Shown here: piece after piece, positions 1 through 64,000 of the stretch
Position numbering within the stretch: position 1 is the stretch's first letter
Layout of the letters: every line of letters begins with the position of its first letter
Assembly: GCF_000253155.1 (NCBI RefSeq)
Contig: NC_015291.1
Span: 62,001-126,000 of the forward strand
Source: Streptococcus oralis Uo5
GTDB taxonomy: Bacteria; Bacillota; Bacilli; Lactobacillales; Streptococcaceae
DNA length: 64,000 bases
Reading direction: 5' to 3'
Position numbers and translations under genes: made by a program
Notes under the pieces: model-generated
Database searches by the model: none
Told to the model about the DNA's origin: nothing
What the model saw: the letters and a program-made list of their open reading frames with translations, nothing else

Positions 1-1
1 T

Positions 2-880
2 CTCACTTTGTACTCAGCTTATCAAATCTGTGATGAGTTGACAATCGTTTCATCTGCAGGTTCCCCTGTATTCGCTGGTTTCATTACTGGTTTGATCATG
101 GGAGATGTGACAACTGGTTTGTTTATCGGTGGTAGCTTGCAGTTGTTCGTTCTCGGGGTTGGTACCTTCGGTGGTGCTTCTCGTATCGACGCAACTTCTG
201 GTGCGGTTCTTGCAACAGCATTCTCTATCTCTCAAGGTATTGATACAGACCTTGCGATTACAACAATCGCTGTACCAGTAGCAGCACTTTTGACATACTT
301 CGACGTTCTTGGACGTATGACAACTACTTTCTTTGCACACCGTATTGATGCTGCGATCGAACGCTTTGACTACAATGGTATCGAACGCAACTACCTACTT
401 GGTGCGCTTCCATGGGCTCTTTCTCGTGCCCTTCCAGTATTCTTCGCCCTTGCTTTTGGTGGAGAATTCGTACAAGGTGTTGTAAACCTTGTTAAAGAAT
501 ACCAATGGGTTGCAGACGGTTTGACACTTGCAGGTCGTATGCTTCCAGGTCTTGGATTCGCTATCTTGCTTCGTTACCTTCCAGTTAAACGTAACCTTCA
601 CTACCTTGCAATGGGATTCGGTTTGACAGCTATGTTGACTGTTCTTTACTCATATGTAACAGGTCTTGGTGGAGCTGTTGCGGGTATCCTTGGTACTCTT
701 CCTGCTGATGTTGCTGAAAAGATTGGCTTTGCTAACAACTTCAAAGGTTTGTCTATGATCGGTATCTCTATCGTAGGTATCTTCCTTGCAGTTGTTCACT
801 TTAAGAACAGCCAAAAAGTAGCTGTAGCAGCACCTTCTACACCATCAGAAAGTGGGGAAATCGAAGATGACGAATTCTAA
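2..880 (+). CDS. PTS mannose-family transporter, IIC subunit (5' partial)
   Basis: Membrane channel subunit of a mannose/AgaC-type sugar phosphotransferase system. The reading frame is open to the window edge, so the true start lies upstream; at least 292 residues are visible. The product is a chain of hydrophobic segments with the family pattern of a Gly-rich stretch (FITGLIMGD, then GGSLQLFVLGVGTFGG) near the N-terminus and a charged tail (ESGEIEDDEF). It overlaps the IID gene by 14 bp and is followed by IIA, agaS and lacD. This places it in a galactosamine/galactose-type uptake operon; in pneumococcus the matching operon lies next to bgaC. The exact sugar is inferred from neighbours only. 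Confidence 0.88.
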   Translation, partial: LTLYSAYQICDELTIVSSAGSPVFAGFITGLIMGDVTTGLFIGGSLQLFVLGVGTFGGASRIDATSGAVLATAFSISQGIDTDLAITTIAVPVAALLTYFDVLGRMTTTFFAHRIDAAIERFDYNGIERNYLLGALPWALSRALPVFFALAFGGEFVQGVVNLVKEYQWVADGLTLAGRMLPGLGFAILLRYLPVKRNLHYLAMGFGLTAMLTVLYSYVTGLGGAVAGILGTLPADVAEKIGFANNFKGLSMIGISIVGIFLAVVHFKNSQKVAVAAPSTPSESGEIEDDEF

Positions 881-1688
881 TTACAAACTTACAAAAGAAG
901 ATTTTAATCAAATCAACAAACGTAGCTTGTTTACTTTCCAATTAGGTTGGAACTATGAACGTATGCAAGCTTCTGGTTACCTTTACATGATCTTGCCTCA
1001 ATTGCGTAAAATGTATGGGGATGGAACTCCTGAATTGAAAGAAATGATGAAAGTTCATACTCAATTCTTTAATACTTCACCATTCTTCCACACAATTATC
1101 GCTGGTTTTGACCTTGCCATGGAAGAAAAAGATGGTGTAGGTTCAAAAGATGCCGTTAACGGTATCAAGACAGGTTTGATGGGACCATTCGCTCCTCTTG
1201 GAGACACAATCTTTGGTTCACTTGTACCTGCTATCATGGGATCTATCGCAGCAACTATGGCTATCGCTGGCCAACCATGGGGTATCTTCCTTTGGATCGC
1301 AGTTGCAGTTGCATATGACATCTTCCGTTGGAAACAATTGGAATTTGCCTACAAAGAAGGGGTTAACCTTATCAACAACATGCAAAGTACCTTGACAGCT
1401 TTGATTGACGCTGCATCTGTACTTGGTGTCTTCATGATGGGTGCTCTTGTAGCAACAATGATCAACTTTGACATTTCTTACAAATTGCCAATCGGTGAAA
1501 AGATGATTGACTTCCAAGACATCTTGAACTCAATCTTCCCACGCTTGCTTCCAGCAATCTTTACTGCCTTTATCTTCTGGTTGCTTGGTAAGAAAGGTAT
1601 GAACTCTACTAAAGCGATCGGTATCATTATCGTTCTTGCAGTAGGTCTTTCATTCATCGGTAAATTCTTGCTTGGAATGGGCGCATAA
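867..1688 (+). CDS. PTS mannose-family transporter, IID subunit
   Basis: IID membrane subunit, which forms the permease with IIC. The start was set at the ATG at 867 because GGGG at 854-857 is a fitting ribosome site; a GTG 15 bp upstream is the alternative. The 273 residues begin with the family hallmark of a cytoplasmic segment (LTKEDFNQINKRSLF, then QLGWNYERMQASGYLY) and end in two or three hydrophobic helices. It overlaps IIC by 14 bp and sits 3 bp before IIA, implying coupled translation. Identification as IID is secure; substrate is inferred from agaS and lacD downstream. Confidence 0.92.
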   Translation: MTNSNYKLTKEDFNQINKRSLFTFQLGWNYERMQASGYLYMILPQLRKMYGDGTPELKEMMKVHTQFFNTSPFFHTIIAGFDLAMEEKDGVGSKDAVNGIKTGLMGPFAPLGDTIFGSLVPAIMGSIAATMAIAGQPWGIFLWIAVAVAYDIFRWKQLEFAYKEGVNLINNMQSTLTALIDAASVLGVFMMGALVATMINFDISYKLPIGEKMIDFQDILNSIFPRLLPAIFTAFIFWLLGKKGMNSTKAIGIIIVLAVGLSFIGKFLLGMGA

Positions 1689-1691
1689 TTT

Positions 1692-2096
1692 ATGAGCAAA
1701 TCATTAATTTTGGTGAGTCATGGTCGTTTCTGTGAAGAACTTAAAGGTAGCACTGAAATGATCATGGGTCCACAGGACAACATTCATGCAGTGGCTCTTC
1801 TTCCAGAAGATGGTCCAGAAGAATTTACTGCAAAATTTGAAGCTGCTATCGAAGGATTGGATGATTTCCTAGTCTTTGCGGACCTTCTCGGTGGAACACC
1901 ATGTAACGTGGTAAGCCGTTTGATCATGGAAGGTCGCGACATTGAACTCTACGCAGGGATGAATCTTCCAATGGTGATTGAATTTATCAATGCCAGCCTT
2001 ACAGGTGCAGATGCGGACTACAAGAGCCGTGCTGCAGAAAGCATTGTGAAAGTCAATGATCTGTTAGCGGGCTTCGATGATGACGAAGATGAATAA
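1692..2096 (+). CDS. PTS mannose-family IIA subunit
   Basis: Soluble IIA domain that receives phosphate from HPr and passes it to IIB. The 134 residues carry the active-site histidine at residue 10 (ILVSHG) and the family motif FADLLGGTPCN. The start follows the IID stop by 3 bp. A IIB subunit is not seen here and presumably lies upstream of the window. The gene is followed at once by an RUP-type repeat and then a strong hairpin, so the first transcription unit may end here, with agaS served by readthrough or its own promoter. Confidence 0.93.
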   Translation: MSKSLILVSHGRFCEELKGSTEMIMGPQDNIHAVALLPEDGPEEFTAKFEAAIEGLDDFLVFADLLGGTPCNVVSRLIMEGRDIELYAGMNLPMVIEFINASLTGADADYKSRAAESIVKVNDLLAGFDDDEDE

Positions 2097-2199
2097 TACT
2101 CTTCGAAAATCAAATTCAAACCACGTCAGCGTCGCCTTGCCGTACTCAAGTACAGCCTGCGGCTAGCTTCCTAGTTTGCTCTTTGATTTTCATTGAGTA
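2097..2199 (+). repeat. RUP-like repeat, copy 1
   Basis: This 103-bp element begins TACTCTTCGAAAATC and ends GATTTTCATTGAGTA, and carries the segment CCTGCGGCTAGCTTCCTAG. I recognise it as the pneumococcal RUP repeat, a non-autonomous IS630-type element with TA at its ends. A second copy of the same length lies at 43235-43337; the two differ at only two positions I can find. It starts directly after the IIA stop codon. Confidence 0.8.
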
Positions 2200-2248
2200 T
2201 ACGATGTAATAACGGCTAAATCGTTAGAGCATCTTATATAGAATATAC

Positions 2249-2283
2249 ATGGGAATGGGAGTCACTCCCATTCCCATATTTTC
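2249..2283 (+). terminator. Rho-independent terminator downstream of PTS IIA
   Basis: Perfect 13-bp inverted repeat (ATGGGAATGGGAG at 2249-2261 and its complement at 2265-2277) with a 3-nt loop, then ATTTTC. The run of T is short, so termination may be partial, which would fit a polar step between the transporter genes and agaS. Confidence 0.65.
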
Positions 2284-2319
2284 AATAGGAATGAAACAAC
2301 AATAGATTAGAGGAACTCT

Positions 2320-3486
2320 ATGCTAAATTACACAAAAGAAGAATTACTTGAACTGGGTGCAGAAATCACGACTCGTGAAATCTACCAACAGCCTGATGTA
2401 TGGAAAGAAGCTTTTGAAGCCTATCAAGCGAAACGTGAAGAAATTGCAGCCTTTCTGCAAGGTATCGCTGATAAACATGACTATATTAAGGTTATCTTGA
2501 CAGGCGCTGGGACTTCTGCTTATGTGGGAGATACCTTGGTGCCTTACTTTAAGGAAGTCTATGACGAACGCAAATGGAATTTCAATGCCATTGCGACAAC
2601 TGATATTGTTGCCAATCCAGAAACTTATTTGAAAAAAGATGTGGCGACTGTTCTTGTATCCTTTGCTCGTAGTGGGAATTCACCTGAAAGTGTGGCGACG
2701 GTTGATTTGGCCAAAGCCTTGGTTGATGACCTCTATCAAGTGACCATTACATGTGCTGCAGATGGTAAATTGGCTCTTCAAGCTCATGGCGATGAGCGCA
2801 ATCTTTTGCTCTTGCAACCAGCTGCTTCCAATGACGCTGGATTTGCCATGACTTCTAGCTTTACGTCCATGATGCTAACAGCTCTCTTGGTCTTTGATCC
2901 TACAGAATTTGCTGTGAAAGCTGAACGTTTTGAAGTTGTGACTAACCTTGCGCGTAAGGTTCTAGAAAATGCAGCAGACGTCAAAGAGCTTGTTGATTTA
3001 GACTTTAACCGCGTCATCTATCTTGGTGCTGGTCCTTTCTTTGGACTTGCTCATGAAGCTCAGCTCAAGATTTTGGAATTAACAGCTGGCCAAGTTGCGA
3101 CCATGTATGAAAGTCCAGTCGGCTTCCGTCACGGTCCAAAATCTCTTATCAACGAAAATACAGTTGTTTTGGTCTTTGGCACAACGACAGACTACACTCG
3201 CAAGTACGATTTGGACTTGGTTCGTGAAGTGGCTGGTGATCAGATTGCTCGTCGTGTTGTGCTTTTGAGTGATCAAGCCTTTGGTCTTGAAAATGTCAAA
3301 GAAGTAGCACTTGGTTGTGGCGGTGTCTTGAACGATATTTACCGTGTCTTCCCTTATATCGTATATGCTCAACTCTTTGCCCTATTGACTTCGCTTAAAG
3401 TGGAAAACAAACCAGATACACCATCTCCTACTGGCACTGTAAACCGTGTGGTACAAGGTGTGATCATTCATGAATATCAAAAATAA
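2320..3486 (+). CDS. agaS: AgaS-type SIS-domain sugar isomerase/deaminase
   Basis: Predicted to convert galactosamine-6-phosphate (or a related amino-sugar phosphate) to tagatose-6-phosphate in the cytoplasm. The 388 residues hold two SIS domains. The first has [10 protein letters not shown] near residue 60 and [11 protein letters not shown] near residue 115; the second has a [11 protein letters not shown] segment and an [11 protein letters not shown] segment, as in AgaS and GlmS relatives. A ribosome site (AGAGGAAC) precedes the ATG. The next gene, lacD, cleaves tagatose-1,6-bisphosphate, so the pair fits the tagatose pathway. The kinase LacC is not in the window. Confidence 0.9.
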
Positions 3487-3496
3487 GGAAGTGTCT

Positions 3497-4492
3497 ATGA
3501 GTAAATTACAATTAAGTCCCAATAAAGTAGCTTGCTTGCAAAAACTATCTGACGAGAACGGCATTATCTCAGCTCTTGCCTTTGACCAACGTGGTGCTTT
3601 GAAACGTCTCATGGCTCAATACCAAACAGAGGAACCAACTGTGGCTCAAATGGAAGAACTCAAAGTCTTGGTAGCAGATGAATTGACAAAATACGCATCC
3701 TCTATGCTTCTAGACCCAGAGTATGGACTTCCAGCTACAAAAGCGCTTGATGCCAATGCTGGTCTTCTCCTTGCTTATGAGAAAACAGGTTACGACACAA
3801 CAAGCACCAAACGCTTGCCTGACTGTTTGGATGTTTGGTCTGCAAAACGTATCAAGGAACAAGGTGCAGATGCTGTGAAGTTCTTGCTTTATTATGACGT
3901 AGACAGCGCTGACGAACTTAACCAAGAAAAACAAGCTTACATTGAACGTATCGGTTCAGAGTGTGTGGCGGAAGACATTCCATTCTTCCTTGAAATCCTC
4001 GCTTACGATGAAAAAATCGCTGACGCAGGTTCTGCAGAATACGCAAAAGTAAAACCACACAAGGTTATCGGTGCTATGAAAGTCTTCTCAGACCCACGCT
4101 TTAACATTGATGTTTTGAAAGTGGAAGTTCCAGTCAATGTGAAATACGTTGAAGGCTTTGGTGATGGTGAAATCGTGCATACACGCGAAGAAACGGCAGC
4201 CTTCTTTAAAGCACAAGATGAAGCAACAAATCTTCCATACATCTACTTGAGTGCGGGTGTATCAGCCAAACTCTTCCAAGAAACACTTGTCTTTGCTCAC
4301 GAATCAGGCGCAAACTTCAACGGAGTTCTTTGTGGCCGTGCAACTTGGGCTGGATCAGTTGAAGCCTACATCAAAGACGGTGAGGCAGCAGCTCGTGAAT
4401 GGCTTCGTACAACTGGATTTGAGAACATTGACGAACTCAACAAAGTTCTCAAAACTACAGCGACTTCATGGACTGAACGTGTAGAAGCATAA
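3497..4492 (+). CDS. lacD: Tagatose-1,6-bisphosphate aldolase, class I
   Basis: Cleaves tagatose-1,6-bisphosphate to dihydroxyacetone phosphate and glyceraldehyde-3-phosphate. The product has 331 residues, close to the usual 325-330. It shows the LacD landmarks [14 protein letters not shown] near the N-terminus and [11 protein letters not shown] with the probable Schiff-base lysine. I chose the ATG at 3497 because AAGGAAG lies just upstream, rather than the ATG at 3470 inside agaS. From memory, the pneumococcal version of this locus goes straight from agaS to galM, so lacD here may be strain- or species-specific. GalM follows after 146 bp. Confidence 0.92.
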
Positions 4493-4638
4493 AACAAGTA
4501 TAGAAGAATTCCCTTTTGTTAAGAAGATACTTAAGATTTTCTGACAAAGGATTCTGAAAATAGAAACTATAACCATAGATGGTGAATACACTTTCTATGG
4601 TTTGTTTACTTAATAGAAATAGAAAAAAGGAGATGAAA

Positions 4639-5676
4639 ATGAAAGCATACACAGAGCGTGTATTTGGAAATCATGAGGGTAAGGATGTCTTGGCCTATCG
4701 CTTTGAAACGGATGCAGGCTATCAGCTGGAGGTTATGACCTATGGAGCGACGATTTTACGCTACGTAACTCCTGACAAGGCTGGAAATTTTGCCAATGTG
4801 ATTTTGGGTTTTGATGATTTTGCTAGCTACGTAGGCAATAGTCCCAAGCATGGAGCAAGTGTAGGTCCTGTAGCGGGCCGTATTGCAGGTGCAACATTTG
4901 AGCTCAATGGCAAGACCTATGACCTTGAAGTCAACAATGCTAGCAACTGTAACCACAGTGGTTCAACAGGTTGGGATTCGAGCTTGTTTGAATTGGTCGA
5001 GGTGAGCGACCATGGCTTGACCCTCTACACAGAGCGTACAGACGGGACAGGAGGATTTCCTGGTAATCTTAAGATTTGGATTAGCTACCACTTGGAAGAA
5101 ACTGGTGCCTACGAAGTCAGCTATAAGGTGACGACAGATCAGGATACGCTGGTCAATCCAACTAATCACAGCTACTTCAACTTGTCTGGTGATTTCACGC
5201 AGACAGTTGACCGCCATGTCTTCCAACTAAACACAGAGGGCATTTACCCAATTGCTCCGGACGGTGTTCCAGCAAAAACTCCAGATGCCAATCGCGACGT
5301 GGTGAAACACATCTACAATGGTGCTTTGTTGAAGGATATCTTTGCAGAGGACGATGAGCAAATCCAGCTGGTATCTGGTTTGGATCACCCATTTGCTCTT
5401 CCTGCAGGTCATGACAATGCTGGTTTCCTTTATGACCAAAACTCAGGTCGTTTCCTACTTTTCAAGACAGAGGCCCCTTGCTTTGTGGTCTACACAGCAA
5501 ACTTTGTGGATGAGAGTGTCATCATAGCTGGTCAGCCAATGGTACAGCACAATGGGATTGCCCTTGAAGCGCAAGCTTTACCAGATGCCATTCACAGCGA
5601 CCTCAAAGACCAAGTCATTCTCAAAGCAGGGGAAACTTTCACCAGCAAAACTCGCTACGAGCTTGTTGTAAAATAA
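4639..5676 (+). CDS. galM: Aldose 1-epimerase (galactose mutarotase)
   Basis: Interconverts alpha and beta anomers of galactose and similar aldoses. Of several in-frame ATGs, 4639 is best because AAGGAG at 4627-4632 sits 6 bp before it. The 345 residues show the GalM pattern: an NCNHSGSTGWDSS segment, the conserved PTNHSYFNLSGD segment with a catalytic histidine, and a C-terminal segment with the catalytic glutamate (GIALEAQALPDA). It is the last gene of the sugar cluster and is closed by a clear terminator. Confidence 0.93.
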   Translation: MKAYTERVFGNHEGKDVLAYRFETDAGYQLEVMTYGATILRYVTPDKAGNFANVILGFDDFASYVGNSPKHGASVGPVAGRIAGATFELNGKTYDLEVNNASNCNHSGSTGWDSSLFELVEVSDHGLTLYTERTDGTGGFPGNLKIWISYHLEETGAYEVSYKVTTDQDTLVNPTNHSYFNLSGDFTQTVDRHVFQLNTEGIYPIAPDGVPAKTPDANRDVVKHIYNGALLKDIFAEDDEQIQLVSGLDHPFALPAGHDNAGFLYDQNSGRFLLFKTEAPCFVVYTANFVDESVIIAGQPMVQHNGIALEAQALPDAIHSDLKDQVILKAGETFTSKTRYELVVK

Positions 5677-5680
5677 AAAG

Positions 5681-5705
5681 AAGAGCTGGTTTCCAGCTCT
5701 TTTGA
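5681..5705 (+). terminator. Terminator after galM
   Basis: 9-bp perfect stem (AAGAGCTGG / CCAGCTCTT) with a TTT loop, starting a few bases after the galM stop. Confidence 0.8.
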
Positions 5706-5715
5706 GTTGTCTTCG

Positions 5716-5743
5716 TTGACATTTTATTTCAATAGTGTATAAT
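5716..5743 (+). promoter_or_regulatory. Promoter of the VOC-domain gene
   Basis: TTGACA at 5716-5721 and TATAAT at 5738-5743 with a 16-bp spacer, 43 bp before the start codon. Both hexamers match consensus exactly. Confidence 0.8.
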
Positions 5744-5786
5744 TGATGTAATTAACAAAGTTACAACAAACAAAAGGAGACACCCT

Positions 5787-6641
5787 ATGACTTATGCTTA
5801 CCAAAGCCACATTTACCTAGCAGAGGCGGTTTTAAATGTCAAGGATTTGAAGAGTCAAACGGCTTTTTATCATCAGACTATTGGCTTGGAGATTTTATCG
5901 CAAACGGAGGCAGAAGCGATTTTGGGACTAGGTAGAAAAGCCTTGGTCCACTTGATTCAGGCAGAAAAGTCTGGCGAAGTAAGGGAGCATTATGGGCTCT
6001 ACCATCTGGCGATTTTGTTGCCGACACGAAAAGCTTTGGCAGATGTCTTGAAACACCTAAGTGATTTGCGTATTCCTCTGGTCGGGGGTGCAGATCATGG
6101 ATACAGTGAAGCCCTTTATCTGGAGGATTTGGAAGGAAATGGCATTGAACTCTACCGTGATAAGCCAGTGTCTTCATGGGATATTCGAGAAGACGGTCGT
6201 ATTATCGGTGTGACCGAAGCCCTTGCGGCACAGGACATCTATGAGTTAGGGGAAAAGGTGGATCCCTTTATCCTAGCGGAAGGGACGAGAATGGGGCATA
6301 TCCATCTATCGGTTAAGGATAGCCACGCGGCGAGTCGGTTTTATCAAAAAGTGTTGGGGCTAGAGGATAAATTTAGTATTCCGAGTGCTAGTTGGATAGC
6401 GGCAGGTCAGTACCATCACCACCTGGCTGTTAACGAATGGGCTGGAAAAGGTCTGGCTCCGCGTGAGCAAGGCTTGCCAGGCTTGGCCTACTACGTCCTT
6501 GAGGTCGAAAGAAAGGAAGAACTCTTGGACATCGTTCAGCAAGCACAAGAGCTAGAAGCACCGATCAAATGGCTAAATTCGAGTGAACTGGATCTTGTAG
6601 ACCCAGATGGGATTGTGACCCGCATTCGCTTGGCACGATGA
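5787..6641 (+). CDS. Two-domain VOC (glyoxalase/extradiol dioxygenase) family protein, CatE-like
   Basis: 284 residues with two vicinal-oxygen-chelate modules. Module 1 (about residues 8-130) has HIYLAEAVLNVKD, HYGLYHLAILLPTR and DLEGNGIELYRDK, giving His-His-Glu metal ligands. Module 2 (about 170-284) starts GHIHLSVKDS and holds a second histidine cluster (YHHHLAVNEW), but its last motif reads DPDGIVTRI, with threonine where the metal-binding glutamate is normally found. That substitution suggests only one module binds metal. Homologues are annotated as CatE or glyoxalase; the real substrate in streptococci is not known to me. It has its own promoter and terminator, so it is likely monocistronic. 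Confidence 0.82.
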   Translation: MTYAYQSHIYLAEAVLNVKDLKSQTAFYHQTIGLEILSQTEAEAILGLGRKALVHLIQAEKSGEVREHYGLYHLAILLPTRKALADVLKHLSDLRIPLVGGADHGYSEALYLEDLEGNGIELYRDKPVSSWDIREDGRIIGVTEALAAQDIYELGEKVDPFILAEGTRMGHIHLSVKDSHAASRFYQKVLGLEDKFSIPSASWIAAGQYHHHLAVNEWAGKGLAPREQGLPGLAYYVLEVERKEELLDIVQQAQELEAPIKWLNSSELDLVDPDGIVTRIRLAR

Positions 6642-6683
6642 GACGAGGAAAACACATCATTTACTTTAGAGACATAGAAAAAG

Positions 6684-6733
6684 GCGGATAAGCTCGCATT
6701 CTGTTTTTAGAATGCGGACTTGTTCGCTTTTTT
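6684..6733 (+). terminator. Terminator after the VOC gene
   Basis: A 19-bp imperfect stem (6684-6702 with 6709-6727) and a T-rich loop, followed by six T. It resembles a strong intrinsic terminator. Confidence 0.8.
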
Positions 6734-6810
6734 ATGGAATGACGAAGCCTTTTTTGACTCTAGCCAATCTATCTATCTATCGGGGATATTTTCCCTTTTC
6801 TGGGGGTTCA

Positions 6811-6956
6811 TGCTATAATACTAATAAACTTTTCTTTCTCTAGGAAGGCAAACGCCGAAAATGGGCTAGAATGCTGGCAATCGTTGTCACGATGCTTTTA
6901 AGAGAAAGTAGAACTCTGTTTGAACATCCGTATTGAGTTTAGGAGACGGGAAATAG
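6811..6956 (+). promoter_or_regulatory. Extended -10 promoter and long leader of the membrane-protein cluster
   Basis: TGCTATAAT at 6811-6819 is a perfect extended -10 element; the -35 region is weak (TTCCCT). The transcript would start near 6827, leaving a leader of about 130 nt before the first gene. The leader has short complementary stretches (GGCAATCGT at 6876-6884 facing ACGATGC at 6889-6895) but I do not recognise a known riboswitch. Confidence 0.6.
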
Positions 6957-7529
6957 ATGGACACAAGTGTAAAAAATTTAATCAGTATGGGCCCTCTGGA
7001 GGACTCTTTTATCTATTATGATCTGAAGAATCAAGTATTCTACAGTGTAAAACAAGGCATAAATTATTCAGCCATTGCAGCCCCTATTGCAATCTATTCC
7101 TTGCAACGGTTGTCAAAGTTGCTCAACCAAACCTTTGGAGATGTCTCATCCCCTCTTAATCTAATCTTCTTTATCCTGATGTCTCTGTTTTTGGTTTTCG
7201 GGACCATTCTCCTTGCCAAGTCTACCCGACGCAACATGAAGACAGATAGATTTAGAAAAGTTCGGCTGACAAAAGCCAATATCAAAACACTTAGGAGAAA
7301 ATCTAGGGCGTTGACAGTAGTTGGCTACATTTTTGTTTTAATAACGATTTTTTCAGCCTATCGTTATCTGGCTGTTTCTGATTTTCAGTTTTTACTTATG
7401 TACATGTTAGGGATTGGTATTCTTACATATATGGTCTATGATTTTCAGATGAAAACGCGCAAACGACTGTTCAAGGAGCTGATGGAGATATTACAGGACG
7501 ATAGCCGAGGAAAAGAGGGAGAAATGTAA
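6957..7529 (+). CDS. Hypothetical membrane protein
   Basis: Unrecognised 190-residue protein. An N-terminal soluble segment (about 40 residues) is followed by hydrophobic helices near residues 62-82 (IFFILMSLFLVFGTILLA), 118-138 and 142-160, with a basic stretch between them (KSTRRNMKTDRFRKVRLTK). It starts with ATG after GGAGACGGG and lies 1 bp before the next gene, so it heads an operon of five small membrane proteins. No catalytic motif is visible. The cluster looks like a unit, but its task cannot be read from sequence. Confidence 0.7.
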   Translation: MDTSVKNLISMGPLEDSFIYYDLKNQVFYSVKQGINYSAIAAPIAIYSLQRLSKLLNQTFGDVSSPLNLIFFILMSLFLVFGTILLAKSTRRNMKTDRFRKVRLTKANIKTLRRKSRALTVVGYIFVLITIFSAYRYLAVSDFQFLLMYMLGIGILTYMVYDFQMKTRKRLFKELMEILQDDSRGKEGEM

Positions 7530-7530
7530 G

Positions 7531-8199
7531 ATGAGAAAAATCATTTATATAGGCCAAGGATGCCAGCAATCCGTCTACTATAACACAAGGACGAGAGAGG
7601 CTTTAGCGACAGAATATAGCAACTTGCCAGATAGTGAAGGCGCCATCAGTTCAAAGAAATCCAAGTGGCCTTGGGTTGTCTTCTTTGCTTTCTTGCTAGT
7701 TGCTATTATCGGTATTTGGATTCGTTCCTTGATAGCACCCTTTAGATTGAGTGAGTGGATGGCACCTATCCATCTAGCCGCAATCCTTTTCGTTTTTATC
7801 GGAAGTGTTTATGGATTTGAAAAACTCTTCTACAGTGGGGCTAAGTCGCTTGTCCCAGCAAGTGAAGAGCAGTTTAAAGATGCTGTTGAAAGTAGTACTT
7901 TTTGGAGGAAGTCTCCAGATAAGGAACCAACAGTCGATAAAATCATCTTGTATCTATTTGTTATCCTCGTTCTTCTATTTGTTTTTGTTATTGTTGTGTT
8001 CTTTGCCATACCTGGGACCTTCATTCCCTACTATGAACATGAATGGTTTGAGCCGTCGATGTTCATGGTGCCAATCGGAGCAACGATCGTCCCAATTAGT
8101 GTCGTACTGCTCTTGTTCCAAAACAACCCTATCCGCTGGCTGTTAGACGTACGAAAATACAAGCAGGGGAAAGTATTATTTAGGGAAGAGAAGAACTAG
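7531..8199 (+). CDS. Hypothetical membrane protein, paralogue A
   Basis: Unrecognised 222-residue protein. It opens with a short motif MRKIIYIGQG, then SVYYNTRTREALATE, and has four predicted membrane helices (near residues 47-67, 82-102, 143-165, 180-200) ending in a conserved tail FQNNPIRWLLDVRKYKQGKV. The gene at 8321 shares the same start and end motifs, so the two are paralogues from a local duplication. The start is 1 bp after the previous stop. Confidence 0.72.
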   Translation: MRKIIYIGQGCQQSVYYNTRTREALATEYSNLPDSEGAISSKKSKWPWVVFFAFLLVAIIGIWIRSLIAPFRLSEWMAPIHLAAILFVFIGSVYGFEKLFYSGAKSLVPASEEQFKDAVESSTFWRKSPDKEPTVDKIILYLFVILVLLFVFVIVVFFAIPGTFIPYYEHEWFEPSMFMVPIGATIVPISVVLLLFQNNPIRWLLDVRKYKQGKVLFREEKN

Positions 8200-8217
8200 A
8201 AACACGAGAGAAACGCT

Positions 8218-8252
8218 ATTACCATTACCAGTGGTTGGTGATGGTGATGTTT
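8218..8252 (+). terminator. Possible attenuator hairpin between the two paralogues
   Basis: A 13-bp stem made of ATTACCATTACCA (8218-8230) and TGGTGATGGTGAT (8236-8248), with several G-T pairs, followed by GTTTTATC. It may end part of the transcription before the second paralogue. Confidence 0.45.
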
Positions 8253-8320
8253 TATCAACAACCTATGATAAAATTGAAGTTTCTGATTATAGTGATTAGT
8301 GAAAACTGTGGTGATTTTAT

Positions 8321-8992
8321 ATGAGAAAAATAATTTTTATTGGACAGAGCGGTGATAAGGCCGTTTACTATAATACGCGAACAAAAGAGGCTCTTGTAGC
8401 AGATAAGAGTGCCTTGTTAAATACAGAAGGGGCTAGGAGATCGAATAGGGGGATTGCTCCTTTAATTGCTATATTCTCTTTGTTAGGTTTACTCGGAGGA
8501 TTTGTTGCAATACCAATTTTCTCAGGCCTTCGTTATAATAGTGGGATGGTTCCTATTTTTATTCTTTGTCTTTCCTTTATCCTATTTGGATTTATATGGA
8601 TGATGGAAGTCGCCTTATATAAAGGAGTGAAACGAGTCCAAGGAGCAACAAAGAAAGAGTTTAAAGAAGCAGTTTATTCAAATTTGTTCTGGGAAAATTT
8701 TAGTGAGAAAAAAGCGACGTTTGCGAAAATGTTGGCTTTTATGATTGTCATGCTACTAGTTTTTATGACTACTATAGTAATATTTGCTGCTGCAATTCCG
8801 GGCACTATTGACTCATTCAATAAGCAAGAGGCATTTGATATACAAATCTTTTTCTCGCCTTTAGCAGGTCTCTTTCCTGCCTTGTTGTACCTTTTCTTAT
8901 TCCAAAACAACCCTATCCGCTGGCTCTTAGCTGTGCGAAAGTATGAACAGGGGAAAGTAATATTTAGGGAAGAAATAGAAAAGAGGGAATGA
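8321..8992 (+). CDS. Hypothetical membrane protein, paralogue B
   Basis: Unrecognised 223-residue protein and paralogue of the 7531 gene: both begin MRKIIxIGQ, share VYYNTRTKEAL, and end in FQNNPIRWLLAVRKYEQGKVI. Four hydrophobic helices are visible. The middle loop (KRVQGATKKEFKEAVYSN) aligns with SLVPASEEQFKDAVESS in paralogue A, so the similarity runs the full length. It is more AT-rich than paralogue A. Its stop overlaps the upstream ATG option of the next gene, pointing to co-translation. Confidence 0.72.
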   Translation: MRKIIFIGQSGDKAVYYNTRTKEALVADKSALLNTEGARRSNRGIAPLIAIFSLLGLLGGFVAIPIFSGLRYNSGMVPIFILCLSFILFGFIWMMEVALYKGVKRVQGATKKEFKEAVYSNLFWENFSEKKATFAKMLAFMIVMLLVFMTTIVIFAAAIPGTIDSFNKQEAFDIQIFFSPLAGLFPALLYLFLFQNNPIRWLLAVRKYEQGKVIFREEIEKRE

Positions 8993-8994
8993 TA

Positions 8995-9657
8995 ATGTCA
9001 CAAGAGAGATATTTGCAAATCAAAAAAGAGCATCAAGTTCGTAAGTTTGTGGGGCGTTTCCTCTTCATTCTTCTCGCTATACTCGATGTTCTACTGGTAT
9101 CAAGTCATTCCAATTATGTCCCGCTTGTAACGGTGGCTATGGTAACGATTGTGCCTTTTAATCATTTTCTACTTGGTCCTCTTAGGAGGCAGAAAAAAGC
9201 TATAGAAAAAGAGCATCCAGAATGGAAAATACTCAGCACACAGGGAGTAAGGGTTCCCTCGGCTGAAGCCAATAAAAGAACCTTGGCTGGTATTGGGATC
9301 TTGATGGCCTTGCTGTTGTCTTTTGGGCTATTTTATAAACCTGTGAAACAGTCGAACGTCCAAGTAAACAATCCGCCTAAACTTGATTTTAACACGCCTG
9401 AAACGTCCAAGCCTTCTGAGTCTGAGTCGTCGAGTTCCTCTAAGACCAAAGAATCCAGTTCCTCAGAGCCGAAATCCTCGTCTTCGACTGAACAAAGTTC
9501 TAAAACCGAAAGTTCAGGAACAAAGCCGTCAAAAAGCGAATCCAATAATCCTTATTACCAGATTCCAGGACTTACTGACGAACAGGTGAGAGATATCATA
9601 TCGAAATCTGTGAAAGATTTGAGAGAAAAACAGTCAAAAGAAAAATCCGAGGAATAG
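8995..9657 (+). CDS. Membrane protein with Ser/Lys-rich extracellular linker
   Basis: 220 residues with the start at the ATG at 8995, because GAGGG at 8981-8985 is then well spaced; an ATG at 8989 overlaps the previous stop. It has two N-terminal helices (about residues 18-55), a third near 98-118, and then a low-complexity region rich in Ser, Glu, Lys and Thr (about residues 135-185) typical of a surface-exposed linker. The tail is charged (ISKSVKDLREKQSKEKSEE). No LPXTG signal is present. Function unknown; it may be a cell-envelope partner of the neighbouring membrane proteins. Confidence 0.7.
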   Translation: MSQERYLQIKKEHQVRKFVGRFLFILLAILDVLLVSSHSNYVPLVTVAMVTIVPFNHFLLGPLRRQKKAIEKEHPEWKILSTQGVRVPSAEANKRTLAGIGILMALLLSFGLFYKPVKQSNVQVNNPPKLDFNTPETSKPSESESSSSSKTKESSSSEPKSSSSTEQSSKTESSGTKPSKSESNNPYYQIPGLTDEQVRDIISKSVKDLREKQSKEKSEE

Positions 9658-9732
9658 ACTCGAGGACTTCAATGTCCTTCTGGACGAGTTAGTTTTGGGA
9701 TTTTACCGTATAGAATAACAGGAGGAGTTCAT

Positions 9733-10290
9733 ATGAATAAAGAAGTGATTGGTTTGATAGTTGGGACAATCGTCATCTTCCTATCTTTTGTATTTGTGTG
9801 TGGGACCTTTCTTTTCCTCTATCTTCGAGATCAGAAGTTGGTCCGCCTTGCCAAGTCATCCGTTTCTGGAACGGTTATCGGCTATAGCCGTTTTCGTGAG
9901 GGGTATCCACCTATCGTCGAATACACGGTGGATGGGATTGCTTATAAGAAAACCTTGCAGTATTTTATGTTCAAAACGGTCACAATTCCGTGGGGGACTA
10001 CTAAATTTTTAAAGGACTATACAAGAGAAGATATGCTGGCACCTTCAATCACTCGCTACAGCAACTCCTTTGTTTCCTTCAAACGCTTGATGCAGACCCA
10101 TTTCCCCCTTCATTCGGAGCTGACAGTCTGGTATGATCCAGACAAGCCGACCAGGGCCTATGTCGAACGTTACAGCGGAATGAACAAGTTTTACAAGTGG
10201 TTTGGTATCGGATTTGGGCTGGCTCTAGTTATAGTCTATGGGATAGTGATCCTAGCCTTTTTGTCCAATTTGTCCAAGATATACGCATAA
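9733..10290 (+). CDS. DUF3592-like membrane protein
   Basis: 185 residues with one N-terminal helix (about 8-30) and one C-terminal helix (about 155-178) around a beta-rich soluble domain (SGTVIGYSRFREGYPPIVEYTVDG, then LTVWYDPDKPTRAYVE). The pattern of a YPPIVEYTVDG motif followed by a YDPxxP motif matches the DUF3592 family as I remember it; family function is unknown. A strong ribosome site (CAGGAGGAG) precedes the ATG. It ends the five-gene cluster. Confidence 0.7.
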   Translation: MNKEVIGLIVGTIVIFLSFVFVCGTFLFLYLRDQKLVRLAKSSVSGTVIGYSRFREGYPPIVEYTVDGIAYKKTLQYFMFKTVTIPWGTTKFLKDYTREDMLAPSITRYSNSFVSFKRLMQTHFPLHSELTVWYDPDKPTRAYVERYSGMNKFYKWFGIGFGLALVIVYGIVILAFLSNLSKIYA

Positions 10291-10433
10291 AGGTCAGTTG
10301 GTTAATAGGAAATTTAATTTCCCATCGAGCTTCAAGGAGGACAGAGTTTCTTTTCCATTTCCATGCTTATCAATCTTTTCTATCCGATACAGAGAAAAGG
10401 TTGCCTCCTACAAATACAGACAGGAAGTGAATT

Positions 10434-10462
10434 TTGACAAAGCCCCTTATTCGAGATATAAT
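10434..10462 (+). promoter_or_regulatory. Promoter of the CstR-like repressor gene, with possible operator half-site
   Basis: TTGACA at 10434-10439 and TATAAT at 10457-10462 with a 17-bp spacer: an exact consensus promoter. The spacer contains CCCCTTAT (10443-10450), which resembles half of the palindrome at the rhodanese promoter at 11912-11934. This suggests self-regulation by the repressor encoded just downstream. Confidence 0.75.
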
Positions 10463-10489
10463 GAAGAAAAAGTGACCAAGGATAAATCA

Positions 10490-10747
10490 ATGACAAACTC
10501 AAAGTATATAACACGCCTGAAACGTTCAGAGGGTCAGTTGCGTGGGATTCAAAAGATGATTGAAGAAGATCGTGACTGCGCAGATATTGTTACGCAGTTG
10601 ACAGCAGTGAAATCTAGCGTTGAGCGCGTGATTGAGATGATCATTACTGAAAATCTCACTGACTGTATCAACCAACCACTAGACGACCCCGAGGCTCAAA
10701 AGGAACGCCTAGAAAAGGCCATCCGATACCTGATTAAACGAAAATAA
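10490..10747 (+). CDS. CsoR-family repressor, CstR-like (persulfide sensor)
   Basis: 85-residue all-helical DNA-binding repressor of the CsoR/RcnR family (DUF156): RLKRSEGQLRGIQKMI at the N-terminus is the family signature. Copper-sensing CsoR proteins use Cys-His-Cys. Here Cys30 and Cys59 are present, but the position of the histidine (residue 55) is Asn. That two-cysteine, no-histidine pattern is typical of CstR, which senses persulfides and reactive sulfur. The neighbouring rhodanese genes support this reading. I chose the ATG at 10490 because it gives the family length and lies 28 bp after the -10 box. A weaker alternative is a copper or other metal sensor. Confidence 0.83.
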   Translation: MTNSKYITRLKRSEGQLRGIQKMIEEDRDCADIVTQLTAVKSSVERVIEMIITENLTDCINQPLDDPEAQKERLEKAIRYLIKRK

Positions 10748-10935
10748 ACTAATTTGCTATTGATAAACAATGCAGACAAAGGTATTTAAGTTTGTTCCGA
10801 CAAAAAAATCATGTCGGACAAACGGATGATTTCCCCCAAATACCAATGAGCAAACCTCTTTTTAGATACCATCAATTTGCTTCGTTTTATAGAAGCGACG
10901 GGCTACGAATCCTATATCAGTGGGTTGCAGAAATG
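10748..10935. other. Intergenic stretch without a supported gene
   Basis: Non-coding as far as I can tell. A short inverted repeat, TTTGTTCCGACA (10791-10802) and TGTCGGACAAA (10814-10824), may be a hairpin terminator for the repressor gene. An open frame across it has no ribosome site or recognisable product. Confidence 0.5.
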
Positions 10936-10968
10936 AAAAAACCGATTAAGGAACTTAATCGGTTTTTT
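10936..10968. terminator. Bidirectional terminator between repressor and rhodanese genes
   Basis: 15-bp perfect stem (10936-10950 with 10954-10968) with GAA loop, A-tract on the left and T-tract on the right, so it can stop transcription from both converging units. Confidence 0.9.
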
Positions 10969-10970
10969 CA

Positions 10971-11267
10971 TTATTCTACTTGACCGGGCCAAGCATTCAT
11001 ACCACCTTCTACATTGATAACGGTGAGGCCTTGGGCGCTTAGAAATTCACAAGCAGATGCGGATCGCACTCCACCTTGACAGATGACATGGTATTCCTGG
11101 TCAGGTTTGAGTTCTTTGTAACCTTGCTCCAAGGTACTTAACGGAAGATTTTTGGCACTTGGTGCATGTCCTGCTTGGAATTCATGCACTTCACGTACAT
11201 CGATAAGATTTAGATTTTCATTTAGGTATTTTTCATAAAAGTCAGCCATGCTGATACTAGTTTCCAT
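10971..11267 (-). CDS. Single-domain rhodanese (sulfurtransferase)
   Basis: 98-residue rhodanese-like protein that would move sulfane sulfur through a persulfide on its active-site cysteine. It shows LIDVREVHEFQAGHAPSAKN, the active loop CQGGVRS and the closing motif NVEGGMNAWPG. The start at 11267 is supported by AAGGAG upstream. It is the last gene of a unit that begins with another rhodanese, and it overlaps the end of a broken CoA-disulfide-reductase remnant by 11 bp. Likely role: handling persulfide under control of the CstR-like repressor. Confidence 0.9.
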   Translation of the reverse strand: METSISMADFYEKYLNENLNLIDVREVHEFQAGHAPSAKNLPLSTLEQGYKELKPDQEYHVICQGGVRSASACEFLSAQGLTVINVEGGMNAWPGQVE

Positions 11268-11582
11268 ATTTGACTCCTTCTGGATTAGCCATTTTATATT
11301 GTGAATAAGCGCCATCAAGGCTTTGGACGGTAAATCCTGCCTGCTGGAGGCTGTTCTTTGCAATATAGCGATGTAGGCCTGGTTCTTGTCTGGTTCATCC
11401 AAGTTCTCCCATAGTTCGCTTAGGGGGATGTGGATGGTGTCAACCTTAAGTCGACCACTTTGGAATTCGCCACTTGTCCGTACATCAAGGAATTTCTTTC
11501 CCTTAGTCAGTTCGTCTTCGAGCTGGTACCATTGGATATTATCGCTCAGACCTTCGATAAGGTTCAAGGCTACGTAGCCCAT
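11257..11582 (-). pseudogene. Remnant of CoA-disulfide reductase, C-terminal rhodanese domain, frameshifted
   Basis: Reading from 11582, one frame gives a linker and rhodanese start (GYVALNLIEG, IQWYQLED, FLDVRTSGEFQSG, IPLSELWEN) up to about 11377. A second frame then continues the same domain (GLHRYIAKNSLQQAGFTV, LDGAYSQYKMANPEG) to a stop at 11257-11259. The order matches the C-terminal rhodanese domain of CoA-disulfide reductases of the CoADR-RHD type. The FAD/NAD domains are gone and the remaining part carries a frameshift; the active-site cysteine loop falls at the break. It lies between two intact rhodanese genes, so the operon once coded for a fuller persulfide pathway. Confidence 0.75.
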
Positions 11583-11591
11583 TTTATGCTT

Positions 11592-11900
11592 CTAGATGAC
11601 CTTACCTGTCCAAGCGCTCATACCGCCTCGGACATTGATGACATCATAGCCTTTTTTCTTAAGCTTTTTCGCAGCTAGTTTGCTTCGTACACCAGAATGA
11701 CAAATGACATAAAGTGTTTCTTTTGTCGCTGGTGTATAAGATCCGATTTCGGTTAGAGGGACATTCTTGGCGTTTTTGATATGACCCCTACGGAATTCTA
11801 TAGGCGTCCGAACATCCAGTAGCTGAATCGGTTCTCTGAGTTTAGCTTCTAACTCGCTGGTCGAAATACTGTCAATTTTTGTAAATAATAAGTGAAACAT
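11592..11900 (-). CDS. Single-domain rhodanese, first gene of the CstR-like regulon
   Basis: 102-residue rhodanese-like sulfurtransferase with LLDVRTPIEFRRGHIKNAKN, the active loop CHSGVRS and NVRGGMSAWTG. Start at 11900: GGAGGTG precedes it closely, better than an in-frame ATG 12 bp upstream. The promoter and a 23-bp palindrome lie immediately upstream, so this gene heads the unit. It shares the fold of the gene at 10971 but the two are clearly diverged. Probable role: sulfane-sulfur transfer or persulfide detoxification. Confidence 0.9.
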   Translation of the reverse strand: MFHLLFTKIDSISTSELEAKLREPIQLLDVRTPIEFRRGHIKNAKNVPLTEIGSYTPATKETLYVICHSGVRSKLAAKKLKKKGYDVINVRGGMSAWTGKVI

Positions 11901-11911
11901 AGGCACCTCCA

Positions 11912-11960
11912 AATATACCCTTATGGGGTATATTAAACCATGAAGTCAAGCTTTTGTCAA
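11912..11960 (-). promoter_or_regulatory. Rhodanese promoter with CstR/CsoR-type palindromic operator
   Basis: On the minus strand, TTGACA (11955-11960) and TTTAAT (11932-11937) are 17 bp apart. A palindrome covers 11912-11934: arms AATATACC and GGTATATT around C-TTAT-GG. A GC-rich core flanked by ATA is typical for CsoR-family operators. It overlaps the -10 box and the likely start point, so binding would block transcription. Confidence 0.82.
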
Positions 11961-12018
11961 GCAAGTTGTTTTGACTTGGGAGGGAATTAGTTTCGAGAGT
12001 CTAGAAAGCAGGCTATTC

Positions 12019-12047
12019 TTGACCTTTCAAAGGCTTTTTGATATGAT
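12019..12047 (+). promoter_or_regulatory. Promoter of the acetyltransferase gene
   Basis: TTGACC at 12019-12024 and TATGAT at 12042-12047, spacer 17 bp, 28 bp before the start codon. Confidence 0.7.
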
Positions 12048-12075
12048 GAGTCCAAAGTAAGTGTGAGGTGATAAG

Positions 12076-12639
12076 ATGGCTAGCGAATACCAGAAAATGA
12101 TAGCAGGGGAGCCTTACCGTCCGTCGGACCCAGAGTTGCGTGTCTTGGCACAAGCTTCTCGCCAAAAACAGGCTGCCTTTAACAAGGAAGAAGATCCCTT
12201 GAAGGGAGCGAATATTATCAAGACTTGGTTTGGCTCAACTGGGCAAAATCTCTATGTCAATCCACGCTTGGTGGTGGACTACGGTGTCAATATCCATCTA
12301 GGGGAAAATTTTTATTCTAATTGGAACTTGACTATGCTGGATGTTTGTCCGATTCGCATCGGGAACAACGCCATGCTTGGCCCCAACTGTCAGTTTTTAA
12401 CCCCACTCCATCCACTGGATCCGGATGAACGCAATTCAGGGGTCGAATACGGCAAGCCCATCACCATTGGAGATAATTTCTGGGCTGGAGGTAGCGTCAT
12501 TGTCCTTCCTGGAGTGACACTGGGAAATAATGTCGTTGCAGGAGCAGGGGCCGTGATTACCAAGTCCTTTGGCGACAATGTTGTCCTAGGTGGGAATCCT
12601 GCGCGTGTTATCAAGGAAATCCCAGTAAAAGAAAACTAA
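12076..12639 (+). CDS. Sugar O-acetyltransferase (Maa/LacA/NodL type)
   Basis: 187 residues of a hexapeptide-repeat, left-handed beta-helix acetyltransferase that uses acetyl-CoA. The N-terminus carries the maltose-acetyltransferase cap (MIAGEPYRPSDPELR, then ARRKQ-like ASRQKQAAFN). The core shows VDYGVNIHLGENFYSNW, the catalytic histidine segment LTPLHPLDPDERN and the repeat run IGDNFWAGGSVIVLPG, then GNNVVAGAGAV. GAGGTG precedes the ATG. It has its own promoter and terminator. Substrate is probably a simple sugar such as maltose, glucose or galactoside. Confidence 0.9.
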   Translation: MASEYQKMIAGEPYRPSDPELRVLAQASRQKQAAFNKEEDPLKGANIIKTWFGSTGQNLYVNPRLVVDYGVNIHLGENFYSNWNLTMLDVCPIRIGNNAMLGPNCQFLTPLHPLDPDERNSGVEYGKPITIGDNFWAGGSVIVLPGVTLGNNVVAGAGAVITKSFGDNVVLGGNPARVIKEIPVKEN

Positions 12640-12666
12640 AAAGAACAGCCCAAGCTGTTCTTTTTA
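12640..12666. terminator. Terminator after the acetyltransferase gene
   Basis: 10-bp perfect stem AAAGAACAGC / GCTGTTCTTT with CCAA loop, then more T. It may also serve the opposing DUF4956 gene. Confidence 0.82.
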
Positions 12667-12678
12667 TGAGCTTTAGTC

Positions 12679-13362
12679 TTATAAATTTTTCTTCTTTTTG
12701 GCTTTCTTGGTCAAGGAGACATTGCACTGAGAAATCTTGCTTGTCAGGTAGCTTGTCAGTTGGAAGTCGTCTACTTGAGGATTAAGATCGACTTCGTAGA
12801 CGGTTTGCAAGGATTCACCAGCGTTGCTGGTATCTACTGAGATAAGGTCAGACTCGGTGCAAAATTGATCCAGCGCGACCTGGATAGTATCTAGGCGGTC
12901 TTCTTTATTGGGAAGTGTGATGGTCAAGAGTCTACGACGTTGGTGATTGCTCTTGCTCTGTTGTTTTTCCAAAAGGAGCCAAATACCTAGGATAAAGACC
13001 GTGAAGAGAACGGCTAAGAGAAGGTAGCCTGTCCCTGCCGCCAGACCGATGATCATGGCTAGAAAGATAGCGATTAGCTCTCGAGAGCCACTCGTTGCAG
13101 AACGAAAACGAATGAGACTAAAGGTCCCTGCCACTGCAATGGACGTTCCGAGACTACCATTGACGAGGAAGATAACCAGCGTCATCAAACAAGGTAAAAG
13201 GGTCAAACTGATGACAAATTCCCGTGTGTAAAGAGTCCGTTGCTTGTAGGCCCAGCTGAGTGCTAGTCCTAGAAAAAGGCTGACGACGAGGGCGAGTAGG
13301 AGTTGGAGGGGGTCAGCAGTGGCGGTTGCGTCGTTGAAAATAGAGTTAAAAAGATTAGACAT
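12679..13362 (-). CDS. DUF4956 membrane protein
   Basis: 227-residue protein with four or five N-terminal helices, a conserved FSLIRFRSATSGSRE segment between helices, and a C-terminal soluble domain of about 90 residues. This fits the DUF4956 family. The start at 13362 (MSNLFN) overlaps the 3' end of the VTC-domain gene by 8 bp, so the pair is co-translated. In many firmicutes DUF4956, VTC and CotH- or DUF4353-type genes occur together; the family role is unknown, with polyphosphate or surface-carbohydrate links proposed from the VTC partner. Confidence 0.83.
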   Translation of the reverse strand: MSNLFNSIFNDATATADPLQLLLALVVSLFLGLALSWAYKQRTLYTREFVISLTLLPCLMTLVIFLVNGSLGTSIAVAGTFSLIRFRSATSGSRELIAIFLAMIIGLAAGTGYLLLAVLFTVFILGIWLLLEKQQSKSNHQRRRLLTITLPNKEDRLDTIQVALDQFCTESDLISVDTSNAGESLQTVYEVDLNPQVDDFQLTSYLTSKISQCNVSLTKKAKKKKNL

Positions 13363-14131
13363 AAGCATTACCTACACTTTCTCCGATAGGTTGAGGTGCA
13401 TAGGCCAGTCCCTGTGATTTATGGTAGGCGCAGGAGTATTTTGAGAATTTTTGCTCTACTAGCCCATACTTATCAAGGATATCCTGTAGCCATTGTGGTT
13501 TGTCACCAGGCGCTTTGATTTCCATGATGACCAGTTCGTCTTCTAAGAGAGGCAGACCTTTTTTGTCAGCGAATAGGCAGACCTGTTTATCACGATAGGT
13601 CAGATTTTGGTCAAGAGTGACACGAATTTTCTGGTAGGGGGATCCTGGGATTTTCTTTTTTTCTTTTAGTGAAAAACGGTCATAAGAGATATAGATACGC
13701 GGTTTGAGATCTTCACTGTAGCGTTGGCGTAGCTTTTGAACCTCTGCTACCAGAAAGCTATCTTTGATCAGGTCTTCTCCCCAACCCTTGGTGATGAGTT
13801 GGGTGATGGTATCTGACTGGGCCAGGACGCGGTGCTTGTGACCGACACCGGCATCATCTTTTGACTTGATTTCTAGAAAGACGGGGCTGTTAGCGCTTGG
13901 TTGCGCGAGATAGGTTCGCATACGGATTTTTTCCTTCTTATGCTGATCCTGCAGAGAGTCTTGGATGAGCTGAAAATCTTCTGTATCAAAGTAGATATTG
14001 GAAATAGTCGAAGTCGGATAGTCGTCCTCGACGAGGTAGTCTTTCAAATCTTCTATTAAATCGTGTAGGTCTGTTTTAGAGACCAGGTACTTGGTTTCGA
14101 TCCGTTCAAAGCTTGTTTCTAGGGGTTTCAT
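13355..14131 (-). CDS. VTC-domain protein (polyphosphate-polymerase-like fold)
   Basis: 258-residue soluble protein with a triphosphate-tunnel fold. Visible signs are FERIETKYLVSK near the N-terminus (the ExExK-type strand), SNIYFDTEDF, KIRMRTY, a VFLEIKSKDD strand, PRIYISYDRFSL and LPLLEDELVIMEIKAPG. All are typical charged strands of VTC4-like domains. The start at 14131 follows AAAGGAG. The gene is divergent from the DUF4353 lipoprotein gene across 201 bp and overlaps the DUF4956 gene downstream. Catalytic activity cannot be confirmed from sequence. Confidence 0.83.
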   Translation of the reverse strand: MKPLETSFERIETKYLVSKTDLHDLIEDLKDYLVEDDYPTSTISNIYFDTEDFQLIQDSLQDQHKKEKIRMRTYLAQPSANSPVFLEIKSKDDAGVGHKHRVLAQSDTITQLITKGWGEDLIKDSFLVAEVQKLRQRYSEDLKPRIYISYDRFSLKEKKKIPGSPYQKIRVTLDQNLTYRDKQVCLFADKKGLPLLEDELVIMEIKAPGDKPQWLQDILDKYGLVEQKFSKYSCAYHKSQGLAYAPQPIGESVGNAYV

Positions 14132-14242
14132 AAGCAATTTCTCCTTTAGATAAATCATAGATTAAACAAGGTAAACTTGCTTGGAACAAGTCTAGAGGAC
14201 ATTTCTAAAAGTTTTATTAAGCGAAACTTAACTGAAACTGAA

Positions 14243-14259
14243 TTTAAGGAAACTTTCAG
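14243..14259 (+). promoter_or_regulatory. Possible CiaR-like direct repeat in the divergent VTC / lipoprotein region
   Basis: TTTAAG (14243-14248), 5 bp, TTTCAG (14254-14259). The CiaR consensus in pneumococcus is TTTAAG-N5-TTTAAG, so this has one mismatch and the right spacing. I see no convincing -10 box at the expected distance, so this is a weak call. The region also has several GAAACT repeats. Confidence 0.3.
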
Positions 14260-14332
14260 AAAAGTTTTAGTTTTGTTTCAGGAATCTTCTGTAGACTGTC
14301 TAGCTATATCATACGAAGGAGAGGAAAAAGCT

Positions 14333-15583
14333 ATGAAATCAAAAAAATGGACCCTACTCGCAACGAGTTTAACGGCAATGGTGCTGATGGCAGCATGTGC
14401 CCAGTCAACAACTACATCCAATACCAATGCAACGACAAATAGTGCCACAACAACTGCAACAAAGACAAACCAATCTTCCTATTTTACAGAGAAGGACTAT
14501 GATACTTCTTATGATGAAAGCACAGCTTCTAAAATTGAGCTATCTGGCTCATCTGCAAACGTCTCTGGAGATGGAGTGACAGTCGTCTCTGAATCAACAG
14601 TGACCATCACAAAATCTGGAACCTATGTGATTTCAGGTCAGTCTGACGGAGTGCAAATCAAGGTCGAGGTAGATAAGTCTGCAGATGTTCATCTAGTCCT
14701 AAAAGGAGCGACCATGACCAATACCAATGCAGCGATATCTGCGACATCAGCTGGCCATGTCTACTTGACTTTAGCAGAGGGAACCACCAACAGTCTCTCT
14801 GACTCAAGCTCTAACAGCGACGAAAAAGCAAACGCAGCTCTCTTTTCTAAGGTGGATTTGACCATCAACGGGAAAGGAACTCTCAATGTAGATGGCAAGA
14901 AAAACAATGGTATCAAGGCTAACGACACCCTCCACATCACGGGTGGAACCTATAACATCACAGCAGTTGGCGATGCCTTTAATGTCAATGATGAACTCAA
15001 CATCACTGGTACGACCATGACTATCGATGCCCAGGAAGATGGCGTAAAGGTGGACAATGACGAGGATACTTCAGTCGGAACCATGTACCTATCCAACAAC
15101 AACATCACCGTCACAGCAGGAGATGATGGAATTCACGCTTCTGGTAACCTAGTGATTGATAGCGGTACCTATACCGTCAAGAATTCAACAGAAGGGATAG
15201 AAGGAAAATCCATCACCATAAACGACGGCGATATAAATGTCTATGCGACAGATGATGGTGTCAATGCGGCTAACAAAAATGCTCAACAAAGTGAGATTTT
15301 CTTTGCCATGAACGGTGGGAACCTGACAGTAGAAGTTGGTCAAGGGGATACAGACCCAATCGACTCAAACGGGGATATCACGGTTACAGGTGGAACCATT
15401 AAAATGATTGGTCAAACAGGTTTTGACTTTGATGGAACAGCGACCTACACAGGCGGGGATATCTATCTCAACGGCGAAAAACAAACGGAAATCGTCAACT
15501 CTATGCCTGGAGGCGGTGGACCAAATGAAGGCCCTCAAGGAAATGGTGGTCCTGGCGGTCCAGCCCCTGGCGGACGAGGATAA
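14333..15583 (+). CDS. DUF4353 carbohydrate-binding-domain lipoprotein
   Basis: 416-residue lipoprotein. The start at 14333 follows AAGGAGAGG and gives a clean signal peptide with lipobox LMAAC (Cys22), then a Thr/Asn/Ser-rich linker. The body is a run of beta-helix-like repeats (GTYVISGQSDG, GTLNVDGKKNNGIKAND, ITVTAGDDGIHASGNL, INDGDINVYATDDGVNA) as in the DUF4353 family. The C-terminus is a Gly/Pro-rich tail. It is anchored on the outer face of the membrane and is divergent from the VTC/DUF4956 pair, which suggests a shared pathway. Ligand unknown. Confidence 0.85.
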   Translation: MKSKKWTLLATSLTAMVLMAACAQSTTTSNTNATTNSATTTATKTNQSSYFTEKDYDTSYDESTASKIELSGSSANVSGDGVTVVSESTVTITKSGTYVISGQSDGVQIKVEVDKSADVHLVLKGATMTNTNAAISATSAGHVYLTLAEGTTNSLSDSSSNSDEKANAALFSKVDLTINGKGTLNVDGKKNNGIKANDTLHITGGTYNITAVGDAFNVNDELNITGTTMTIDAQEDGVKVDNDEDTSVGTMYLSNNNITVTAGDDGIHASGNLVIDSGTYTVKNSTEGIEGKSITINDGDINVYATDDGVNAANKNAQQSEIFFAMNGGNLTVEVGQGDTDPIDSNGDITVTGGTIKMIGQTGFDFDGTATYTGGDIYLNGEKQTEIVNSMPGGGGPNEGPQGNGGPGGPAPGGRG

Positions 15584-15590
15584 AAAAGAA

Positions 15591-15622
15591 TCTCCTTTCT
15601 CGAAAGAGAAGGGAGAGTTTTT
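15591..15622 (+). terminator. Terminator after the DUF4353 gene
   Basis: 11-bp stem (15591-15601 with 15606-15616) with GAAA loop and one G-T pair, then GTTTTT. Confidence 0.8.
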
Positions 15623-15644
15623 ATGTTTGAGAGATGGATTATAG

Positions 15645-15794
15645 CTAAAACAACTCCCAATTAGGTCTTGAAAATTTCTTAGTCTGTTTCATATAAAAAT
15701 GAGTAAAATGAATTTCCATCGCCAAGGTCATTAGAGTTGCGATAGCAATGACGATGGTAGGATTGGCTGAGAAAAGCAGAGGAAGAATAGGCCT
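15645..15794 (-). pseudogene. Possible C-terminal fragment of a lost membrane protein
   Basis: The minus strand codes for a 49-residue run with a hydrophobic helix (LLFSANPTIVIAIATLMTLA) and a basic tail (YMKQTKKFSRPNWELF) ending in a stop at 15645-15647, but with a stop just upstream at 15795-15797 and no start. This looks like the end of a deleted membrane protein gene. Weak support from sequence alone. The rest of 15795-15876 shows nothing I recognise. Confidence 0.35.
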
Positions 15795-15876
15795 TTAAAA
15801 AGTGGACAGGAAAGACCATTTCGGAGTATAGAGAGGAAGTTCAAAAACATTTTTAGAAATAAGACATATGCATTAT

Positions 15877-15910
15877 AAACATCAGATACGAATCTGGTGT
15901 TTTATTTTTT
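15877..15910 (+). terminator. Terminator upstream of the ABC operon
   Basis: 11-bp stem AAACATCAGAT / ATCTGGTGTTT with ACGA loop, followed by ATTTTTT. It insulates the ABC exporter promoter. Confidence 0.75.
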
Positions 15911-15930
15911 AAAGAATTTAACCCTTTCTC

Positions 15931-15993
15931 TTGACAAGTGAGTAATCACTCACTATAATGGGTTTATATTTAGTAAGTGAGTAAGCACTCACC
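15931..15993 (+). promoter_or_regulatory. ABC exporter promoter with two TetR-type operators
   Basis: TTGACA (15931-15936) and TATAAT (15954-15959) with a 17-bp spacer. The spacer is filled by the palindrome AGTGAGT-AATC-ACTCACT (15937-15954). A second copy, AGTGAGT-AAGC-ACTCACC, lies at 15976-15993 in the early transcribed region. The TetR gene at the end of the operon is the obvious binder, giving self-limiting expression that is released by a ligand. Confidence 0.88.
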
Positions 15994-16007
15994 AAAGGGG
16001 GAAGTAA

Positions 16008-16724
16008 ATGAAAACATTACTACATTTACAAGATTTAGTAAAATCTTTTGACCATCAAATAGTTCTGAATCATGTCAGCTTTGAATTGCAGCCAGGAGAA
16101 ATTATAGGATTAATTGGTCCGTCTGGTGCTGGTAAATCAACTATGATTAAGACTACGTTAGGAATGGAAAAGGCTGATGGAGGCGTAGCTTTAGTGTTAA
16201 ATCACACTATGCCGAATCGCCATATTTTAGGAGATATTGGCTATATGGCCCAGTCAGATGCCTTATATGAGGCTTTGTCAGGTCAAGAAAATCTGGAATT
16301 TTTTGGTCAGCTAAAGGGGCTTTCTAAAAAAGACCTGAAGGCGGAAATAGCTCATATAGCTCAAGTAGTAGATCTGACAGACTACTTAAACAAGGCGGTA
16401 TCTGGTTATTCTGGAGGAATGAAACGGCGTTTGTCACTGGCTATCGCGCTTTTAGGAAATCCTCAACTCTTGATTTTGGACGAACCGACAGTTGGAATCG
16501 ACCCTTCTCTTCGAAAGAAAATCTGGAAAGAATTATTCGCGCTTAGAGACAATGGGGTAGGGATATTAGTTACTACCCATGTTATGGATGAAGCAGAGTT
16601 AACGGATAAGGTCGGCTTATTATTAGGTGGAAAAATCATTGCTTTTGATACACCGCAACACTTAAAAGATAGTTATCAAGTTTCAAGTATTGAAGAAGTA
16701 TTTTTAAAAGCAGAAGGTGAGTAA
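16008..16724 (+). CDS. ABC transporter ATP-binding protein (drug/lipid exporter type)
   Basis: 238-residue ATPase of an ABC-2 exporter. Walker A is GPSGAGKST near residue 38, the Q-loop is YMAQSDALYE, the signature is VSGYSGGMKRR, Walker B is LLILDEPTVGID and the H-loop is VTTHVMDEAEL. The ribosome site is AAAGGGGGAAG. It precedes the permease gene by 1 bp and is controlled by the TetR-type operators upstream. The substrate is unknown; drug, bile-salt or peptide export is typical of this arrangement. Confidence 0.93.
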   Translation: MKTLLHLQDLVKSFDHQIVLNHVSFELQPGEIIGLIGPSGAGKSTMIKTTLGMEKADGGVALVLNHTMPNRHILGDIGYMAQSDALYEALSGQENLEFFGQLKGLSKKDLKAEIAHIAQVVDLTDYLNKAVSGYSGGMKRRLSLAIALLGNPQLLILDEPTVGIDPSLRKKIWKELFALRDNGVGILVTTHVMDEAELTDKVGLLLGGKIIAFDTPQHLKDSYQVSSIEEVFLKAEGE

Positions 16725-16725
16725 A

Positions 16726-17808
16726 ATGAGAACAATAGCGATTGCAAAAAAAGTCATCAAAGAATTACTTCGTGACAAACGAACTCTAGCCCTGATGTTT
16801 ATAGCACCTGTTTTTATCATGTGGTTGATGAACCTCATGTTTTCAGCTAGTACAACCGTGAATGTCAAGTTAGCAACACAGGATCTACCAACTGGTTTGG
16901 TAACGAAAATGGATGAGCTCGATCATGTGGACGTCGAGACTTATCAAGACTTAGATCAAGCCAAAGAAGCGCTAGCAAATGAAAAAGTCGATGCTGTGAT
17001 TTCTTATAAAAACGGTGAGTATCAGGTCGACTACGCAAATACGGATGCTTCTAAAACAACTATGACACGACAAGTGTTACGAACGAGTATCGCCAGTGAA
17101 GGCACCGATCAGTTAGTATCTCGTGTTAAACAAGCTCTTCCACAATTGGACTCGGACGCAAAAACACCAGAAATCAAGGAGTCTTACCAGTATGGAGATG
17201 AAAATACAAGCTTCTTTACCAGCATGATTCCGGTTTTGATAGGTTTTGTAGTTTTCTTCTTTGTCTTTTTGATTTCAGGTATGGCGCTTTTGAAAGAGCG
17301 CACCAGTGGAACACTAGAACGTTTGTTAGCAACACCAGTGAAACGATCTGAAATCGTCTATGGCTATATGTTGTCTTACGGTATTATTGCGATTTTTCAA
17401 ACGGCAGTTGTCGTTTTAGCAGCAATTTGGCTACTAGATGTAGAAGTTGTAGGAAGTATTTTAAATGTTATAATAGTTAATGTGGTACTGGCTCTTGTAG
17501 CACTAGCTTTTGGAATTCTCTTGTCTACTTTAGCAAAATCAGAATTCCAAATGATGCAATTTATTCCTCTCGTGATTATGCCCCAACTTTTTTTCTCAGG
17601 GATTATTCCATTGTCATCCATGGGAGAATGGGCTCTAACTGTGGGGAAATTTTTGCCATTAACCTATTCTGGTGATGCAATAAGCCAGATTATTCTTTAC
17701 GGGCACAATCTTGGTGATATTTTGTCAAATCTTGGTGTTTTAATGATTTTCTTGATCATTTTAACAATTCTTAATATTGTTGGATTGCGTCGTTATCGTA
17801 AAGTTTAG
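16726..17808 (+). CDS. ABC-2 type permease
   Basis: 360-residue membrane partner of the ATPase. One N-terminal helix (ALMFIAPVFIMWLMNLMFS) is followed by an external domain of about 140 residues and then five helices near residues 170-355, with the typical loop ALLKERTSGTLERLLATPVKRSEI. Start at 16726 is chosen because AAGGTGAG lies just upstream; an in-frame GTG at 16717 is less likely. Likely exports hydrophobic or toxic compounds under TetR control. Confidence 0.92.
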   Translation: MRTIAIAKKVIKELLRDKRTLALMFIAPVFIMWLMNLMFSASTTVNVKLATQDLPTGLVTKMDELDHVDVETYQDLDQAKEALANEKVDAVISYKNGEYQVDYANTDASKTTMTRQVLRTSIASEGTDQLVSRVKQALPQLDSDAKTPEIKESYQYGDENTSFFTSMIPVLIGFVVFFFVFLISGMALLKERTSGTLERLLATPVKRSEIVYGYMLSYGIIAIFQTAVVVLAAIWLLDVEVVGSILNVIIVNVVLALVALAFGILLSTLAKSEFQMMQFIPLVIMPQLFFSGIIPLSSMGEWALTVGKFLPLTYSGDAISQIILYGHNLGDILSNLGVLMIFLIILTILNIVGLRRYRKV

Positions 17809-17847
17809 AAATCAACATAAATAATGCTAAAAAGGTGTGAAGATTAG

Positions 17848-18471
17848 ATGGATAAGACTGTTTTTGAATCGTTTGAAGATTACTTAGAAGAAGCGAATTA
17901 CCCTCAAGGAAAGAAAAAAATCATGCAGGCAGCAGTGGATCTCATATCAACCAGGAGTTACCATGGGACCTCAACTCTTCACATAGCTGAGCGTGCTGGA
18001 CTAAGCCAGGCAACTTTGTTTAAGTATTTTAAGACGAAGGATGATTTACTGACGGCTATTTTACATCCTGTAGTCCCAGGCATTTTTGGTAGTTTTTTTG
18101 AGGAACTCTTAGCTTTTGAAACGACAGAAGAGAGGGTTCGTTATCTCGTCCATGATCGTATGAGCTATCTCAAAAAAAATCGTGCTTTGATGAAAATCAT
18201 TCTGCAGGAGAGTTTTTCAAATAAAAAACTAAAAAATGAACAGATTTTTATCTGGAATGCTATTCAAGATAAACTTCGAGTGCTTCATAAGGAATTGCTA
18301 GCAGATCCACGTGTAAATCCAGAGTTAACGATTCCTCAAATGGTTCGTATTTGTGTTGGCCCGTTGTTGGCTTACTTCGCTCAGCTTTATATCGTTAGTG
18401 ACAACGGAGAAATAAAGGAAGAAGATCTAGACTTATTAGAAAAACAGATTTTAGGTGGTTTGTGGAAATAG
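17848..18471 (+). CDS. TetR-family regulator of the exporter operon
   Basis: 207-residue TetR-type repressor. Residues about 20-65 form the HTH (KKIMQAAVDLISTRSYHGTS, then TLHIAERAGLSQATLFKYF), and the rest is the helical ligand-binding domain. It is the third gene of the ABC operon, 39 bp after the permease, and two palindromes that fit a TetR dimer lie at the operon promoter. It would therefore repress its own operon. Ligand unknown. Confidence 0.9.
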   Translation: MDKTVFESFEDYLEEANYPQGKKKIMQAAVDLISTRSYHGTSTLHIAERAGLSQATLFKYFKTKDDLLTAILHPVVPGIFGSFFEELLAFETTEERVRYLVHDRMSYLKKNRALMKIILQESFSNKKLKNEQIFIWNAIQDKLRVLHKELLADPRVNPELTIPQMVRICVGPLLAYFAQLYIVSDNGEIKEEDLDLLEKQILGGLWK

Positions 18472-18702
18472 AGTAGGCCTAGACAAAATGGAGGCTAGAT
18501 TCTATTGGTTTGGCTTCTTGTACAAGATAATATAAAAGGGTATACATTACCTGATGCAGATTTGTGCTTTTTTATTATTGAATTTGGTATTTTGGTGATA
18601 GTCCTCAATCACTTTACTAAAACAGAAACCGACCTCTCCAGCAGTGCAACGATTTCTTAAATGTATGGAAGAGGAGTTTTCTGGCTTGCTAAAGTCGACT
18701 CC
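18472..18702. other. Intergenic stretch without a supported gene
   Basis: AT-rich DNA holding a short palindrome (CTTGTACAAG at 18518-18527). A 60-codon frame on the minus strand (18547-18729) shows no recognisable family and no good ribosome site; it could be a remnant of an old insertion. Nothing else is supported. Confidence 0.4.
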
Positions 18703-18730
18703 TTGACACTTCGTCAGCTTTTGATACAAT
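18703..18730 (+). promoter_or_regulatory. Promoter of the nucleoside phosphorylase gene
   Basis: TTGACA (18703-18708) and TACAAT (18725-18730), spacer 16 bp, 25 bp before the start codon. Confidence 0.75.
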
Positions 18731-18755
18731 AGTACAAAATTAGAGGAGGTGGACG

Positions 18756-19520
18756 ATGATTCAGAAACATGCGATTCCCATTTTAGAGTTTGATGACAAT
18801 CCCCAGGCGGTCCTTATGCCAACACATGAGGGGCTAGATTTAAAGTTGCCAAAGAAGTGCATCTATGCGTTTTTGGAGGAAGAGATTGACCGCTATGCTC
18901 AGGAAGTAGGGGCGGAGTGTGTTGGTGAGTTCGTTTCGGCCACCAAGACCTATCCTGTATATGTCATCAATTACAAGGGCGAGGAGATCTGTCTAGCCCA
19001 GGCGCCCGTGGGCTCTGCCCCAGCGGCCCAGTTTATGGATTGGTTGATTGGCTATGGTGTGGAGCAAATCATCTCCACTGGTACCTGTGGTGTCCTAGCC
19101 GATATAGAGGAAAATGCCTTTCTCGTCCCTGTTCGCGCTCTGCGAGATGAGGGAACCAGCTACCACTATGTAGCGCCTTCTCGTTATATGGAGATGCAGA
19201 CTGAGGCTATCTCTGCCATTGAGCAAGTCTTGGAACAAAGAGGCATTCCTTACGAGGAAGTTATGACCTGGACGACAGATGGTTTTTACCGAGAGACGGC
19301 TGAAAAGGTTGCCTATCGCAAGGAAGAAGGCTGTGCTGTTGTGGAGATGGAGTGCTCTGCTCTTGCGGCAGTTGCCCAACTACGTGGTGTTGTCTGGGGG
19401 GAATTGCTCTTTACTGCAGATTCCCTGGCGGATCTAGATAACTACGACAGTCGTGACTGGGGCTCTGAAGCTTTTGATAAGGCACTCGAACTCTGTCTTG
19501 CCATTGTGCACCACATGTGA
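18756..19520 (+). CDS. Nucleoside phosphorylase (PNP/UDP family)
   Basis: 254-residue cytoplasmic enzyme predicted to split a nucleoside with phosphate into base and ribose-1-phosphate. It carries the phosphate and ribose site motifs APVGSAPAAQFMDWL and ISTGTCGVLAD, and the signature VVEMECSALAAVAQ near residue 200. The ribosome site GAGGAGGTGG is very strong. Specificity (uridine versus purine) cannot be read from the sequence. It lies 33 bp before the potassium transporter gene, with a possible separate promoter between them. Confidence 0.85.
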   Translation: MIQKHAIPILEFDDNPQAVLMPTHEGLDLKLPKKCIYAFLEEEIDRYAQEVGAECVGEFVSATKTYPVYVINYKGEEICLAQAPVGSAPAAQFMDWLIGYGVEQIISTGTCGVLADIEENAFLVPVRALRDEGTSYHYVAPSRYMEMQTEAISAIEQVLEQRGIPYEEVMTWTTDGFYRETAEKVAYRKEEGCAVVEMECSALAAVAQLRGVVWGELLFTADSLADLDNYDSRDWGSEAFDKALELCLAIVHHM

Positions 19521-19553
19521 GTGTTCTGACTGTTTTTATGGTAGAATGTAGTT

Positions 19554-20933
19554 ATGTTATTCAAATCTTTTTTGGAAAAAATAAAGACGACACTGGGACG
19601 GTTATCACCAGCCCGTCGCATCTTTTTAAGTTTTGCCTTAGTTATCTTCCTGGGTTCGCTCCTTTTAAGCCTTCCCTTTGTGCAAGCAGCAACGTCACAA
19701 GCGACCTACTTTGACCATCTCTTTACGACCGTGTCCATGGTCTGTGTGACAGGGCTTTTTACTCTGCCAGTGGCTTCTACCTACAATATCTGGGGCCAGT
19801 TAATCTGTATGATTTTGATCCAGATTGGTGGTTTGGGGCTCATGACCTTTATCGGAATCTTTTATATCCAAGGTAAGCAAAAGCTCAGTCTTCGTGGCCG
19901 GGAGACCATTCAAGAAAGTTTCAGTTATGGAGAAACCCAGTCTTTAAAGGATTTCATCCGCTCGATCTTTCTGACGACTTTTCTGGTGGAAGGGATTGGT
20001 GCCTTTCTCCTGAGTTTTCGCTTTATTCCTGAATTTGGCTGGGGACGAGGGGTGTTAACCTCTATCTTTTTGGCTGTTTCAGCCTTCTGTAATGCTGGAT
20101 TTGATAATTTTGGAAGTACGAGTTTGCTAGCCTTTCAAACGGATCCCTTGATCAATCTAGTGATTGCAGGTTTGATTATCACGGGTGGTCTAGGATTTAT
20201 GGTCTGGTTTGACCTAGCGACCCAGTTTGGGAAGAAGAAAAAACGCCGCCTGCGTTTCCATACCAAGTTGGTTATCTTTTTAACGGCGGGAATTTTACTC
20301 TTTGGAACCGTATCGACTTTGGTAATCGAGTGGAACAATCCTGGAACGATTGGAAATCTCAGCGTCCCAGAGAAACTGCTGGTTAGTTTCTTCCAGAGCG
20401 TCAGCATGAGAACGGCAGGCTTTGCTTCCATTGACTATACCCAGGCTCGACCGGTGACCTTGTTCATCTATATCCTACAGATGTTTCTAGGAGGGGCGCC
20501 TGGAGGGACAGCAGGGGGGCTCAAGATTACGACCTTCTTTGTCCTGTTGGTCTTTGCTCGTAGCGAACTATTGGGCTTGCCTCATGCCAATGTGGCTCGG
20601 AGGACCATTGAACCCCGAACCGTACAAAAGTCTTTCAGTGTCTTTATTATCTTCTTGCTGACCTTCTTGCTGGGCTTGATCCTGCTAGGGATAACAGCAG
20701 AGGGAAATCCGCGCTTCATCTACCTCATGTTTGAGACCATTTCAGCCCTTGCGACAGTTGGGGTGACGGCAAATTTAACACCAGAGCTAGGCAAGATAGC
20801 CCTCAGCATCGTTATGTTGCTGATGTTTATCGGTCGTATTGGTCCCTTGACACTACTGGTCAGTGTAGCAGAATACCAGCCAGACAAGAAAGATACGATT
20901 CACTATATGAAAGCAGATATCACCATTGGGTAA
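19554..20933 (+). CDS. trkH: Potassium uptake protein, TrkH/KtrB family
   Basis: 459-residue potassium-translocating membrane subunit with four pore-loop repeats. Selectivity-filter-like segments are seen at MVCVTGLFTLP, SAFCNAGFDNFG, MRTAGFASID and ALATVGVTANL. The start at 19554 has only a weak ribosome site; an extended -10 (TGGTAGAAT at 19539-19547) is so close that the transcript may have almost no leader. The TrkA/KtrA regulatory subunit follows. Together they form a nucleotide-gated potassium channel complex that in streptococci responds to c-di-AMP through the cytosolic subunit. Confidence 0.92.
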   Translation: MLFKSFLEKIKTTLGRLSPARRIFLSFALVIFLGSLLLSLPFVQAATSQATYFDHLFTTVSMVCVTGLFTLPVASTYNIWGQLICMILIQIGGLGLMTFIGIFYIQGKQKLSLRGRETIQESFSYGETQSLKDFIRSIFLTTFLVEGIGAFLLSFRFIPEFGWGRGVLTSIFLAVSAFCNAGFDNFGSTSLLAFQTDPLINLVIAGLIITGGLGFMVWFDLATQFGKKKKRRLRFHTKLVIFLTAGILLFGTVSTLVIEWNNPGTIGNLSVPEKLLVSFFQSVSMRTAGFASIDYTQARPVTLFIYILQMFLGGAPGGTAGGLKITTFFVLLVFARSELLGLPHANVARRTIEPRTVQKSFSVFIIFLLTFLLGLILLGITAEGNPRFIYLMFETISALATVGVTANLTPELGKIALSIVMLLMFIGRIGPLTLLVSVAEYQPDKKDTIHYMKADITIG

Positions 20934-20946
20934 GAAAGGAAGAACG

Positions 20947-21612
20947 ATGTCAGATCGGACAATTGGAATTTTAGGCTTGGGAATTTTTGGGAGCAGTGTT
21001 TTGGCAGCCCTAGCCAAGCATGACATGAATATTATCGCTATTGATGACCACGAGGAACGCATTAATCAATTTGAACCAGTGCTGGCGCGTGGGGTAGTTG
21101 GAGATATCACGGATGAGGAACTCCTTCTATCAGCGGGGATTGACACCTGTGATACCGTAGTTGTCGCAACGGGTGAAAATCTGGAGTCCAGTGTTCTCGC
21201 GGTTATGCACTGCAAAAGTCTAGGAGTGCCGACCGTCATTGCCAAGGTCAAAAGTCACACAGCTAAAAAGGTTCTAGAAAAAATTGGCGCGGACGCAGTC
21301 ATCTCACCAGAGTATGAAATGGGGCGCTCATTGGCACAGACCATCCTCTTTCATAACAGTGTAGACGTCTTTCAGCTGGACAAGAATGTATCGATTGTCG
21401 AGATGAAAATCCCTCAATCGTGGGTAGGTAAAAGCCTCAGTCAGTTGGATTTACGTGGGCGATACAACCTCAACGTACTTGGCTTTCGTTCCTACGAAAA
21501 TGCTCCTCTGGATGTCCAATTCGGACCCAATGACCTCTTGCAGGCAGATGCCTACATCATGGCCGTCATTAATAACCAACATTTGGACACCTTGGCAGAG
21601 CTAAGTGAGTAG
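20947..21612 (+). CDS. trkA: Potassium uptake regulatory subunit, TrkA/KtrA family
   Basis: 221-residue cytosolic gating subunit. The N-terminal RCK Rossmann domain begins ILGLGIFGSSVLAAL and has the acidic ribose-binding end of strand 2 (IIAIDDHEER). A TrkA-C domain follows from about residue 140 (VEMKIPQSWVGKSLSQLDLR). The start at 20947 follows AAAGGAAG. Forms a ring beneath TrkH. TrkA-C domains in related proteins bind c-di-AMP; whether this one does is an inference. Confidence 0.92.
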   Translation: MSDRTIGILGLGIFGSSVLAALAKHDMNIIAIDDHEERINQFEPVLARGVVGDITDEELLLSAGIDTCDTVVVATGENLESSVLAVMHCKSLGVPTVIAKVKSHTAKKVLEKIGADAVISPEYEMGRSLAQTILFHNSVDVFQLDKNVSIVEMKIPQSWVGKSLSQLDLRGRYNLNVLGFRSYENAPLDVQFGPNDLLQADAYIMAVINNQHLDTLAELSE

Positions 21613-21675
21613 GAGAGGAAGGGCACTCTCTTTCCAAATAATTAACGAGTCAATATAAGTATTTTATAAGAGGGA

Positions 21676-21730
21676 TTTAAGAAAAATTTTAACTTTTTCT
21701 TAATCCTTTTTAATTTTAGGAGATTATACT
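21676..21730 (+). promoter_or_regulatory. Promoter region of the SSURE surface protein with tandem TTAA repeats
   Basis: A -10 box TATACT (21725-21730) lies 39 bp before the start. Upstream, TTAA occurs four times at 21677, 21689, 21700 and 21710, with spacings of 12, 11 and 10 bp and T-rich DNA between. Direct repeats about one helical turn apart are typical binding sites of OmpR/PhoB-type response regulators. The first pair, TTTAAG-N5-TTTTAA, also resembles a CiaR box. The RR08-like regulator encoded downstream is a candidate binder. Confidence 0.5.
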
Positions 21731-21769
21731 AGAGTCATCAAAAAAAAGAAAAACTCTAAGGAGAATCCT

Positions 21770-23410
21770 ATGAAATTCAATCCAAATCAGAGATATACTC
21801 GTTGGTCTATTCGCCGTCTCAGTGTCGGTGTTGCTTCAGTTGTTGTGGCTAGTGGCTTCTTTGTCCTAGTCGGTCAACCAAGTTCTGCACGCGCTGATAT
21901 CGTCAATCCGACTCCTGCCCAAGTCGTGCCAGACGCAACTTCGGTGAGTGAAAAGAGCGACTTACCAGCAGAGATTCTCAAAAAAGCAGTCGATGTAGCT
22001 CTTCCTTCAGAACAGTCTATTCCAACACCTAAAGCAAGTGTGGATACGACAAGCTCTTCAGAAAAAGCGGACGCAACTGCTAAAGAGCCGGCAGTAGCGC
22101 CAAAAGAAGAAGTACAAGCACAACCTGACTCTAAGAAACAAACAGAAGATGCAGTTAAACCTGTGGAAAGTCCTGCGCCTACAGTTTCTGGACAAGACCG
22201 TGAAGCTAGTGAAGCGCAAGCAGCGACCACCCCAGCTGAAGTACAAAAAGGTGTGGCTGACAATACAAAAGATACAGTAGATGTCCCAGCTAGCTACCTT
22301 GACAAAGCCAATTTCCCAGGACCATTTACAGCTGGTGTCAACCAAGTCATTCCATATGAATTCTTCGCTGGAGATGGCATGTTGACTCGCCTGATCTTGA
22401 AAGCTTCTGATAAGGCTCCATGGTCAGACAACGGAACAGCTAAAAATCCCGCTCTCCCACCAGTAGAAAAATTGGGCAAAGGCCTTTACTTCTATGAAGT
22501 GGATTTAGCAGGTACCCAAGGCAAATCTGACAAGGAACTACTTGACCTCTTGAAACAAAATGGTACACAAAGCTATAAAGCTACTATCAAGGTGTACGGT
22601 GCGAAAGACGGCAAGCCTGACTTAACTAATCTGGTAGCAACTAAAGATTTGACTGTTAATTTGAATGGCTTGACCACACCAAATCAGGTCAAAGAGTCTG
22701 TTGTTAACAATGTCAAAGACATGATTGATGTTCCAGCTAGCTACCTTGAAAAGGCTAAGGTTCCTGGACCTTTCTTGGCCGGCGTCAACCAAGTTATTCC
22801 ATACGAAGCTTTTGGTGGAGATGGCATGTTGACTCGCCTCTTGTTAAAAGCATCAGACAAAGCCCCATGGTCAGACAACGGAACAGCTAAAAATCCTGCT
22901 CTATTGCCACTTGAAGGCTTAGCTAAAGGCCAATATTTCTACGAAGTGGATTTGAATGGCAATACGGTTGGCAAAGATGGTCAGGCCTTGCTGGATCAAC
23001 TTCGAGCTAACGGAACCCATACATACCTAGCTACTGTTAAAGTCTATGGATCTAAAGATGGCAAACCTGATTTGACCAATCTGATTGCTACTCGTCAAGT
23101 AACGATTCGACTTCGTGGAAAAGAAATGGCGACAACACCATCTCAACAAGGTCAGATGAATACGAAGCCTTCTGAAACAGCCTCTACAGGTACGACTGAG
23201 GGTATGATGGGTACAAATCACCATATGTCAGATATGAAAGTAGATCAACCAGCTTCTAGCCCAATGGCTAATATGATGAAAAAAGATGATAAAGCGATGT
23301 TACCAAATACTGGGGAAGCTAAAACAGCTACAGCTGGCCTTGGTATCTTTGGTCTAGCCTTGGCAGGGCTTGTTGGACTTTTGGGTTTGACAACCAAACG
23401 AGAAGATTAA
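21770..23410 (+). CDS. LPXTG-anchored surface protein with two SSURE repeats
   Basis: 546-residue cell-wall protein. It starts with a YSIRK-like signal (RWSIRRLSVGVASVVVASGFF), then a Pro/Ala/Glu-rich linker. Two SSURE (streptococcal surface repeat) modules follow at about residues 170-305 and 320-455, each beginning DVPASYLxKAxxPGPF and sharing VNQVIPYE, GDGMLTRL and KASDKAPWSDNGTAKNPAL. The C-terminus is LPNTGEA, a membrane helix and a KRED tail, so sortase A anchors it. The pneumococcal homologue (SP_0082, four repeats as I recall) binds fibronectin. Between repeats and anchor lies a Met/His-rich stretch (GMMGTNHHMSDM, MANMMKKDDKAM). Confidence 0.92.
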   Translation: MKFNPNQRYTRWSIRRLSVGVASVVVASGFFVLVGQPSSARADIVNPTPAQVVPDATSVSEKSDLPAEILKKAVDVALPSEQSIPTPKASVDTTSSSEKADATAKEPAVAPKEEVQAQPDSKKQTEDAVKPVESPAPTVSGQDREASEAQAATTPAEVQKGVADNTKDTVDVPASYLDKANFPGPFTAGVNQVIPYEFFAGDGMLTRLILKASDKAPWSDNGTAKNPALPPVEKLGKGLYFYEVDLAGTQGKSDKELLDLLKQNGTQSYKATIKVYGAKDGKPDLTNLVATKDLTVNLNGLTTPNQVKESVVNNVKDMIDVPASYLEKAKVPGPFLAGVNQVIPYEAFGGDGMLTRLLLKASDKAPWSDNGTAKNPALLPLEGLAKGQYFYEVDLNGNTVGKDGQALLDQLRANGTHTYLATVKVYGSKDGKPDLTNLIATRQVTIRLRGKEMATTPSQQGQMNTKPSETASTGTTEGMMGTNHHMSDMKVDQPASSPMANMMKKDDKAMLPNTGEAKTATAGLGIFGLALAGLVGLLGLTTKRED

Positions 23411-23440
23411 GATTCAAATCACTTAAACATTAGAGAAAAT

Positions 23441-23475
23441 AGTGTTATACTAAAGCAAGTATAACACTGTTTTTA
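23441..23475 (+). terminator. Terminator between surface protein and response regulator
   Basis: 11-bp perfect stem AGTGTTATACT / AGTATAACACT with a 6-nt loop and GTTTTTA. It ends just before the ribosome site of the response regulator gene, so it may be leaky or the TATACT inside it may act as a -10 box. Confidence 0.75.
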
Positions 23476-23490
23476 TCGAAGGAGTGTCAG

Positions 23491-24189
23491 ATGAAAAAGA
23501 CAATTTTGCTGGTTGATGATGAGATAGATATTCTAGATATTCAAAACCGCTATCTTATACAGGCAGGTTACGATGTTTTGGTCGCCCATGATGGTAAGGA
23601 GGGATTAGAACTTTTCAGAAAAAAATCTATCGACCTCATTATCACAGATATCATGATGCCCAATATGGATGGTTATGATTTTATCAGTGAAGTTCAGTAT
23701 ATCGCTCCGGATCAACCCTTCCTCTTTACAACTGCTAAGACAAGCGAACAGGATAAGATTTATGGGTTAAGTTTGGGGGCAGATGATTTTATAGTCAAAC
23801 CCTTTAGCCCACGCGAATTGGTTTTAAGAGTGAATAATATCTTGCGTCGCCTTAGCCGTGGAGGAGAGACAGAACAGATCGAGTTTGGAGACTTGGTAAT
23901 CAACCATGTGACTCATGAGGTTCGCATTGGGGAGCAACCTTTGGAATTGACAGTAAAATCCTTTGAACTTCTATGGATATTGGCCAGCAATCCCGAGAGA
24001 GTCTTTTCAAAGACGGAACTTTACGAGAAGGTATGGCAAGAGGACTATGTGGATGATACCAATACACTCAATGTTCATATCCATGCTTTGAGGCAAGAGT
24101 TGACCAAGTATACGAATTCAAATGCTCCCGCTATCAAAACTGTCTGGGGTTTGGGCTATAAGATGGAAAGACCAAGAGGTAGAAAATGA
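23491..24189 (+). CDS. rr08: OmpR-family response regulator, RR08/SaeR-like
   Basis: 232-residue two-component regulator. The receiver domain has DD at residues 9-10, phospho-acceptor Asp53 (LIITDIMMPNMDG) and a lysine in FIVKPFSPREL. The C-terminal winged helix (about 130-230) has ELTVKSFELLWILASN and TLNVHIHALRQEL. It overlaps the kinase gene by 4 bp (ATGA). It matches the pneumococcal TCS08 pair in position, after the SSURE protein and before rpsD; that system is known to affect surface adhesins and pili, so the adjacent surface protein is a plausible target. Confidence 0.9.
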   Translation: MKKTILLVDDEIDILDIQNRYLIQAGYDVLVAHDGKEGLELFRKKSIDLIITDIMMPNMDGYDFISEVQYIAPDQPFLFTTAKTSEQDKIYGLSLGADDFIVKPFSPRELVLRVNNILRRLSRGGETEQIEFGDLVINHVTHEVRIGEQPLELTVKSFELLWILASNPERVFSKTELYEKVWQEDYVDDTNTLNVHIHALRQELTKYTNSNAPAIKTVWGLGYKMERPRGRK

Positions 24190-25220
24190 AATTAAAAAAC
24201 TATATTTTAGTGGGGTATCTAGTGTCGACTCTACTAACGATTTTGGTCGTTTTCTGGGCAGTCCAACGGATGTTGATTGAGAAAAGTGAAGTTTACTTTC
24301 TAGTTGGAATGACCTTGATTGCTAGTTTCATTGGCGCTGCAGTGAGCATCTTTCTTTTGTCACCAGTGTTCTCTTCTCTGAAACATTTGAAAAAACAAGC
24401 TCAGGATATAGCAAGCAAGGATTTCAGCACAGAAATTGAAACCAAGGGCCCATTAGAATTTCAAGAGCTGGGCCAGGCTTTTAATGACATGTCTCACAAT
24501 TTGCAGGCTACCTTTCAATCACTTGATGAGAGCGAGCAAGAAAAGAGAATGATGATTGCGCAGCTCTCTCACGATATTAAAACTCCCATTACCTCCATTC
24601 AGGTTACTGTGGAGGGAATTCTAGATGGAGTGATTAAGGAAGAGGAGCGGCTCCACTACTTAGCCACGATTGGTCGGCAAACTGAGCGTCTAAATAAGCT
24701 AGTGGAGGAATTGGATGTTTTGACTCTTAACACACAACCTCAAGATACTGCTGATGAAGAAGTCGAAGAGGTCTTTTTAGATCAGCTGTTGATTGAGTCA
24801 ATGAGTGAATTTCAACTCCAGATTGAACAAGAGGAGCGGGATGTTTACATTCAAGTATCACCTGAGTCAGCGAAAATCAAGAGCCATTCTGACAAACTTT
24901 CTCGTATTCTGGTCAATTTGTTAAACAATGCCTTTAAATATTCAGAACCAGGAACCAGAATCGAGGTTCTTGCCCAATTAACAGAACAAGAGCTGACAAT
25001 CAGTGTGAAAGACGAGGGTCAGGGGATTCATCCTGAGGATTTGGAAAAGATCTTTAAACGACTTTATCGTGTAGAAACTTCGCGCAATATGAAGACAGGT
25101 GGACATGGCTTAGGTCTTGCGATTGCACGCGAACTAGCCCATCAGCTTGGTGGCGAAATCACAGCAGAAAGTCAGTATGGCTTAGGAAGCAAGTTTACAT
25201 TCAGCCTCAATTTGAAATAA
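24186..25220 (+). CDS. hk08: Sensor histidine kinase, HK08/SaeS-like
   Basis: 344-residue membrane kinase. Two helices (residues about 5-27 and 38-60) are separated by a very short outside loop, as in intramembrane-sensing kinases. A HAMP domain follows, then HisKA with the phospho-histidine in LSHDIKTPI near residue 130. The ATPase domain shows NLLNNAFKYSEPG, VKDEGQGI and GGHGLGLAIA. It is translationally coupled to the regulator gene. The lack of an external sensor domain suggests it senses envelope stress or works with a membrane partner. Confidence 0.92.
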   Translation: MKLKNYILVGYLVSTLLTILVVFWAVQRMLIEKSEVYFLVGMTLIASFIGAAVSIFLLSPVFSSLKHLKKQAQDIASKDFSTEIETKGPLEFQELGQAFNDMSHNLQATFQSLDESEQEKRMMIAQLSHDIKTPITSIQVTVEGILDGVIKEEERLHYLATIGRQTERLNKLVEELDVLTLNTQPQDTADEEVEEVFLDQLLIESMSEFQLQIEQEERDVYIQVSPESAKIKSHSDKLSRILVNLLNNAFKYSEPGTRIEVLAQLTEQELTISVKDEGQGIHPEDLEKIFKRLYRVETSRNMKTGGHGLGLAIARELAHQLGGEITAESQYGLGSKFTFSLNLK

Positions 25221-25234
25221 AGGCGTAAAATCCC

Positions 25235-25263
25235 TTTACAAATCTAGCTTTTCATGGTACAAT
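25235..25263 (+). promoter_or_regulatory. rpsD promoter
   Basis: TTTACA (25235-25240) and extended -10 TGGTACAAT (25255-25263), spacer 17 bp. The transcript would begin near 25270, at the base of the leader structure. Confidence 0.75.
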
Positions 25264-25270
25264 AGCCTTT

Positions 25271-25390
25271 GTGTGAAATAGCAGCAGGAAAGCATGAAGC
25301 TCGTCAACAGGTGTCTTATGACAAGTAACCTTGGCTGTTTAGGCGAAGGGCATCTGCACGAATCAGGGCTTTCTAAGTGACTATTTCCAC
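25271..25390 (+). ncRNA. Structured rpsD leader (putative S4 autoregulatory RNA)
   Basis: The leader between promoter and gene is about 150 nt. Its ends pair: GTG-T-GAAATAG (25271-25281) with CTATTTCCAC (25381-25390), 10 bp with one bulged base. Inside, GGAAAGC (25287-25293) can pair with GCTTTCT (25369-25375), and more short stems exist. In firmicutes ribosomal protein S4 represses its own gene through the leader RNA, so this is probably the S4 binding structure. I cannot name an Rfam family for it. Confidence 0.6.
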
Positions 25391-25422
25391 CGAAATATTA
25401 TTTATATCAGGAGGACATACAC

Positions 25423-26034
25423 ATGTCACGTTATACAGGACCATCTTGGAAACAAGCTCGTCGCCTTGGCCTTTCACTTACAGGTACAGGTAAAGAATTG
25501 GCACGTCGTAACTACGTACCAGGACAACACGGACCAAACAACCGTTCTAAATTGTCAGAATACGGTTTGCAATTGGCTGAAAAACAAAAACTTCGTTTCA
25601 CTTACGGTGTAGGTGAAAAACAATTCCGTAACTTGTTCGTACAAGCTACAAAAATCAAAGGCGGAATCCTAGGTTTCAACTTCATGCTTCTTTTGGAACG
25701 TCGTTTGGATAACGTTGTTTACCGTCTTGGCCTTGCGACTACTCGTCGTCAAGCTCGTCAATTCGTAAACCACGGTCACATCCTTGTTGACGGAAAACGC
25801 GTTGATATCCCATCATACCGCGTAACTCCAGGTCAAGTGATCTCAGTTCGTGAAAAATCATTGAAAGTTCCAGCAATCCTTGAAGCAGTAGAAGCTACTC
25901 TTGGACGCCCAGCATTCGTATCATTCGACGCTGAAAAATTGGAAGGTTCATTGACTCGCTTGCCAGAACGCGACGAAATCAACCCAGAAATCAACGAAGC
26001 ACTTGTCGTTGAATTCTACAACAAAATGCTTTAA
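25423..26034 (+). CDS. rpsD: 30S ribosomal protein S4
   Basis: 203 residues, the usual length. Primary 16S-binding protein and assembly initiator of the small subunit. Recognised by [19 protein letters not shown], the [16 protein letters not shown] [12 protein letters not shown] segment and the S4 RNA-binding domain ([20 protein letters not shown], then [11 protein letters not shown]). A strong ribosome site (CAGGAGGAC) lies upstream. Codon use is strongly biased, as for highly expressed genes. The 3' side is the edge of an accessory island with a truncated integrase. Confidence 0.98.
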
Positions 26035-26054
26035 TTTTAAGAAATATCTTACAG

Positions 26055-26077
26055 AAAGCCTACAACAGTGGGCTTTT
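26055..26077 (+). terminator. rpsD terminator
   Basis: 9-bp stem AAAGCCTAC / GTGGGCTTT with AACA loop and a T run. Confidence 0.85.
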
Positions 26078-26107
26078 TGCTTTGTCTTAAAAGGGTGATT
26101 TCTGGGT

Positions 26108-26131
26108 TTGTTCAGTTATTTGTTCAGTTAT
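26108..26131. repeat. Tandem 12-bp repeat at the integrase end
   Basis: TTGTTCAGTTAT occurs twice back to back at 26108-26119 and 26120-26131, overlapping the last codons of the truncated integrase. Short direct repeats at an integrase end are often arm-type binding sites or part of an att site. A related motif, ATTCAGTTA, recurs twice at 40863-40882 near the rpmG end. Confidence 0.5.
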
Positions 26132-26667
26132 AAACTTTTTAGTGCAGTTTCATAGAATGAGACTGCTTTTTTTGCGTTCTCTTTTGAGAGGTGACTGTAT
26201 ATATCCATGGTCATAGATAATTGGGAATGTCCTAAACGGTGCTGAAGTTCCTTGTAGGGTATTCCAGAGTTAAGCAATAAACTAGCGTGTGTATGTCTGA
26301 AGCCATGAAAACCTATATTAGTGACGTTTGCCCGTTTAAAGTGGGTTCTTAACCTAGTATGTAAGGTTCGATTATTGGGGTATTCATGAATAAAGTCAGA
26401 AAATACTACCGTTTCAGACCGCCCAAGTTGCCAAGCTTCTTGTACTTGTCTATGTTTGTACTGCTTCAGCATACTAACAGTCGCTTGATCTATATCTAAA
26501 TCCCGATAGCTTGCTTTTGATTTTGGACTATTGGTTTCTTGTTTATAGTTTAAAGTCTTTGTGATATGCACAACTGCATTATCTAAATCTATATCAGACC
26601 AAGAAAGAGCTAAAGCTTCATTGATATGATAATCGATTTCTATATACCAAAAATACTTATCGAGTAA
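26128..26667 (-). pseudogene. Truncated tyrosine recombinase (integrase) remnant
   Basis: C-terminal catalytic part only. An open frame of 147 codons is seen from 26571, and the same frame continues upstream to 26667 (NEALALSWSDIDLDNAVV), where a stop interrupts. Kept catalytic motifs are HGFRHTHASLL (His-x-x-Arg), RLGHSQLSMTMDIY with the nucleophile Tyr, and a lysine-containing strand. The N-terminal arm and core-binding domains are missing, and the segment where the first catalytic arginine should stand reads IDYHINEAL. The enzyme is surely inactive. It marks the left edge of an island downstream of rpsD. Confidence 0.85.
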
Positions 26668-26848
26668 CTATAAGGTCAGCGCGAATCAAATACTTTCGCT
26701 TCATTCTTATGATAAGTTGAATTAATAAAATAATTATGATATTCTTTTTCTATAAGGAAAAAATCAAAATGATTTTAAGATAGTTTATTTAGAAAATTAG
26801 TCAAAATTTTTTCTAATTAATTTGGAAATCATTAACAAGGGGGATATT
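26668..26848 (+). promoter_or_regulatory. Upstream region of the AAA+ operon
   Basis: AT-rich DNA with a possible promoter TTGAAT (26717-26722), 17 bp, TATTCT (26740-26745). An 8-bp inverted repeat, TTAGAAAA (26789-26796) and TTTTCTAA (26809-26816), lies between promoter and first gene and could be an operator or a small hairpin. The ribosome site AAGGGGGAT stands before the ATG at 26849. Confidence 0.4.
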
Positions 26849-28570
26849 ATGGCTGAAAGAATAATACATCAAGCTGATCTTCGAGCTATCGAGAACAACT
26901 TGCGCTCTATCCATGAAGGATTACGAACAATTGATGCTAGAGTTGATGTAGCAAACGAAAATCTTCAAATCGTGTACGATGAAATTGGTAGTTTAGCACA
27001 AGAATTTCATGAATTTGTGAATATCCAACAAAAAGCTAATAGATTAGGACAAGCTGAAACTCGACTGGTAAAAATACGTCAGGAAATTGAGAAGAAATAC
27101 GGACATTATGATATTGTTCGTCGTACTACCACAGGGATTTTACAAGCTGATGATTTAGGAATTGTCAAAAAAGAAACAATCAGCACTGCAACAGAAGAAC
27201 TAATGATATCAACTCCAGGCTACTGGCTTGCTCCATGCTTGGTTGCATTAGCAGCATGGATAAATAATCAACCCGAGTTAGCTGAAAAAGCAGTCAAGGA
27301 AGGGATTAAACGAAACGATGAAAAAACCTCCCTTTTCTTTGCCTTAATTTGTAGAAGAGCTAACAGAAAGAACGCATGCCTTAAGTGGACTCAACGTTAT
27401 CTAGCTAATCAAGATGAAGAAAATCTCGACAGAAATTCTATAATTATCTTAGATGCTTTTGCGAGTGGACTCTTGGGAGCTGATACCGAAGGAGTCATCT
27501 CACGTCAAATGAATGAATGGCTCAGTCGACTTGAAGAAAAACCTGGTTTTACTGAACAGCAAACAGAACAATGGTCCGAAGCCATTAACTTAAAAAGAAG
27601 AGAACTAGATGAAGATTTATACCCTAACCTAAGAAAATATAGTAATAGTTGGCCTGTTCTAGAGGATATTTTAGAAGGTGCTCATCTCCATGAACAAATA
27701 TTAAACTATCTAACTGATATTTTTGAGAAAAAAGGGTCTACAGAAAGCGTCAAAGAACAATTAGATGATATTTTAGACACACTTGTGACTGATTTTGATA
27801 ACGAGGAACTAGCTCTTCGAAAACAAGAAAAATTCGAGCAGTTTGTGGTTGACTTTGGAGGAGATGACAACCGTGCTCATCAAAACATGGATATTGAGGT
27901 GACTGCATTTGAAACCCATAAAGACTTCACCCAGTTGCTTACCGATGCAGCAATGAAACCCGAATCTTCTCACTCAAGTATATCAACCCAAAAATTTGCA
28001 TTGGCTCTTTCTCGTGATTGGGTAACAAACGCTTATAATGACGTTACTGCAAAAAATCGCATGAAGATTCCTTACGAAATTGAAATTAATGTGGATACTT
28101 TTAATGATAAATCAACAGATGGCCAAAACGAAAACGAGTTGATTGAAAAATTCAATTCTCAGATTGACTCTGAAAAAGAACAAACTTTGTCAAATTACTT
28201 CCCAAGTTTATTTGATAAATTCCTTTTGTATGGTGGGATAGCTATCGGAGTAATCGGTTTAATGATGATTTTTGGGAATATTTTCTTAGGTTTAATAGCT
28301 ATTATAGCGGGGATTGTTATGGTTCTTAAGCATAAATCTAATATTGAAAACATTGAAACGAATCGCAAGAAAATTGAAGAACAATACGAGAATAAAAGAG
28401 TGAATGGTGAACAAATTATAAGAGCTACTCTAGCTGAAATTGTAGACTTTAGAATTGAATTCGCAGAGAGAGATGCTGAAAGCACTAAAGTTCTTGATTT
28501 CCTCGAACAAATAAGACCTGAACAATATGTAAACAAGTTGGCATCATCTAATAGAAAGATTAAAATTTGA
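26849..28570 (+). CDS. Large helical membrane protein of the AAA+ operon, unknown function
   Basis: Unrecognised 573-residue protein; the ATG at 26849 is chosen for its AAGGGGG ribosome site. Residues 1-100 look like long helices or coiled coil (NLRSIHEGLRTIDARVDVAN and so on). Residues about 115-200 have a TPR-like alpha pattern (PCLVALAAWINNQPELAEKA, then FFALICRRANRKNACLKWTQ). The middle is acidic and helical. Two membrane helices lie near residues 455-492 (YGGIAIGVIGLMMIFG, FLGLIAIIAGIVMVL), and a final coiled coil carries KHKSNIENIETNRKKIEEQYE. With a downstream AAA+ ATPase it may form a membrane-bound scaffold or effector. No enzyme motif seen. Confidence 0.8.
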   Translation: MAERIIHQADLRAIENNLRSIHEGLRTIDARVDVANENLQIVYDEIGSLAQEFHEFVNIQQKANRLGQAETRLVKIRQEIEKKYGHYDIVRRTTTGILQADDLGIVKKETISTATEELMISTPGYWLAPCLVALAAWINNQPELAEKAVKEGIKRNDEKTSLFFALICRRANRKNACLKWTQRYLANQDEENLDRNSIIILDAFASGLLGADTEGVISRQMNEWLSRLEEKPGFTEQQTEQWSEAINLKRRELDEDLYPNLRKYSNSWPVLEDILEGAHLHEQILNYLTDIFEKKGSTESVKEQLDDILDTLVTDFDNEELALRKQEKFEQFVVDFGGDDNRAHQNMDIEVTAFETHKDFTQLLTDAAMKPESSHSSISTQKFALALSRDWVTNAYNDVTAKNRMKIPYEIEINVDTFNDKSTDGQNENELIEKFNSQIDSEKEQTLSNYFPSLFDKFLLYGGIAIGVIGLMMIFGNIFLGLIAIIAGIVMVLKHKSNIENIETNRKKIEEQYENKRVNGEQIIRATLAEIVDFRIEFAERDAESTKVLDFLEQIRPEQYVNKLASSNRKIKI

Positions 28571-28583
28571 GGAGGTAATTGAC

Positions 28584-28760
28584 ATGGATGAAAAATATAA
28601 AGGCGATAGTAAGCTATCATCTAATAACACCACTCCATTTAAGAGCATTAATACTGAAGAAGATATCACTGAAGAACCTATGAGCGTGTTTGCTGAGGGA
28701 CTCCCTTCATGGGATATTGTGCCCCCACAATTGCTAGTCAGAAGGAAACGGCAAAAATAA
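28584..28760 (+). CDS. 58-residue acidic peptide with C-terminal FAEGLPSWDIVPP motif
   Basis: Small open frame with an excellent ribosome site (GAGGAGG at 28569-28575). The first 30 residues are polar and probably disordered. The end, FAEGLPSWDIVPPQ followed by LLVRRKRQK, is a striking short motif: an aromatic-proline core and a basic tail. It begins 13 bp after the large membrane protein gene and its stop overlaps the next start (TAATG), so it is translated as part of the operon. It resembles a docking peptide or adaptor for a partner in the operon, which is inference. Confidence 0.7.
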   Translation: MDEKYKGDSKLSSNNTTPFKSINTEEDITEEPMSVFAEGLPSWDIVPPQLLVRRKRQK

Positions 28761-29224
28761 TGAATAAACCACAAACATATGCAGAATGGGTAAATGTCTT
28801 AGCTATTTTTAAAAACAAAGATGATGATGAAACAGTTTTAAAAATGATGAAATCTGGAACTATCGAATGGCAATACGGTGTGGCAGAACGTTTCTCTACA
28901 AAGTTAATTGACGCTGTTAATTACCGTATGAATGTAGCTTCAGATAAGTTTCAAAATGATTTACTAAAATCCCAAGGATACGAGGGAGCTATTATTCAAG
29001 CAATTCTTTCTTTGAGAAAAGAAATGACGTTCTTAGCTGAAGCAATCAATCTTCCTGTAATTCCGGATAAAGAGCGACAACACTACCTAAATCTCGTTAT
29101 AGAACAAGCTAATAGTATGCAAAAATCTTTAGAAGAATCCGCAAAACAGGACCGAAGCGGGAAAATGTCAAGTATTATTAGAAATCATAAAATTAATTCT
29201 TTTTTAAATAAAGGTGAACAGTAA
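28760..29224 (+). CDS. 154-residue helical protein of the AAA+ operon
   Basis: Unrecognised protein. The start at 28760 overlaps the previous stop (TAATG), which fits translational coupling better than an upstream in-frame start at 28709. It is mostly helical, with WVNVLAIFKNKDDDETVLKMM near the N-terminus, long amphipathic helices in the middle (FLAEAINLPVIPDKERQHYL) and a basic end (SGKMSSIIRNHKINSFLNK). There is no membrane segment. Its stop is directly followed by the ATG of the ATPase, so a 1:1 complex is plausible. Confidence 0.8.
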   Translation: MNKPQTYAEWVNVLAIFKNKDDDETVLKMMKSGTIEWQYGVAERFSTKLIDAVNYRMNVASDKFQNDLLKSQGYEGAIIQAILSLRKEMTFLAEAINLPVIPDKERQHYLNLVIEQANSMQKSLEESAKQDRSGKMSSIIRNHKINSFLNKGEQ

Positions 29225-30802
29225 ATGAGCAATATAGTAAAAAGCAAAGAACTTCTTACGAGATATTCACTTGCAAGAATTCCTTTTATTGCTATCAATA
29301 CCATTGAGCCAAGTAGAACATTAGATATGTTAAAGGAAATATCTGAAGAATTACAACTTCCGTTCAACGTATATACTCTCACCAAAGGTGTGTATGATCT
29401 TAGTTCTGGTAAGAATGTTAACGATGATAAATCTATTTATGGTGCAATAGATTACATGACGGACCAAATGCAAAAGAAACAATACCAAACTATTGTACTG
29501 ACAGAAGTTCCGGATCTTAGTAATGAAAATAGCGATTCTAAACAAGTCTTAGCACTGGTCAATCTAGCCAATGAAACTGGAGGCGTTGTAATAGTTTTTA
29601 CCAATACCCCTATTTGGAATCAACTTCAACGGCAAGGTATGACAGTAAAAATAGATTTACCTAACGAAGAGGAAATGTACTCAATAATTCAAGAATACAT
29701 TGACGACTATAGAAACGATATCCAGATTGAATGGGACAACTCCGATATTCGAGAAGCTGCAGCAGCTCTCAATGGGGTAACTAGAATTGAGGCGGAGAAC
29801 GTTATCGCTGCTTTGATTGCAAATAAGTGCATAAGAAAATCTGATTTAGATGAGATAAGATTTGCAAAAGATCGCCTATTCTCTGATATCTCTGGTCTAG
29901 AAAAAATCGTTGTAGATGATTCTGTAAAGGATGTCGGAGGACTTGAAGGATTAAGGAAGTGGCTTAATGAAAAGAAAGAACTACTAACTCCCGAAAAGAA
30001 AGATATGTTACGTGAGAAAGGATTGCAACCACCTAGAGGAATACTCCTAGTAGGTGTCCCTGGATGCGGAAAATCTTTATCTGCTAAATCAATTTCCGCT
30101 AACTGGAAACTTCCATTATATCGTTTAGATTTTGCAACGGTTCAAGGAAGTTATGTAGGTCAGTCTGAACAGCAACTCAAAGATGCTCTAACTACCGCTG
30201 AGAATGTATCCCCATGTATTTTATGGATTGATGAAATAGAAAAAGGACTATCAGGAGCTACTGGAGGCGCTAATGATGGCGGTGTATCTACTCGTATGGT
30301 TGGTCAATTCTTATTCTGGATGCAAGAATGCAAAAAACAAGTTTTTGTAGTTGCAACAGCTAATGATGTGTCTATGCTTCCATCAGAACTTCTTCGTCGA
30401 GGAAGGTTTGATGAGTTATTCTTTGTTGATTTACCTACTGCAGATGAGCGTAAAGAAATACTTGCTTTGTATTTTAAAAAATACTTAAGTCTAGAATTTG
30501 AAGGAGAGTTTGCTGATAATATCATTCAAATAAGTGATGGTTTCACTGGTGCGGACTTAGAATCGACAGTTAGAGATTTAGCTTACCGAGCTATCGCTAA
30601 TAACAATTTTATTCTCAACGAAGAGAATATCATGAATGCTTTCAATAATGTAGTCCCACTCTCTCAAACTAGCCCAGAAAAAATTGAGGCTATTAGAGAT
30701 TGGGGGAAAGAAAGAGCTGTTCCTGCATCTGGAAAACCAATCGGTGGAGAGGGACTTGTTCATAAACAAAGTGGACTTAAAACAAGAAAAGTACTTGTTT
30801 AA
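29225..30802 (+). CDS. Ycf46-like AAA+ ATPase
   Basis: 525-residue ATPase of the classical AAA clade (COG0464-like). Residues 1-200 form the N-terminal domain seen in Ycf46 proteins (LLTRYSLARIPFIAINTIEPSR, then TIVLTEVPDLS), a degenerate P-loop-like fold. The AAA module starts near 235 (VGGLEGLRKWL) with Walker A GVPGCGKS near 277, Walker B CILWIDEIEKG near 330, sensor 1 VVATAND, and the arginine-finger pair LLRRGRFDELF. The C-terminal lid follows (GFTGADLESTVRDLAYRA). ATP hydrolysis should be active. Ycf46 proteins are poorly understood; here it is the last gene of a tight operon with a membrane partner and small proteins. Confidence 0.9.
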   Translation: MSNIVKSKELLTRYSLARIPFIAINTIEPSRTLDMLKEISEELQLPFNVYTLTKGVYDLSSGKNVNDDKSIYGAIDYMTDQMQKKQYQTIVLTEVPDLSNENSDSKQVLALVNLANETGGVVIVFTNTPIWNQLQRQGMTVKIDLPNEEEMYSIIQEYIDDYRNDIQIEWDNSDIREAAAALNGVTRIEAENVIAALIANKCIRKSDLDEIRFAKDRLFSDISGLEKIVVDDSVKDVGGLEGLRKWLNEKKELLTPEKKDMLREKGLQPPRGILLVGVPGCGKSLSAKSISANWKLPLYRLDFATVQGSYVGQSEQQLKDALTTAENVSPCILWIDEIEKGLSGATGGANDGGVSTRMVGQFLFWMQECKKQVFVVATANDVSMLPSELLRRGRFDELFFVDLPTADERKEILALYFKKYLSLEFEGEFADNIIQISDGFTGADLESTVRDLAYRAIANNNFILNEENIMNAFNNVVPLSQTSPEKIEAIRDWGKERAVPASGKPIGGEGLVHKQSGLKTRKVLV

Positions 30803-30815
30803 TAAGTTCATTATT

Positions 30816-30857
30816 TGGACACGGTAACTGTAATCTCAGTTTCGTGTCCATTTTTAT
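30816..30857 (+). terminator. Terminator of the AAA+ operon
   Basis: 8-bp stem TGGACACG (30816-30823) / CGTGTCCA (30843-30850), with extra pairing inside the loop (AACTG / CAGTT), then TTTTT. Confidence 0.8.
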
Positions 30858-30949
30858 AATTCCTTAAATGAAGATCTATTCTGAGAGTACCATTAAAAGG
30901 AATCTTAAATTGCAAAATATAACTTATAACACGATTAGGAGAAAAATAG

Positions 30950-31432
30950 ATGCCTAGACCAATGTTAAATCCATACCAATCCCAAAAACAAACACAAGCA
31001 AGCCATATCATGACTTCTAACTTAAAACAACCACAAATAGATAAATTGAGTTTAGATAGGCTTCTAAGAAAATCACGGTCTAAAGAATATATGGATGCTA
31101 TTCATCAACTAGATGCAGGAGGACATGTTCATAATAAAAAGGAAGTAAATGAAATTATTAATACAATCAAGTCGGAATTCCCAGATGTGGATATTAATGG
31201 AATTCTCCTAGGTTTTGTAGCAAAATGTTATTTAGGAGCACCTTACGAAGCGCACACCCTAGACTTAGTTGGAGAAATCATTGAGCATTATAAACGAGGA
31301 GAGATATTACCTGGTGGCCTCGATAAAGCCAAAAGCATTGCTTTACATGGAGGATATGATTTTATCGAAGTTTATACAGACTGTTGTCGAGCAATTAGCT
31401 CAAATGGTTCCGTATCAGTTATAAAAGACTAA
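30950..31432 (+). CDS. Hypothetical 160-residue protein downstream of the AAA+ operon
   Basis: Unrecognised. The ribosome site (TAGGAGAAA) and codon use support a real gene. The N-terminus is polar and rich in Gln and Pro (RPMLNPYQSQKQTQASH), the rest is compact: LDRLLRKSRSKEYMDAIHQL, FPDVDINGILLGFVAKCYLG, and an ending with GGYDFIEVYTDCCRAIS. Two adjacent cysteines are present. It lies 147 bp after the ATPase, beyond a terminator, so it needs its own promoter, but it stays in the same island and could be a fifth part or an immunity/regulator of the system. Confidence 0.65.
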   Translation: MPRPMLNPYQSQKQTQASHIMTSNLKQPQIDKLSLDRLLRKSRSKEYMDAIHQLDAGGHVHNKKEVNEIINTIKSEFPDVDINGILLGFVAKCYLGAPYEAHTLDLVGEIIEHYKRGEILPGGLDKAKSIALHGGYDFIEVYTDCCRAISSNGSVSVIKD

Positions 31433-31741
31433 TTATGTATAGAACAGTAACATATGGCATACAGAGAATTTCATAAATAATTGGTAATTAACCTAAAAGG
31501 ATACTATTAGGTAACAGGAAAAATTCATCTCGATGTTAAAACGACTACTGTATTATCTTTGTAATATAGTAAAATTATCAGGAATCGCTTGGAATAATTA
31601 ATTTGTTTGTCTCTATGTAATAACAAGAATTAGTGGCATGAAAGTATAGCTATATAGTAGGACACAAAATATCTATTACCAACGCGCTACTTAGCTAGTG
31701 GGGGCGACATTCGGCGGTTTCGCCTATTCTCTTTTATAACT
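31433..31741. other. AT-rich intergenic stretch at the island edge
   Basis: I see no gene. A GC-rich hairpin (GGCGA at 31705-31709 with TCGCC at 31722-31726) sits near the right end. This may be the old right boundary of the island that starts at the rpsD integrase remnant, but I found no copy of the rpsD-side repeat here. Confidence 0.4.
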
Positions 31742-31775
31742 AAGAATTTGAGAACCATTTTGTCTCAGATTCTTT
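31742..31775. terminator. Terminator of the HXXEE gene
   Basis: 12-bp stem AAGAATTTGAGA / TCTCAGATTCTT with one mismatch, just after the minus-strand stop; it has A and T tracts on both sides. Confidence 0.7.
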
Positions 31776-31777
31776 TG

Positions 31778-32296
31778 TTAATGGTAATGGGCAAGCCAGA
31801 CGGAATACTTTTTCCCAAGCCAGAGAGCAAAGAGGAGATTGATGACGACGATGCCTGAGCCGACTAGTGAAAATAGGAAAAATTCGCTAGTCGAAACCCG
31901 CCACAAATGCACGATGTCTGTAATCAAATAAGCACTGATAGGAAAACAAAGGATAGAAGTGATCAGAGCAGGTATATACTTGCGAAGAAGAATTGATTGC
32001 CCAATATGGAGCAAGAGATGAAGTGTAAAGGCCACAAATCCTCCTAACCAAACTAATTCGAGCGCTCTAGATTGAGTAAAATACGCTAATAAAGTGATGG
32101 ATAAGACAAGAATGAACTCCTCAAAAACAGCAAGGGCAAATCCCTCTGTTGTAATTCCTTTGTGAATCTTGAGAATAGCTGGAGCCTTTTGAGCCAGCAA
32201 GGTTTCGTTGAGATGAATCCAAGGGACAAGACCGATAATTTCTTCCATATCGTGAAAGATAAAAAGTAGAGGAAACATCCAAAGATAAAATGTCAT
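31778..32296 (-). CDS. HXXEE-domain membrane protein
   Basis: 172 residues with five or six hydrophobic helices. The N-terminal FIFHDMEEIIGL segment gives the HXXEE signature, and a second FEEF and a HLLLHIGQS segment supply further polar residues inside the membrane. These match the HXXEE family, whose biochemical role is unknown; the conserved His and Glu suggest metal binding. The start follows CAGGAG. It is convergent with the AAA+ island and ends next to the left end of the IME. Confidence 0.8.
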   Translation of the reverse strand: MTFYLWMFPLLFIFHDMEEIIGLVPWIHLNETLLAQKAPAILKIHKGITTEGFALAVFEEFILVLSITLLAYFTQSRALELVWLGGFVAFTLHLLLHIGQSILLRKYIPALITSILCFPISAYLITDIVHLWRVSTSEFFLFSLVGSGIVVINLLFALWLGKKYSVWLAHYH

Positions 32297-32337
32297 AAAT
32301 CTCTCCTGAAAAGCTATAGACTGCTAGCCAATAAAGC

Positions 32338-32363
32338 AAAAAACGCCCAGTAAGGCGTTTTGA
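32338..32363. terminator. Bidirectional terminator beside the left att site
   Basis: Stem AAAACGCC (32340-32347) / GGCGTTTT (32354-32361) with flanking A and T tracts. It lies just outside the 15-bp rpmG-end repeat and is probably the original rpmG terminator, now separated from rpmG by the IME. Confidence 0.75.
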
Positions 32364-32374
32364 GTTAGGTATAC

Positions 32375-32389
32375 TTACTTAACTTCTGT
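32375..32389. repeat. Left attachment-site core (copy of rpmG 3' end)
   Basis: TTACTTAACTTCTGT is identical to the last 15 bp of rpmG at 40948-40962. On the minus strand both encode TEVK-stop; the codon before also matches (Phe). This is the core direct repeat of an element inserted into the 3' end of rpmG, a known target of streptococcal integrative elements. Confidence 0.82.
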
Positions 32390-32795
32390 GAAGAAGATGT
32401 TGTTTTAAAGGTATGTAATGATATTTGAAAACCTTGATTTGATAGCCTTTCTACCTAAAATAAAATAAATGGTAAATAGAGAAATATGAATTTATTGAAA
32501 TTTAATCAGTTAGGAATCAGTTACGATAAATTAATATTCTTTGGAAATCAGAATATAGCACTTATTAGTATTGCTTTATCATAGGTTAGATATTTTCTTA
32601 ATTAGATAAGTGCGTTGTAGTTTAAATTTATGGAGTACATTAGTTTGTAGAGGTATTGAACAAAATTTCTCGTTATGATAGTTCATCAAAGGTATTATTT
32701 TATATCAGATGTACAAAGTGTGTAGAGAAGTTTTCAGATAGGAATTACTTGAAAAGTATGTGTTTTTATGATATATATTATGTAGGAGGAATGTT
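32390..32795. other. Left-end region of the IME without a supported gene
   Basis: About 400 bp, very AT-rich. A 32-codon frame (32486-32584, starting MNLLKFNQLG) has no convincing ribosome site and may be a gene remnant. Nothing else recognised; integrase arm sites and transfer-related control sites are expected here. Confidence 0.4.
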
Positions 32796-32981
32796 ATGGC
32801 GAAATTAACAAATTTTTATTTGAATAAACAGAATGAAATTAATTTACCAAGACTAGCTAAATTTTTTAAAGAAAAAAATATGCTTGAAAGAGAGAACAAG
32901 ACTTGGGTTATTAATCTAGCGATAAAGGAACTTTTTGAAAGTCTGGAGTCTGAGATTATAGATTTTGAAAATAATAATTAA
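32796..32981 (+). CDS. Small hypothetical IME protein
   Basis: 61-residue protein with a strong ribosome site (AGGAGGAATG). Lys-rich first half (LNKQNEINLPRLAKFFKEKN) and acidic end (ESLESEIIDFENN). The mid-part WVINLAIKELFESLE could be a ribbon-helix-helix-like or simple helical fold. It has its own terminator. No function can be assigned; small DNA-binding proteins are common at this place in Tn916-like elements. Confidence 0.65.
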   Translation: MAKLTNFYLNKQNEINLPRLAKFFKEKNMLERENKTWVINLAIKELFESLESEIIDFENNN

Positions 32982-32983
32982 TT

Positions 32984-33008
32984 GACGCACTGAGCGTCTT
33001 TTTTTTTT
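32984..33008 (+). terminator. Terminator after the 61-residue gene
   Basis: Stem GACGC / GCGTC with a 5-nt loop, then a run of T interrupted once. Confidence 0.7.
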
Positions 33009-33030
33009 GTAGCAATACATATATAATCAA

Positions 33031-33140
33031 TGTATCTAATATGTAATGAATATGTAACAAATATGTAATGTTTAAACCCCTTGTATTTTTTTTTGTCCTA
33101 CATGCTAATTTTTATAGAACTATGATACATGTTAGATACA
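33031..33140. repeat. Iteron-like repeats and a flanking inverted repeat in the IME
   Basis: Three back-to-back 11-bp units at 33039-33071 share ATATGTAA (ATATGTAATGA, ATATGTAACAA, ATATGTAATGT). Around them, TGTATCTAATATGTA (33031-33045) and TACATGTTAGATACA (33126-33140) form a 15-bp inverted repeat with one mismatch. The spacing of one helical turn suggests a protein-binding array, either a replication/transfer origin or a regulator site ahead of the transfer genes. Confidence 0.6.
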
Positions 33141-33258
33141 TATAAGAAATATAATTTTAGAATGAGGTTATGAATATGAGTAACAGTCGAGCTTCACCAT
33201 TGAATTGATTTTGTTTCTAGAAAAAATCAATAATTAGAAAAAATAAGAGGTAAAAAAC

Positions 33259-33558
33259 ATGAATAAAGATGTACTAAAGTTTCTGAGAACAGAGACAGCT
33301 GAAAGAATTGCTCTCTATATTGATAAGGCTAATAGAGTTGAAGGTGATGTAATTCTACTCGCACCTAGTTCTCAAGATTTGGAAGATATTAAAAATGCTA
33401 TGTTTTCCAATCCTAATCTCGAGCTAAAAGTTGCGAGACTGGATGTGATGAAGAAAATAGCATATGCTTCTAATCGTACTCATTATAAAGATGGAACGAC
33501 TATCATGGATGACATCTCATCTGGTAAAATACATCGTCGCCCTAAAAGCTATATCTAA
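33259..33558 (+). CDS. Hypothetical IME protein (Tn916 Orf23-like position)
   Basis: 99-residue soluble protein, ribosome site AAGAGG. Mixed alpha/beta appearance: VLKFLRTETAERIALYIDKA, GDVILLAPSSQDLEDI, then a basic end (SGKIHRRPKSYI). It is the first of the transfer-related genes and holds the position of Orf22/Orf23-type proteins of Tn916, which are linked to conjugation control. Family assignment is by position only. Confidence 0.6.
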   Translation: MNKDVLKFLRTETAERIALYIDKANRVEGDVILLAPSSQDLEDIKNAMFSNPNLELKVARLDVMKKIAYASNRTHYKDGTTIMDDISSGKIHRRPKSYI

Positions 33559-33560
33559 TA

Positions 33561-33590
33561 AGGAAGGTTAATCCCTTTCCTTATTTTTGA
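33561..33590 (+). terminator. Possible attenuator
   Basis: Stem AAGGAAGG / CCTTTCCTT (with one bulge) followed by ATTTTT, between the 99-residue gene and the membrane-protein genes. Confidence 0.5.
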
Positions 33591-33606
33591 AAGGAAAATA
33601 ATAAAA

Positions 33607-33828
33607 ATGAAAGTTAATGAATACTTCTGGAGAACGAGCTGTCTTATACTGCTAATTGTTATGAGTTTCTTTGCAGGCTTCGGAGCCCGCTTGTCCTTCT
33701 CTTCTTACAATCCCTTTTTATCTGCGAAATTCGCTTTAGTAGTAGCTATGACAGTCTTTGTAGTTCAATTGTTAGCCATACTACCAGCCATGGTTAAAAG
33801 AGGAAATAAAAATGATAAAGAAATATAG
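33607..33828 (+). CDS. Small membrane protein of the IME (73 aa)
   Basis: Two hydrophobic helices (LILLIVMSFFAGFGARLSF and AKFALVVAMTVFVVQLLAIL) and a short basic tail. Ribosome site GAAAGGAAA. It overlaps the next small membrane gene by 17 bp. Small membrane proteins upstream of a coupling protein are common in Tn916/ICESt3-like modules and may assist it. No named family. Confidence 0.65.
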   Translation: MKVNEYFWRTSCLILLIVMSFFAGFGARLSFSSYNPFLSAKFALVVAMTVFVVQLLAILPAMVKRGNKNDKEI

Positions 33829-34021
33829 ATTTTGCTTTTTTTGTATATTCGTCTTTACTCTTTTATCAGTGTATGCCCCTACAGGATTTGGGTCAGCCCT
33901 TAGTGTGCTGTTTTCAATTTTAGCCTTCCTTTTCTTTTTGGCGTTCCTTTTTTATTGGGGAAGAGTTAAATTAATTTCGCTTTCTCTTATTATCAAGGAT
34001 ATCAGAAATAAAATGAGGTAA
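33812..34021 (+). CDS. Small membrane protein of the IME (69 aa)
   Basis: Two hydrophobic helices (FCIFVFTLLSVYA and LSVLFSILAFLFFLAFLFYW) between basic ends (MIKKYR, IIKDIRNKMR). Start lies inside the previous gene after AGAGGAAAT. Its stop is 3 bp before the coupling-protein start. Probably a co-translated membrane partner of the coupling protein; function unknown. Confidence 0.65.
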   Translation: MIKKYRFCFFCIFVFTLLSVYAPTGFGSALSVLFSILAFLFFLAFLFYWGRVKLISLSLIIKDIRNKMR

Positions 34022-34024
34022 AAT

Positions 34025-35365
34025 ATGTTCCATATAAATCGTAGGGTTTCTCTTTGCGAGTCATATATTTTATCAACAGCCTTAATGAAGACTTGTTATT
34101 GGGCTTGTATACTATCTCAAGTTTTTATATTTATTTTATTGGTTTTAATCTTTAATATTTCAGGGATTTTATTACTACTGCTTGTAGGATTAGAAATTGT
34201 CATCGCTAATAAACTTATATCAAAGCTGAGTGAAGTATACAATAGAATACAGCCCATCCTTGCTATACGTGAACAATTAATCTTCCTACTTGAATCTAAC
34301 AACCTGTTTATATCTTCTTCTGAAGGGGCTGTAGTTCGTTCCGTGGTTCTTGACTTTTCTATAGATGAGGAATACATAGTTGTTTATGCTCATGTTATGG
34401 GTGATAATTTCTCTAATAAGGTTTCAGAGTTAGATGTATATTTGAGTGCTTGTTTGAATTTAAATTTGGAACAAAAATTAAAGAGTCCTAGTTTTACTAA
34501 GTACATATTCAGAAGATATCCTGAGAAAAGGATTTCTTGGGAGGAGACTCTAAAAACAACAAGGATTACAATTTCCGATAGCGTTGGCTTCCAGCTTGGT
34601 TCTCCGCCCCACGTCCTTTTGGCAGGCTCGACGAAGTCAGGAAAAACGGTAATGATAGAGAACCTTGTGGCTCAATACTTAACTTTAGGGGCTGAAATAA
34701 AATTGCTTGACCCTAAAAATGGCGACTTGAGTTGGCTAGTTGGTAAGAAGCTAGAAGATAGATTAGGCTATAAAGTAGTTTATAATTCTCCCTTTCAAAT
34801 TTCTGGTGCCCTTCGTGAGGCTGTCTTGGAAATGAATAGACGCTTTCAGATTATGGCAGATAACCCAGATATATATGTTTCTAAAGGGAAGGTTTTGTCT
34901 TGGGCTGATGTTAAGGGGAATTACCCTCTTGTAGTAGTACTTGATGAAGGGATTGCCTTTAAAACCGAGGCCGAGACGTTTAAAGAAGGGAAACAAGCCT
35001 ATCAAGAGGCAATGTCAAATCTTGGGAGTCTCTTGGTAAAATCACGCCAAGCTTCAATAGAGGTGATAATCGGTTTACAGAGGGCCTCAAGTGACTTCAT
35101 TCCGACATATATGAGACAAAACTTTGGAGTAGCTCTCTTGTTGGGGTCAACTACTGCTGATTCAGATTCTTGTCGCATGATGTTTTCAAGTCAAGAGATT
35201 GATTATAAGACTTGTGGTATTGGCGAAGGATATTGCCAAATAGATGGGGTGCTTCCTACGCCTAAGTTTGTAGAGACACCGTTCAAGTCTGACGAACTAG
35301 ACTTTGAAGCATATTTTGATGAAGCTTGTGATAGGTATATGAGGATGCGAAATGAACGAAATTAG
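34025..35365 (+). CDS. FtsK/SpoIIIE-type coupling protein (TcpA/Orf21-like)
   Basis: 446-residue DNA-transfer ATPase that brings the relaxase-DNA complex to a conjugation channel. Two N-terminal membrane helices (about residues 22-65) precede the motor domain. Walker A is AGSTKSGKT near residue 205, with LLDPKNGDLSWL shortly after and Walker B YPLVVVLDEG. KSRQASIEVIIGLQRASSDF and the ending with GEGYCQI are typical FtsK-like motifs. In Tn916 the equivalent is Orf21. It is placed ahead of the relaxase gene, as in MobT-type elements. Confidence 0.9.
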   Translation: MFHINRRVSLCESYILSTALMKTCYWACILSQVFIFILLVLIFNISGILLLLLVGLEIVIANKLISKLSEVYNRIQPILAIREQLIFLLESNNLFISSSEGAVVRSVVLDFSIDEEYIVVYAHVMGDNFSNKVSELDVYLSACLNLNLEQKLKSPSFTKYIFRRYPEKRISWEETLKTTRITISDSVGFQLGSPPHVLLAGSTKSGKTVMIENLVAQYLTLGAEIKLLDPKNGDLSWLVGKKLEDRLGYKVVYNSPFQISGALREAVLEMNRRFQIMADNPDIYVSKGKVLSWADVKGNYPLVVVLDEGIAFKTEAETFKEGKQAYQEAMSNLGSLLVKSRQASIEVIIGLQRASSDFIPTYMRQNFGVALLLGSTTADSDSCRMMFSSQEIDYKTCGIGEGYCQIDGVLPTPKFVETPFKSDELDFEAYFDEACDRYMRMRNERN

Positions 35366-35489
35366 TGTTGTTGTCAAGTTATCGAATGGCAGTTTAATGG
35401 GTGCTACTGAATGTGATGAAAATCCTTATAAAGCATTGTTAAAAATTTTACAAGTAGTCCATATGCAAATTGTAGATGAATTAGAATAA
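35352..35489 (+). CDS. 45-residue IME protein overlapping the coupling-protein gene
   Basis: Small frame that starts 14 bp before the coupling-protein stop (ATGAACGAAATT) and ends at 35489. The product is MNEISVVVKLSNGSLMGA, then TECDENPYKALLKILQVV and an acidic end. A GAGGATGCG stretch upstream may serve as ribosome site. It fits the tight spacing of the operon (next gene 18 bp on). Function unknown, and it could be spurious. Confidence 0.5.
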   Translation: MNEISVVVKLSNGSLMGATECDENPYKALLKILQVVHMQIVDELE

Positions 35490-35507
35490 TGTAAGGTGGT
35501 ATTTGAA

Positions 35508-35792
35508 ATGCTGTTGAAGCATATTTGCGAGGTATGTGAAAAAAGTGAAATCATTGATTCAGATTTAGCTTTTGATAAAGGATGGGAATATCCTCCGATA
35601 ATGGGTAGTTTTAGGATTTTATCCCCCAGAACCTGCCCTAATTGTACGATTGAAAACACTTTATGGTGGGCGTTAGCTATAGAGGGTAAGCCTCTTGAAA
35701 ATTTATCAAAAAGGCAAATAGAGGTATTAACGAGGATAAACAATGAACCTCTGAGTATTTTACCAAATTCAGATGACGGTCTTTCGAGCTAG
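35508..35792 (+). CDS. Cysteine-rich (zinc-ribbon-like) IME protein
   Basis: 94 residues from the ATG at 35508 (AAGGTGG lies 10 bp upstream; an in-frame GTG at 35496 is the alternative). Two CxxC knuckles, HICEVCEKS near the start and RTCPNCTIE near residue 47, suggest a zinc ribbon. A WWALAIEGKPLENLSKRQIE helix follows. It is in the transfer operon between the coupling protein and the putative oriT. Role unknown; DNA or RNA binding is plausible. Confidence 0.6.
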   Translation: MLLKHICEVCEKSEIIDSDLAFDKGWEYPPIMGSFRILSPRTCPNCTIENTLWWALAIEGKPLENLSKRQIEVLTRINNEPLSILPNSDDGLSS

Positions 35793-36047
35793 CAAAATAG
35801 GGACGATTGCCCAGGAGGGGCAGAATCGAGCGGAGCGTTCTTCTTTTTTGCTAGGGAGAAAGAGCCAACCGACTGCTTGCAGGAGGTCAGAAAAAACAGC
35901 CCCAGTACTAATAGGGGGTGCACACATACATGAAATGTACTCTAAACCCTTGGTACGTAAGGGGTTACGGCTTTCTAGTTGTACCAAGAGGTCGCAAACT
36001 CTTGGGAGAGTAAGGATGAGAGGTGTTTTCATGTAGGATACGGAATT
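35793..36047. other. Candidate origin of transfer (oriT) between coupling protein and relaxase
   Basis: A GC-richer non-coding block with several inverted repeats: CTTGGTAC (35949-35956) with GTACCAAG (35981-35988), and AACCC (35945-35949) with GGGTT (35962-35966), around TGGTACGTAAGGGGTTACGG. It lies just upstream of a relaxase operon, where Tn916 and related MobT elements keep oriT. Both strands happen to be open for 87 codons, which is typical for base-composition bias rather than coding. Confidence 0.55.
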
Positions 36048-36061
36048 AAAGGAGAAAAAAT

Positions 36062-36481
36062 ATGGTTTACAATATGACAGATAAAAACATTAAAATTGGA
36101 TTGCTTGACCTTGAAATGTCACAGTTTGATATTCCTAAGAAAGTAGTGATTTTGTCAGTTAAGGTGAACAACAAATACAAAGAAGTCAACGGTGAAAACG
36201 TGAAGACAGATGAAGTAAGTAAAATTACTTCTACTGTGCTTGACGCTGACAAAGTGAAAGTTCTAACTGAAATGGGAATTTCTACTGATGACTTAAAAGC
36301 CATTAACCTAGAAATTATCGGAAATCTGGATAAGATTGCAAAACTTGCTCAAAATGATGCTTTGTTGAATGTTTCTGTTGAATTGATTCGGCCTAAGGTT
36401 CGACTGGCTTGGAATATGGCTAGAAGTAATTGGGCAGGTGTAAAAATTGTGTGTGAGGATATTAAAGTTCTAGGAGAATAA
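36062..36481 (+). CDS. Hypothetical IME protein upstream of the relaxase
   Basis: 139-residue soluble protein; ribosome site AAAGGAG 7 bp before ATG. Its repetitive Lys/Val-rich N-terminal half (VVILSVKVNNKYKEVNGEN) looks like beta strands, and the second half has LDKIAKLAQNDALLNVSVEL. It sits 4 bp before the relaxase gene, so it is probably an accessory protein for nicking or single-strand DNA binding. That role is inferred from position. Confidence 0.65.
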   Translation: MVYNMTDKNIKIGLLDLEMSQFDIPKKVVILSVKVNNKYKEVNGENVKTDEVSKITSTVLDADKVKVLTEMGISTDDLKAINLEIIGNLDKIAKLAQNDALLNVSVELIRPKVRLAWNMARSNWAGVKIVCEDIKVLGE

Positions 36482-36485
36482 TCCT

Positions 36486-37529
36486 ATGAATACAGTCAGA
36501 ATAGATTATTTTGCTGTGACTGTTAAGGATGTTCCGCCAGAAAGAGTTCTGACAGACATCCTTCTGATTCCTCTTGAAAACTTTACCTTGAATGATTGGG
36601 GCATAAATAAGTATAAGCAACATTATTCTTGTTCAGAAATTAAGGTGTATTTTAATGTTGATAGACTTTCTATGGGTGTATTTATCGAATTAAAAGGGCA
36701 AGGTTGTCGTCAATATGAAGAATTTTTAAACAGTAACGAAAATAATTGGATTGCTTTAATAAGTCGTTTATATCATCATAATGCCAACTTTACTAGACTA
36801 GATATTGCCCACGACATATTTGACGGTAGCTTAAATGTTCAACGAATATATGACTATTGCAAGAAAGGATTATGTATCTCGAAAGCCAAACACTTTGAAT
36901 ATCATGAGAAATCAGTTCTAGATTCTGGTGAGCGTGTAGGGGAAACAGTTGTAATAGGTTCACGAGGTAATCAGCAGTGGTGCATATATAATAAACGCAT
37001 GGAGCAACTTGGTAAGCAAGAGCTTGTAGAAGTTCCGTCTTGGATTCGCGCAGAACTTAGATGTTGGCAGGAAAAAGCCAATATTATTGCGGAGCAGTTG
37101 TTTCTAAAGCGTCCTTTATCATCTATCTATTTTGAGGCTATCAATGGTCATTATCGCTTTGTTCGTTCAAATGCGACAGATAGCAATCATTGGAGAAGAA
37201 AAAAAGTCAAGTGGTGGATAGATTATCTAGGAACTGAAAATCAGACAGTTCTTAGTATTACAAGGGCTAAAACGACACTACGCCAGTCTGAGGCTTGGAC
37301 AGAGAAACAAGTTGCGAAAACATTAGCAAAAGTCTATATTGCAAAGTATCAGGCCTATGATGTTCAAAAGGCGGAAGATTATATTCAAAGCTTACTCAAA
37401 GAGGGACTTTCAAGGCTAACTGATAATGATGAAAAGGATATAGAACAATATATAAGAGAACAGAATAGTTCCCAACTTTGGGGACAAAAAAGACGACTTG
37501 AGAATAAGTCGCCTCTAAAAATTAACTAA
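36486..37529 (+). CDS. MobT/Rep_trans-type relaxase
   Basis: 347-residue protein of the replication-initiation-factor (Rep_trans) family used as conjugative relaxase by Tn916 (Orf20) and ICESt3-like elements. Family marks are VRIDYFAVTVKD at the start, the metal/HUH-less catalytic region NANFTRLDIAHDIFDG, the GETVVIGSRGNQQWCIYNK segment with the likely tyrosine, and the WIRAELRCWQEKAN segment. Usual lengths are 330-410, so it is complete. It would nick oriT just upstream and is the main mobilisation enzyme. Confidence 0.88.
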   Translation: MNTVRIDYFAVTVKDVPPERVLTDILLIPLENFTLNDWGINKYKQHYSCSEIKVYFNVDRLSMGVFIELKGQGCRQYEEFLNSNENNWIALISRLYHHNANFTRLDIAHDIFDGSLNVQRIYDYCKKGLCISKAKHFEYHEKSVLDSGERVGETVVIGSRGNQQWCIYNKRMEQLGKQELVEVPSWIRAELRCWQEKANIIAEQLFLKRPLSSIYFEAINGHYRFVRSNATDSNHWRRKKVKWWIDYLGTENQTVLSITRAKTTLRQSEAWTEKQVAKTLAKVYIAKYQAYDVQKAEDYIQSLLKEGLSRLTDNDEKDIEQYIREQNSSQLWGQKRRLENKSPLKIN

Positions 37530-37562
37530 CTAGATTATAGCATAAGAAAGGAAAGTATTCCA

Positions 37563-37811
37563 ATGATAGAGCTTAAGACAAAGTCAGACTATGATTTAAC
37601 TAAAAATTGGTATCGGAAGAAAGATTTTTTAGACGAACTTTGGAAGGGTATGAAATTACCTACATTGGATCACTATATTCGTCAAATGAGAAATAGTCCA
37701 TATTCTTTTGGAATTTGTGGAACCCATGGGAATGTCTTTATTCATGCGGAGGTGTTTAAAGATTGGTTTGATTATAAGATTTTCCATGAAAATGAGGCAG
37801 TTATAGCTTAG
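37563..37811 (+). CDS. Putative excisionase
   Basis: 82-residue protein between relaxase and integrase. The pattern WYRKKDFLDELWKGMKLPT, then HYIRQMRNSPYSFGI and FIHAEVFKDWFDYK resembles small winged-helix excisionases of IMEs. The position directly upstream of the integrase (15 bp) is the classic place for xis. No direct proof. Confidence 0.65.
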   Translation: MIELKTKSDYDLTKNWYRKKDFLDELWKGMKLPTLDHYIRQMRNSPYSFGICGTHGNVFIHAEVFKDWFDYKIFHENEAVIA

Positions 37812-37826
37812 TATAAGGGGGTAAAA

Positions 37827-39323
37827 ATGAAGGTAGGTAAGACTACTCGAGTTCTGACTGTTTATCAATGGAAACCAGACCCTTCTAAAAAAGGAAATGT
37901 GCTTGTTAAGTTTGCAATGAGATATACTCATCCTTTGATAACAAAAAGTCGTTATAAGTACCTTACAAGGGGAGAAAATAAAGGGTGGTATACGACTAAG
38001 GCAATACCAACAGGAAAGGACAGTAAGGGACATGAGAAGTTACTTATTTCTGATATAAAGAATAGTCAGCTGATTACAAAAGTTTCAAAGATACTAAATG
38101 AAATGATTGATGAAACTGTATTAGATTTGACTGGAGAAAAACCAAAGAAATTAGAGCCTAGTAAAACTTTATGCCTCAAAGAGATAGCTAGACCGTATGA
38201 TGAAAACAACGAATTATACGGTTTAGCTTTTAAGTGGTGGGTCAATCGTGTTAAGCCTGCCAAGAATACTCTAAAGACTAGAGTTAGTGTTTATAACCAG
38301 CATATTTCCCCATATTTCAACGAAAATATGAGCCTTAAACAGTTCTGTATGGAACAGGAAAAAATGCAAGATATTATAAATAATGCAAGTGAGGGAACTT
38401 CAAAGAACATTCATATCTATCTTAAAATGATATTTGATTGGGCAGTAGAACAAGGAAAATTAACAGCGTCGCAACACCCTATTTTGAATAAGAGGGTTAA
38501 GCGTAAGACACTAACAAGTGCAGAGGAGCAGGCGAAACTCAGGGAAGATATAGCTGAAAAATATCTTGAAGTTGAAGAAGCTAATCAAGTATTTAAGATT
38601 ATTGAAAACTGGACTAAGCGACATAATAATGAACTAGTTGCTGATGTACTCAGAATTATCTACTTGACAGGAATGAGACCGAGTGAAGCATTAGGTTTGA
38701 ATGAAGATGTTTTAGATTTCAAGAATAAACTCATTAAGATTCATTGGCAGAGGGCAAGCCATAATAAGACTGACAAAGAAATGGCAGAAGAAGGCTTGCG
38801 TGATGAGAAGGAACGATATAGAGCAATTCTAAAAACTAAAGAAAGCGTTAGAACTATTCCAATGTCACCAAAAGTAGAACAAATTTTATTGAAATATATT
38901 GAAAGAAATAAGTTTCAAGCTAGATTCAATCCGACTTATCATGATATGGGATATATCTTTACTAGAGTATACATAAAGGGGAAGAATCAGCAGGGGAGTC
39001 CATTGTATCATACAGAAATTTCAATGTTTTTAAGAGGAGGAACTAGTCAGTCTGCAAAGTATAATAAGAAAAGTGGGAAATCCTATAAGGATATTGACGA
39101 CCTAGTCGATTTTGGTAGACCTGTTCACATAGTTCCCCATATGTTCCGACATAGTTTTGTTTCAGTCATGGCTGATAAGAATGTAAGCCTAAACGTTATT
39201 CGAGAGTTTGTGGGACATTCAGAAGATAGTAGAGAAATAGAAAAAATTTATCTTCATGTCATGCAAAAAGGAAAACATAAGATTGAACAAGCTATGGTAG
39301 ATTTGGCTGAAATAATTACTTGA
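37827..39323 (+). CDS. int: Tyrosine integrase of the IME
   Basis: 498-residue tyrosine recombinase with an N-terminal arm-binding region, a core-binding SAM-like domain (about 120-225, KWWVNRVKPAKNTLKTRVS) and a catalytic domain. Catalytic residues are seen in YLTGMRPSEALGL (Arg), the PHMFRHSFVS box (His, Arg), EFVGHSED (His) and the nucleophile in IEKIYLHVMQKG (Tyr). All key residues are present, so it is likely active. It integrates at the 3' end of rpmG, judged by the flanking repeats. A ribosome site (AAGGGGG) precedes it. Confidence 0.92.
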   Translation: MKVGKTTRVLTVYQWKPDPSKKGNVLVKFAMRYTHPLITKSRYKYLTRGENKGWYTTKAIPTGKDSKGHEKLLISDIKNSQLITKVSKILNEMIDETVLDLTGEKPKKLEPSKTLCLKEIARPYDENNELYGLAFKWWVNRVKPAKNTLKTRVSVYNQHISPYFNENMSLKQFCMEQEKMQDIINNASEGTSKNIHIYLKMIFDWAVEQGKLTASQHPILNKRVKRKTLTSAEEQAKLREDIAEKYLEVEEANQVFKIIENWTKRHNNELVADVLRIIYLTGMRPSEALGLNEDVLDFKNKLIKIHWQRASHNKTDKEMAEEGLRDEKERYRAILKTKESVRTIPMSPKVEQILLKYIERNKFQARFNPTYHDMGYIFTRVYIKGKNQQGSPLYHTEISMFLRGGTSQSAKYNKKSGKSYKDIDDLVDFGRPVHIVPHMFRHSFVSVMADKNVSLNVIREFVGHSEDSREIEKIYLHVMQKGKHKIEQAMVDLAEIIT

Positions 39324-39342
39324 TTTATCTTCACCAGTTGAG

Positions 39343-39405
39343 ATTCAGTTGTTTTGTTAAAATCAAACGAAAAAAGCCTTTGAAACTTTGATTTCATAGG
39401 CCTTT
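39343..39405. repeat. 63-bp direct repeat, copy 1 (element right-end type, with terminator)
   Basis: Starts ATTCAGTTG 20 bp after the integrase stop and includes a terminator-like hairpin (GCCTTTGAAA and TTTCATAGGC). It matches 40874-40936 at about 54 of 63 positions. Two CAGTTG motifs 11 bp apart (39335 and 39346) could be integrase arm sites. Confidence 0.75.
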
Positions 39406-39410
39406 AATTA

Positions 39411-40793
39411 TTATTTTAGTATTCTTACTATGATTATGAATATAGAAATAACAATAATACTAACTAAACTTATCAATAAAATCTCAATGTTATTAGTAAA
39501 GATATTTATTACTTGAAGAACAGATACGGAAGCAATAATAAAAAGTATGGCTTCCATAAGTTTAGTATTTCTTAATTCATTAAATTGATATTTTTCCTTA
39601 ATCAAGTCATATTCCTCTTGCTTTACTTTTTCCACATATTCATCGTGAATGAAATCAGAATGTTCTTTAAGATGATTAAAAAGTTCAAAAATGGCTATAA
39701 AATTCAGTCTGTACATAAAAACATATGATTTTTTATAATTGTGAGCCCATTCATTAAACTGAATAAGATGTTTTTCATTTGAAAGGTGGAATTTTTCAAG
39801 TCCGTCCATAATAGTTTCTTCAAGGCAAACTAATTGAAAAAAAGGAGTAGCCGAAGCTAAAAAGAAGCTAGCTTGTTGTAGAAAATTGGACTCAAAATTA
39901 TTAGAATTATTGTTATTCCAGATGACATAATTAGAACCTTTGTTTATGTAGTTAATGTATTCTAAATCAAAATAGTCTGTTCTGTAATATTTTGATTTAT
40001 TCATAGAGGATAGAGCTTGTGAAGTATATGGAGCGTTAATCATCCAAGTATACAATTTGTCTTTTTTAAAGAATTCTAATTTATTCATATCTTTCATATT
40101 AGTAATGAAATGAAGTGTAAAAAAACGTTCGCTTAATTGAATGCCTCCGCTTATTGAAGATAATTCTTTTTTTATATAATTTAAAATATCATCTAACTGT
40201 TGAGAAGAGTCCAAAGAGTATGATTTGTTTCGCTTTTTAAAATCAGGAAAGAGTTTGGCTATCATTTTGGTATACGGGTGTTGAAAGTCGACATCATAAA
40301 AAGAGTCTCTCAAATCCTCAAATAAATCAATTACTATTGATCCATTTTGATATACGGTAAGTGTGACAAAGTAGAGGTATATTTTGCTCTCTTTACCAAA
40401 TTCTATAAGAGGAGTGAACACAAATTTAATAAATTGATTACTCTCTGTGCTATATAACCATTTTTGCTTTTCCTTCTCAAGTTTGATAAAGTATAAGTCA
40501 AGATAGTCATTGGTCTTTTTATCAATCGCATCTTTCAAATGATGTATTTTAGAGGGGATATTCCAAAATTTATTTTTTTTAGCAATAAGTTGGTTATCTT
40601 TAGTACCTATTAAAATCATTATCGTGGCAGGATGATTTTCAAATTTATTGGTAATAATTTGTGTTAACTTTTTATTATCAATTTTATATAGGTCTGTACT
40701 TAACATATAAAAAGAAGTTATTTTAAATTCTTTGATTTTTTTAGAGACTTCAGAAATTTTTTCTCCCCAATTAATATTGATAGTCTTCTTCAT
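39411..40793 (-). CDS. 460-residue membrane protein with CorA-like topology, cargo gene
   Basis: Unrecognised protein on the opposite strand to the IME genes. The start at 40793 follows AAGGAG; an ATG 24 bp upstream is also in frame. About 390 residues are soluble and Lys/Asn/Phe-rich, with a long helical stretch near 380-410 (EEYDLIKEKYQFNELRNTKL). Two membrane helices then end the protein (EAILFIIASVSVLQVINIF and LLISLVSIIVISIFIIIV). A long cytosolic domain, long helix and two terminal helices is the layout of CorA-type proteins, but the GMN motif is absent. Being lone cargo in a mobile element suggests defence or abortive infection; that is inference. Confidence 0.75.
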   Translation of the reverse strand: MKKTININWGEKISEVSKKIKEFKITSFYMLSTDLYKIDNKKLTQIITNKFENHPATIMILIGTKDNQLIAKKNKFWNIPSKIHHLKDAIDKKTNDYLDLYFIKLEKEKQKWLYSTESNQFIKFVFTPLIEFGKESKIYLYFVTLTVYQNGSIVIDLFEDLRDSFYDVDFQHPYTKMIAKLFPDFKKRNKSYSLDSSQQLDDILNYIKKELSSISGGIQLSERFFTLHFITNMKDMNKLEFFKKDKLYTWMINAPYTSQALSSMNKSKYYRTDYFDLEYINYINKGSNYVIWNNNNSNNFESNFLQQASFFLASATPFFQLVCLEETIMDGLEKFHLSNEKHLIQFNEWAHNYKKSYVFMYRLNFIAIFELFNHLKEHSDFIHDEYVEKVKQEEYDLIKEKYQFNELRNTKLMEAILFIIASVSVLQVINIFTNNIEILLISLVSIIVISIFIIIVRILK

Positions 40794-40862
40794 ACTAGGC
40801 TCCTTGATGATTTTCAAAATAATTATATCAAAAATATTCCCCTACTTGATATGAACAATCAT

Positions 40863-40936
40863 ATTCAGTTAAAATTCAGTTATATTGCTAAAATTAAAAG
40901 AAAAAAGCCATTGAAACGTTGATTTCATAGGCTTTT
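40863..40936. repeat. 63-bp direct repeat, copy 2, with tandem ATTCAGTTA motifs
   Basis: Copy 2 of the repeat (40874-40936) lies 11 bp before the rpmG stop and also forms a terminator hairpin (GCCATTGAAA and TTTCATAGGC). ATTCAGTTA occurs at 40863 and 40874, 11 bp apart. Together with copy 1 it brackets the 460-residue cargo gene. Confidence 0.75.
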
Positions 40937-40947
40937 ACTGTGTTAAA

Positions 40948-41097
40948 TTACTTAACTTCTGTAAACACAACGTGTTTGCGAAGTTTTGGTGAGTATTTCT
41001 TCAATTGAAGACGGTCTGGAGTGTTACGTTTGTTTTTAGAAGTAAGGTACAAGCGTTCACCAGATTCTTTGTGTTCAAGTGTGATATTTACGCGCAT
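40948..41097 (-). CDS. rpmG: 50S ribosomal protein L33
   Basis: 49 residues: begins [11 protein letters not shown] and ends KHVVFTEVK. The sequence [17 protein letters not shown] is typical of L33. This version lacks the zinc-binding cysteines (C- type), as is common for one of the streptococcal paralogues. The last 15 bp are the attachment core for the IME, which leaves the coding sequence intact. It is co-transcribed with rpmF, 15 bp apart. Confidence 0.95.
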
Positions 41098-41112
41098 GGC
41101 ATCTCCCTTCTA

Positions 41113-41295
41113 TTATTCAGCTGATGCAGCTTTAGCGATTTTACGTCCTTTGTAGTATCCTTTAAGTGATACGCGGTGAGAACGTGAGTAATCTCCAGTA
41201 GTTTCGTCAAAGTTTACAGATGGAGCTGTTACTTTGTAGTGTGTACGACGTTTGTTTTTCTTCGCTTTTGAAGTGCGACGTGCAGGTACTGCCAT
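41113..41295 (-). CDS. rpmF: 50S ribosomal protein L32
   Basis: 60 residues: [20 protein letters not shown] at the start and a basic end. This is the usual streptococcal L32 without zinc-binding cysteines. A ribosome site (AAAGGAG) precedes the start on the minus strand. It heads the rpmF-rpmG unit. Confidence 0.96.
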
Positions 41296-41489
41296 TTTCT
41301 TTTCTCCTTTAGGTATTTAAATTCGATTCAATCTAGTGATTTTCATCAACCATACTAGGATAACACATTTTTTTTGTAAAGTAAAGTTACTTGACAAAAA
41401 AAGATGAAAAAATTAGAAGACATTCAATCAAATTAATCGAAATTTTCTGAAAATTCAAGAATTTTCTTCTGTTCATTGCCTTTAAAATG

Positions 41490-41498
41490 TGCTATAAT
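41490..41498 (+). promoter_or_regulatory. Extended -10 element of ilvD
   Basis: TGCTATAAT at 41490-41498 with a weak -35 (TGTTCA at 41470-41475), 27 bp before the ilvD start. Confidence 0.65.
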
Positions 41499-41525
41499 AG
41501 TAAAAACTGAAACGGGAGGGATAAG

Positions 41526-43229
41526 ATGACTGAATTAGATAAACGTCACCGCAGTAGCATTTATGACAGCATGGTTAAATCACCTAACCGTGCTATGCTT
41601 CGTGCGACTGGTATGACAGATAAGGACTTTGAAACACCGATTGTGGGAGTGATTTCGACTTGGGCGGAAAATACACCATGTAACATTCACTTGCATGATT
41701 TTGGGAAATTGGCTAAAGAAGGTGTCAAATCTGCGGGCGCTTGGCCGGTACAGTTTGGAACCATTACCGTAGCAGACGGGATTGCCATGGGAACACCTGG
41801 TATGCGTTTCTCTCTAGCATCTCGTGATATCATTGCGGACTCTATCGAGGCGGCGATGGGTGGTCACAACGTCGATGCCTTCGTCGCCATCGGTGGCTGT
41901 GACAAGAACATGCCTGGTTCTATGATTGCTATTGCTAATATGGATATCCCAGCTATTTTCGCCTATGGTGGAACCATTGCACCGGGAAATCTTGATGGCA
42001 AAGACATTGACTTGGTTTCTGTGTTTGAAGGTATTGGAAAATGGAACCACGGTGATATGACGGCTGAGGACGTGAAGCGTCTTGAATGTAATGCCTGCCC
42101 TGGCCCTGGTGGCTGTGGTGGTATGTATACAGCCAATACCATGGCGACTGCTATCGAAGTTCTCGGTATGAGTTTGCCAGGATCTTCATCTCATCCAGCT
42201 GAATCAGCTGACAAGAAAGAAGATATCGAAGCAGCAGGACGAGCTGTTGTTAAGATGCTGGAGCTTGGCCTCAAACCATCAGATATCTTGACTCGTGAAG
42301 CTTTTGAAGATGCCATTACAGTAACCATGGCTCTCGGTGGGTCAACCAATGCCACTCTTCACTTGCTTGCCATTGCCCATGCGGCTAATGTTGACTTGTC
42401 ACTTGAGGACTTCAATACGATCCAAGAACGTGTGCCTCACTTGGCTGACTTGAAACCATCTGGTCAGTATGTCTTCCAAGACCTCTACGAAGTTGGTGGA
42501 GTACCTGCGGTTATGAAATATCTCTTGGCAAATGGTTTCCTTCATGGCGACCGCATCACATGTACTGGTAAGACAGTCGCTGAAAACTTGGCTGACTTTG
42601 CAGACCTTACACCAGGTCAAAAAGTCATCATGCCACTTGAAAATCCAAAACGTGCAGACGGTCCGCTTATTATCTTGAACGGGAACCTTGCCCCTGATGG
42701 CGCGGTTGCTAAAGTATCAGGTGTTAAAGTGCGTCGTCACGTTGGACCGGCTAAGGTCTTTGACTCAGAAGAAGATGCTATTCAGGCTGTCTTGACAGAT
42801 GAAATCGTTGATGGCGATGTAGTCGTTGTCCGTTTCGTTGGACCTAAGGGTGGGCCTGGTATGCCTGAGATGCTGTCACTTTCATCCATGATCGTTGGTA
42901 AAGGTCAAGGAGACAAGGTTGCTCTCTTGACGGATGGCCGTTTCTCAGGTGGTACTTATGGTCTGGTTGTTGGACATATCGCCCCTGAAGCTCAGGATGG
43001 TGGACCGATTGCTTACCTTCGTACAGGTGATATCGTTACGGTTGACCAAGATACCAAAGAAATTTCTATGGCCGTATCCGAAGAAGAACTTGAAAAACGC
43101 AAGGCAGAAACAACCTTGCCACCACTTTACAGCCGTGGTGTCCTCGGTAAATATGCCCACATCGTATCATCCGCTTCTCGCGGAGCCGTGACAGACTTCT
43201 GGAATATGGACAAGTCAGGTAAAAAATAA
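41526..43229 (+). CDS. ilvD: Dihydroxy-acid dehydratase
   Basis: 567 residues, full length. It converts 2,3-dihydroxy-isovalerate and its isoleucine-pathway analogue to the keto acids in branched-chain amino-acid synthesis. Iron-sulfur cluster cysteines are in [11 protein letters not shown] and [19 protein letters not shown], and the active-site segment [14 protein letters not shown] is present. A later [14 protein letters not shown] segment completes the family pattern. Monocistronic: promoter upstream, an RUP-like repeat and terminator downstream. Confidence 0.97.
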
Positions 43230-43234
43230 ACTCA

Positions 43235-43337
43235 TACTCTTCGAAAATCAAATTCAAACCACGTCAACGTCGCCTTGCCGTACTCAAGTACAGCCTGCGG
43301 CTAGTTTCCTAGTTTGCTCTTTGATTTTCATTGAGTA
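43235..43337 (+). repeat. RUP-like repeat, copy 2
   Basis: Same 103-bp element and orientation as 2097-2199, with two differences that I can see (CGTCAACG for CGTCAGCG, and CTAGTTTCC for CTAGCTTCC). It lies 5 bp after the ilvD stop. Confidence 0.8.
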
Positions 43338-43342
43338 TCAAA

Positions 43343-43373
43343 AAGCAAGCCATCTTCGGCTTGCTTCTTTTTA
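43343..43373. terminator. Terminator between ilvD and the MIP18-type gene
   Basis: 9-bp stem AAGCAAGCC / GGCTTGCTT with a 6-nt loop and T run; may work in both directions. Confidence 0.8.
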
Positions 43374-43395
43374 TCTTCAAAAGTGATTTGCCTCA

Positions 43396-43737
43396 TTAAC
43401 GAGGTGGTAGTCCAAGGGCAATACGGCCGTAGCGACTGATTCGTGTGATCTTCCAGGCAGGCGACCAGGTAACTTCAACCTTGACATCTTCGATACCCTC
43501 GATTTGTTTCAGACCTGCCACAATTTCGATAGGCAAGCTTTCTGCGCAATCGCAGGCAGTATCAGTGAAGGTCATGACGATCTTGCAGAGCCCGGTTTCA
43601 TCCAGATTGATCTCATAAATCAAGCCCAGATTATACACATCCAATTCCACATCTGTATCAAAAACCTTCTCTAGTTTTTCGATAATTTGGTCTTGCAAGG
43701 CCAAAGCGCGGTCATTGATTTTGATATCGTCTCTCAT
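43396..43737 (-). CDS. MIP18/DUF59-family metal-sulfur cluster assembly protein
   Basis: 113-residue cytosolic protein of the SufT/PaaD-like DUF59 family. It shows DVELDVYNLGLIYEINLDE, and TFTDTACDCAESLP where a conserved cysteine stands in the family motif. A VEVTWSPAWKITRI segment follows, with an ending of GRIALGLPPR. Members aid iron-sulfur protein maturation; IlvD, an iron-sulfur enzyme, is the convergent neighbour, but this may be chance. No operon partner. Confidence 0.85.
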   Translation of the reverse strand: MRDDIKINDRALALQDQIIEKLEKVFDTDVELDVYNLGLIYEINLDETGLCKIVMTFTDTACDCAESLPIEIVAGLKQIEGIEDVKVEVTWSPAWKITRISRYGRIALGLPPR

Positions 43738-43860
43738 AACAGTCCCTCCACGTGATAAATATCCTCTATTTTCTCATAATTCTGACAATTTGGCAAGTTT
43801 TTGATGAATTTTCTGAAAAATATGATAAAATGAAGAAAATACTGAATCAAGGGGAAGCCT

Positions 43861-44727
43861 ATGGAGCAGATTGGAAAAGTCTTTAGAGAATTACGAGAGT
43901 CAAGAAATATCTCGCTGAGACAAGCAACTGGGGGACAATTTTCGCCGTCCATGTTGTCCCGATTTGAAACAGGTCAGAGTGAACTTTCGGTGGGAAAGTT
44001 TCTGTTTGCCCTAGAAAATATATCTGCGAGTGTAGAGGAAATACTCTTTCTGGCGAGAGGTTTTCAGTATGATACAGATTCTGAGTTGAGAAAAGAAATC
44101 ACAGATATCTTGGATCCAAAGAACATAGCACCTCTCGAGGACTTGTATCGTAAGGAGTATCAAAAGTATGCCAATTCTCAAAACAAACAGAAATATATTC
44201 TAAATGCCATTATGATTAAGTCTTATATGAAGAGCATGGATGAAACGGTAGAGTTAACAGCAGAGGAAGGGAAAGTCCTTCATGATTACCTGTTTTCTAC
44301 CGAGATTTGGGGAATCTATGAACTCAATTTGTTCTCAGTCAGTTCTCCGTTCTTGTCCGTTTCTCTTTTTACTAGATATGTACGAGAAATGGTCCGCAAA
44401 TCCGATTTTCTAATGGAAATGTCTAGTAGTCGAAACCTTTTTCATACTATGCTATTGAATGGTTTTTTAGCCAGCATTGAGTGTGAAGAATTTACCAATG
44501 CCTCTTATTTTAAACGTGTCATCAAAGAGCATTTCTACAAGGAAAATGAGACCTATTTCCGAATTGTCTATTTGTGGGCTGAAGGTCTTCTTGATAGCAA
44601 GCAGGGTAGAGTCAAGGAAGGTCAGAAAAAGATGGAAGATGCTGTCCATATTTTTGAGATGCTTGGTTGTAACAAATCTGCTGAATACTACAGAAATACA
44701 ACCGATTGTTTAATATCTGCAAACTAA
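43861..44727 (+). CDS. Rgg/GadR/MutR-family transcriptional regulator
   Basis: 288 residues: an XRE-type HTH at the N-terminus (IGKVFRELRESRNISLRQATG, then LSRFETGQSELSVGKFLFAL) followed by the all-helical TPR-like domain of Rgg proteins that binds signalling peptides. Rgg proteins often control a neighbouring gene; here an MFS transporter lies downstream behind a long terminator. I looked for a short hydrophobic peptide gene on either side and found none, so the signal may come from elsewhere or this may be a stand-alone type. Confidence 0.87.
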   Translation: MEQIGKVFRELRESRNISLRQATGGQFSPSMLSRFETGQSELSVGKFLFALENISASVEEILFLARGFQYDTDSELRKEITDILDPKNIAPLEDLYRKEYQKYANSQNKQKYILNAIMIKSYMKSMDETVELTAEEGKVLHDYLFSTEIWGIYELNLFSVSSPFLSVSLFTRYVREMVRKSDFLMEMSSSRNLFHTMLLNGFLASIECEEFTNASYFKRVIKEHFYKENETYFRIVYLWAEGLLDSKQGRVKEGQKKMEDAVHIFEMLGCNKSAEYYRNTTDCLISAN

Positions 44728-44749
44728 GAAAATAATTTGAAAATTTAAG

Positions 44750-44803
44750 CGATAGAACTTTTGACTACTCTCAGGTCGTTACAAAAGTTCTATCGTTTCT
44801 TTG
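44750..44803 (+). terminator. Terminator after the rgg gene
   Basis: 14-bp perfect stem CGATAGAACTTTTG / CAAAAGTTCTATCG with an 18-nt loop and a T-rich tail. Confidence 0.85.
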
Positions 44804-44854
44804 CTCATTTTGTGTGTTGCATATATTCAAAAGTTTTCCCTTTCAATTTCTAAG

Positions 44855-44863
44855 TGCTATACT
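44855..44863 (+). promoter_or_regulatory. Extended -10 element of the MFS gene
   Basis: TGCTATACT at 44855-44863; no clear -35 box, which suggests an activator (perhaps the adjacent Rgg protein) is needed. Confidence 0.5.
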
Positions 44864-44909
44864 ATAGTCATACTTCATATAGGGATTATAACAAGAAGGG
44901 AGATTACCT

Positions 44910-46157
44910 ATGAAACTATTGTTTAGAAATCAAGCTTATCGACTCTTGACTTTGTCGCGCTTCTTCAATGCCTTTGGTGCTTCGATTTTTAACCTGGTAT
45001 TTATCGTTTATGCATCGACCTTGCCACAAGCCTCTTTTGCTGTTGCTATGGCGAATATTGTCATGATTCTTCCGACTCTCTTTACAGTTTTTGTAGGGAT
45101 TCGGGCAGATTACACAAGGGACAAGGTCAAATGGATGGTCTATAGCGGTTTGTTTCAGGCGGTTTTATTTTTTCTGGCAGCCCTAGTTGTTCAGCAAGCT
45201 AGTCTCTTTGCCTTTTCTAGCCTGTGTTTGATCAATGTCATCAGTGATGTGATCAGTGATTTTGCAGGTGGTTTGCGCATGCCTCTTATTAAGGAAAAAG
45301 TGGCTGAAAATGATTTGATGGAGGCTTATTCTTTTTCCCAGTTTATCACCTATATTTCAGCTATTGGTGGTCAAGCTTTTGGAGTCTGGCTTTTAGGTCT
45401 ATCGGTCAACAATTTTTCCCTTGTTGCGGGAATCAATGCCTGCTTTTTCCTAGTATCAGCCTTTATTCTCTTTTTAGGAAAAAGCAAATTGAGTCTGTCA
45501 ATGTCATCTGCTGATGGTGAAAAACTAAAAAATGAGAAGCTTCCTATCAAAGACCAGTTCCTAACAATTTACCGAAATTTACGCCTCGTTTTTCTTAAAA
45601 GTGGACAGAAAAACTTTGGTTTTATGCTCTTTGCTGTCTTGCTTATCAATGCCTTGGGTGGCGCTTTGGGTGGAATTTATAATATCTTCTTTTTGAGCCA
45701 TTCTCTCTTGAATTTTTCTTACACAGAGACACTATTTATCAATCAAGCCTGTGTTTTGTTAGCAATCATCATCAGTAGCCTTACGGGCAATGATTATTTT
45801 GGGAAGCAGTCCTTGCCTAGATTGATGATGTGGGCTACCGTAGGGCTCACTCTAATTGGTCTGGCTAACGTATTCAATCAAGTCGTGCTTGGTTTGCTAT
45901 TTCTATTTTTAACTCTGTATGTGTCTGGCAAAGTTCAACCAAAGATTAGTGCCATGCTCATGAAAAATCTAGCTCCAGAGGTTCTAGCTCGTACCAGTAA
46001 TTTTTTAGGTTTATTATTTACCTTATCCATACCTGTGGGAACAGCTTGTTTTTCACTAGTAGCCGTATGGAATATACAGTTGACTTGGATGCTATTTGTT
46101 GGTCTTTCCTTCCTGGCTATTCTTTTGACAAGTCTTAATCTCAAAAATGATATCTAA
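44910..46157 (+). CDS. MFS transporter
   Basis: 415 residues with about 12 membrane helices; the GIRADYTRDKVKWM loop between helices 2 and 3 is the MFS signature. Start follows AAGGGAGA. The half-way loop is short and charged (SADGEKLKNEKLPIKDQ). It resembles streptococcal multidrug-type exporters that pair with Rgg regulators. Substrate unknown. Confidence 0.87.
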   Translation: MKLLFRNQAYRLLTLSRFFNAFGASIFNLVFIVYASTLPQASFAVAMANIVMILPTLFTVFVGIRADYTRDKVKWMVYSGLFQAVLFFLAALVVQQASLFAFSSLCLINVISDVISDFAGGLRMPLIKEKVAENDLMEAYSFSQFITYISAIGGQAFGVWLLGLSVNNFSLVAGINACFFLVSAFILFLGKSKLSLSMSSADGEKLKNEKLPIKDQFLTIYRNLRLVFLKSGQKNFGFMLFAVLLINALGGALGGIYNIFFLSHSLLNFSYTETLFINQACVLLAIIISSLTGNDYFGKQSLPRLMMWATVGLTLIGLANVFNQVVLGLLFLFLTLYVSGKVQPKISAMLMKNLAPEVLARTSNFLGLLFTLSIPVGTACFSLVAVWNIQLTWMLFVGLSFLAILLTSLNLKNDI

Positions 46158-46233
46158 ATCCTTATTTTTTCTCACTGTTTTAATCCCTTTATTTATGGTA
46201 AAATAAGACTATTAAGTTTAAAGAGGATTCCCT

Positions 46234-47514
46234 ATGAAATTACAAAAACCAAAAGGAACGCAGGATATTTTACCTGCTGAGTCTGCCAAGTGGCAGTACG
46301 TTGAGGGCTTTGCCCGTGAGATTTTCAAGCGCTACAACTATGCAGAAGTGCGCACGCCTATTTTTGAGCATTACGAGGTCATCAGTCGCTCTGTCGGAGA
46401 TACAACGGATATCGTAACCAAGGAAATGTATGACTTCTATGACAAGGGTGACCGTCATATCACCCTCCGTCCAGAAGGAACTGCGCCCGTTGTCCGTTCA
46501 TATGTGGAAAATAAACTCTTCGCGCCAGAGGTGCAAAAGCCAAGTAAGTTCTACTACATGGGCCCAATGTTTCGTTATGAGCGTCCACAGGCAGGGCGTT
46601 TGCGCCAGTTCCATCAAATTGGTGTTGAATGTTTTGGCTCTAGCAATCCAGCTACCGATGTGGAAACCATCGCTATGGCAGCCCATTTCTTGAAAGAAAT
46701 TGGCATCCAAGGTGTCAAGTTGCACCTCAACACTCTTGGAAATCCTGAGAGTCGTGCAGCCTACCGTCAAGCCTTGATCGACTATTTGACACCGCTCAAG
46801 GAGACCTTGTCGAAGGATAGCCAACGTCGTTTGGAGGAAAATCCTCTTCGTGTCTTGGACTCTAAGGAAAAAGAAGACAAGGTGGCAGTGGAGAATGCGC
46901 CGTCTATCTTGGACTTCCTTGATGAAGAAAGCCAAGCTCACTTTGATGCTGTGCGTCAGATGTTGGAGAATCTTGGAGTAGACTATATCATCGATACCAA
47001 TATGGTGCGTGGTCTGGACTACTACAACCACACCATTTTCGAGTTTATCACTGAGATTGAGGGCAATGACTTGACAGTCTGTGCGGGTGGTCGTTACGAT
47101 GGTTTGGTTGCTTACTTTGGTGGTCCTGAGACTGCTGGATTTGGTTTTGGCCTTGGTGTAGAGCGCCTGCTTCTCATTCTTGAAAAGCAAGGTGTGACTC
47201 TCCCTATCGAAAATGCTCTAGATGTCTATATCGCAGTCTTGGGTGATGGAGCAAATGTCAAGGCCTTGGAATTGGTACAAGCCCTTCGTCAGCAAGGTTT
47301 CAAAGCAGAGCGTGATTACCTTAACCGGAAGCTCAAAGCTCAGTTCAAGTCAGCCGATGTCTTTGCTGCTAAGACCCTCATCACTCTCGGAGAGAGCGAA
47401 GTCGAAAGCGGACAAGTGACAGTTAAGAACAACCAAACTCGAGAAGAAGTTCAAGTGTCACTTGATGCTATCAATCAAAATTTCTCAGAAATCTTTGAAA
47501 AATTAGGCTTTTAA
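46234..47514 (+). CDS. hisS: Histidyl-tRNA synthetase
   Basis: 426 residues, class II synthetase charging tRNA-His. It starts [15 protein letters not shown]. Motif 2 is [20 protein letters not shown], the histidine-binding segments are [13 protein letters not shown] and AGGRYDGL, and motif 3 is [12 protein letters not shown]. The C-terminal anticodon-binding domain (from about residue 325, [10 protein letters not shown]) is complete. Promoter TAAAAT box lies about 30 bp upstream. Confidence 0.97.
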
Positions 47515-47528
47515 TAGTATTTAAAACT

Positions 47529-47562
47529 GGTCAGGACCTTACTTTGCTCCTGACCCTCTTTT
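47529..47562 (+). terminator. hisS terminator
   Basis: 8-bp stem GGTCAGGA / TCCTGACC with an 11-nt loop, then CTCTTTTT. The DNA from 47563 to 47741 has no recognised feature beyond the ribosome site of the next gene (AGGAGG). Confidence 0.8.
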
Positions 47563-47741
47563 TCCTAGGATTAACATTGCTTTTGCTTGCTCAAAAATAT
47601 CTTTATAAAACCATTACTACCGTTTCTATTTTTGCAAGAGGAATTCACTGATTAACTCTTTTAGTTGCGACTGTATTCCACATTTTTATCAAGATGATGT
47701 GAATAACAATGCTAAGTCTTCATTCCAAATAGGAGGTCCAT

Positions 47742-48383
47742 ATGAAATTACTTAAAAATCTTGGCTGGTTTCTTCTAGCCATTCTATCCTTTTACTTTGG
47801 CTATGGTCTGGTTCAGAGTATGGCTTTATCAGCGCTTGACCTAGGGGCTTCGATCTTTGGAGTCTTGCCACTTTATATCGCCCTGTCAGGGGCCTATGTT
47901 TATGGAGTTTACAGATGGTATCAGACAGAAAAGGTTAGCATCCAGACAACAGCTTTTAATCGTTATATTTGGTTGCCAACTCTGGTTTTGCTAGTGGCGA
48001 TTACAGCCCAGTTCTTTTTGCCAGATGATCCGTCGGTCAATCAACAAATCGTATCACAACTGACAGTTGCTCAGCCTGTCTTTGGTTTCTTTATGGTAGT
48101 GGTCTTTGCTCCTCTGACGGAAGAACTCATCTTTAGAGGGATGCTGGCGCGCTATCTCTTTCCTAAGCAGAACAACGGCAAACAGACAGCTCTGTTTCTC
48201 CTCGTATCGAGTGTGCTCTTTGCCTTGATTCATTTTCCAGGGACTTTGCAACAGTTTTTAGTTTATGCTAGTCTGGGATTGAGTTTGGGACTGGCTTATG
48301 TGAGCCGAAAAGGTCTTCTTTACAGTATTTCTCTCCACGCTTTGAATAATTTAATCGGCTTTTTGATGATACTCATGCTATAA
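47742..48383 (+). CDS. CPBP-family intramembrane metalloprotease-like protein
   Basis: 213 residues with six to seven membrane helices. Catalytic-type motifs of the CAAX protease/bacteriocin-processing family are seen: APLTEELIFRGMLARYL (paired Glu and Arg), FALIHFPGT (His) and LHALNN near the end (His-x-x-x-Asn). In streptococci such proteins serve bacteriocin immunity or processing, but no bacteriocin gene is nearby. A good AGGAGG ribosome site precedes it. Followed after 17 bp by a small membrane protein gene. Confidence 0.87.
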   Translation: MKLLKNLGWFLLAILSFYFGYGLVQSMALSALDLGASIFGVLPLYIALSGAYVYGVYRWYQTEKVSIQTTAFNRYIWLPTLVLLVAITAQFFLPDDPSVNQQIVSQLTVAQPVFGFFMVVVFAPLTEELIFRGMLARYLFPKQNNGKQTALFLLVSSVLFALIHFPGTLQQFLVYASLGLSLGLAYVSRKGLLYSISLHALNNLIGFLMILML

Positions 48384-48400
48384 TAGAGTCAGGAGGTCAC

Positions 48401-48619
48401 ATGAAACGAGTAATTTTATTAGCAGTGATACAGGCGGTCGTTCTCTTCTTTATCATCGGGGCACTTGCCTATGCCTTTAAAGGCGATTTCTTCTACAACT
48501 ATCTAGCAGTGGTCTTTGCGCCTATTGCAGGTGTCTTGCGTTTTGCTTCGGCTTATGCGACGGAGATTGTTCTACCTAAAAAGGCAGCTGAGATTGCTGA
48601 AAAGCGTAAAAAAGGTTAA
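48401..48619 (+). CDS. Small membrane protein (72 aa)
   Basis: Two hydrophobic helices (LLAVIQAVVLFFIIGALAYA and YLAVVFAPIAGVLRFASAYA) and a Lys-rich tail (PKKAAEIAEKRKKG). Strong ribosome site (AGGAGG). Co-transcribed with the CPBP gene and closed by a terminator. No family recognised; it could stabilise its neighbour. Confidence 0.75.
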   Translation: MKRVILLAVIQAVVLFFIIGALAYAFKGDFFYNYLAVVFAPIAGVLRFASAYATEIVLPKKAAEIAEKRKKG

Positions 48620-48634
48620 GAATCATAATCAGAG

Positions 48635-48666
48635 AATCCGATGACGTTTTCATCGGATTTTTTGTC
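48635..48666 (+). terminator. Terminator before aspS
   Basis: 10-bp stem AATCCGATGA / TCATCGGATT with CGTTT loop, then TTTTT. Confidence 0.9.
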
Positions 48667-48770
48667 TGTTCGTTTTGATTTCTAAAGACAATTAAACTTT
48701 TCTGCTGATTTTCATGAAGAGCCTGCTCTTTTATGGTAAAATAGTAACAGAATAAAAGAGGAGAGAAAAC

Positions 48771-50534
48771 ATGAAACGTAGTATGTATGCTGGTCGTGTT
48801 CGTGAGGAACACATCGGACAAGAAATGACCTTGAAAGGATGGGTTGGCCGTCGTCGTGACCTTGGTGGTTTAATATTTATCGACCTTCGTGACCGTGAAG
48901 GAATCATGCAGTTGGTTATCAACCCTGAAAAAGTATCTGCAGAGGTTATGGCAACAGCTGAAAGCCTTCGTAGCGAATTTGTTATCGAGGTGACTGGACA
49001 AGTCGCTGCGCGTGAGCAAGCCAATGATAAATTGCCAACGGGTGCAGTTGAGTTGAACGTGACAGCTTTGACGGTGCTTAATACAGCCAAAACAACACCT
49101 TTTGAGATTAAAGATGGAATTGAGGCCAATGACGATACACGTTTGCGTTACCGTTACCTTGACCTTCGTCGTCCAGAAATGCTAGAAAACCTTAAGCTTC
49201 GTGCCAAGGTGACCCACTCTATCCGTAATTACTTGGATGAGTTGGAGTTTATCGATGTGGAGACGCCATTCCTTTCTAAATCAACGCCAGAAGGGGCGCG
49301 TGACTATTTGGTACCATCTCGTGTCAATAAAGGGCATTTCTACGCTCTTCCTCAGAGCCCACAAATCACTAAGCAACTCTTGATGAATGCTGGATTTGAC
49401 CGTTACTACCAAATCGTCAAATGTTTCCGTGATGAAGACTTGCGTGGAGACCGTCAGCCTGAGTTTACCCAGGTCGACTTGGAAACATCCTTCCTTATGG
49501 AGCAAGAGATTCAAGATATCACAGAAGGATTGATTGCGCGCGTGATGAAAGAAACAAAAGGCATCGACGTGACGCTTCCATTTCCTCGTATGAAGTACGA
49601 TGACGCGATGGCTCTTTACGGTTCTGACAAGCCAGATACGCGTTTTGACATGTTGCTTCAGGACCTGACAGAAATTGTCAAGGGTGTTGATTTTAAAGTC
49701 TTCTCAGAAGCACCTGCTGTTAAAGCCATTGTAGTTAAAGGAGCTGCGGACAACTACTCACGTAAAGACATCGACAAGATGACTGAAGTAGCCAAACAGT
49801 ACGGTGCCAAAGGTCTTGCTTGGGTCAAGGTAGTTGATGGAGAATTAAATGGACCGGTTGCCAAGTTCTTAACTGGGATTCAAGCAGACTTGACTGCAGC
49901 ACTTGCTCTTGAAGACAAGGATTTGGTTCTCTTTGTGGCGGATACGCTTGAAGTGGCAAATGCAACCCTTGGTGCCCTTCGTGGCCGTATTGCCAAAGAG
50001 CTTGGTTTGATTGATAACGATAAGTTCAACTTCCTTTGGGTGGTTGATTGGCCAATGTTTGAATGGTCTGAAGAAGAAGACCGCTACATGAGCGCCCACC
50101 ATCCATTTACCCTTCCTCAAGCAGATACTGCTCATGAGCTTGAAGGTGATTTGGCTAAGGTTCGTGCCATTGCCTACGATATCGTTTTGAACGGCTATGA
50201 GCTTGGTGGTGGTAGTCTTCGTATCAACCAAAAAGACCTTCAAGAACGTATGTTCAAAGCACTTGGTTTCTCAGCTGAAGAAGCAAATGACCAGTTTGGT
50301 TTCCTTCTTGAAGCCATGGACTATGGTTTTCCGCCACATGGTGGTTTGGCTATCGGTCTTGACCGTTTTGTGATGCTCTTAGCAGGGGAAGAGAATATTC
50401 GTGAAGTCATTGCCTTTCCTAAGAACAATAAGGCAACCGACCCAATGACACAAGCTCCATCAACAGTCGCTCTCAAACAACTAGAGGAACTCAGCTTACA
50501 AGTAGAAGAAGATGAAACAAGCAAAACGAATTAA
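48771..50534 (+). CDS. aspS: Aspartyl-tRNA synthetase
   Basis: 587 residues, class IIb synthetase. N-terminal OB-fold binds the anticodon ([21 protein letters not shown]). Class II motifs: [12 protein letters not shown] (motif 1 side), [18 protein letters not shown] (motif 2) and [15 protein letters not shown] (motif 3); a GAD insertion domain lies between 2 and 3, as in bacterial enzymes. The last 23 bp overlap the next gene. Confidence 0.97.
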
Positions 50535-51453
50535 GCGGTGGCGCTATTATCTGCGCCGCTTTGCTTATCAGATAAAAATCTTACGAGTTTTACAAAGTAT
50601 CTCTCGGGAAAAATATGATGAGAAAGTATCGGCTTCTCTGGTTTATGGCTTTTTGTCAGCAGTAGCAGTCAATTTCTTTTTTCAACCAGGGCACGTTTAC
50701 TCCAGTGGCGCGACAGGTCTGGCACAGATTATCTCTGCCTTGAGTAATCACTGGTTTGGTTTTTATATTCCGATATCGCTAACCTTTTATGCTATCAATT
50801 TTCCGTTGATGATTTTGGCTTGGTATCAGATTGGGCATAAGTTTACAATCTTTACCTTCATCACAGTATCCATGAGTTCCCTCTTTATCCAGATTGTACC
50901 AGTTGTGACCCTGACAGAGGATCCCATTATCAATGCCCTTTTTGGGGGTGTTGTCATGGGCTTGGGGATTGGTTTTGCGCTCCGTAACAATATTTCTAGT
51001 GGAGGTACAGATATCGTCAGTCTGACCATTCGAAAGAAAACGGGTAAGAATGTCGGTAGTATTTCTTTCTTAGTGAATGGGACGATTATGCTGATAGCAG
51101 GATTGACCTTTGGTTGGAAATACGCCCTCTACTCCATGATTACCATCTTTGTCTCCAGCCGTGTGACTGATGCGGTCTTTACCAAGCAAAAACGCATGCA
51201 GGCCATGATTGTGACCAATAATCCTGACAAGGTAATCGCAAAAATCCATAAAAAATTGCATCGCGGAGCAACCATGATCCACGATGCAGAAGGAACCTAT
51301 AATCATGAGAGAAAAGCAGTCTTAATTACGGTTATCACACGAGCAGAGTTTAATGATTTTAAACACATCATGAAACAGGTCGATCCGACAGCCTTTGTCT
51401 CTGTATCTGAAAATGTCCACATCCTAGGACGATTCGTAGAAACAGACAATTAA
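50512..51453 (+). CDS. YitT-family membrane protein (DUF161/DUF2179)
   Basis: 313 residues with five or six membrane helices, including the family signature [16 protein letters not shown] and an [17 protein letters not shown] segment. A C-terminal DUF2179 domain (about 230-313) begins with [17 protein letters not shown] and has a [12 protein letters not shown] segment. The ATG at 50512 lies inside aspS and is the only start that keeps the N-terminal basic helix; translation may be coupled. Family function unknown, possibly transport. Confidence 0.87.
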
Positions 51454-51462
51454 TAATACTCA

Positions 51463-51494
51463 AAAGACCAGCCTTGGGGCTGGCCTTTATTTTT
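51463..51494. terminator. Shared terminator between YitT-like gene and malR
   Basis: 11-bp stem (51463-51473 with 51478-51488) with TTGG loop and one mismatch; A/T tracts on both sides let it serve both converging genes. It overlaps the malR stop. Confidence 0.85.
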
Positions 51495-52473
51495 CGATAA
51501 TTTTGTGTCCAATCAACTGGCGGTAACAAATCTGTTTATTGTTTTTAGCATCGTTGATGATCTGGAGAATGGTTTCAAAGGAAACGCGCCCAAGTTCCAG
51601 ACTATTGATATCGACATAAGCTACGAGGTCAAGTCGAGGATTGACTGAGTCGAAGCTGAGGACAGGAACATCCAGTTTGTGCTTAGCGATATAGTCACAG
51701 ACTCCTTCGGCTAGGAGACTGTCAGTTGTGATAATAGCGTCAATCTGCGGATCGTGATTGAACAGGAGTTCACTGAACTGATACCCTTTTTCTTCTAGAA
51801 ATTCGGTCGCAAAGTAGGTTAAGTTGGTATCAATCGGAAGTTGGTGTTGTTTGAGTGCGGACTCATAGCCAGTTAGACGATCTTGCGTTACGAAGAGTCG
51901 CTTTGTACCCCCGATAAAGGCAATTCGTTTGCATCCTTTTTTGATGAAATACTCTGTCGCATCAAAGCCCGCTTGTACATTGTCATTATCAACAAGAGGG
52001 ATAAAGGGTGAAGTGGATTTTCCGAGAATGAGGAAAGGGAATTGCTCATCGGCTACTAGCTTGACCAGAGGATCTTCTTCTTCAGCGTAGAGGAAAATCA
52101 AACCGTCAACACGCTTGCCATAAACCATCTGAGAAATCGCATTGAGACGTTCTTTCTCATCTTTCCCCGTTGCAATCTGGATAGCGTAGTGGTTTTCAGA
52201 CGCGACTTGGGCAATCCCTCGTAGGACAGATGGGAAGAAAGGATTTTGGTAAAAGGCATCCGAGTCATCAGGAAGCACCAGACCGATAACCTGAGTATAG
52301 CTACTTACCAAGCTACGAGCATTGAGGTTGGGATGGTAGTTGAGCTCCTTCATCGCCTTGCGAACTCGTTTTTTGGTTTCATCACTAATCGTTGATTTAT
52401 TTTGAATGACGCGGGTAACAGTTGAAGGTGAGACACCTGCAGCCTTAGCCACATCTTTAATCGTCACGGGCAT
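51487..52473 (-). CDS. malR: Maltose operon repressor MalR (LacI family)
   Basis: 328 residues: LacI-type HTH (VTIKDVAKAAGVSPSTVTRV) then the hinge helix (NLNARSLVSS) and a periplasmic-binding-like ligand domain. It represses the divergent malXCD and malQP units in pneumococcus and is released by maltose; matching CGCAAACG-type operators are seen at 57044-57057 and 57413-57426. It follows malA by 9 bp in the same direction. Confidence 0.95.
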   Translation of the reverse strand: MPVTIKDVAKAAGVSPSTVTRVIQNKSTISDETKKRVRKAMKELNYHPNLNARSLVSSYTQVIGLVLPDDSDAFYQNPFFPSVLRGIAQVASENHYAIQIATGKDEKERLNAISQMVYGKRVDGLIFLYAEEEDPLVKLVADEQFPFLILGKSTSPFIPLVDNDNVQAGFDATEYFIKKGCKRIAFIGGTKRLFVTQDRLTGYESALKQHQLPIDTNLTYFATEFLEEKGYQFSELLFNHDPQIDAIITTDSLLAEGVCDYIAKHKLDVPVLSFDSVNPRLDLVAYVDINSLELGRVSFETILQIINDAKNNKQICYRQLIGHKIIEK

Positions 52474-52482
52474 AAAAATCTC

Positions 52483-53283
52483 CTATTTATGATAATCTGG
52501 ATCACGGAAATGTGTCTTGTAAAAAATAGTGACCAGATAAAGAACAAAAAGAATGTTTTGTACAGTGATAAGGGTTGCCATATTTTGGCCAAAAAGTCCC
52601 AAAATAAGCGTAATCAGAGTGGGTAATCCTAAACAGTTCAAGATAAAGTGGTAGCACTCTTTAAAAGTCCTAAATGAAAAGAGGCGTGATTTTTTGGTGA
52701 TATAAAGGAGAAGACTAGCTCCAAGAGAGACAATGAAGAAATTTAATCCAAAGAGGAAGCTAGCACCAAGGACGAGAAAGAGACTGATATAGACCCGATT
52801 TTGTTGGTACCAATCTTTAGAAATGGCCTGGGTTAGATCTTCCTTACTCTGGAAACTCTCCGTTTGAATCGCGTGGTAGCGAATGCGAGTCAGTTCCTTA
52901 CTTTCCTTACTGATGACGAGTTCTTCTGTATCAAAATGAAGTTGCAAGTCCTTTGGCAATTCTTTGTTTTGGCTCGGGCCAATCAAAAGAGAAGGCTGCT
53001 GATTCTTCGTACCTGAGTAGTTCAGCTTTCCATCAACGATTTGTGCATTCTCTGACAAGTCCATGATGGCTTCATCTGTCAGTGGAGTGTAGACATTATC
53101 GATAAAGGTATCCAGTGGATACGTTTCCTGTGAGCTGTTTTGAATGGCAATCGGAACCATAGACAAACTGATGAGGAAAATGCTCGTAAAGAGAAGCTGA
53201 AACCAGTTGAGACCGAAACGTTTTGATAGGGGTTTGCGAAATCCCCAGATACTAGAGAAATACGAGAATGGATATGGAAGCAT
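52483..53283 (-). CDS. malA: Maltodextrin utilisation protein MalA (DUF1189)
   Basis: 266-residue membrane protein. One N-terminal helix ([19 protein letters not shown]), an outside domain of about 110 residues, and four helices near the C-terminus ([19 protein letters not shown] and more). This fits the DUF1189 family found with mal genes in streptococci. Two ATGs are possible (53289 and 53283); the second gives a better distance to AGAAAG. Role in maltose uptake is known only by context. Confidence 0.87.
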
Positions 53284-53320
53284 AGGCATCTTTCTAAAAG
53301 GTGTTTTCTATATGAGTATT

Positions 53321-53349
53321 ATTATATAGAGAAATGTGCTTTATTTCAA
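53321..53349 (-). promoter_or_regulatory. malA-malR promoter
   Basis: On the minus strand TTGAAA (53344-53349) and TATAAT (53321-53326), spacer 17 bp, about 38 bp before the start. I see no MalR palindrome here, so malR seems not to be self-repressed. Confidence 0.75.
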
Positions 53350-53442
53350 GTCTAGTAGATAAATTGCTTACTGAAAAGCTGATTTTGCTACTATTTGCGG
53401 TCTTGTGTCTAATCTTTCAACTTTAGAAACAAGATCAAAATG

Positions 53443-53481
53443 AAAAAGGGTGGCGGGGATAAATTATCCCTTGTCGCCACC
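53443..53481 (-). terminator. Terminator of malXCD
   Basis: GGTGGCG (minus strand, 53475-53481) pairs with CGCCACC (53449-53455), with further GGGATAA / TTATCCC pairing inside; a T run follows. The stem begins inside the last malD codons. Confidence 0.88.
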
Positions 53482-54306
53482 ACTTGTAAGTCCTGAAACA
53501 AAGTTCTTTTGTAGGAAGAAGAAGAGAATACAGATTGGAAGGGCGATGAGGATAGCACCTGCTGAGAAGTAGGCAATCTTCAAGTTTTTCACATTGCTGA
53601 CAAAGGTCTGTAGACCAACGGCAACTGTAAAGTATTCTTTCTCACGAAGCAAGAAACTAGAGAGGATATAGTCTCCGAAAGGTCCCATGAAGGCCCAGAG
53701 CGCTTGTACAGCCACCATTGGGCGAACGAGTGGGAGAACAATTTGCCAGAAGCGACGGAAGTGTCCTGCACCATCTAGTTTTGCTGATTCATCAAGAGAC
53801 ATCGGTACTGTGTCGAAGTAGCCTTTCATCAACCAAGCATTCATCGGAATACCTCCACCAACATAAAGGAAGATGAGGAACCAGCTTTGGTTAAGCGCAT
53901 TCAACATAAGGGCCATAACGAAGAAGGCTGTCAAAGCGGCCATAGTTGGCACCATTTGGATGATCAAGAAGAAGACCAAACTTTGTTTACGAGCCAAGAA
54001 GTTGTAACGGCTGTAGGCATAACCAGCAAGTACGATGATACTTGTTTGAACAGCCATGGTAATCAAGGCGATAATCAAAGTGTTGAGGTACCAAGTGCCG
54101 TACAAGGTTTCAGTGAAGAGCCCTTGGAAGTTGGCAAAGCTAAAGTCGACGTTAGCATCTAGTTTAAAAGCTACGACGTTACCAGTCTTGAAGGCTGACA
54201 TAATGGTGATCAAAAGTGGATAAATAATCACGATTGAAAGACCAATCAAGTAGAGGTAAGTGAGGGTTTGAGTCAGTCTACGTTTGAGTTTGATTGAGTT
54301 ATTCAT
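53464..54306 (-). CDS. malD: Maltodextrin ABC transporter permease MalD
   Basis: 280 residues, six membrane helices. The EAA loop ([23 protein letters not shown] by position about 175-200) docks on the ATPase; no ATPase gene is present, as streptococci use the shared MsmK. The start at 54306 follows GGAGGA and lies 1 bp after the malC stop. Takes up maltotriose and longer maltodextrins together with MalX and MalC. Confidence 0.95.
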
Positions 54307-54307
54307 C

Positions 54308-55600
54308 TTAGACGTCCTCCATATCAAATGCGTGTAGTTTCTTGAATGCGATCATAGAGATAGAGATGACAATGATAGAGATGATCAAGGTAACAGCTGC
54401 CGCCATAGAGTATTGAGGAGATGTACCTGTTGTCAAACGATAAATCCATGAGATCAAGATATCAGTTGAACCGGCTCCACCACCAACGCTACCAGGACCT
54501 CCGCCGTTGAAGAGGTACATGATAGAGAAGTTGTTAAAGTTGAAGGTGTATTGGCTAATCAATGTTGGTGCCGCAACAGCCAAAATCATAGGGAAAGTGA
54601 TGTTGCGGAATTTCTGCCAAGCATTGGCACCATCGATATAAGCCGCTTCGTAGAGGTCGTTAGGAATCGACTGCAAGATACCCAAAGTCAAAACGTAGAT
54701 GTATGGGAATCCTAGCCAACCTTGCATCATAATCAAGGCAATCTTAGTCCAAGTTGGGTCTGTTTTCCAAGGGATAAGCGCTCCGTCAAGGAAAGGAAGG
54801 ACCTTAGCCAAGATAGGCAATACTTGAGTGTTGATCGCTCCGACACTATCGTTAAACATGTTTGAGAATGTCAAGATAGTGATGAAGGCTGGAACTGCCC
54901 AAGGAAGAAGGAAAATAACACCAAAGATACGTTTTCCTTTGATAAATGGTTGGTTAGCAATGATTGCTGTGAAGATACCAATCACAATCTGCAAAGTAGA
55001 AGCAGACAAGGCCCAGATGATGGTCCAAGAAAGAACTGCACCGAAGGCTGAACGGAAGGTACTTAAGCTCCAGATGTTTGTAAAGTTAGTTAAACCAACC
55101 CAGTCCAACAATTTGTTTGGTGGCAAGTGTTGGAAGTCATAGTTGGTAAAGGCAATCATCAAGGTTACGATAACTGGGAAGATAATCGCAAATGTCATAG
55201 CGACGTAAGATGGGATGATCAAGAGGTAAGGGAAACCATTCTCATAAATACCTTTGATCATATCTTTAAAAGTACGTGGGACAGGAATTCCATTGTTAAT
55301 ACGTTTTGCGATTGTATGTGCATCTTTAATATTTGAGAAATAAAAGAGCACATAAACGACTACAAAGATTAAATGGAAGGCACCACGAATCAGCATAAAG
55401 AGGGAATTATCACGACCTGGCTTGTCACCAAGAGTGATCAAATTGTGCAATTCAGGGGCTGCAAGTGCTAGGAAATAAAGAACAAATACGATAGTTACAC
55501 CAAGGAAGATAAAACCTTTCGCCTTTTGTTTATTGTAAATCTGTCCTAACCCAGGAATCACTGAAAGCAAGGCTGCTTTGCTAGGTTGTTGGTTTTCCAT
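54308..55600 (-). CDS. malC: Maltodextrin ABC transporter permease MalC
   Basis: 430 residues. An N-terminal extension with two or three helices ([19 protein letters not shown]) comes before the six-helix permease core; the EAA loop is seen as [19 protein letters not shown]. The start at 55600 follows AAAGGAG. It works with MalD, MalX and an external ATPase. The gap from malX holds a hairpin that probably lowers its expression relative to malX. Confidence 0.95.
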
Positions 55601-55689
55601 GAATACTCCTTTCATAGGATACGAGATTGAAGTTTGTCTCCAATCGCTAGATAGGCAACTGCAATCATTCGTAAATTTATAAAATCAAA

Positions 55690-55711
55690 GGGGGATCTGT
55701 ATTCTCCCCCC
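55690..55711 (-). terminator. Intra-operon attenuator between malX and malC
   Basis: GGGGGA / TCCCCC inverted repeat with a 9-nt loop, followed on the minus strand by TTTGATTTTAT. Such hairpins after the binding-protein gene usually give more binding protein than permease. Confidence 0.65.
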
Positions 55712-55726
55712 TTGTAACGAATTCAA

Positions 55727-56998
55727 TTATTCACCAAATTTTTGTTTGATTGTTTCTTTGATCAATGTTACAGCATCGTTAGCAGCTGTCTTAGCATCTT
55801 TTTTACCACTTACAGCGTCAAAGAGCATTGTTTTAGCTGGATCCCAAACTGCTGACATTTGAGAAATGTTTGGCATTGGTTGAGCGTTCTTGAACTGTTT
55901 GATAACAGCTGTTGTCAACTCATCGTTTTTACCTTCAGCGTATGAACGAGCTTCAGTGTTAGCTGGGATTTCGTTAGTTGCATCGTAGAATGCTTTTTGT
56001 TGTTCAGTTGAAACAAGGAAGTCTACAAATTTTTGTGCAGCTTCAAGGTTCTTAGTGCTTGATGGGATGATCCAAGCTTTACCACCACCGAATGGTGTGT
56101 ATTCTTTACCATTTGGAAGAGTTGGAATAGTAGCAACACCGTAGTTTACTTTAGCATCTTTGAATGCTTGAGCTTTCCAAGGACCGTCGATGATAGCAGC
56201 TGTTTTACCTTCTTGGAATTGAGTTTGGATCAAGTTTGCAGCACCTTCAGTATCTTGCATACCTTTAGGCCATTTTTCATACCAAGATTTAGCGTAGTTG
56301 ACACCAGTGATAGAACCGTCGTTTGCAAGACCGATGTCTTTAGCGTCTTTACCGTTTTGTCCGAATACGTAACCACCGTTACCAGCAAGAAGTCCGTATG
56401 CGTAGTAGAAGTTTGTCCAGTCAGCTAGGAATGCAGTAGTTTTGCCATCTTCACCAGCGAAAGCGTATTTGCTGTCTTTAGCAAGTTCTTCTAATTCAGC
56501 AAAAGTTTTTGGAGCTTCTTTAAGCAAGTCTTTGTTGTAGTACATAACAAGTGACTCAATAACGGCAGGAGCACCGTAAACTTTACCGTCAGCAGCTGTT
56601 ACAAGAGATTTAGTTTTATCATCTGTTTTTGCACCATCGCTCAAAGTAACTTCTGAAAGTTGTCCGTCAGTACCAAGGCTACCTACGCGGTCGTATGGTG
56701 CCATCATAACGTCAGCAGCTTGACCTGATTGGTTGTCAAGTGAAAGTTTGTCAAGTCCACCAAGTTGGTCACCTGATTTGATGTTAACTTTTGTACCTGA
56801 TTCTTTTTCATAAGCTGCAGCAACTTTTTCAGCGTAGGCTTTGTATTGGTCTTCAACGTAGAAAGTGATTTCTTTTGCTTCAGATGAACCAGAATCAGCA
56901 GCCTTATCAGCAGTTTTGCTTCCGCAAGCTACCAAAAGTAAGCTAGCAAGAGTAGCAGTTCCAAGCACAGCAGCGCTCTTCATGAATTTAGATGACAT
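55727..56998 (-). CDS. malX: Maltodextrin-binding lipoprotein MalX
   Basis: 423 residues. Signal peptide with lipobox LLVAC (Cys25), then a two-lobe extracellular solute-binding fold (family 1) with EITFYVEDQYKAYAEKVA and VFGQNGKDAKD segments. It binds maltotriose and longer maltodextrins at the cell surface and passes them to MalCD. Heavy codon bias suggests strong expression. First gene of the malXCD unit, under MalR control. Confidence 0.96.
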   Translation of the reverse strand: MSSKFMKSAAVLGTATLASLLLVACGSKTADKAADSGSSEAKEITFYVEDQYKAYAEKVAAAYEKESGTKVNIKSGDQLGGLDKLSLDNQSGQAADVMMAPYDRVGSLGTDGQLSEVTLSDGAKTDDKTKSLVTAADGKVYGAPAVIESLVMYYNKDLLKEAPKTFAELEELAKDSKYAFAGEDGKTTAFLADWTNFYYAYGLLAGNGGYVFGQNGKDAKDIGLANDGSITGVNYAKSWYEKWPKGMQDTEGAANLIQTQFQEGKTAAIIDGPWKAQAFKDAKVNYGVATIPTLPNGKEYTPFGGGKAWIIPSSTKNLEAAQKFVDFLVSTEQQKAFYDATNEIPANTEARSYAEGKNDELTTAVIKQFKNAQPMPNISQMSAVWDPAKTMLFDAVSGKKDAKTAANDAVTLIKETIKQKFGE

Positions 56999-57038
56999 AG
57001 TGTATTCCTCCTAAAGAATAACAAAAATAATTTAATGA

Positions 57039-57103
57039 GAAAACGCAAACGTTTTCTTTTACGAACTTAGTATAGCACAAACAGAAAACGGTTGCAAGCG
57101 TTT
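57039..57103 (-). promoter_or_regulatory. malX promoter with MalR operators
   Basis: Minus-strand promoter: TTGCAA (57092-57097), 17 bp, TATACT (57069-57074), with TGC before it as extended -10. One operator (CGCAAACGTTTTCT, 57044-57057; a longer palindrome spans 57039-57056) lies downstream of the start point. A second LacI-type palindrome, AAACGGTTGCAAGCGTTT (57086-57103), covers the -35 box. Confidence 0.82.
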
Positions 57104-57112
57104 TTAGGAAAT

Positions 57113-57129
57113 TTTAAAAAAATTTTAAG
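57113..57129. promoter_or_regulatory. Possible CiaR-like direct repeat near malX
   Basis: TTTAAA (57113-57118), 5 bp, TTTAAG (57124-57129): one mismatch to the CiaR consensus TTTAAG-N5-TTTAAG. Mal genes are reported members of the CiaR regulon in pneumococcus, but the region is very rich in A and T, so chance is likely. From 57130 to 57369 I see only AT-rich DNA and one LacI/CcpA-like site (AAAACGATTGCG at 57210-57221). Confidence 0.35.
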
Positions 57130-57369
57130 GTTTCAAACATTTGTTAAAGCCCATATATAGGAAAGAACTTAAAATGTTTGTTTTTTTTGAATTGAAAATA
57201 TATTAGGAAAACGATTGCGTAAATTCGGCTCGGTTTTTCAGAAAATAGAGCAGATATTGGGAATGAATTATCTTAAATCAGAAAATCTTTAAAATTTTTT
57301 CGCTTATTTCATAAAATATCAGTGGCAACAAGTTTTGTTTGATTAAAATAATTCAAAAAAATTTTTTAA

Positions 57370-57427
57370 AAACGCTTGCATTTGTTTTTGAAATGCGTTA
57401 TACTTAAATTAACGCAAACGTTTGCGC
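57370..57427 (+). promoter_or_regulatory. malQ-malP promoter with MalR operators
   Basis: TTGCAT (57376-57381), 17 bp, TATACT (57399-57404). A perfect 14-bp palindrome, CGCAAACGTTTGCG (57413-57426), lies at the start of the transcript, and AAACGCTTGCATTTGTTT (57370-57387) covers the -35 box. The layout mirrors that of malX. Confidence 0.87.
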
Positions 57428-57470
57428 CTTAATTGCGCAACGTTTTATAACAAACACATGAGGTGCTATT

Positions 57471-58988
57471 ATGAAAAAACGTCAAAGTGGTGTGTTGATG
57501 CACATCTCTTCTCTGCCAGGAGCATACGGGATTGGATCATTTGGCCAGACTGCCTATGATTTCGTTGATTTCTTGGTTCGTACGAAGCAACGTTACTGGC
57601 AAATCCTCCCTCTCGGGACAACAAGCTATGGAGATTCTCCATACCAATCATTCTCGGCCTTTGCTGGAAATACGCATTTTATTGACCTTGATATCTTGGT
57701 AGAGCAAGGCTTGCTCGAAACCAGTGATCTTAAAGGTGTTGACTTTGGTAGCGATGCATCTGAAGTTGACTATGCGAAGATTTATTACGCACGTCGTCCA
57801 CTTTTAGAAAAAGCAGTTAAACGCTTCTTGGAAGTGGGTGATGTCAAAGATTTTGATAAGTTTGCTCAAGATAACCAATCTTGGCTCGAACTCTTCGCAG
57901 AGTATATGGCTATCAAAGAGCATTTTGACAATCTTGCTTGGACAGAATGGCCAGACGCAGATGCTCGTGCGCGTAAAGCTTCAGCACTTGAAAGCTACCG
58001 TGAGAAATTGGCAGACAAGTTGGTTTACCACCGTGTGACTCAATACTTCTTCTTCCAACAATGGTTGAAATTGAAAGCCTACGCTAACGATAACCATATC
58101 GAGATTGTTGGAGATATGCCAATCTATGTTGCGGAAGATTCAAGCGACATGTGGGCAAATCCACATCTCTTCAAGACAGATGCAAATGGTAAAGCAACCT
58201 GCATCGCAGGATGCCCACCAGATGAGTTTTCTGCCACTGGTCAGCTTTGGGGGAACCCAATCTATGACTGGGAAGCAATGGACAAAGACGGTTACAAATG
58301 GTGGGTTGAACGCTTGCGTGAAAGCTTCAAAATCTACGATATTGTTCGTATCGACCACTTCCGTGGCTTTGAATCTTACTGGGAAATCCCTGCTGGTTCC
58401 GATACAGCGGCCCCTGGTAAATGGGTGAAAGGTCCAGGCTACAAACTCTTCGCAGCCGTTAAGGAAGAACTTGGTGAGCTGAATATCATCGCAGAAGACC
58501 TTGGCTTCATGACAGATGAGGTTATCGAGTTGCGCGAACGTACTGGCTTCCCAGGGATGAAGATTCTTCAATTTGCCTTCAATCCAGAAGATGAAAGTAT
58601 CGATAGCCCACACTTGGCACCTGCTAACTCTGTTATGTACACAGGAACACACGATAACAATACGGTTCTTGGTTGGTACCGTAATGAAATCGATGATCCA
58701 ACTCGTGAGTACATGGCCCGCTACACTAACCGTAAAGAGTATGAAACAGTGCCACACGCAATGCTTCGCACAGTATTTTCATCAGTGAGCTTCATGGCTA
58801 TTGCCACTATGCAAGATTTGCTAGAACTAGATGAGTCAGCTCGCATGAACTACCCATCTACTCTTGGAGGAAACTGGTCTTGGCGTATGACTGAAGATCA
58901 ATTGACACCAGCTGTTGAAGAAACTTTGCTTGACTTGACTACAATTTATCGCCGAATCAATGAAAATTTGGTAGAATTAAAGAAATAA
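57471..58988 (+). CDS. malQ: 4-alpha-glucanotransferase (amylomaltase)
   Basis: 505 residues, glycoside hydrolase family 77; known as malM in pneumococcus. It moves glucan chains between maltodextrins, releasing glucose. Motifs: GDMPIYVAEDSSDMWANP, VRIDHFRGFESYWEIP with the catalytic aspartate, IIAEDLGFMTDEV with the catalytic glutamate, and YTGTHDNNTVLGW. Ribosome site GAGGTG. It makes longer chains for MalP, 24 bp downstream. Confidence 0.96.
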   Translation: MKKRQSGVLMHISSLPGAYGIGSFGQTAYDFVDFLVRTKQRYWQILPLGTTSYGDSPYQSFSAFAGNTHFIDLDILVEQGLLETSDLKGVDFGSDASEVDYAKIYYARRPLLEKAVKRFLEVGDVKDFDKFAQDNQSWLELFAEYMAIKEHFDNLAWTEWPDADARARKASALESYREKLADKLVYHRVTQYFFFQQWLKLKAYANDNHIEIVGDMPIYVAEDSSDMWANPHLFKTDANGKATCIAGCPPDEFSATGQLWGNPIYDWEAMDKDGYKWWVERLRESFKIYDIVRIDHFRGFESYWEIPAGSDTAAPGKWVKGPGYKLFAAVKEELGELNIIAEDLGFMTDEVIELRERTGFPGMKILQFAFNPEDESIDSPHLAPANSVMYTGTHDNNTVLGWYRNEIDDPTREYMARYTNRKEYETVPHAMLRTVFSSVSFMAIATMQDLLELDESARMNYPSTLGGNWSWRMTEDQLTPAVEETLLDLTTIYRRINENLVELKK

Positions 58989-59012
58989 GACAATATCAGG
59001 AGACACATAAAC

Positions 59013-61271
59013 ATGTTACCATTAAACGAATTTGTACAAAAACGTTACAATAAAACTATTGCAGAATGTAGTAACGAAGAGCTTTACCTTGCTCTTCTCA
59101 ACTACAGCAAGCTTGCTAGCAGCCAAAAACCAGTCAACACTGGTAAGAAAAAAGTTTACTACATCTCAGCTGAGTTCTTGATCGGTAAACTCTTGTCAAA
59201 CAACTTGATTAACCTTGGTCTTTACGACGATGTGAAAAAAGAACTTGCAGCTGCAGGTAAAGAGTTGATCGAAATCGAAGAAGTAGAATTGGAACCATCA
59301 CTTGGTAACGGTGGTTTGGGACGTTTGGCAGCCTGCTTTATCGACTCAATCGCTACACTTGGTTTGAATGGTGACGGTGTTGGTTTGAACTACCACTTTG
59401 GTCTTTTCCAACAAGTTCTTAAAAACAACCAACAAGAAACGATTCCTAACGCTTGGTTGACAGAGCAAAACTGGTTGGTACGCTCAAGCCGTAGCTACCA
59501 AGTGCCATTCGCACACTTCACATTGACATCTACTCTTTACGATATCGATGTACCTGGTTACAAGACAGCTACTAAAAACCGCTTGCGTTTGTTTGACTTG
59601 GATTCAGTTGATTCTTCTATCATCGAAGATGGTATCAACTTTGACAAGACAGATATCGCTCGCAACTTGACTCTCTTCCTTTACCCAGACGATAGCGACA
59701 AGCAAGGTGAATTGCTCCGTATCTTCCAACAATACTTCATGGTTTCAAACGGTGCACAATTGATCATCGACGAAGCAATCGAAAAAGGAAGCAACTTGCA
59801 TGACCTTGCGGACTATGCAGTTGTACAAATCAATGATACTCACCCATCAATGGTGATTCCTGAATTGATCCGTCTTTTAACTGCACGTGGTATCGAACTT
59901 GATGAAGCAATCTCAATCGTTCGTAGTATGACTGCCTACACTAACCACACAATCCTTGCTGAAGCCCTTGAAAAATGGCCTCTTGAATTCTTGCAAGAAG
60001 TGGTTCCTCACTTGGTACCAATCATCGAAGAATTGGATCGTCGTGTGAAGGCAGAATACAAAGACTCAGCTGTTCAAATCATCGATGAGAATGATCGTGT
60101 ACACATGGCGCACATGGATATTCACTATGGATACAGCGTAAACGGGGTTGCAGCTCTTCACACTGAAATCTTGAAGAACTCAGAGTTGAAAGCTTTCTAC
60201 GACATCTACCCAGAAAAATTCAACAACAAAACAAACGGTATCACATTCCGTCGTTGGCTTATGCATGCTAACCCAAGCTTGTCTCACTACTTGGATGAGA
60301 TTCTTGGACATGGTTGGCACCATGAAGCAGATGAGCTTGAAAAACTCTTGTCATACGAAGACAAGGCTGCTGTTAAAGAAAAATTGGAAAGTATCAAGGC
60401 TCACAACAAACGTAAATTGGCTCGTCACTTGAAAGAACACCAAGGTGTGGAAATCAATACAAACTCTATCTTTGATATCCAAATCAAACGTCTTCACGAG
60501 TACAAACGCCAACAAATGAACGCTTTGTATGTGATCCACAAATACCTTGACATCAAGGCTGGTAACATCCCTGCTCGTCCAATCACAGTCTTCTTTGGTG
60601 GTAAAGCAGCTCCTGCCTACACAATCGCTCAAGACATCATTCACTTGATCCTTTGCTTGTCAGAAGTGATTGCTAACGACCCAGCTGTAGCTCCACACTT
60701 GCAAGTCGTAATGGTTGAAAACTACAACGTTACTGCAGCAAGCTTCTTGATCCCAGCATGTGACATCTCAGAACAAATCTCACTTGCTTCTAAAGAAGCT
60801 TCAGGTACTGGTAACATGAAATTCATGTTGAATGGAGCTTTGACTCTTGGTACTATGGACGGAGCTAACGTGGAAATCGCTGAATTGGTTGGTGACGAAA
60901 ACATCTACATCTTCGGTGAAGATTCAGAAACTGTTATCGACCTTTACGCAAAAGCAGCTTATAAATCAAGCGAATTCTATGCTCGTGAAGCTATCAAACC
61001 ATTGGTTGACTTCATCGTTAGTGATGCTGTTCTTGCAGTAGGTAAGAAAGAACGCTTGGAACGTCTTTACAACGAATTGATCAACAAAGACTGGTTCATG
61101 ACTCTCCTTGACTTGGAAGACTACATCAAAGTCAAAGAGCAAATGCTTGCTGACTACGAAGACCGTGACGCATGGTTGGATAAAGTCATCGTTAACATTG
61201 CCAAAGCAGGATTCTTCTCATCTGACCGTACAATCGCTCAGTACAACGAAGATATCTGGCACTTGAACTAA
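59013..61271 (+). CDS. malP: Maltodextrin/glycogen phosphorylase
   Basis: 752 residues, PLP-dependent family GT35. Releases glucose-1-phosphate from maltodextrins. Early marker [18 protein letters not shown] and the PLP-binding segment [18 protein letters not shown] are present. Length matches bacterial maltodextrin phosphorylases. Very biased codons. Co-transcribed with malQ and closed by a terminator. Confidence 0.96.
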
Positions 61272-61280
61272 GATTAAACA

Positions 61281-61312
61281 AAAACGCAGCTTTAATAGAT
61301 GCGTTTTTTCAT
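61281..61312 (+). terminator. malP terminator
   Basis: 8-bp stem AAAACGCA / TGCGTTTT with an 11-nt loop, then more T. Confidence 0.8.
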
Positions 61313-61324
61313 ATTTAAACTAAT

Positions 61325-62173
61325 TTACAGTGCTTTCCCAACCAAAATCTCTGCTTCGATGGTAATCTCAGTCAACTGACTCCAGTCAATATTGGTATGA
61401 TCAACGTGAAAGAGTAAGGGTGTCATGGCAAGCAGGGCTTGGCGTTGCTCTGCTGTGATATGCTTTGTTAGGGAAGCTATTTGGCTAGATTGGATGCTGA
61501 AGTGTTCCTGGAAATGTTCTTTGATATCTTGATTAGAATAGTCCTTCTTTGTCAGCTGGTCCTGCACCATTTGACGGATTTCTTTGAGGTGATTTTCAGT
61601 TGGGATGACCTTGATTAAAATACCGTCTTTGGATAAAACGCGGCGAAATTCACCATAGTTGGCAGGGGAAAAGATATCAAGCAGGATATCCATGCTAGCG
61701 TCTTTTATAGGAAGGCGAGCTAGGTCACCGACAAACCAGTTGACCGCCCAGTTGGGTTCGCTCTTGGCAGCGATTTGAACGGAATCTTTTGAAATATCAA
61801 AGGCATAGAAGGTCTTGTCAGGATGACTTTCTTGGAGTTTACGAGAGTAGAAGCCTTCGCCACAACCGATATCCAAGATAGTTTTGGCAGTTTCTAGTCT
61901 TGCAAGCAGGTCTGAGATGGTTTCTAAGATAGTCTGATAAAAGCCAGCTTCTAGGATTTCTTGGCGGTTTTGAAAGTTTTCCTTGTCGTAGTTGGCAGAT
62001 TGCTTGATTTGAGGAGCCAGATTGACATAGCCGAATTTTGCCAAGTCAAAAGAATGGCGATTGCTACACTTGAGACTGGTTTCTACCAAGGCCAGATTTT
62101 CTTGGCAGATAGGGCAGGCAAAGGAGCTAGCAGTAGCAAAGCGTTGGAGTTTTGGTTTGAGGTTTGTATTCAT
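61325..62173 (-). CDS. rlmA: 23S rRNA guanine-N1 methyltransferase, RlmA type
   Basis: 282 residues. N-terminal zinc finger with CPICQENL and a C-x(3)-H pair (CSNRHSFD), then a Rossmann methyltransferase with the SAM motif ILDIGCGEGFYSRKL near residue 98 and FDISKDSVQIAAK. This layout is that of RlmA (G745/G748 N1-methylation). In streptococci the RlmA-II type methylates G748, a spot that affects tylosin and telithromycin binding. Lies downstream of tyrS behind a terminator. Confidence 0.9.
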   Translation of the reverse strand: MNTNLKPKLQRFATASSFACPICQENLALVETSLKCSNRHSFDLAKFGYVNLAPQIKQSANYDKENFQNRQEILEAGFYQTILETISDLLARLETAKTILDIGCGEGFYSRKLQESHPDKTFYAFDISKDSVQIAAKSEPNWAVNWFVGDLARLPIKDASMDILLDIFSPANYGEFRRVLSKDGILIKVIPTENHLKEIRQMVQDQLTKKDYSNQDIKEHFQEHFSIQSSQIASLTKHITAEQRQALLAMTPLLFHVDHTNIDWSQLTEITIEAEILVGKAL

Positions 62174-62187
62174 AGTTTTAGTCTAGC

Positions 62188-62228
62188 AAAAAAAGGACTG
62201 GATGGCAAATGCCTCCAGTCTGCTTTTT
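62188..62228. terminator. Terminator between tyrS and rlmA
   Basis: Imperfect stem of about 10 bp (GACTGGATGGC at 62196-62206 with GCCTCCAGTC at 62211-62220), with T runs on both sides. Confidence 0.8.
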
Positions 62229-63484
62229 TAGTATGTAAGAACAAAGTATTTCTTCTTTCCGCGGCGGATAACAGTGAGTTCATTTTCTAACTTATCTGCG
62301 TCACTCAAGACATAGTCAAGGTCTTGGATACGGTCGCCGTTGACGTAGATGGCTCCATTTTGGACATCTTCACGGGCTTGGCGTTTGGAATTCACCACAC
62401 CAGATGACACGAGGAGTTCCACGATATTGTGATTTTCATCTGCTTGTACTTGGTAGTTTGGCACGCCACGGAGTCCTTGTTTGAGTTCTTTAACAGAAAG
62501 GTTTTTGATGTTTCCGGCAAAGAGTTGCTCTGTGATGTTAAGGGCTTCCTTGTAGGCTTCTTCGCCGTGAACAAGTGTTACGACTTCACGAGCCAAGACT
62601 TTCTGAGCCAAGCGTTCGTGTGGAGCCGCTTCAAATTGTTTACGGATGTCTTCAATCTCATCAAGTGACAAGAAGGTAAAGATCTTCAAGAAGCGAACAG
62701 CGTCTGCATCCATGACGTTCATCCAGAATTGGTACATTTCGTATGGGGAAGTCTTTTCAGGATTGAGCCAGACTGCGTTTCCTTCTGATTTACCAAATTT
62801 CTTACCAGTTGCGTCTGTGATGAGTGGCACAGTGATAACGTGACCAGTCTTGTCAGCCTTACGACGAAGCAATTCGGTACCAGCTGTCATATTTCCCCAC
62901 TGGTCAGAACCACCGATTTGTAGCGTTACGTTGTGCTCTTGGTTAAGGACGTAGAAGTCATACCCTTGCATGATTTGGTAGGCAAACTCAGTATAAGAAA
63001 TCCCTGTTTCGATCCGTTTTTTCACAGATTCCTTGCTCATCATGTAGTTGACAGTGAAGTATTTTCCGATATCACGGAGGAAATCAATGAAGCTGATGCT
63101 GCCAAACCAGTCGTAGTTGTTGACCATGACAGCTTTATTTTCACCATTTTCAAAGTCAAGAAAACGAGACAGTTGTCCTTGGATAGACTTGACCCAGCCC
63201 TCTACTGTGTCTTTTGTTTGGAGACTACGCTCAGCATCTTTGAAGGACGGATCTCCGATGAGACCTGTAGCACCGCCAACGAGCGCATAAGGTTTGTGAC
63301 CTGCTAGTTGCAAACGACGACTGGTCAAGATTGCGACAAGGTGGCCTAGGTGAAGGCTGTCAGCAGTTGGATCGTAGCCAGTATAATAAGAAACTTGACC
63401 TTCTTCTAGGGCTTTACGCAAAGCTTCTTCATCAGTCGTTTGAAAAATCAAACCACGCTCTTTTAGCTCATCAAAAATGTGCAT
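62228..63484 (-). CDS. tyrS: Tyrosyl-tRNA synthetase
   Basis: 418 residues, class I synthetase. HIGH-type motif in [11 protein letters not shown], tyrosine-binding TGYDPTA and [13 protein letters not shown]-type motif in [13 protein letters not shown], and a C-terminal S4 domain ([19 protein letters not shown]). The start follows AAAGGAG. Upstream space is only 140 bp and holds no T-box-like leader. Confidence 0.97.
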
Positions 63485-63520
63485 GTGTCTTTTCTCCTTT
63501 ATAAAATATTGTTTCTACCT

Positions 63521-63526
63521 ATTGTA
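63521..63526 (-). promoter_or_regulatory. tyrS -10 element
   Basis: Minus-strand TACAAT with TGA before it (extended -10), 37 bp upstream of the tyrS start; -35 weak. Confidence 0.55.
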
Positions 63527-63578
63527 TCACAAACTTGATTAATAGCCTAGTGGAATAGGGAAGAAAGTGGCTATTTTA

Positions 63579-63605
63579 TTGAAAGTTTCCCTTTTATGGT
63601 ATAAT
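63579..63605 (+). promoter_or_regulatory. pbp1b promoter
   Basis: TTGAAA (63579-63584) and extended -10 TGGTATAAT (63597-63605); spacer 15 bp, short but helped by the extended -10. Confidence 0.7.
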
Positions 63606-63624
63606 AGAGAAAGCGAGGACATTC

Positions 63625-64000
63625 ATGAAAGAAAGAATTAATGAATTAAAAACAAAAATGCTGCATTTTTTCCAGCAGCTAATGCAACGAATTGCAAAAT
63701 GGAAGAAAAGACTAGCAGAAAAACTAGCTAATAAGAAAACCAGTAAAAAGGGGACCTCTTCTGACAAAGTTAGAAAGGCTGGGTCTATTTTTGCTAAGGT
63801 TTTGAGTGGGTTTAAAATAGTCTTTAATACTCTCTTTATCTTAGGTTTTATCGGTGGACTGTTTGGCGCTGGTGTAGCTATGGGTTATGGAGTCGCTCTA
63901 TTTGACAAGGCCCAGGTACCTCAAGCAGAAGAGTTGGTCAAGCAAGTGAAGGATATTGCCTCTATCTCAGAAATCACTTATTCTGACGGCAGTACCATTG
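63625..64000 (+). CDS. pbp1b: Penicillin-binding protein 1B (3' partial)
   Basis: First 125 residues of a class A PBP. A Lys-rich cytosolic tail of about 70 residues (AKWKKRLAEKLANKKTSKK) is followed by one membrane helix (IVFNTLFILGFIGGLFGAG) and the start of the outer part (LFDKAQVPQAEELV, then SEITYSDGSTI). This last pattern, with a short strand before the glycosyltransferase domain, is typical of streptococcal PBP1B. The position divergent from tyrS matches pneumococcus. The transferase and transpeptidase domains lie beyond the window. Confidence 0.85.
   Translation, partial: MKERINELKTKMLHFFQQLMQRIAKWKKRLAEKLANKKTSKKGTSSDKVRKAGSIFAKVLSGFKIVFNTLFILGFIGGLFGAGVAMGYGVALFDKAQVPQAEELVKQVKDIASISEITYSDGSTI

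What the first reader, a model, noticed from the sequence alone, without database searches (positions are those of the whole stretch)
26849..31432. Unassigned operon with a Ycf46-like AAA+ ATPase, a helical membrane protein, a 58-aa peptide and a helical partner
Seen: four genes with gaps of 13 bp, an overlap (TAATG) and 0 bp, ending in a strong terminator, and a fifth gene 147 bp on. Only the ATPase is recognisable (Ycf46-like N-domain plus complete AAA module). The first gene has TPR-like and coiled-coil parts and two membrane helices. The block sits between a dead integrase and core DNA, a usual place for defence or stress islands. I know no described system with this gene set. Inference: the ATPase remodels or gates the membrane protein, with the small proteins as adaptor or sensor.
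Basis: partly seen in the sequence, partly recalled or inferred. Interest (0 to 1): 0.88.

Follow-up and report, generated by a model that had tools for sequence, protein, structure and literature searches.

The report
Undescribed five-gene AAA+ membrane system
Five neighbouring genes in a Streptococcus genome turn out to be a travelling set, found together in bacteria from four phyla, and may form a membrane-bound molecular machine used in conflicts with phages or rival bacteria, though that role is untested.

Summary
Genes A (573 aa), B (58), C (154), D (525, AAA+) and E (160) at 26849-31432 are open, and A, C, D and E are under purifying selection. They belong to a co-inherited module. A scan of 84,980 species genomes found 94 relatives of A; of the best 80 plus the window, 75 hold all five genes, 5 end at contig ends, and 1 holds all five with a conflict-type cluster inserted between A and B. 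Searches with C and E led to the same genomes. A, B, C and E match no Pfam or NCBIfam family above cut-off. B ends in a conserved GLP.W..PP..VRR motif, preceded by a zinc ribbon mainly in Clostridia. D ends in an R[KR].VL-type tail in all copies checked, C in one clade; E never. In six Clostridia loci a gene with N-terminal [FY][DEN]DC motifs, one carrying a papain-fold toxin domain, sits between D and E. Best reading (0.5): a membrane-anchored AAA+ conflict module. Toxin export and envelope quality control are rivals. No function was tested.

The parts
26849..28570 (+). Gene A: 573-aa helical-repeat membrane protein
   Evidence: ORF; model pLDDT 82.4; relatives in 80 fetched loci
28208..28339 (+). 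Part of A coding the hydrophobic helix pair, residues 454-497
   Evidence: hydropathy and helices 454-473, 478-542 in the model
28584..28760 (+). Gene B: 58-aa peptide, adaptor role inferred
   Evidence: ORF; B profile found in 84 of the 86 sequences searched
28698..28745 (+). Conserved end of B, GLPSWDIVPPQLLVRR
   Evidence: pattern [FLM]P.W[DNST]..P.{3,5}R[RK] in 79 of 82 B proteins
28760..29224 (+). Gene C: 154-aa soluble protein (no membrane segment by hydropathy)
   Evidence: ORF starting in the TAATG overlap; 0 of 80 C proteins with a hydrophobic segment; alignment A8
29225..30802 (+). Gene D: 525-aa AAA+ ATPase; N-terminal part without Walker A
   Evidence: PF00004 E 3.4e-29; 0 of 78 D proteins have a Walker A in the first 230 residues
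30041..30430 (+). AAA core of D, residues 273-402
   Evidence: PF00004 match
30779..30799 (+). C-terminal tail of D, KTRKVLV
   Evidence: R[KRN].?[VIL][LIMVF] in the last 15 residues in 77 of 77 D proteins, 7 of 734 neighbours
30816..30850 (+). Terminator-like hairpin between D and E
   Evidence: -19.5 kcal/mol, z -7.2
30950..31432 (+). Gene E: 160-aa alpha/beta protein with invariant C93, H102, H113, E140
   Evidence: alignment of 65; model pLDDT 82.8
26128..26571 (-). Remnant of a tyrosine integrase beside rpsD
   Evidence: 147-aa ORF; 65% DNA identity to the annotated integrase of Javan368 and to DNA beside rpsD in three relatives

Best explanation
ABCDE is the constant core of a mobile conflict (anti-phage or anti-competitor) module. 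D is expected to form a Cdc48-like ring whose first AAA-like domain is dead. It would work at the membrane on a complex scaffolded by A (TPR-like platform plus a membrane hairpin), with B and C as adaptors docked through short tails. E is the only member without such a tail and is the likeliest reader or sensor. On a trigger, D would remodel this complex and release a harmful activity. In some Clostridia that activity would be a separate toxin kept beside an immunity protein; in minimal versions such as this one it would most simply be the membrane hairpin of A. Shown: the gene set, its co-inheritance, the motifs, the toxin and GTPase/tubulin neighbours. Inferred: ring formation, docking, trigger, outcome.
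For: Co-occurrence: 75 of 81 loci complete, 5 cut by contig ends, 1 interrupted but complete. D keeps Walker A, Walker B and RRGRFDE in 78 of 78. A has a TPR-like part and a hydrophobic helix pair. Tails: D 77 of 77, C 29 of 32 in the E-first clade, E 0 of 74, neighbours 7 of 734; the linked c2 protein carries R[KR][VIL][LIMV] inside in 7 of 8. Conflict links in Clostridia: Gln_amidase toxin domain 4.3e-15 (L024) and SUKH-1 immunity 2.3e-9 (L035) inside the D-E gap; vWA 6.6e-13, Tubulin_2 2.7e-50 and DO-GTPase2 1e-6 inserted inside the operon in L043/L118; TIR protein in L019. Mobile settings: beside an integrase remnant, next to satellite phage Javan368, on a Komagataeibacter plasmid, on an IMG/VR contig with a recombinase-like ORF (the last by resemblance). 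Rare and patchy: strong A hits in 4 of 147 genus, 2 of 398 phylum and 1 of 200 family genomes, the window's or the seed's own genome included each time.
Confidence: 0.5

Rival explanations
1. ABCDE is an export or delivery machine for polymorphic toxins: D unfolds toxin clients marked by N-terminal DDC motifs and feeds them to a membrane assembly built on A, helped by the HerA/FtsK-like c1 in some lineages.
For: DDC genes sit between D and E (in L047, after D with the contig ending) in 6 of 7 Firmicutes-type loci with both c1 and c2 and in 0 of 28 others with enough flank (Fisher 4e-6, post hoc, not corrected for kinship). They lie at scattered places of the A tree: 6 changes needed, at least 4 forced by supported forks, no more clustered than shuffled labels. 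A SUKH-1 immunity gene follows one, as in secreted polymorphic toxin systems.
Against: 29 of 35 assessable loci have no DDC gene; A has few membrane helices and no channel is evident; relatives of c1 occur in 43 plasmid records while A occurs in 4, so c1 is not tied to ABCDE. c1 was not found in the window's genome (the tool notes that an empty answer without a positive control shows nothing).
Confidence: 0.25
2. ABCDE is an envelope-stress or membrane-protein quality-control unit, like bacterial PspA or Snf7 operons with AAA+ partners.
For: TPR-like repeats plus membrane helices plus a Cdc48-type ATPase. Passages of PMC11237479 report PspA beside proteins with two AAA+ domains, the first inactive, and AAA+ genes beside TPR-6TM proteins.
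Against: Rare and patchy in related genomes, mobile settings, and no PspA or Snf7 model among the Pfam matches of A-E; the toxin, vWA, tubulin and GTPase links are unexpected for housekeeping.
Confidence: 0.15
3. The genes are idle passengers of a decayed integrative element.
For: The neighbouring integrase is a remnant, no function is known, and six other loci have one or more of the five genes in split frames (L038, L053, L055, L067, L071, L088).
Against: All five frames are open here and dN/dS is 0.05-0.34 in 13 comparisons; the set is kept across phyla.
Confidence: 0.04

Closest known systems
GAP1-N2 / DO-GTPase / tubulin conflict systems (Kaur et al. 2020, PMC7159879; sections 27 and 29 and passages seen)
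   Same: NTPase-driven constant core, zinc ribbons, membrane parts, variable effectors; in L043/L118 a vWA, Tubulin_2 and DO-GTPase2 cluster lies inside the ABCDE operon; Tubulin_2 also follows E in L056.
   Different: The ABCDE core has no GTPase, GAP1, vWA or tubulin match. The sections and passages seen do not mention this gene set; 'Ycf46' occurs 0 times in the main text.
MoxR-vWA ternary systems (same paper, passages only)
   Same: AAA+ ATPase with co-chaperone-like partners.
   Different: D's strong matches are AAA, CDC48, PAN and FtsH models; no MoxR or vWA model was listed for A-E (AAA_5 at 0.0041, below its cut-off).
IetAS anti-phage system (PADLOC, NCBIfam)
   Same: D scores against IetA over the AAA domain (E 1.3e-34, 118 bits).
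   Different: The NCBIfam antiphage model has a cut-off of 510 bits, D scores 91.6; no subtilase-type partner among A, B, C, E (partner recalled).
[quoted passage not shown] 2012, PMC3482391, passages only)
   Same: Toxin domain PF15644 (L024) and SUKH-1 immunity (L035) in the D-E gap.
   Different: DDC genes are absent from 29 of 35 assessable Firmicutes-type loci; the DDC stretch matches none of the trafficking domains named in the passages seen.
phrog_8638 phage AAA+ proteins (e.g. Samunavirus SM1, Corndogvirus Catdawg)
   Same: phrog_8638 matches D over residues 9-502 (E 1.3e-106); these phage proteins are about 30% identical.
   Different: The annotated regions around two of them show no obvious A-B-C-E set (judged from gene sizes and names, not searched by profile).

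Membership tests
Classical AAA+ ATPase (Cdc48/PAN/FtsH clade) | AAA domain with Walker A, Walker B and RRGRFDE-type arginine motif | tested here: met
   PF00004 3.4e-29; all three motifs in 78 of 78
Ycf46 family | Degenerate N-terminal AAA domain before an active one, and sequence kinship with Ycf46 | tested here: inconclusive
   No Walker A in the first 230 residues of 78 of 78, but no Ycf46 model or sequence was compared; the name is recalled
IetAS | IetA above the curated cut-off | tested here: not met
   91.6 bits against a cut-off of 510
IetAS | IetS subtilase partner beside the ATPase | tested here: not met
   None of A, B, C, E has a PADLOC hit at E up to 1; the partner's nature is recalled
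MoxR-vWA ternary systems | MoxR AAA+ plus vWA protein | tested here: not met
   No MoxR or vWA model among the listed Pfam matches for A-E at E up to 1
DO-GTPase / GAP1 systems | DO-GTPase and GAP1 genes in the core | tested here: not met
   No such Pfam match for A-E; DO-GTPase2 found only as an insert in L118
Polymorphic toxin delivery system | Toxin with variable C-terminus plus immunity gene | tested here: inconclusive
   DDC genes in 6 of 35 assessable Firmicutes-type loci; only L024 has a Pfam toxin domain and only L035 a Pfam immunity domain
Known anti-phage system | Protects against phage | not testable with these tools
   needs plaque assays

The most novel reading that the evidence does not exclude
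ABCDE is the core of an undescribed class of bacterial conflict machine: a tail-coded AAA+ platform at the membrane. Partners (D always, C in one clade, the accessory c2) carry a shared basic-hydrophobic R[KR].VL-type motif read by E, and interchangeable toxins marked by N-terminal DDC motifs are plugged into the same operon, while minimal versions act alone as mobile immune modules.
Probability: 0.28. Interest if true: 0.88.

Novelty: new variant of a known kind. Interest (0 to 1): 0.7.

Why it matters
Four protein families without a named relative in the libraries searched travel as a fixed set with a Cdc48-type ATPase in Bacillota, Pseudomonadota, Fusobacteriota and Actinomycetota. If it is a conflict module, it adds a new constant core to NTPase-gated bacterial immunity and offers a simple five-gene Streptococcus version to study. 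The shared tails make the wiring of such a machine directly testable with peptides.

Tried and rejected

Defence-island enrichment: 114 nearest neighbours of the 31 E-first loci against 93 further ones, PADLOC E <= 1e-10. Near: Mokosh, PD-Lambda-1, DrmC, Mrr-type, Hhe, mad3 and mad8 models among others. Far: methylases, Mrr-type, IetA, mad3 and mad8. The output lists families, not distinct genes, and only the first 25 (of 28 and of 60), so no ratio is claimed. These ORFs came from a crude longest-ORF caller. Pfam on the near set shows no recurring partner.

L043 first looked like an A-only exception; fetching further sequence showed B, C, D and E downstream of an insert. Rows dropped before counts: L007-L010 and L093 left out of the 81-locus count; L067 (broken frames) left out of the A, C, D and E protein sets and of the structure alignments; proteins outside length limits dropped from those sets, hence differing n; the tail count still holds duplicates (L010 equals L091; L093 has the same coordinates as L071), one search leaves out L007 and L093 only. 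Weak A hits (E 3.6e-5 and 9.5e-4, 7.2e-4) were not counted as strong. The positives are the window's own genome, G337 (by its coordinates the genome of L071) and the seed G558, all already in the set: these samples show no C or E without A, but add no new locus.

Exceptions to exclusivity: D homologues occur in 136 phage records, 48 of them covering 80% or more of D; E-like proteins occur apart from the core in L119 (E 6e-10, beside a protein with an AAA match) and as a second partial copy in L018.

Literature: 8 searches listed no paper that I could recognise as describing this set. Of PMC7159879 I saw sections 27 and 29 and passages; of PMC3482391 and PMC11237479 passages; the rest only as listings. 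The library holds open-licence papers only.
Full report
WHAT IS THERE. The window lies in a 1,958,690-base genome (G000) that I take for a Streptococcus of the oralis/mitis group, because S. oralis and S. infantis strains carry A at 95-99% identity. A stable hairpin with a T-rich run sits between D and E. A, C, D and E are under purifying selection: dN/dS 0.05-0.34 in 13 comparisons with four other streptococcal loci; 3 pairs of unequal length were skipped and B was not tested.

FAMILIES. Only D has strong matches: AAA (PF00004, 3.4e-29), CDC48, PAN and FtsH models below their cut-offs, and phrog_8638 over residues 9-502 (1.3e-106). A, B, C and E have no match above a curated cut-off in Pfam or NCBIfam, none in PADLOC, and only weak PHROGs matches (best 0.00046, for A). 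Profile searches of solved structures found nothing for E and nothing convincing for A or C.

A CONSERVED SET. A alone finds 4 plasmid-collection records: a Fusobacterium record (2.1 Mb, so probably a chromosome), Comamonas antarctica and two Komagataeibacter nataicola records. The three that I opened (the Fusobacterium, the Comamonas and one Komagataeibacter) carry all five genes. Queries with E and with C find the same 4 of 72,556 records and no other at E <= 0.001. In viral contigs, A and E each find the same single contig, which reads A-B-C-D-E by eye; the C search could not run. A scan of 84,980 species genomes found 94 relatives of A; the best 80 were fetched. With profiles iterated on these loci, 75 of 81 loci (80 plus the window) hold all five genes, 44 in order ABCDE and 31 as EABCD; 5 stop at a contig end; L043 showed A only. 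Its genome has E on the same contig, and the fetched stretch L118 shows B, C, D and E after a large insert. Presence is not intactness: six loci have genes in split frames (L038, L053, L055, L067, L071, L088). In a sample of 398 genomes of the phylum, A (strong hits), C and E are found in the same 2; in 200 genomes of the Comamonas family, A (strong hit) and E in the same 1. These positives were already in my set, so the samples show the absence of lone C and E but add no locus.

TWO ARCHITECTURES. The E-first type (Paenibacillus, Pseudomonadota and one Peptococcaceae MAG) is one side of a branch with SH-aLRT 100 in the A tree. The MAG sits inside the Pseudomonadota part and a Bifidobacterium on the other side, which suggests transfer between phyla, though binning error and long branches are possible.

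SHORT MOTIFS. B ends in a conserved [FLM]P.W[DNST]..P.{3,5}R[RK] in 79 of 82 proteins, and a CxxC...CxxC zinc-ribbon pattern occurs in 38, mainly from Clostridia; the streptococcal B lacks it. D has R[KRN].?[VIL][LIMVF] in its last 15 residues in 77 of 77; by a similar pattern C does so in 29 of 32 E-first copies and 0 of 48 others; E never does (0 of 74); 7 of 734 neighbouring proteins do. A carries R[KR] in its last 15 residues in 66 of 81 and B in 82 of 82 (neighbours 107 of 734). The accessory c2 protein has R[KR][VIL][LIMV] inside in 7 of 8. Patterns were set after looking at the data, and related sequences are not independent.

FUNCTIONAL CLUES. In some Clostridia a HerA-like protein (c1, DUF87 3e-8) and a zinc-ribbon membrane protein (c2) precede A, and a gene with N-terminal [FY][DEN]DC motifs in acidic or serine-rich stretches follows D. 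This holds in 6 of 7 Firmicutes-type loci with both c1 and c2 and in 0 of 28 others with enough flank. Five of the six genes have two or three motifs, the L024 gene one. The L024 gene has a papain-fold toxin domain (PF15644, 4.3e-15) and the L035 gene is followed by a SUKH-1 immunity gene (PF09346, 2.3e-9); the L023, L031, L035 and L036 proteins had no toxin match in Pfam, and an HNH-like and two HExxH stretches in them were seen by eye or by simple pattern. The L047 gene is near the contig end and shows no toxin part. On the A tree these loci need 6 changes, at least 4 forced by supported forks, no more clustered than shuffled labels, so the link was made or lost repeatedly. Separately, L043/L118 has vWA, Tubulin_2 and DO-GTPase2 genes inside the operon, L056 a Tubulin_2 gene after E, and L019 a TIR gene. 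Kaur et al. 2020 (PMC7159879) describe GTPase, tubulin and vWA neighbourhoods as conflict systems; the sections and passages seen do not mention this set. Against a conflict role: the E-first loci show no recurring neighbour and no clear enrichment of defence models.

SETTING. Window 26020-31432 matches Javan368 8844-14257 at 97.5%. Because this match starts in the last bases of rpsD, I infer that the operon with its integrase remnant lies beyond the end of the satellite proper, as an older insertion at the rpsD 3' end. Integrase-like DNA follows rpsD in 3 of 19 relatives' loci.

MECHANISM. The best-supported reading is a membrane-anchored AAA+ conflict module (0.5). Toxin export (0.25), envelope quality control (0.15) and idle cargo (0.04) are the rivals. 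The co-inheritance, motifs and neighbours are shown; assembly, trigger and outcome are inferred.

NOVELTY. No known system sharing the core was found in the libraries and searches used, but the general kind (NTPase-gated conflict system with variable effectors) is known, so I rate it a new variant of a known kind and keep the more novel reading separate.

Noticed in passing
L007 (MK448457, Javan368) 8844-14257: The deposited satellite phage record probably runs past the satellite's true end: its last 5.4 kb match the window's stretch after rpsD at 97.5%, including the integrase remnant and A-E.
   Followed up: partly
window 25423-26034: The 3' end of rpsD looks like an integration hot spot in streptococci: integrase-like DNA follows it in L101, L103 and L117.
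   Followed up: partly
L119 3044-6512: An E-like protein beside a 968-aa protein with AAA and AAA_lid_6 domains, near the L023 operon in the same genome: a possible paralogous system.
   Followed up: partly
L030 6758-10150: Directly after E, a 1131-aa protein with two AAA modules and an FtsH-type M41 peptidase domain.
   Followed up: no
L125 1329-9745: A HerA-like relative of c1 on a Lactococcus plasmid lies in a run with two dynamin-family genes and an HNH endonuclease.
   Followed up: no
L008 (NZ_CP084075): A 2.1-Mb Fusobacterium record filed as a plasmid, most likely a chromosome.
   Followed up: no
window 34025-35365: A 446-aa ORF that looks like an FtsK-type ATPase of an integrative element (by resemblance only).
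   Followed up: no
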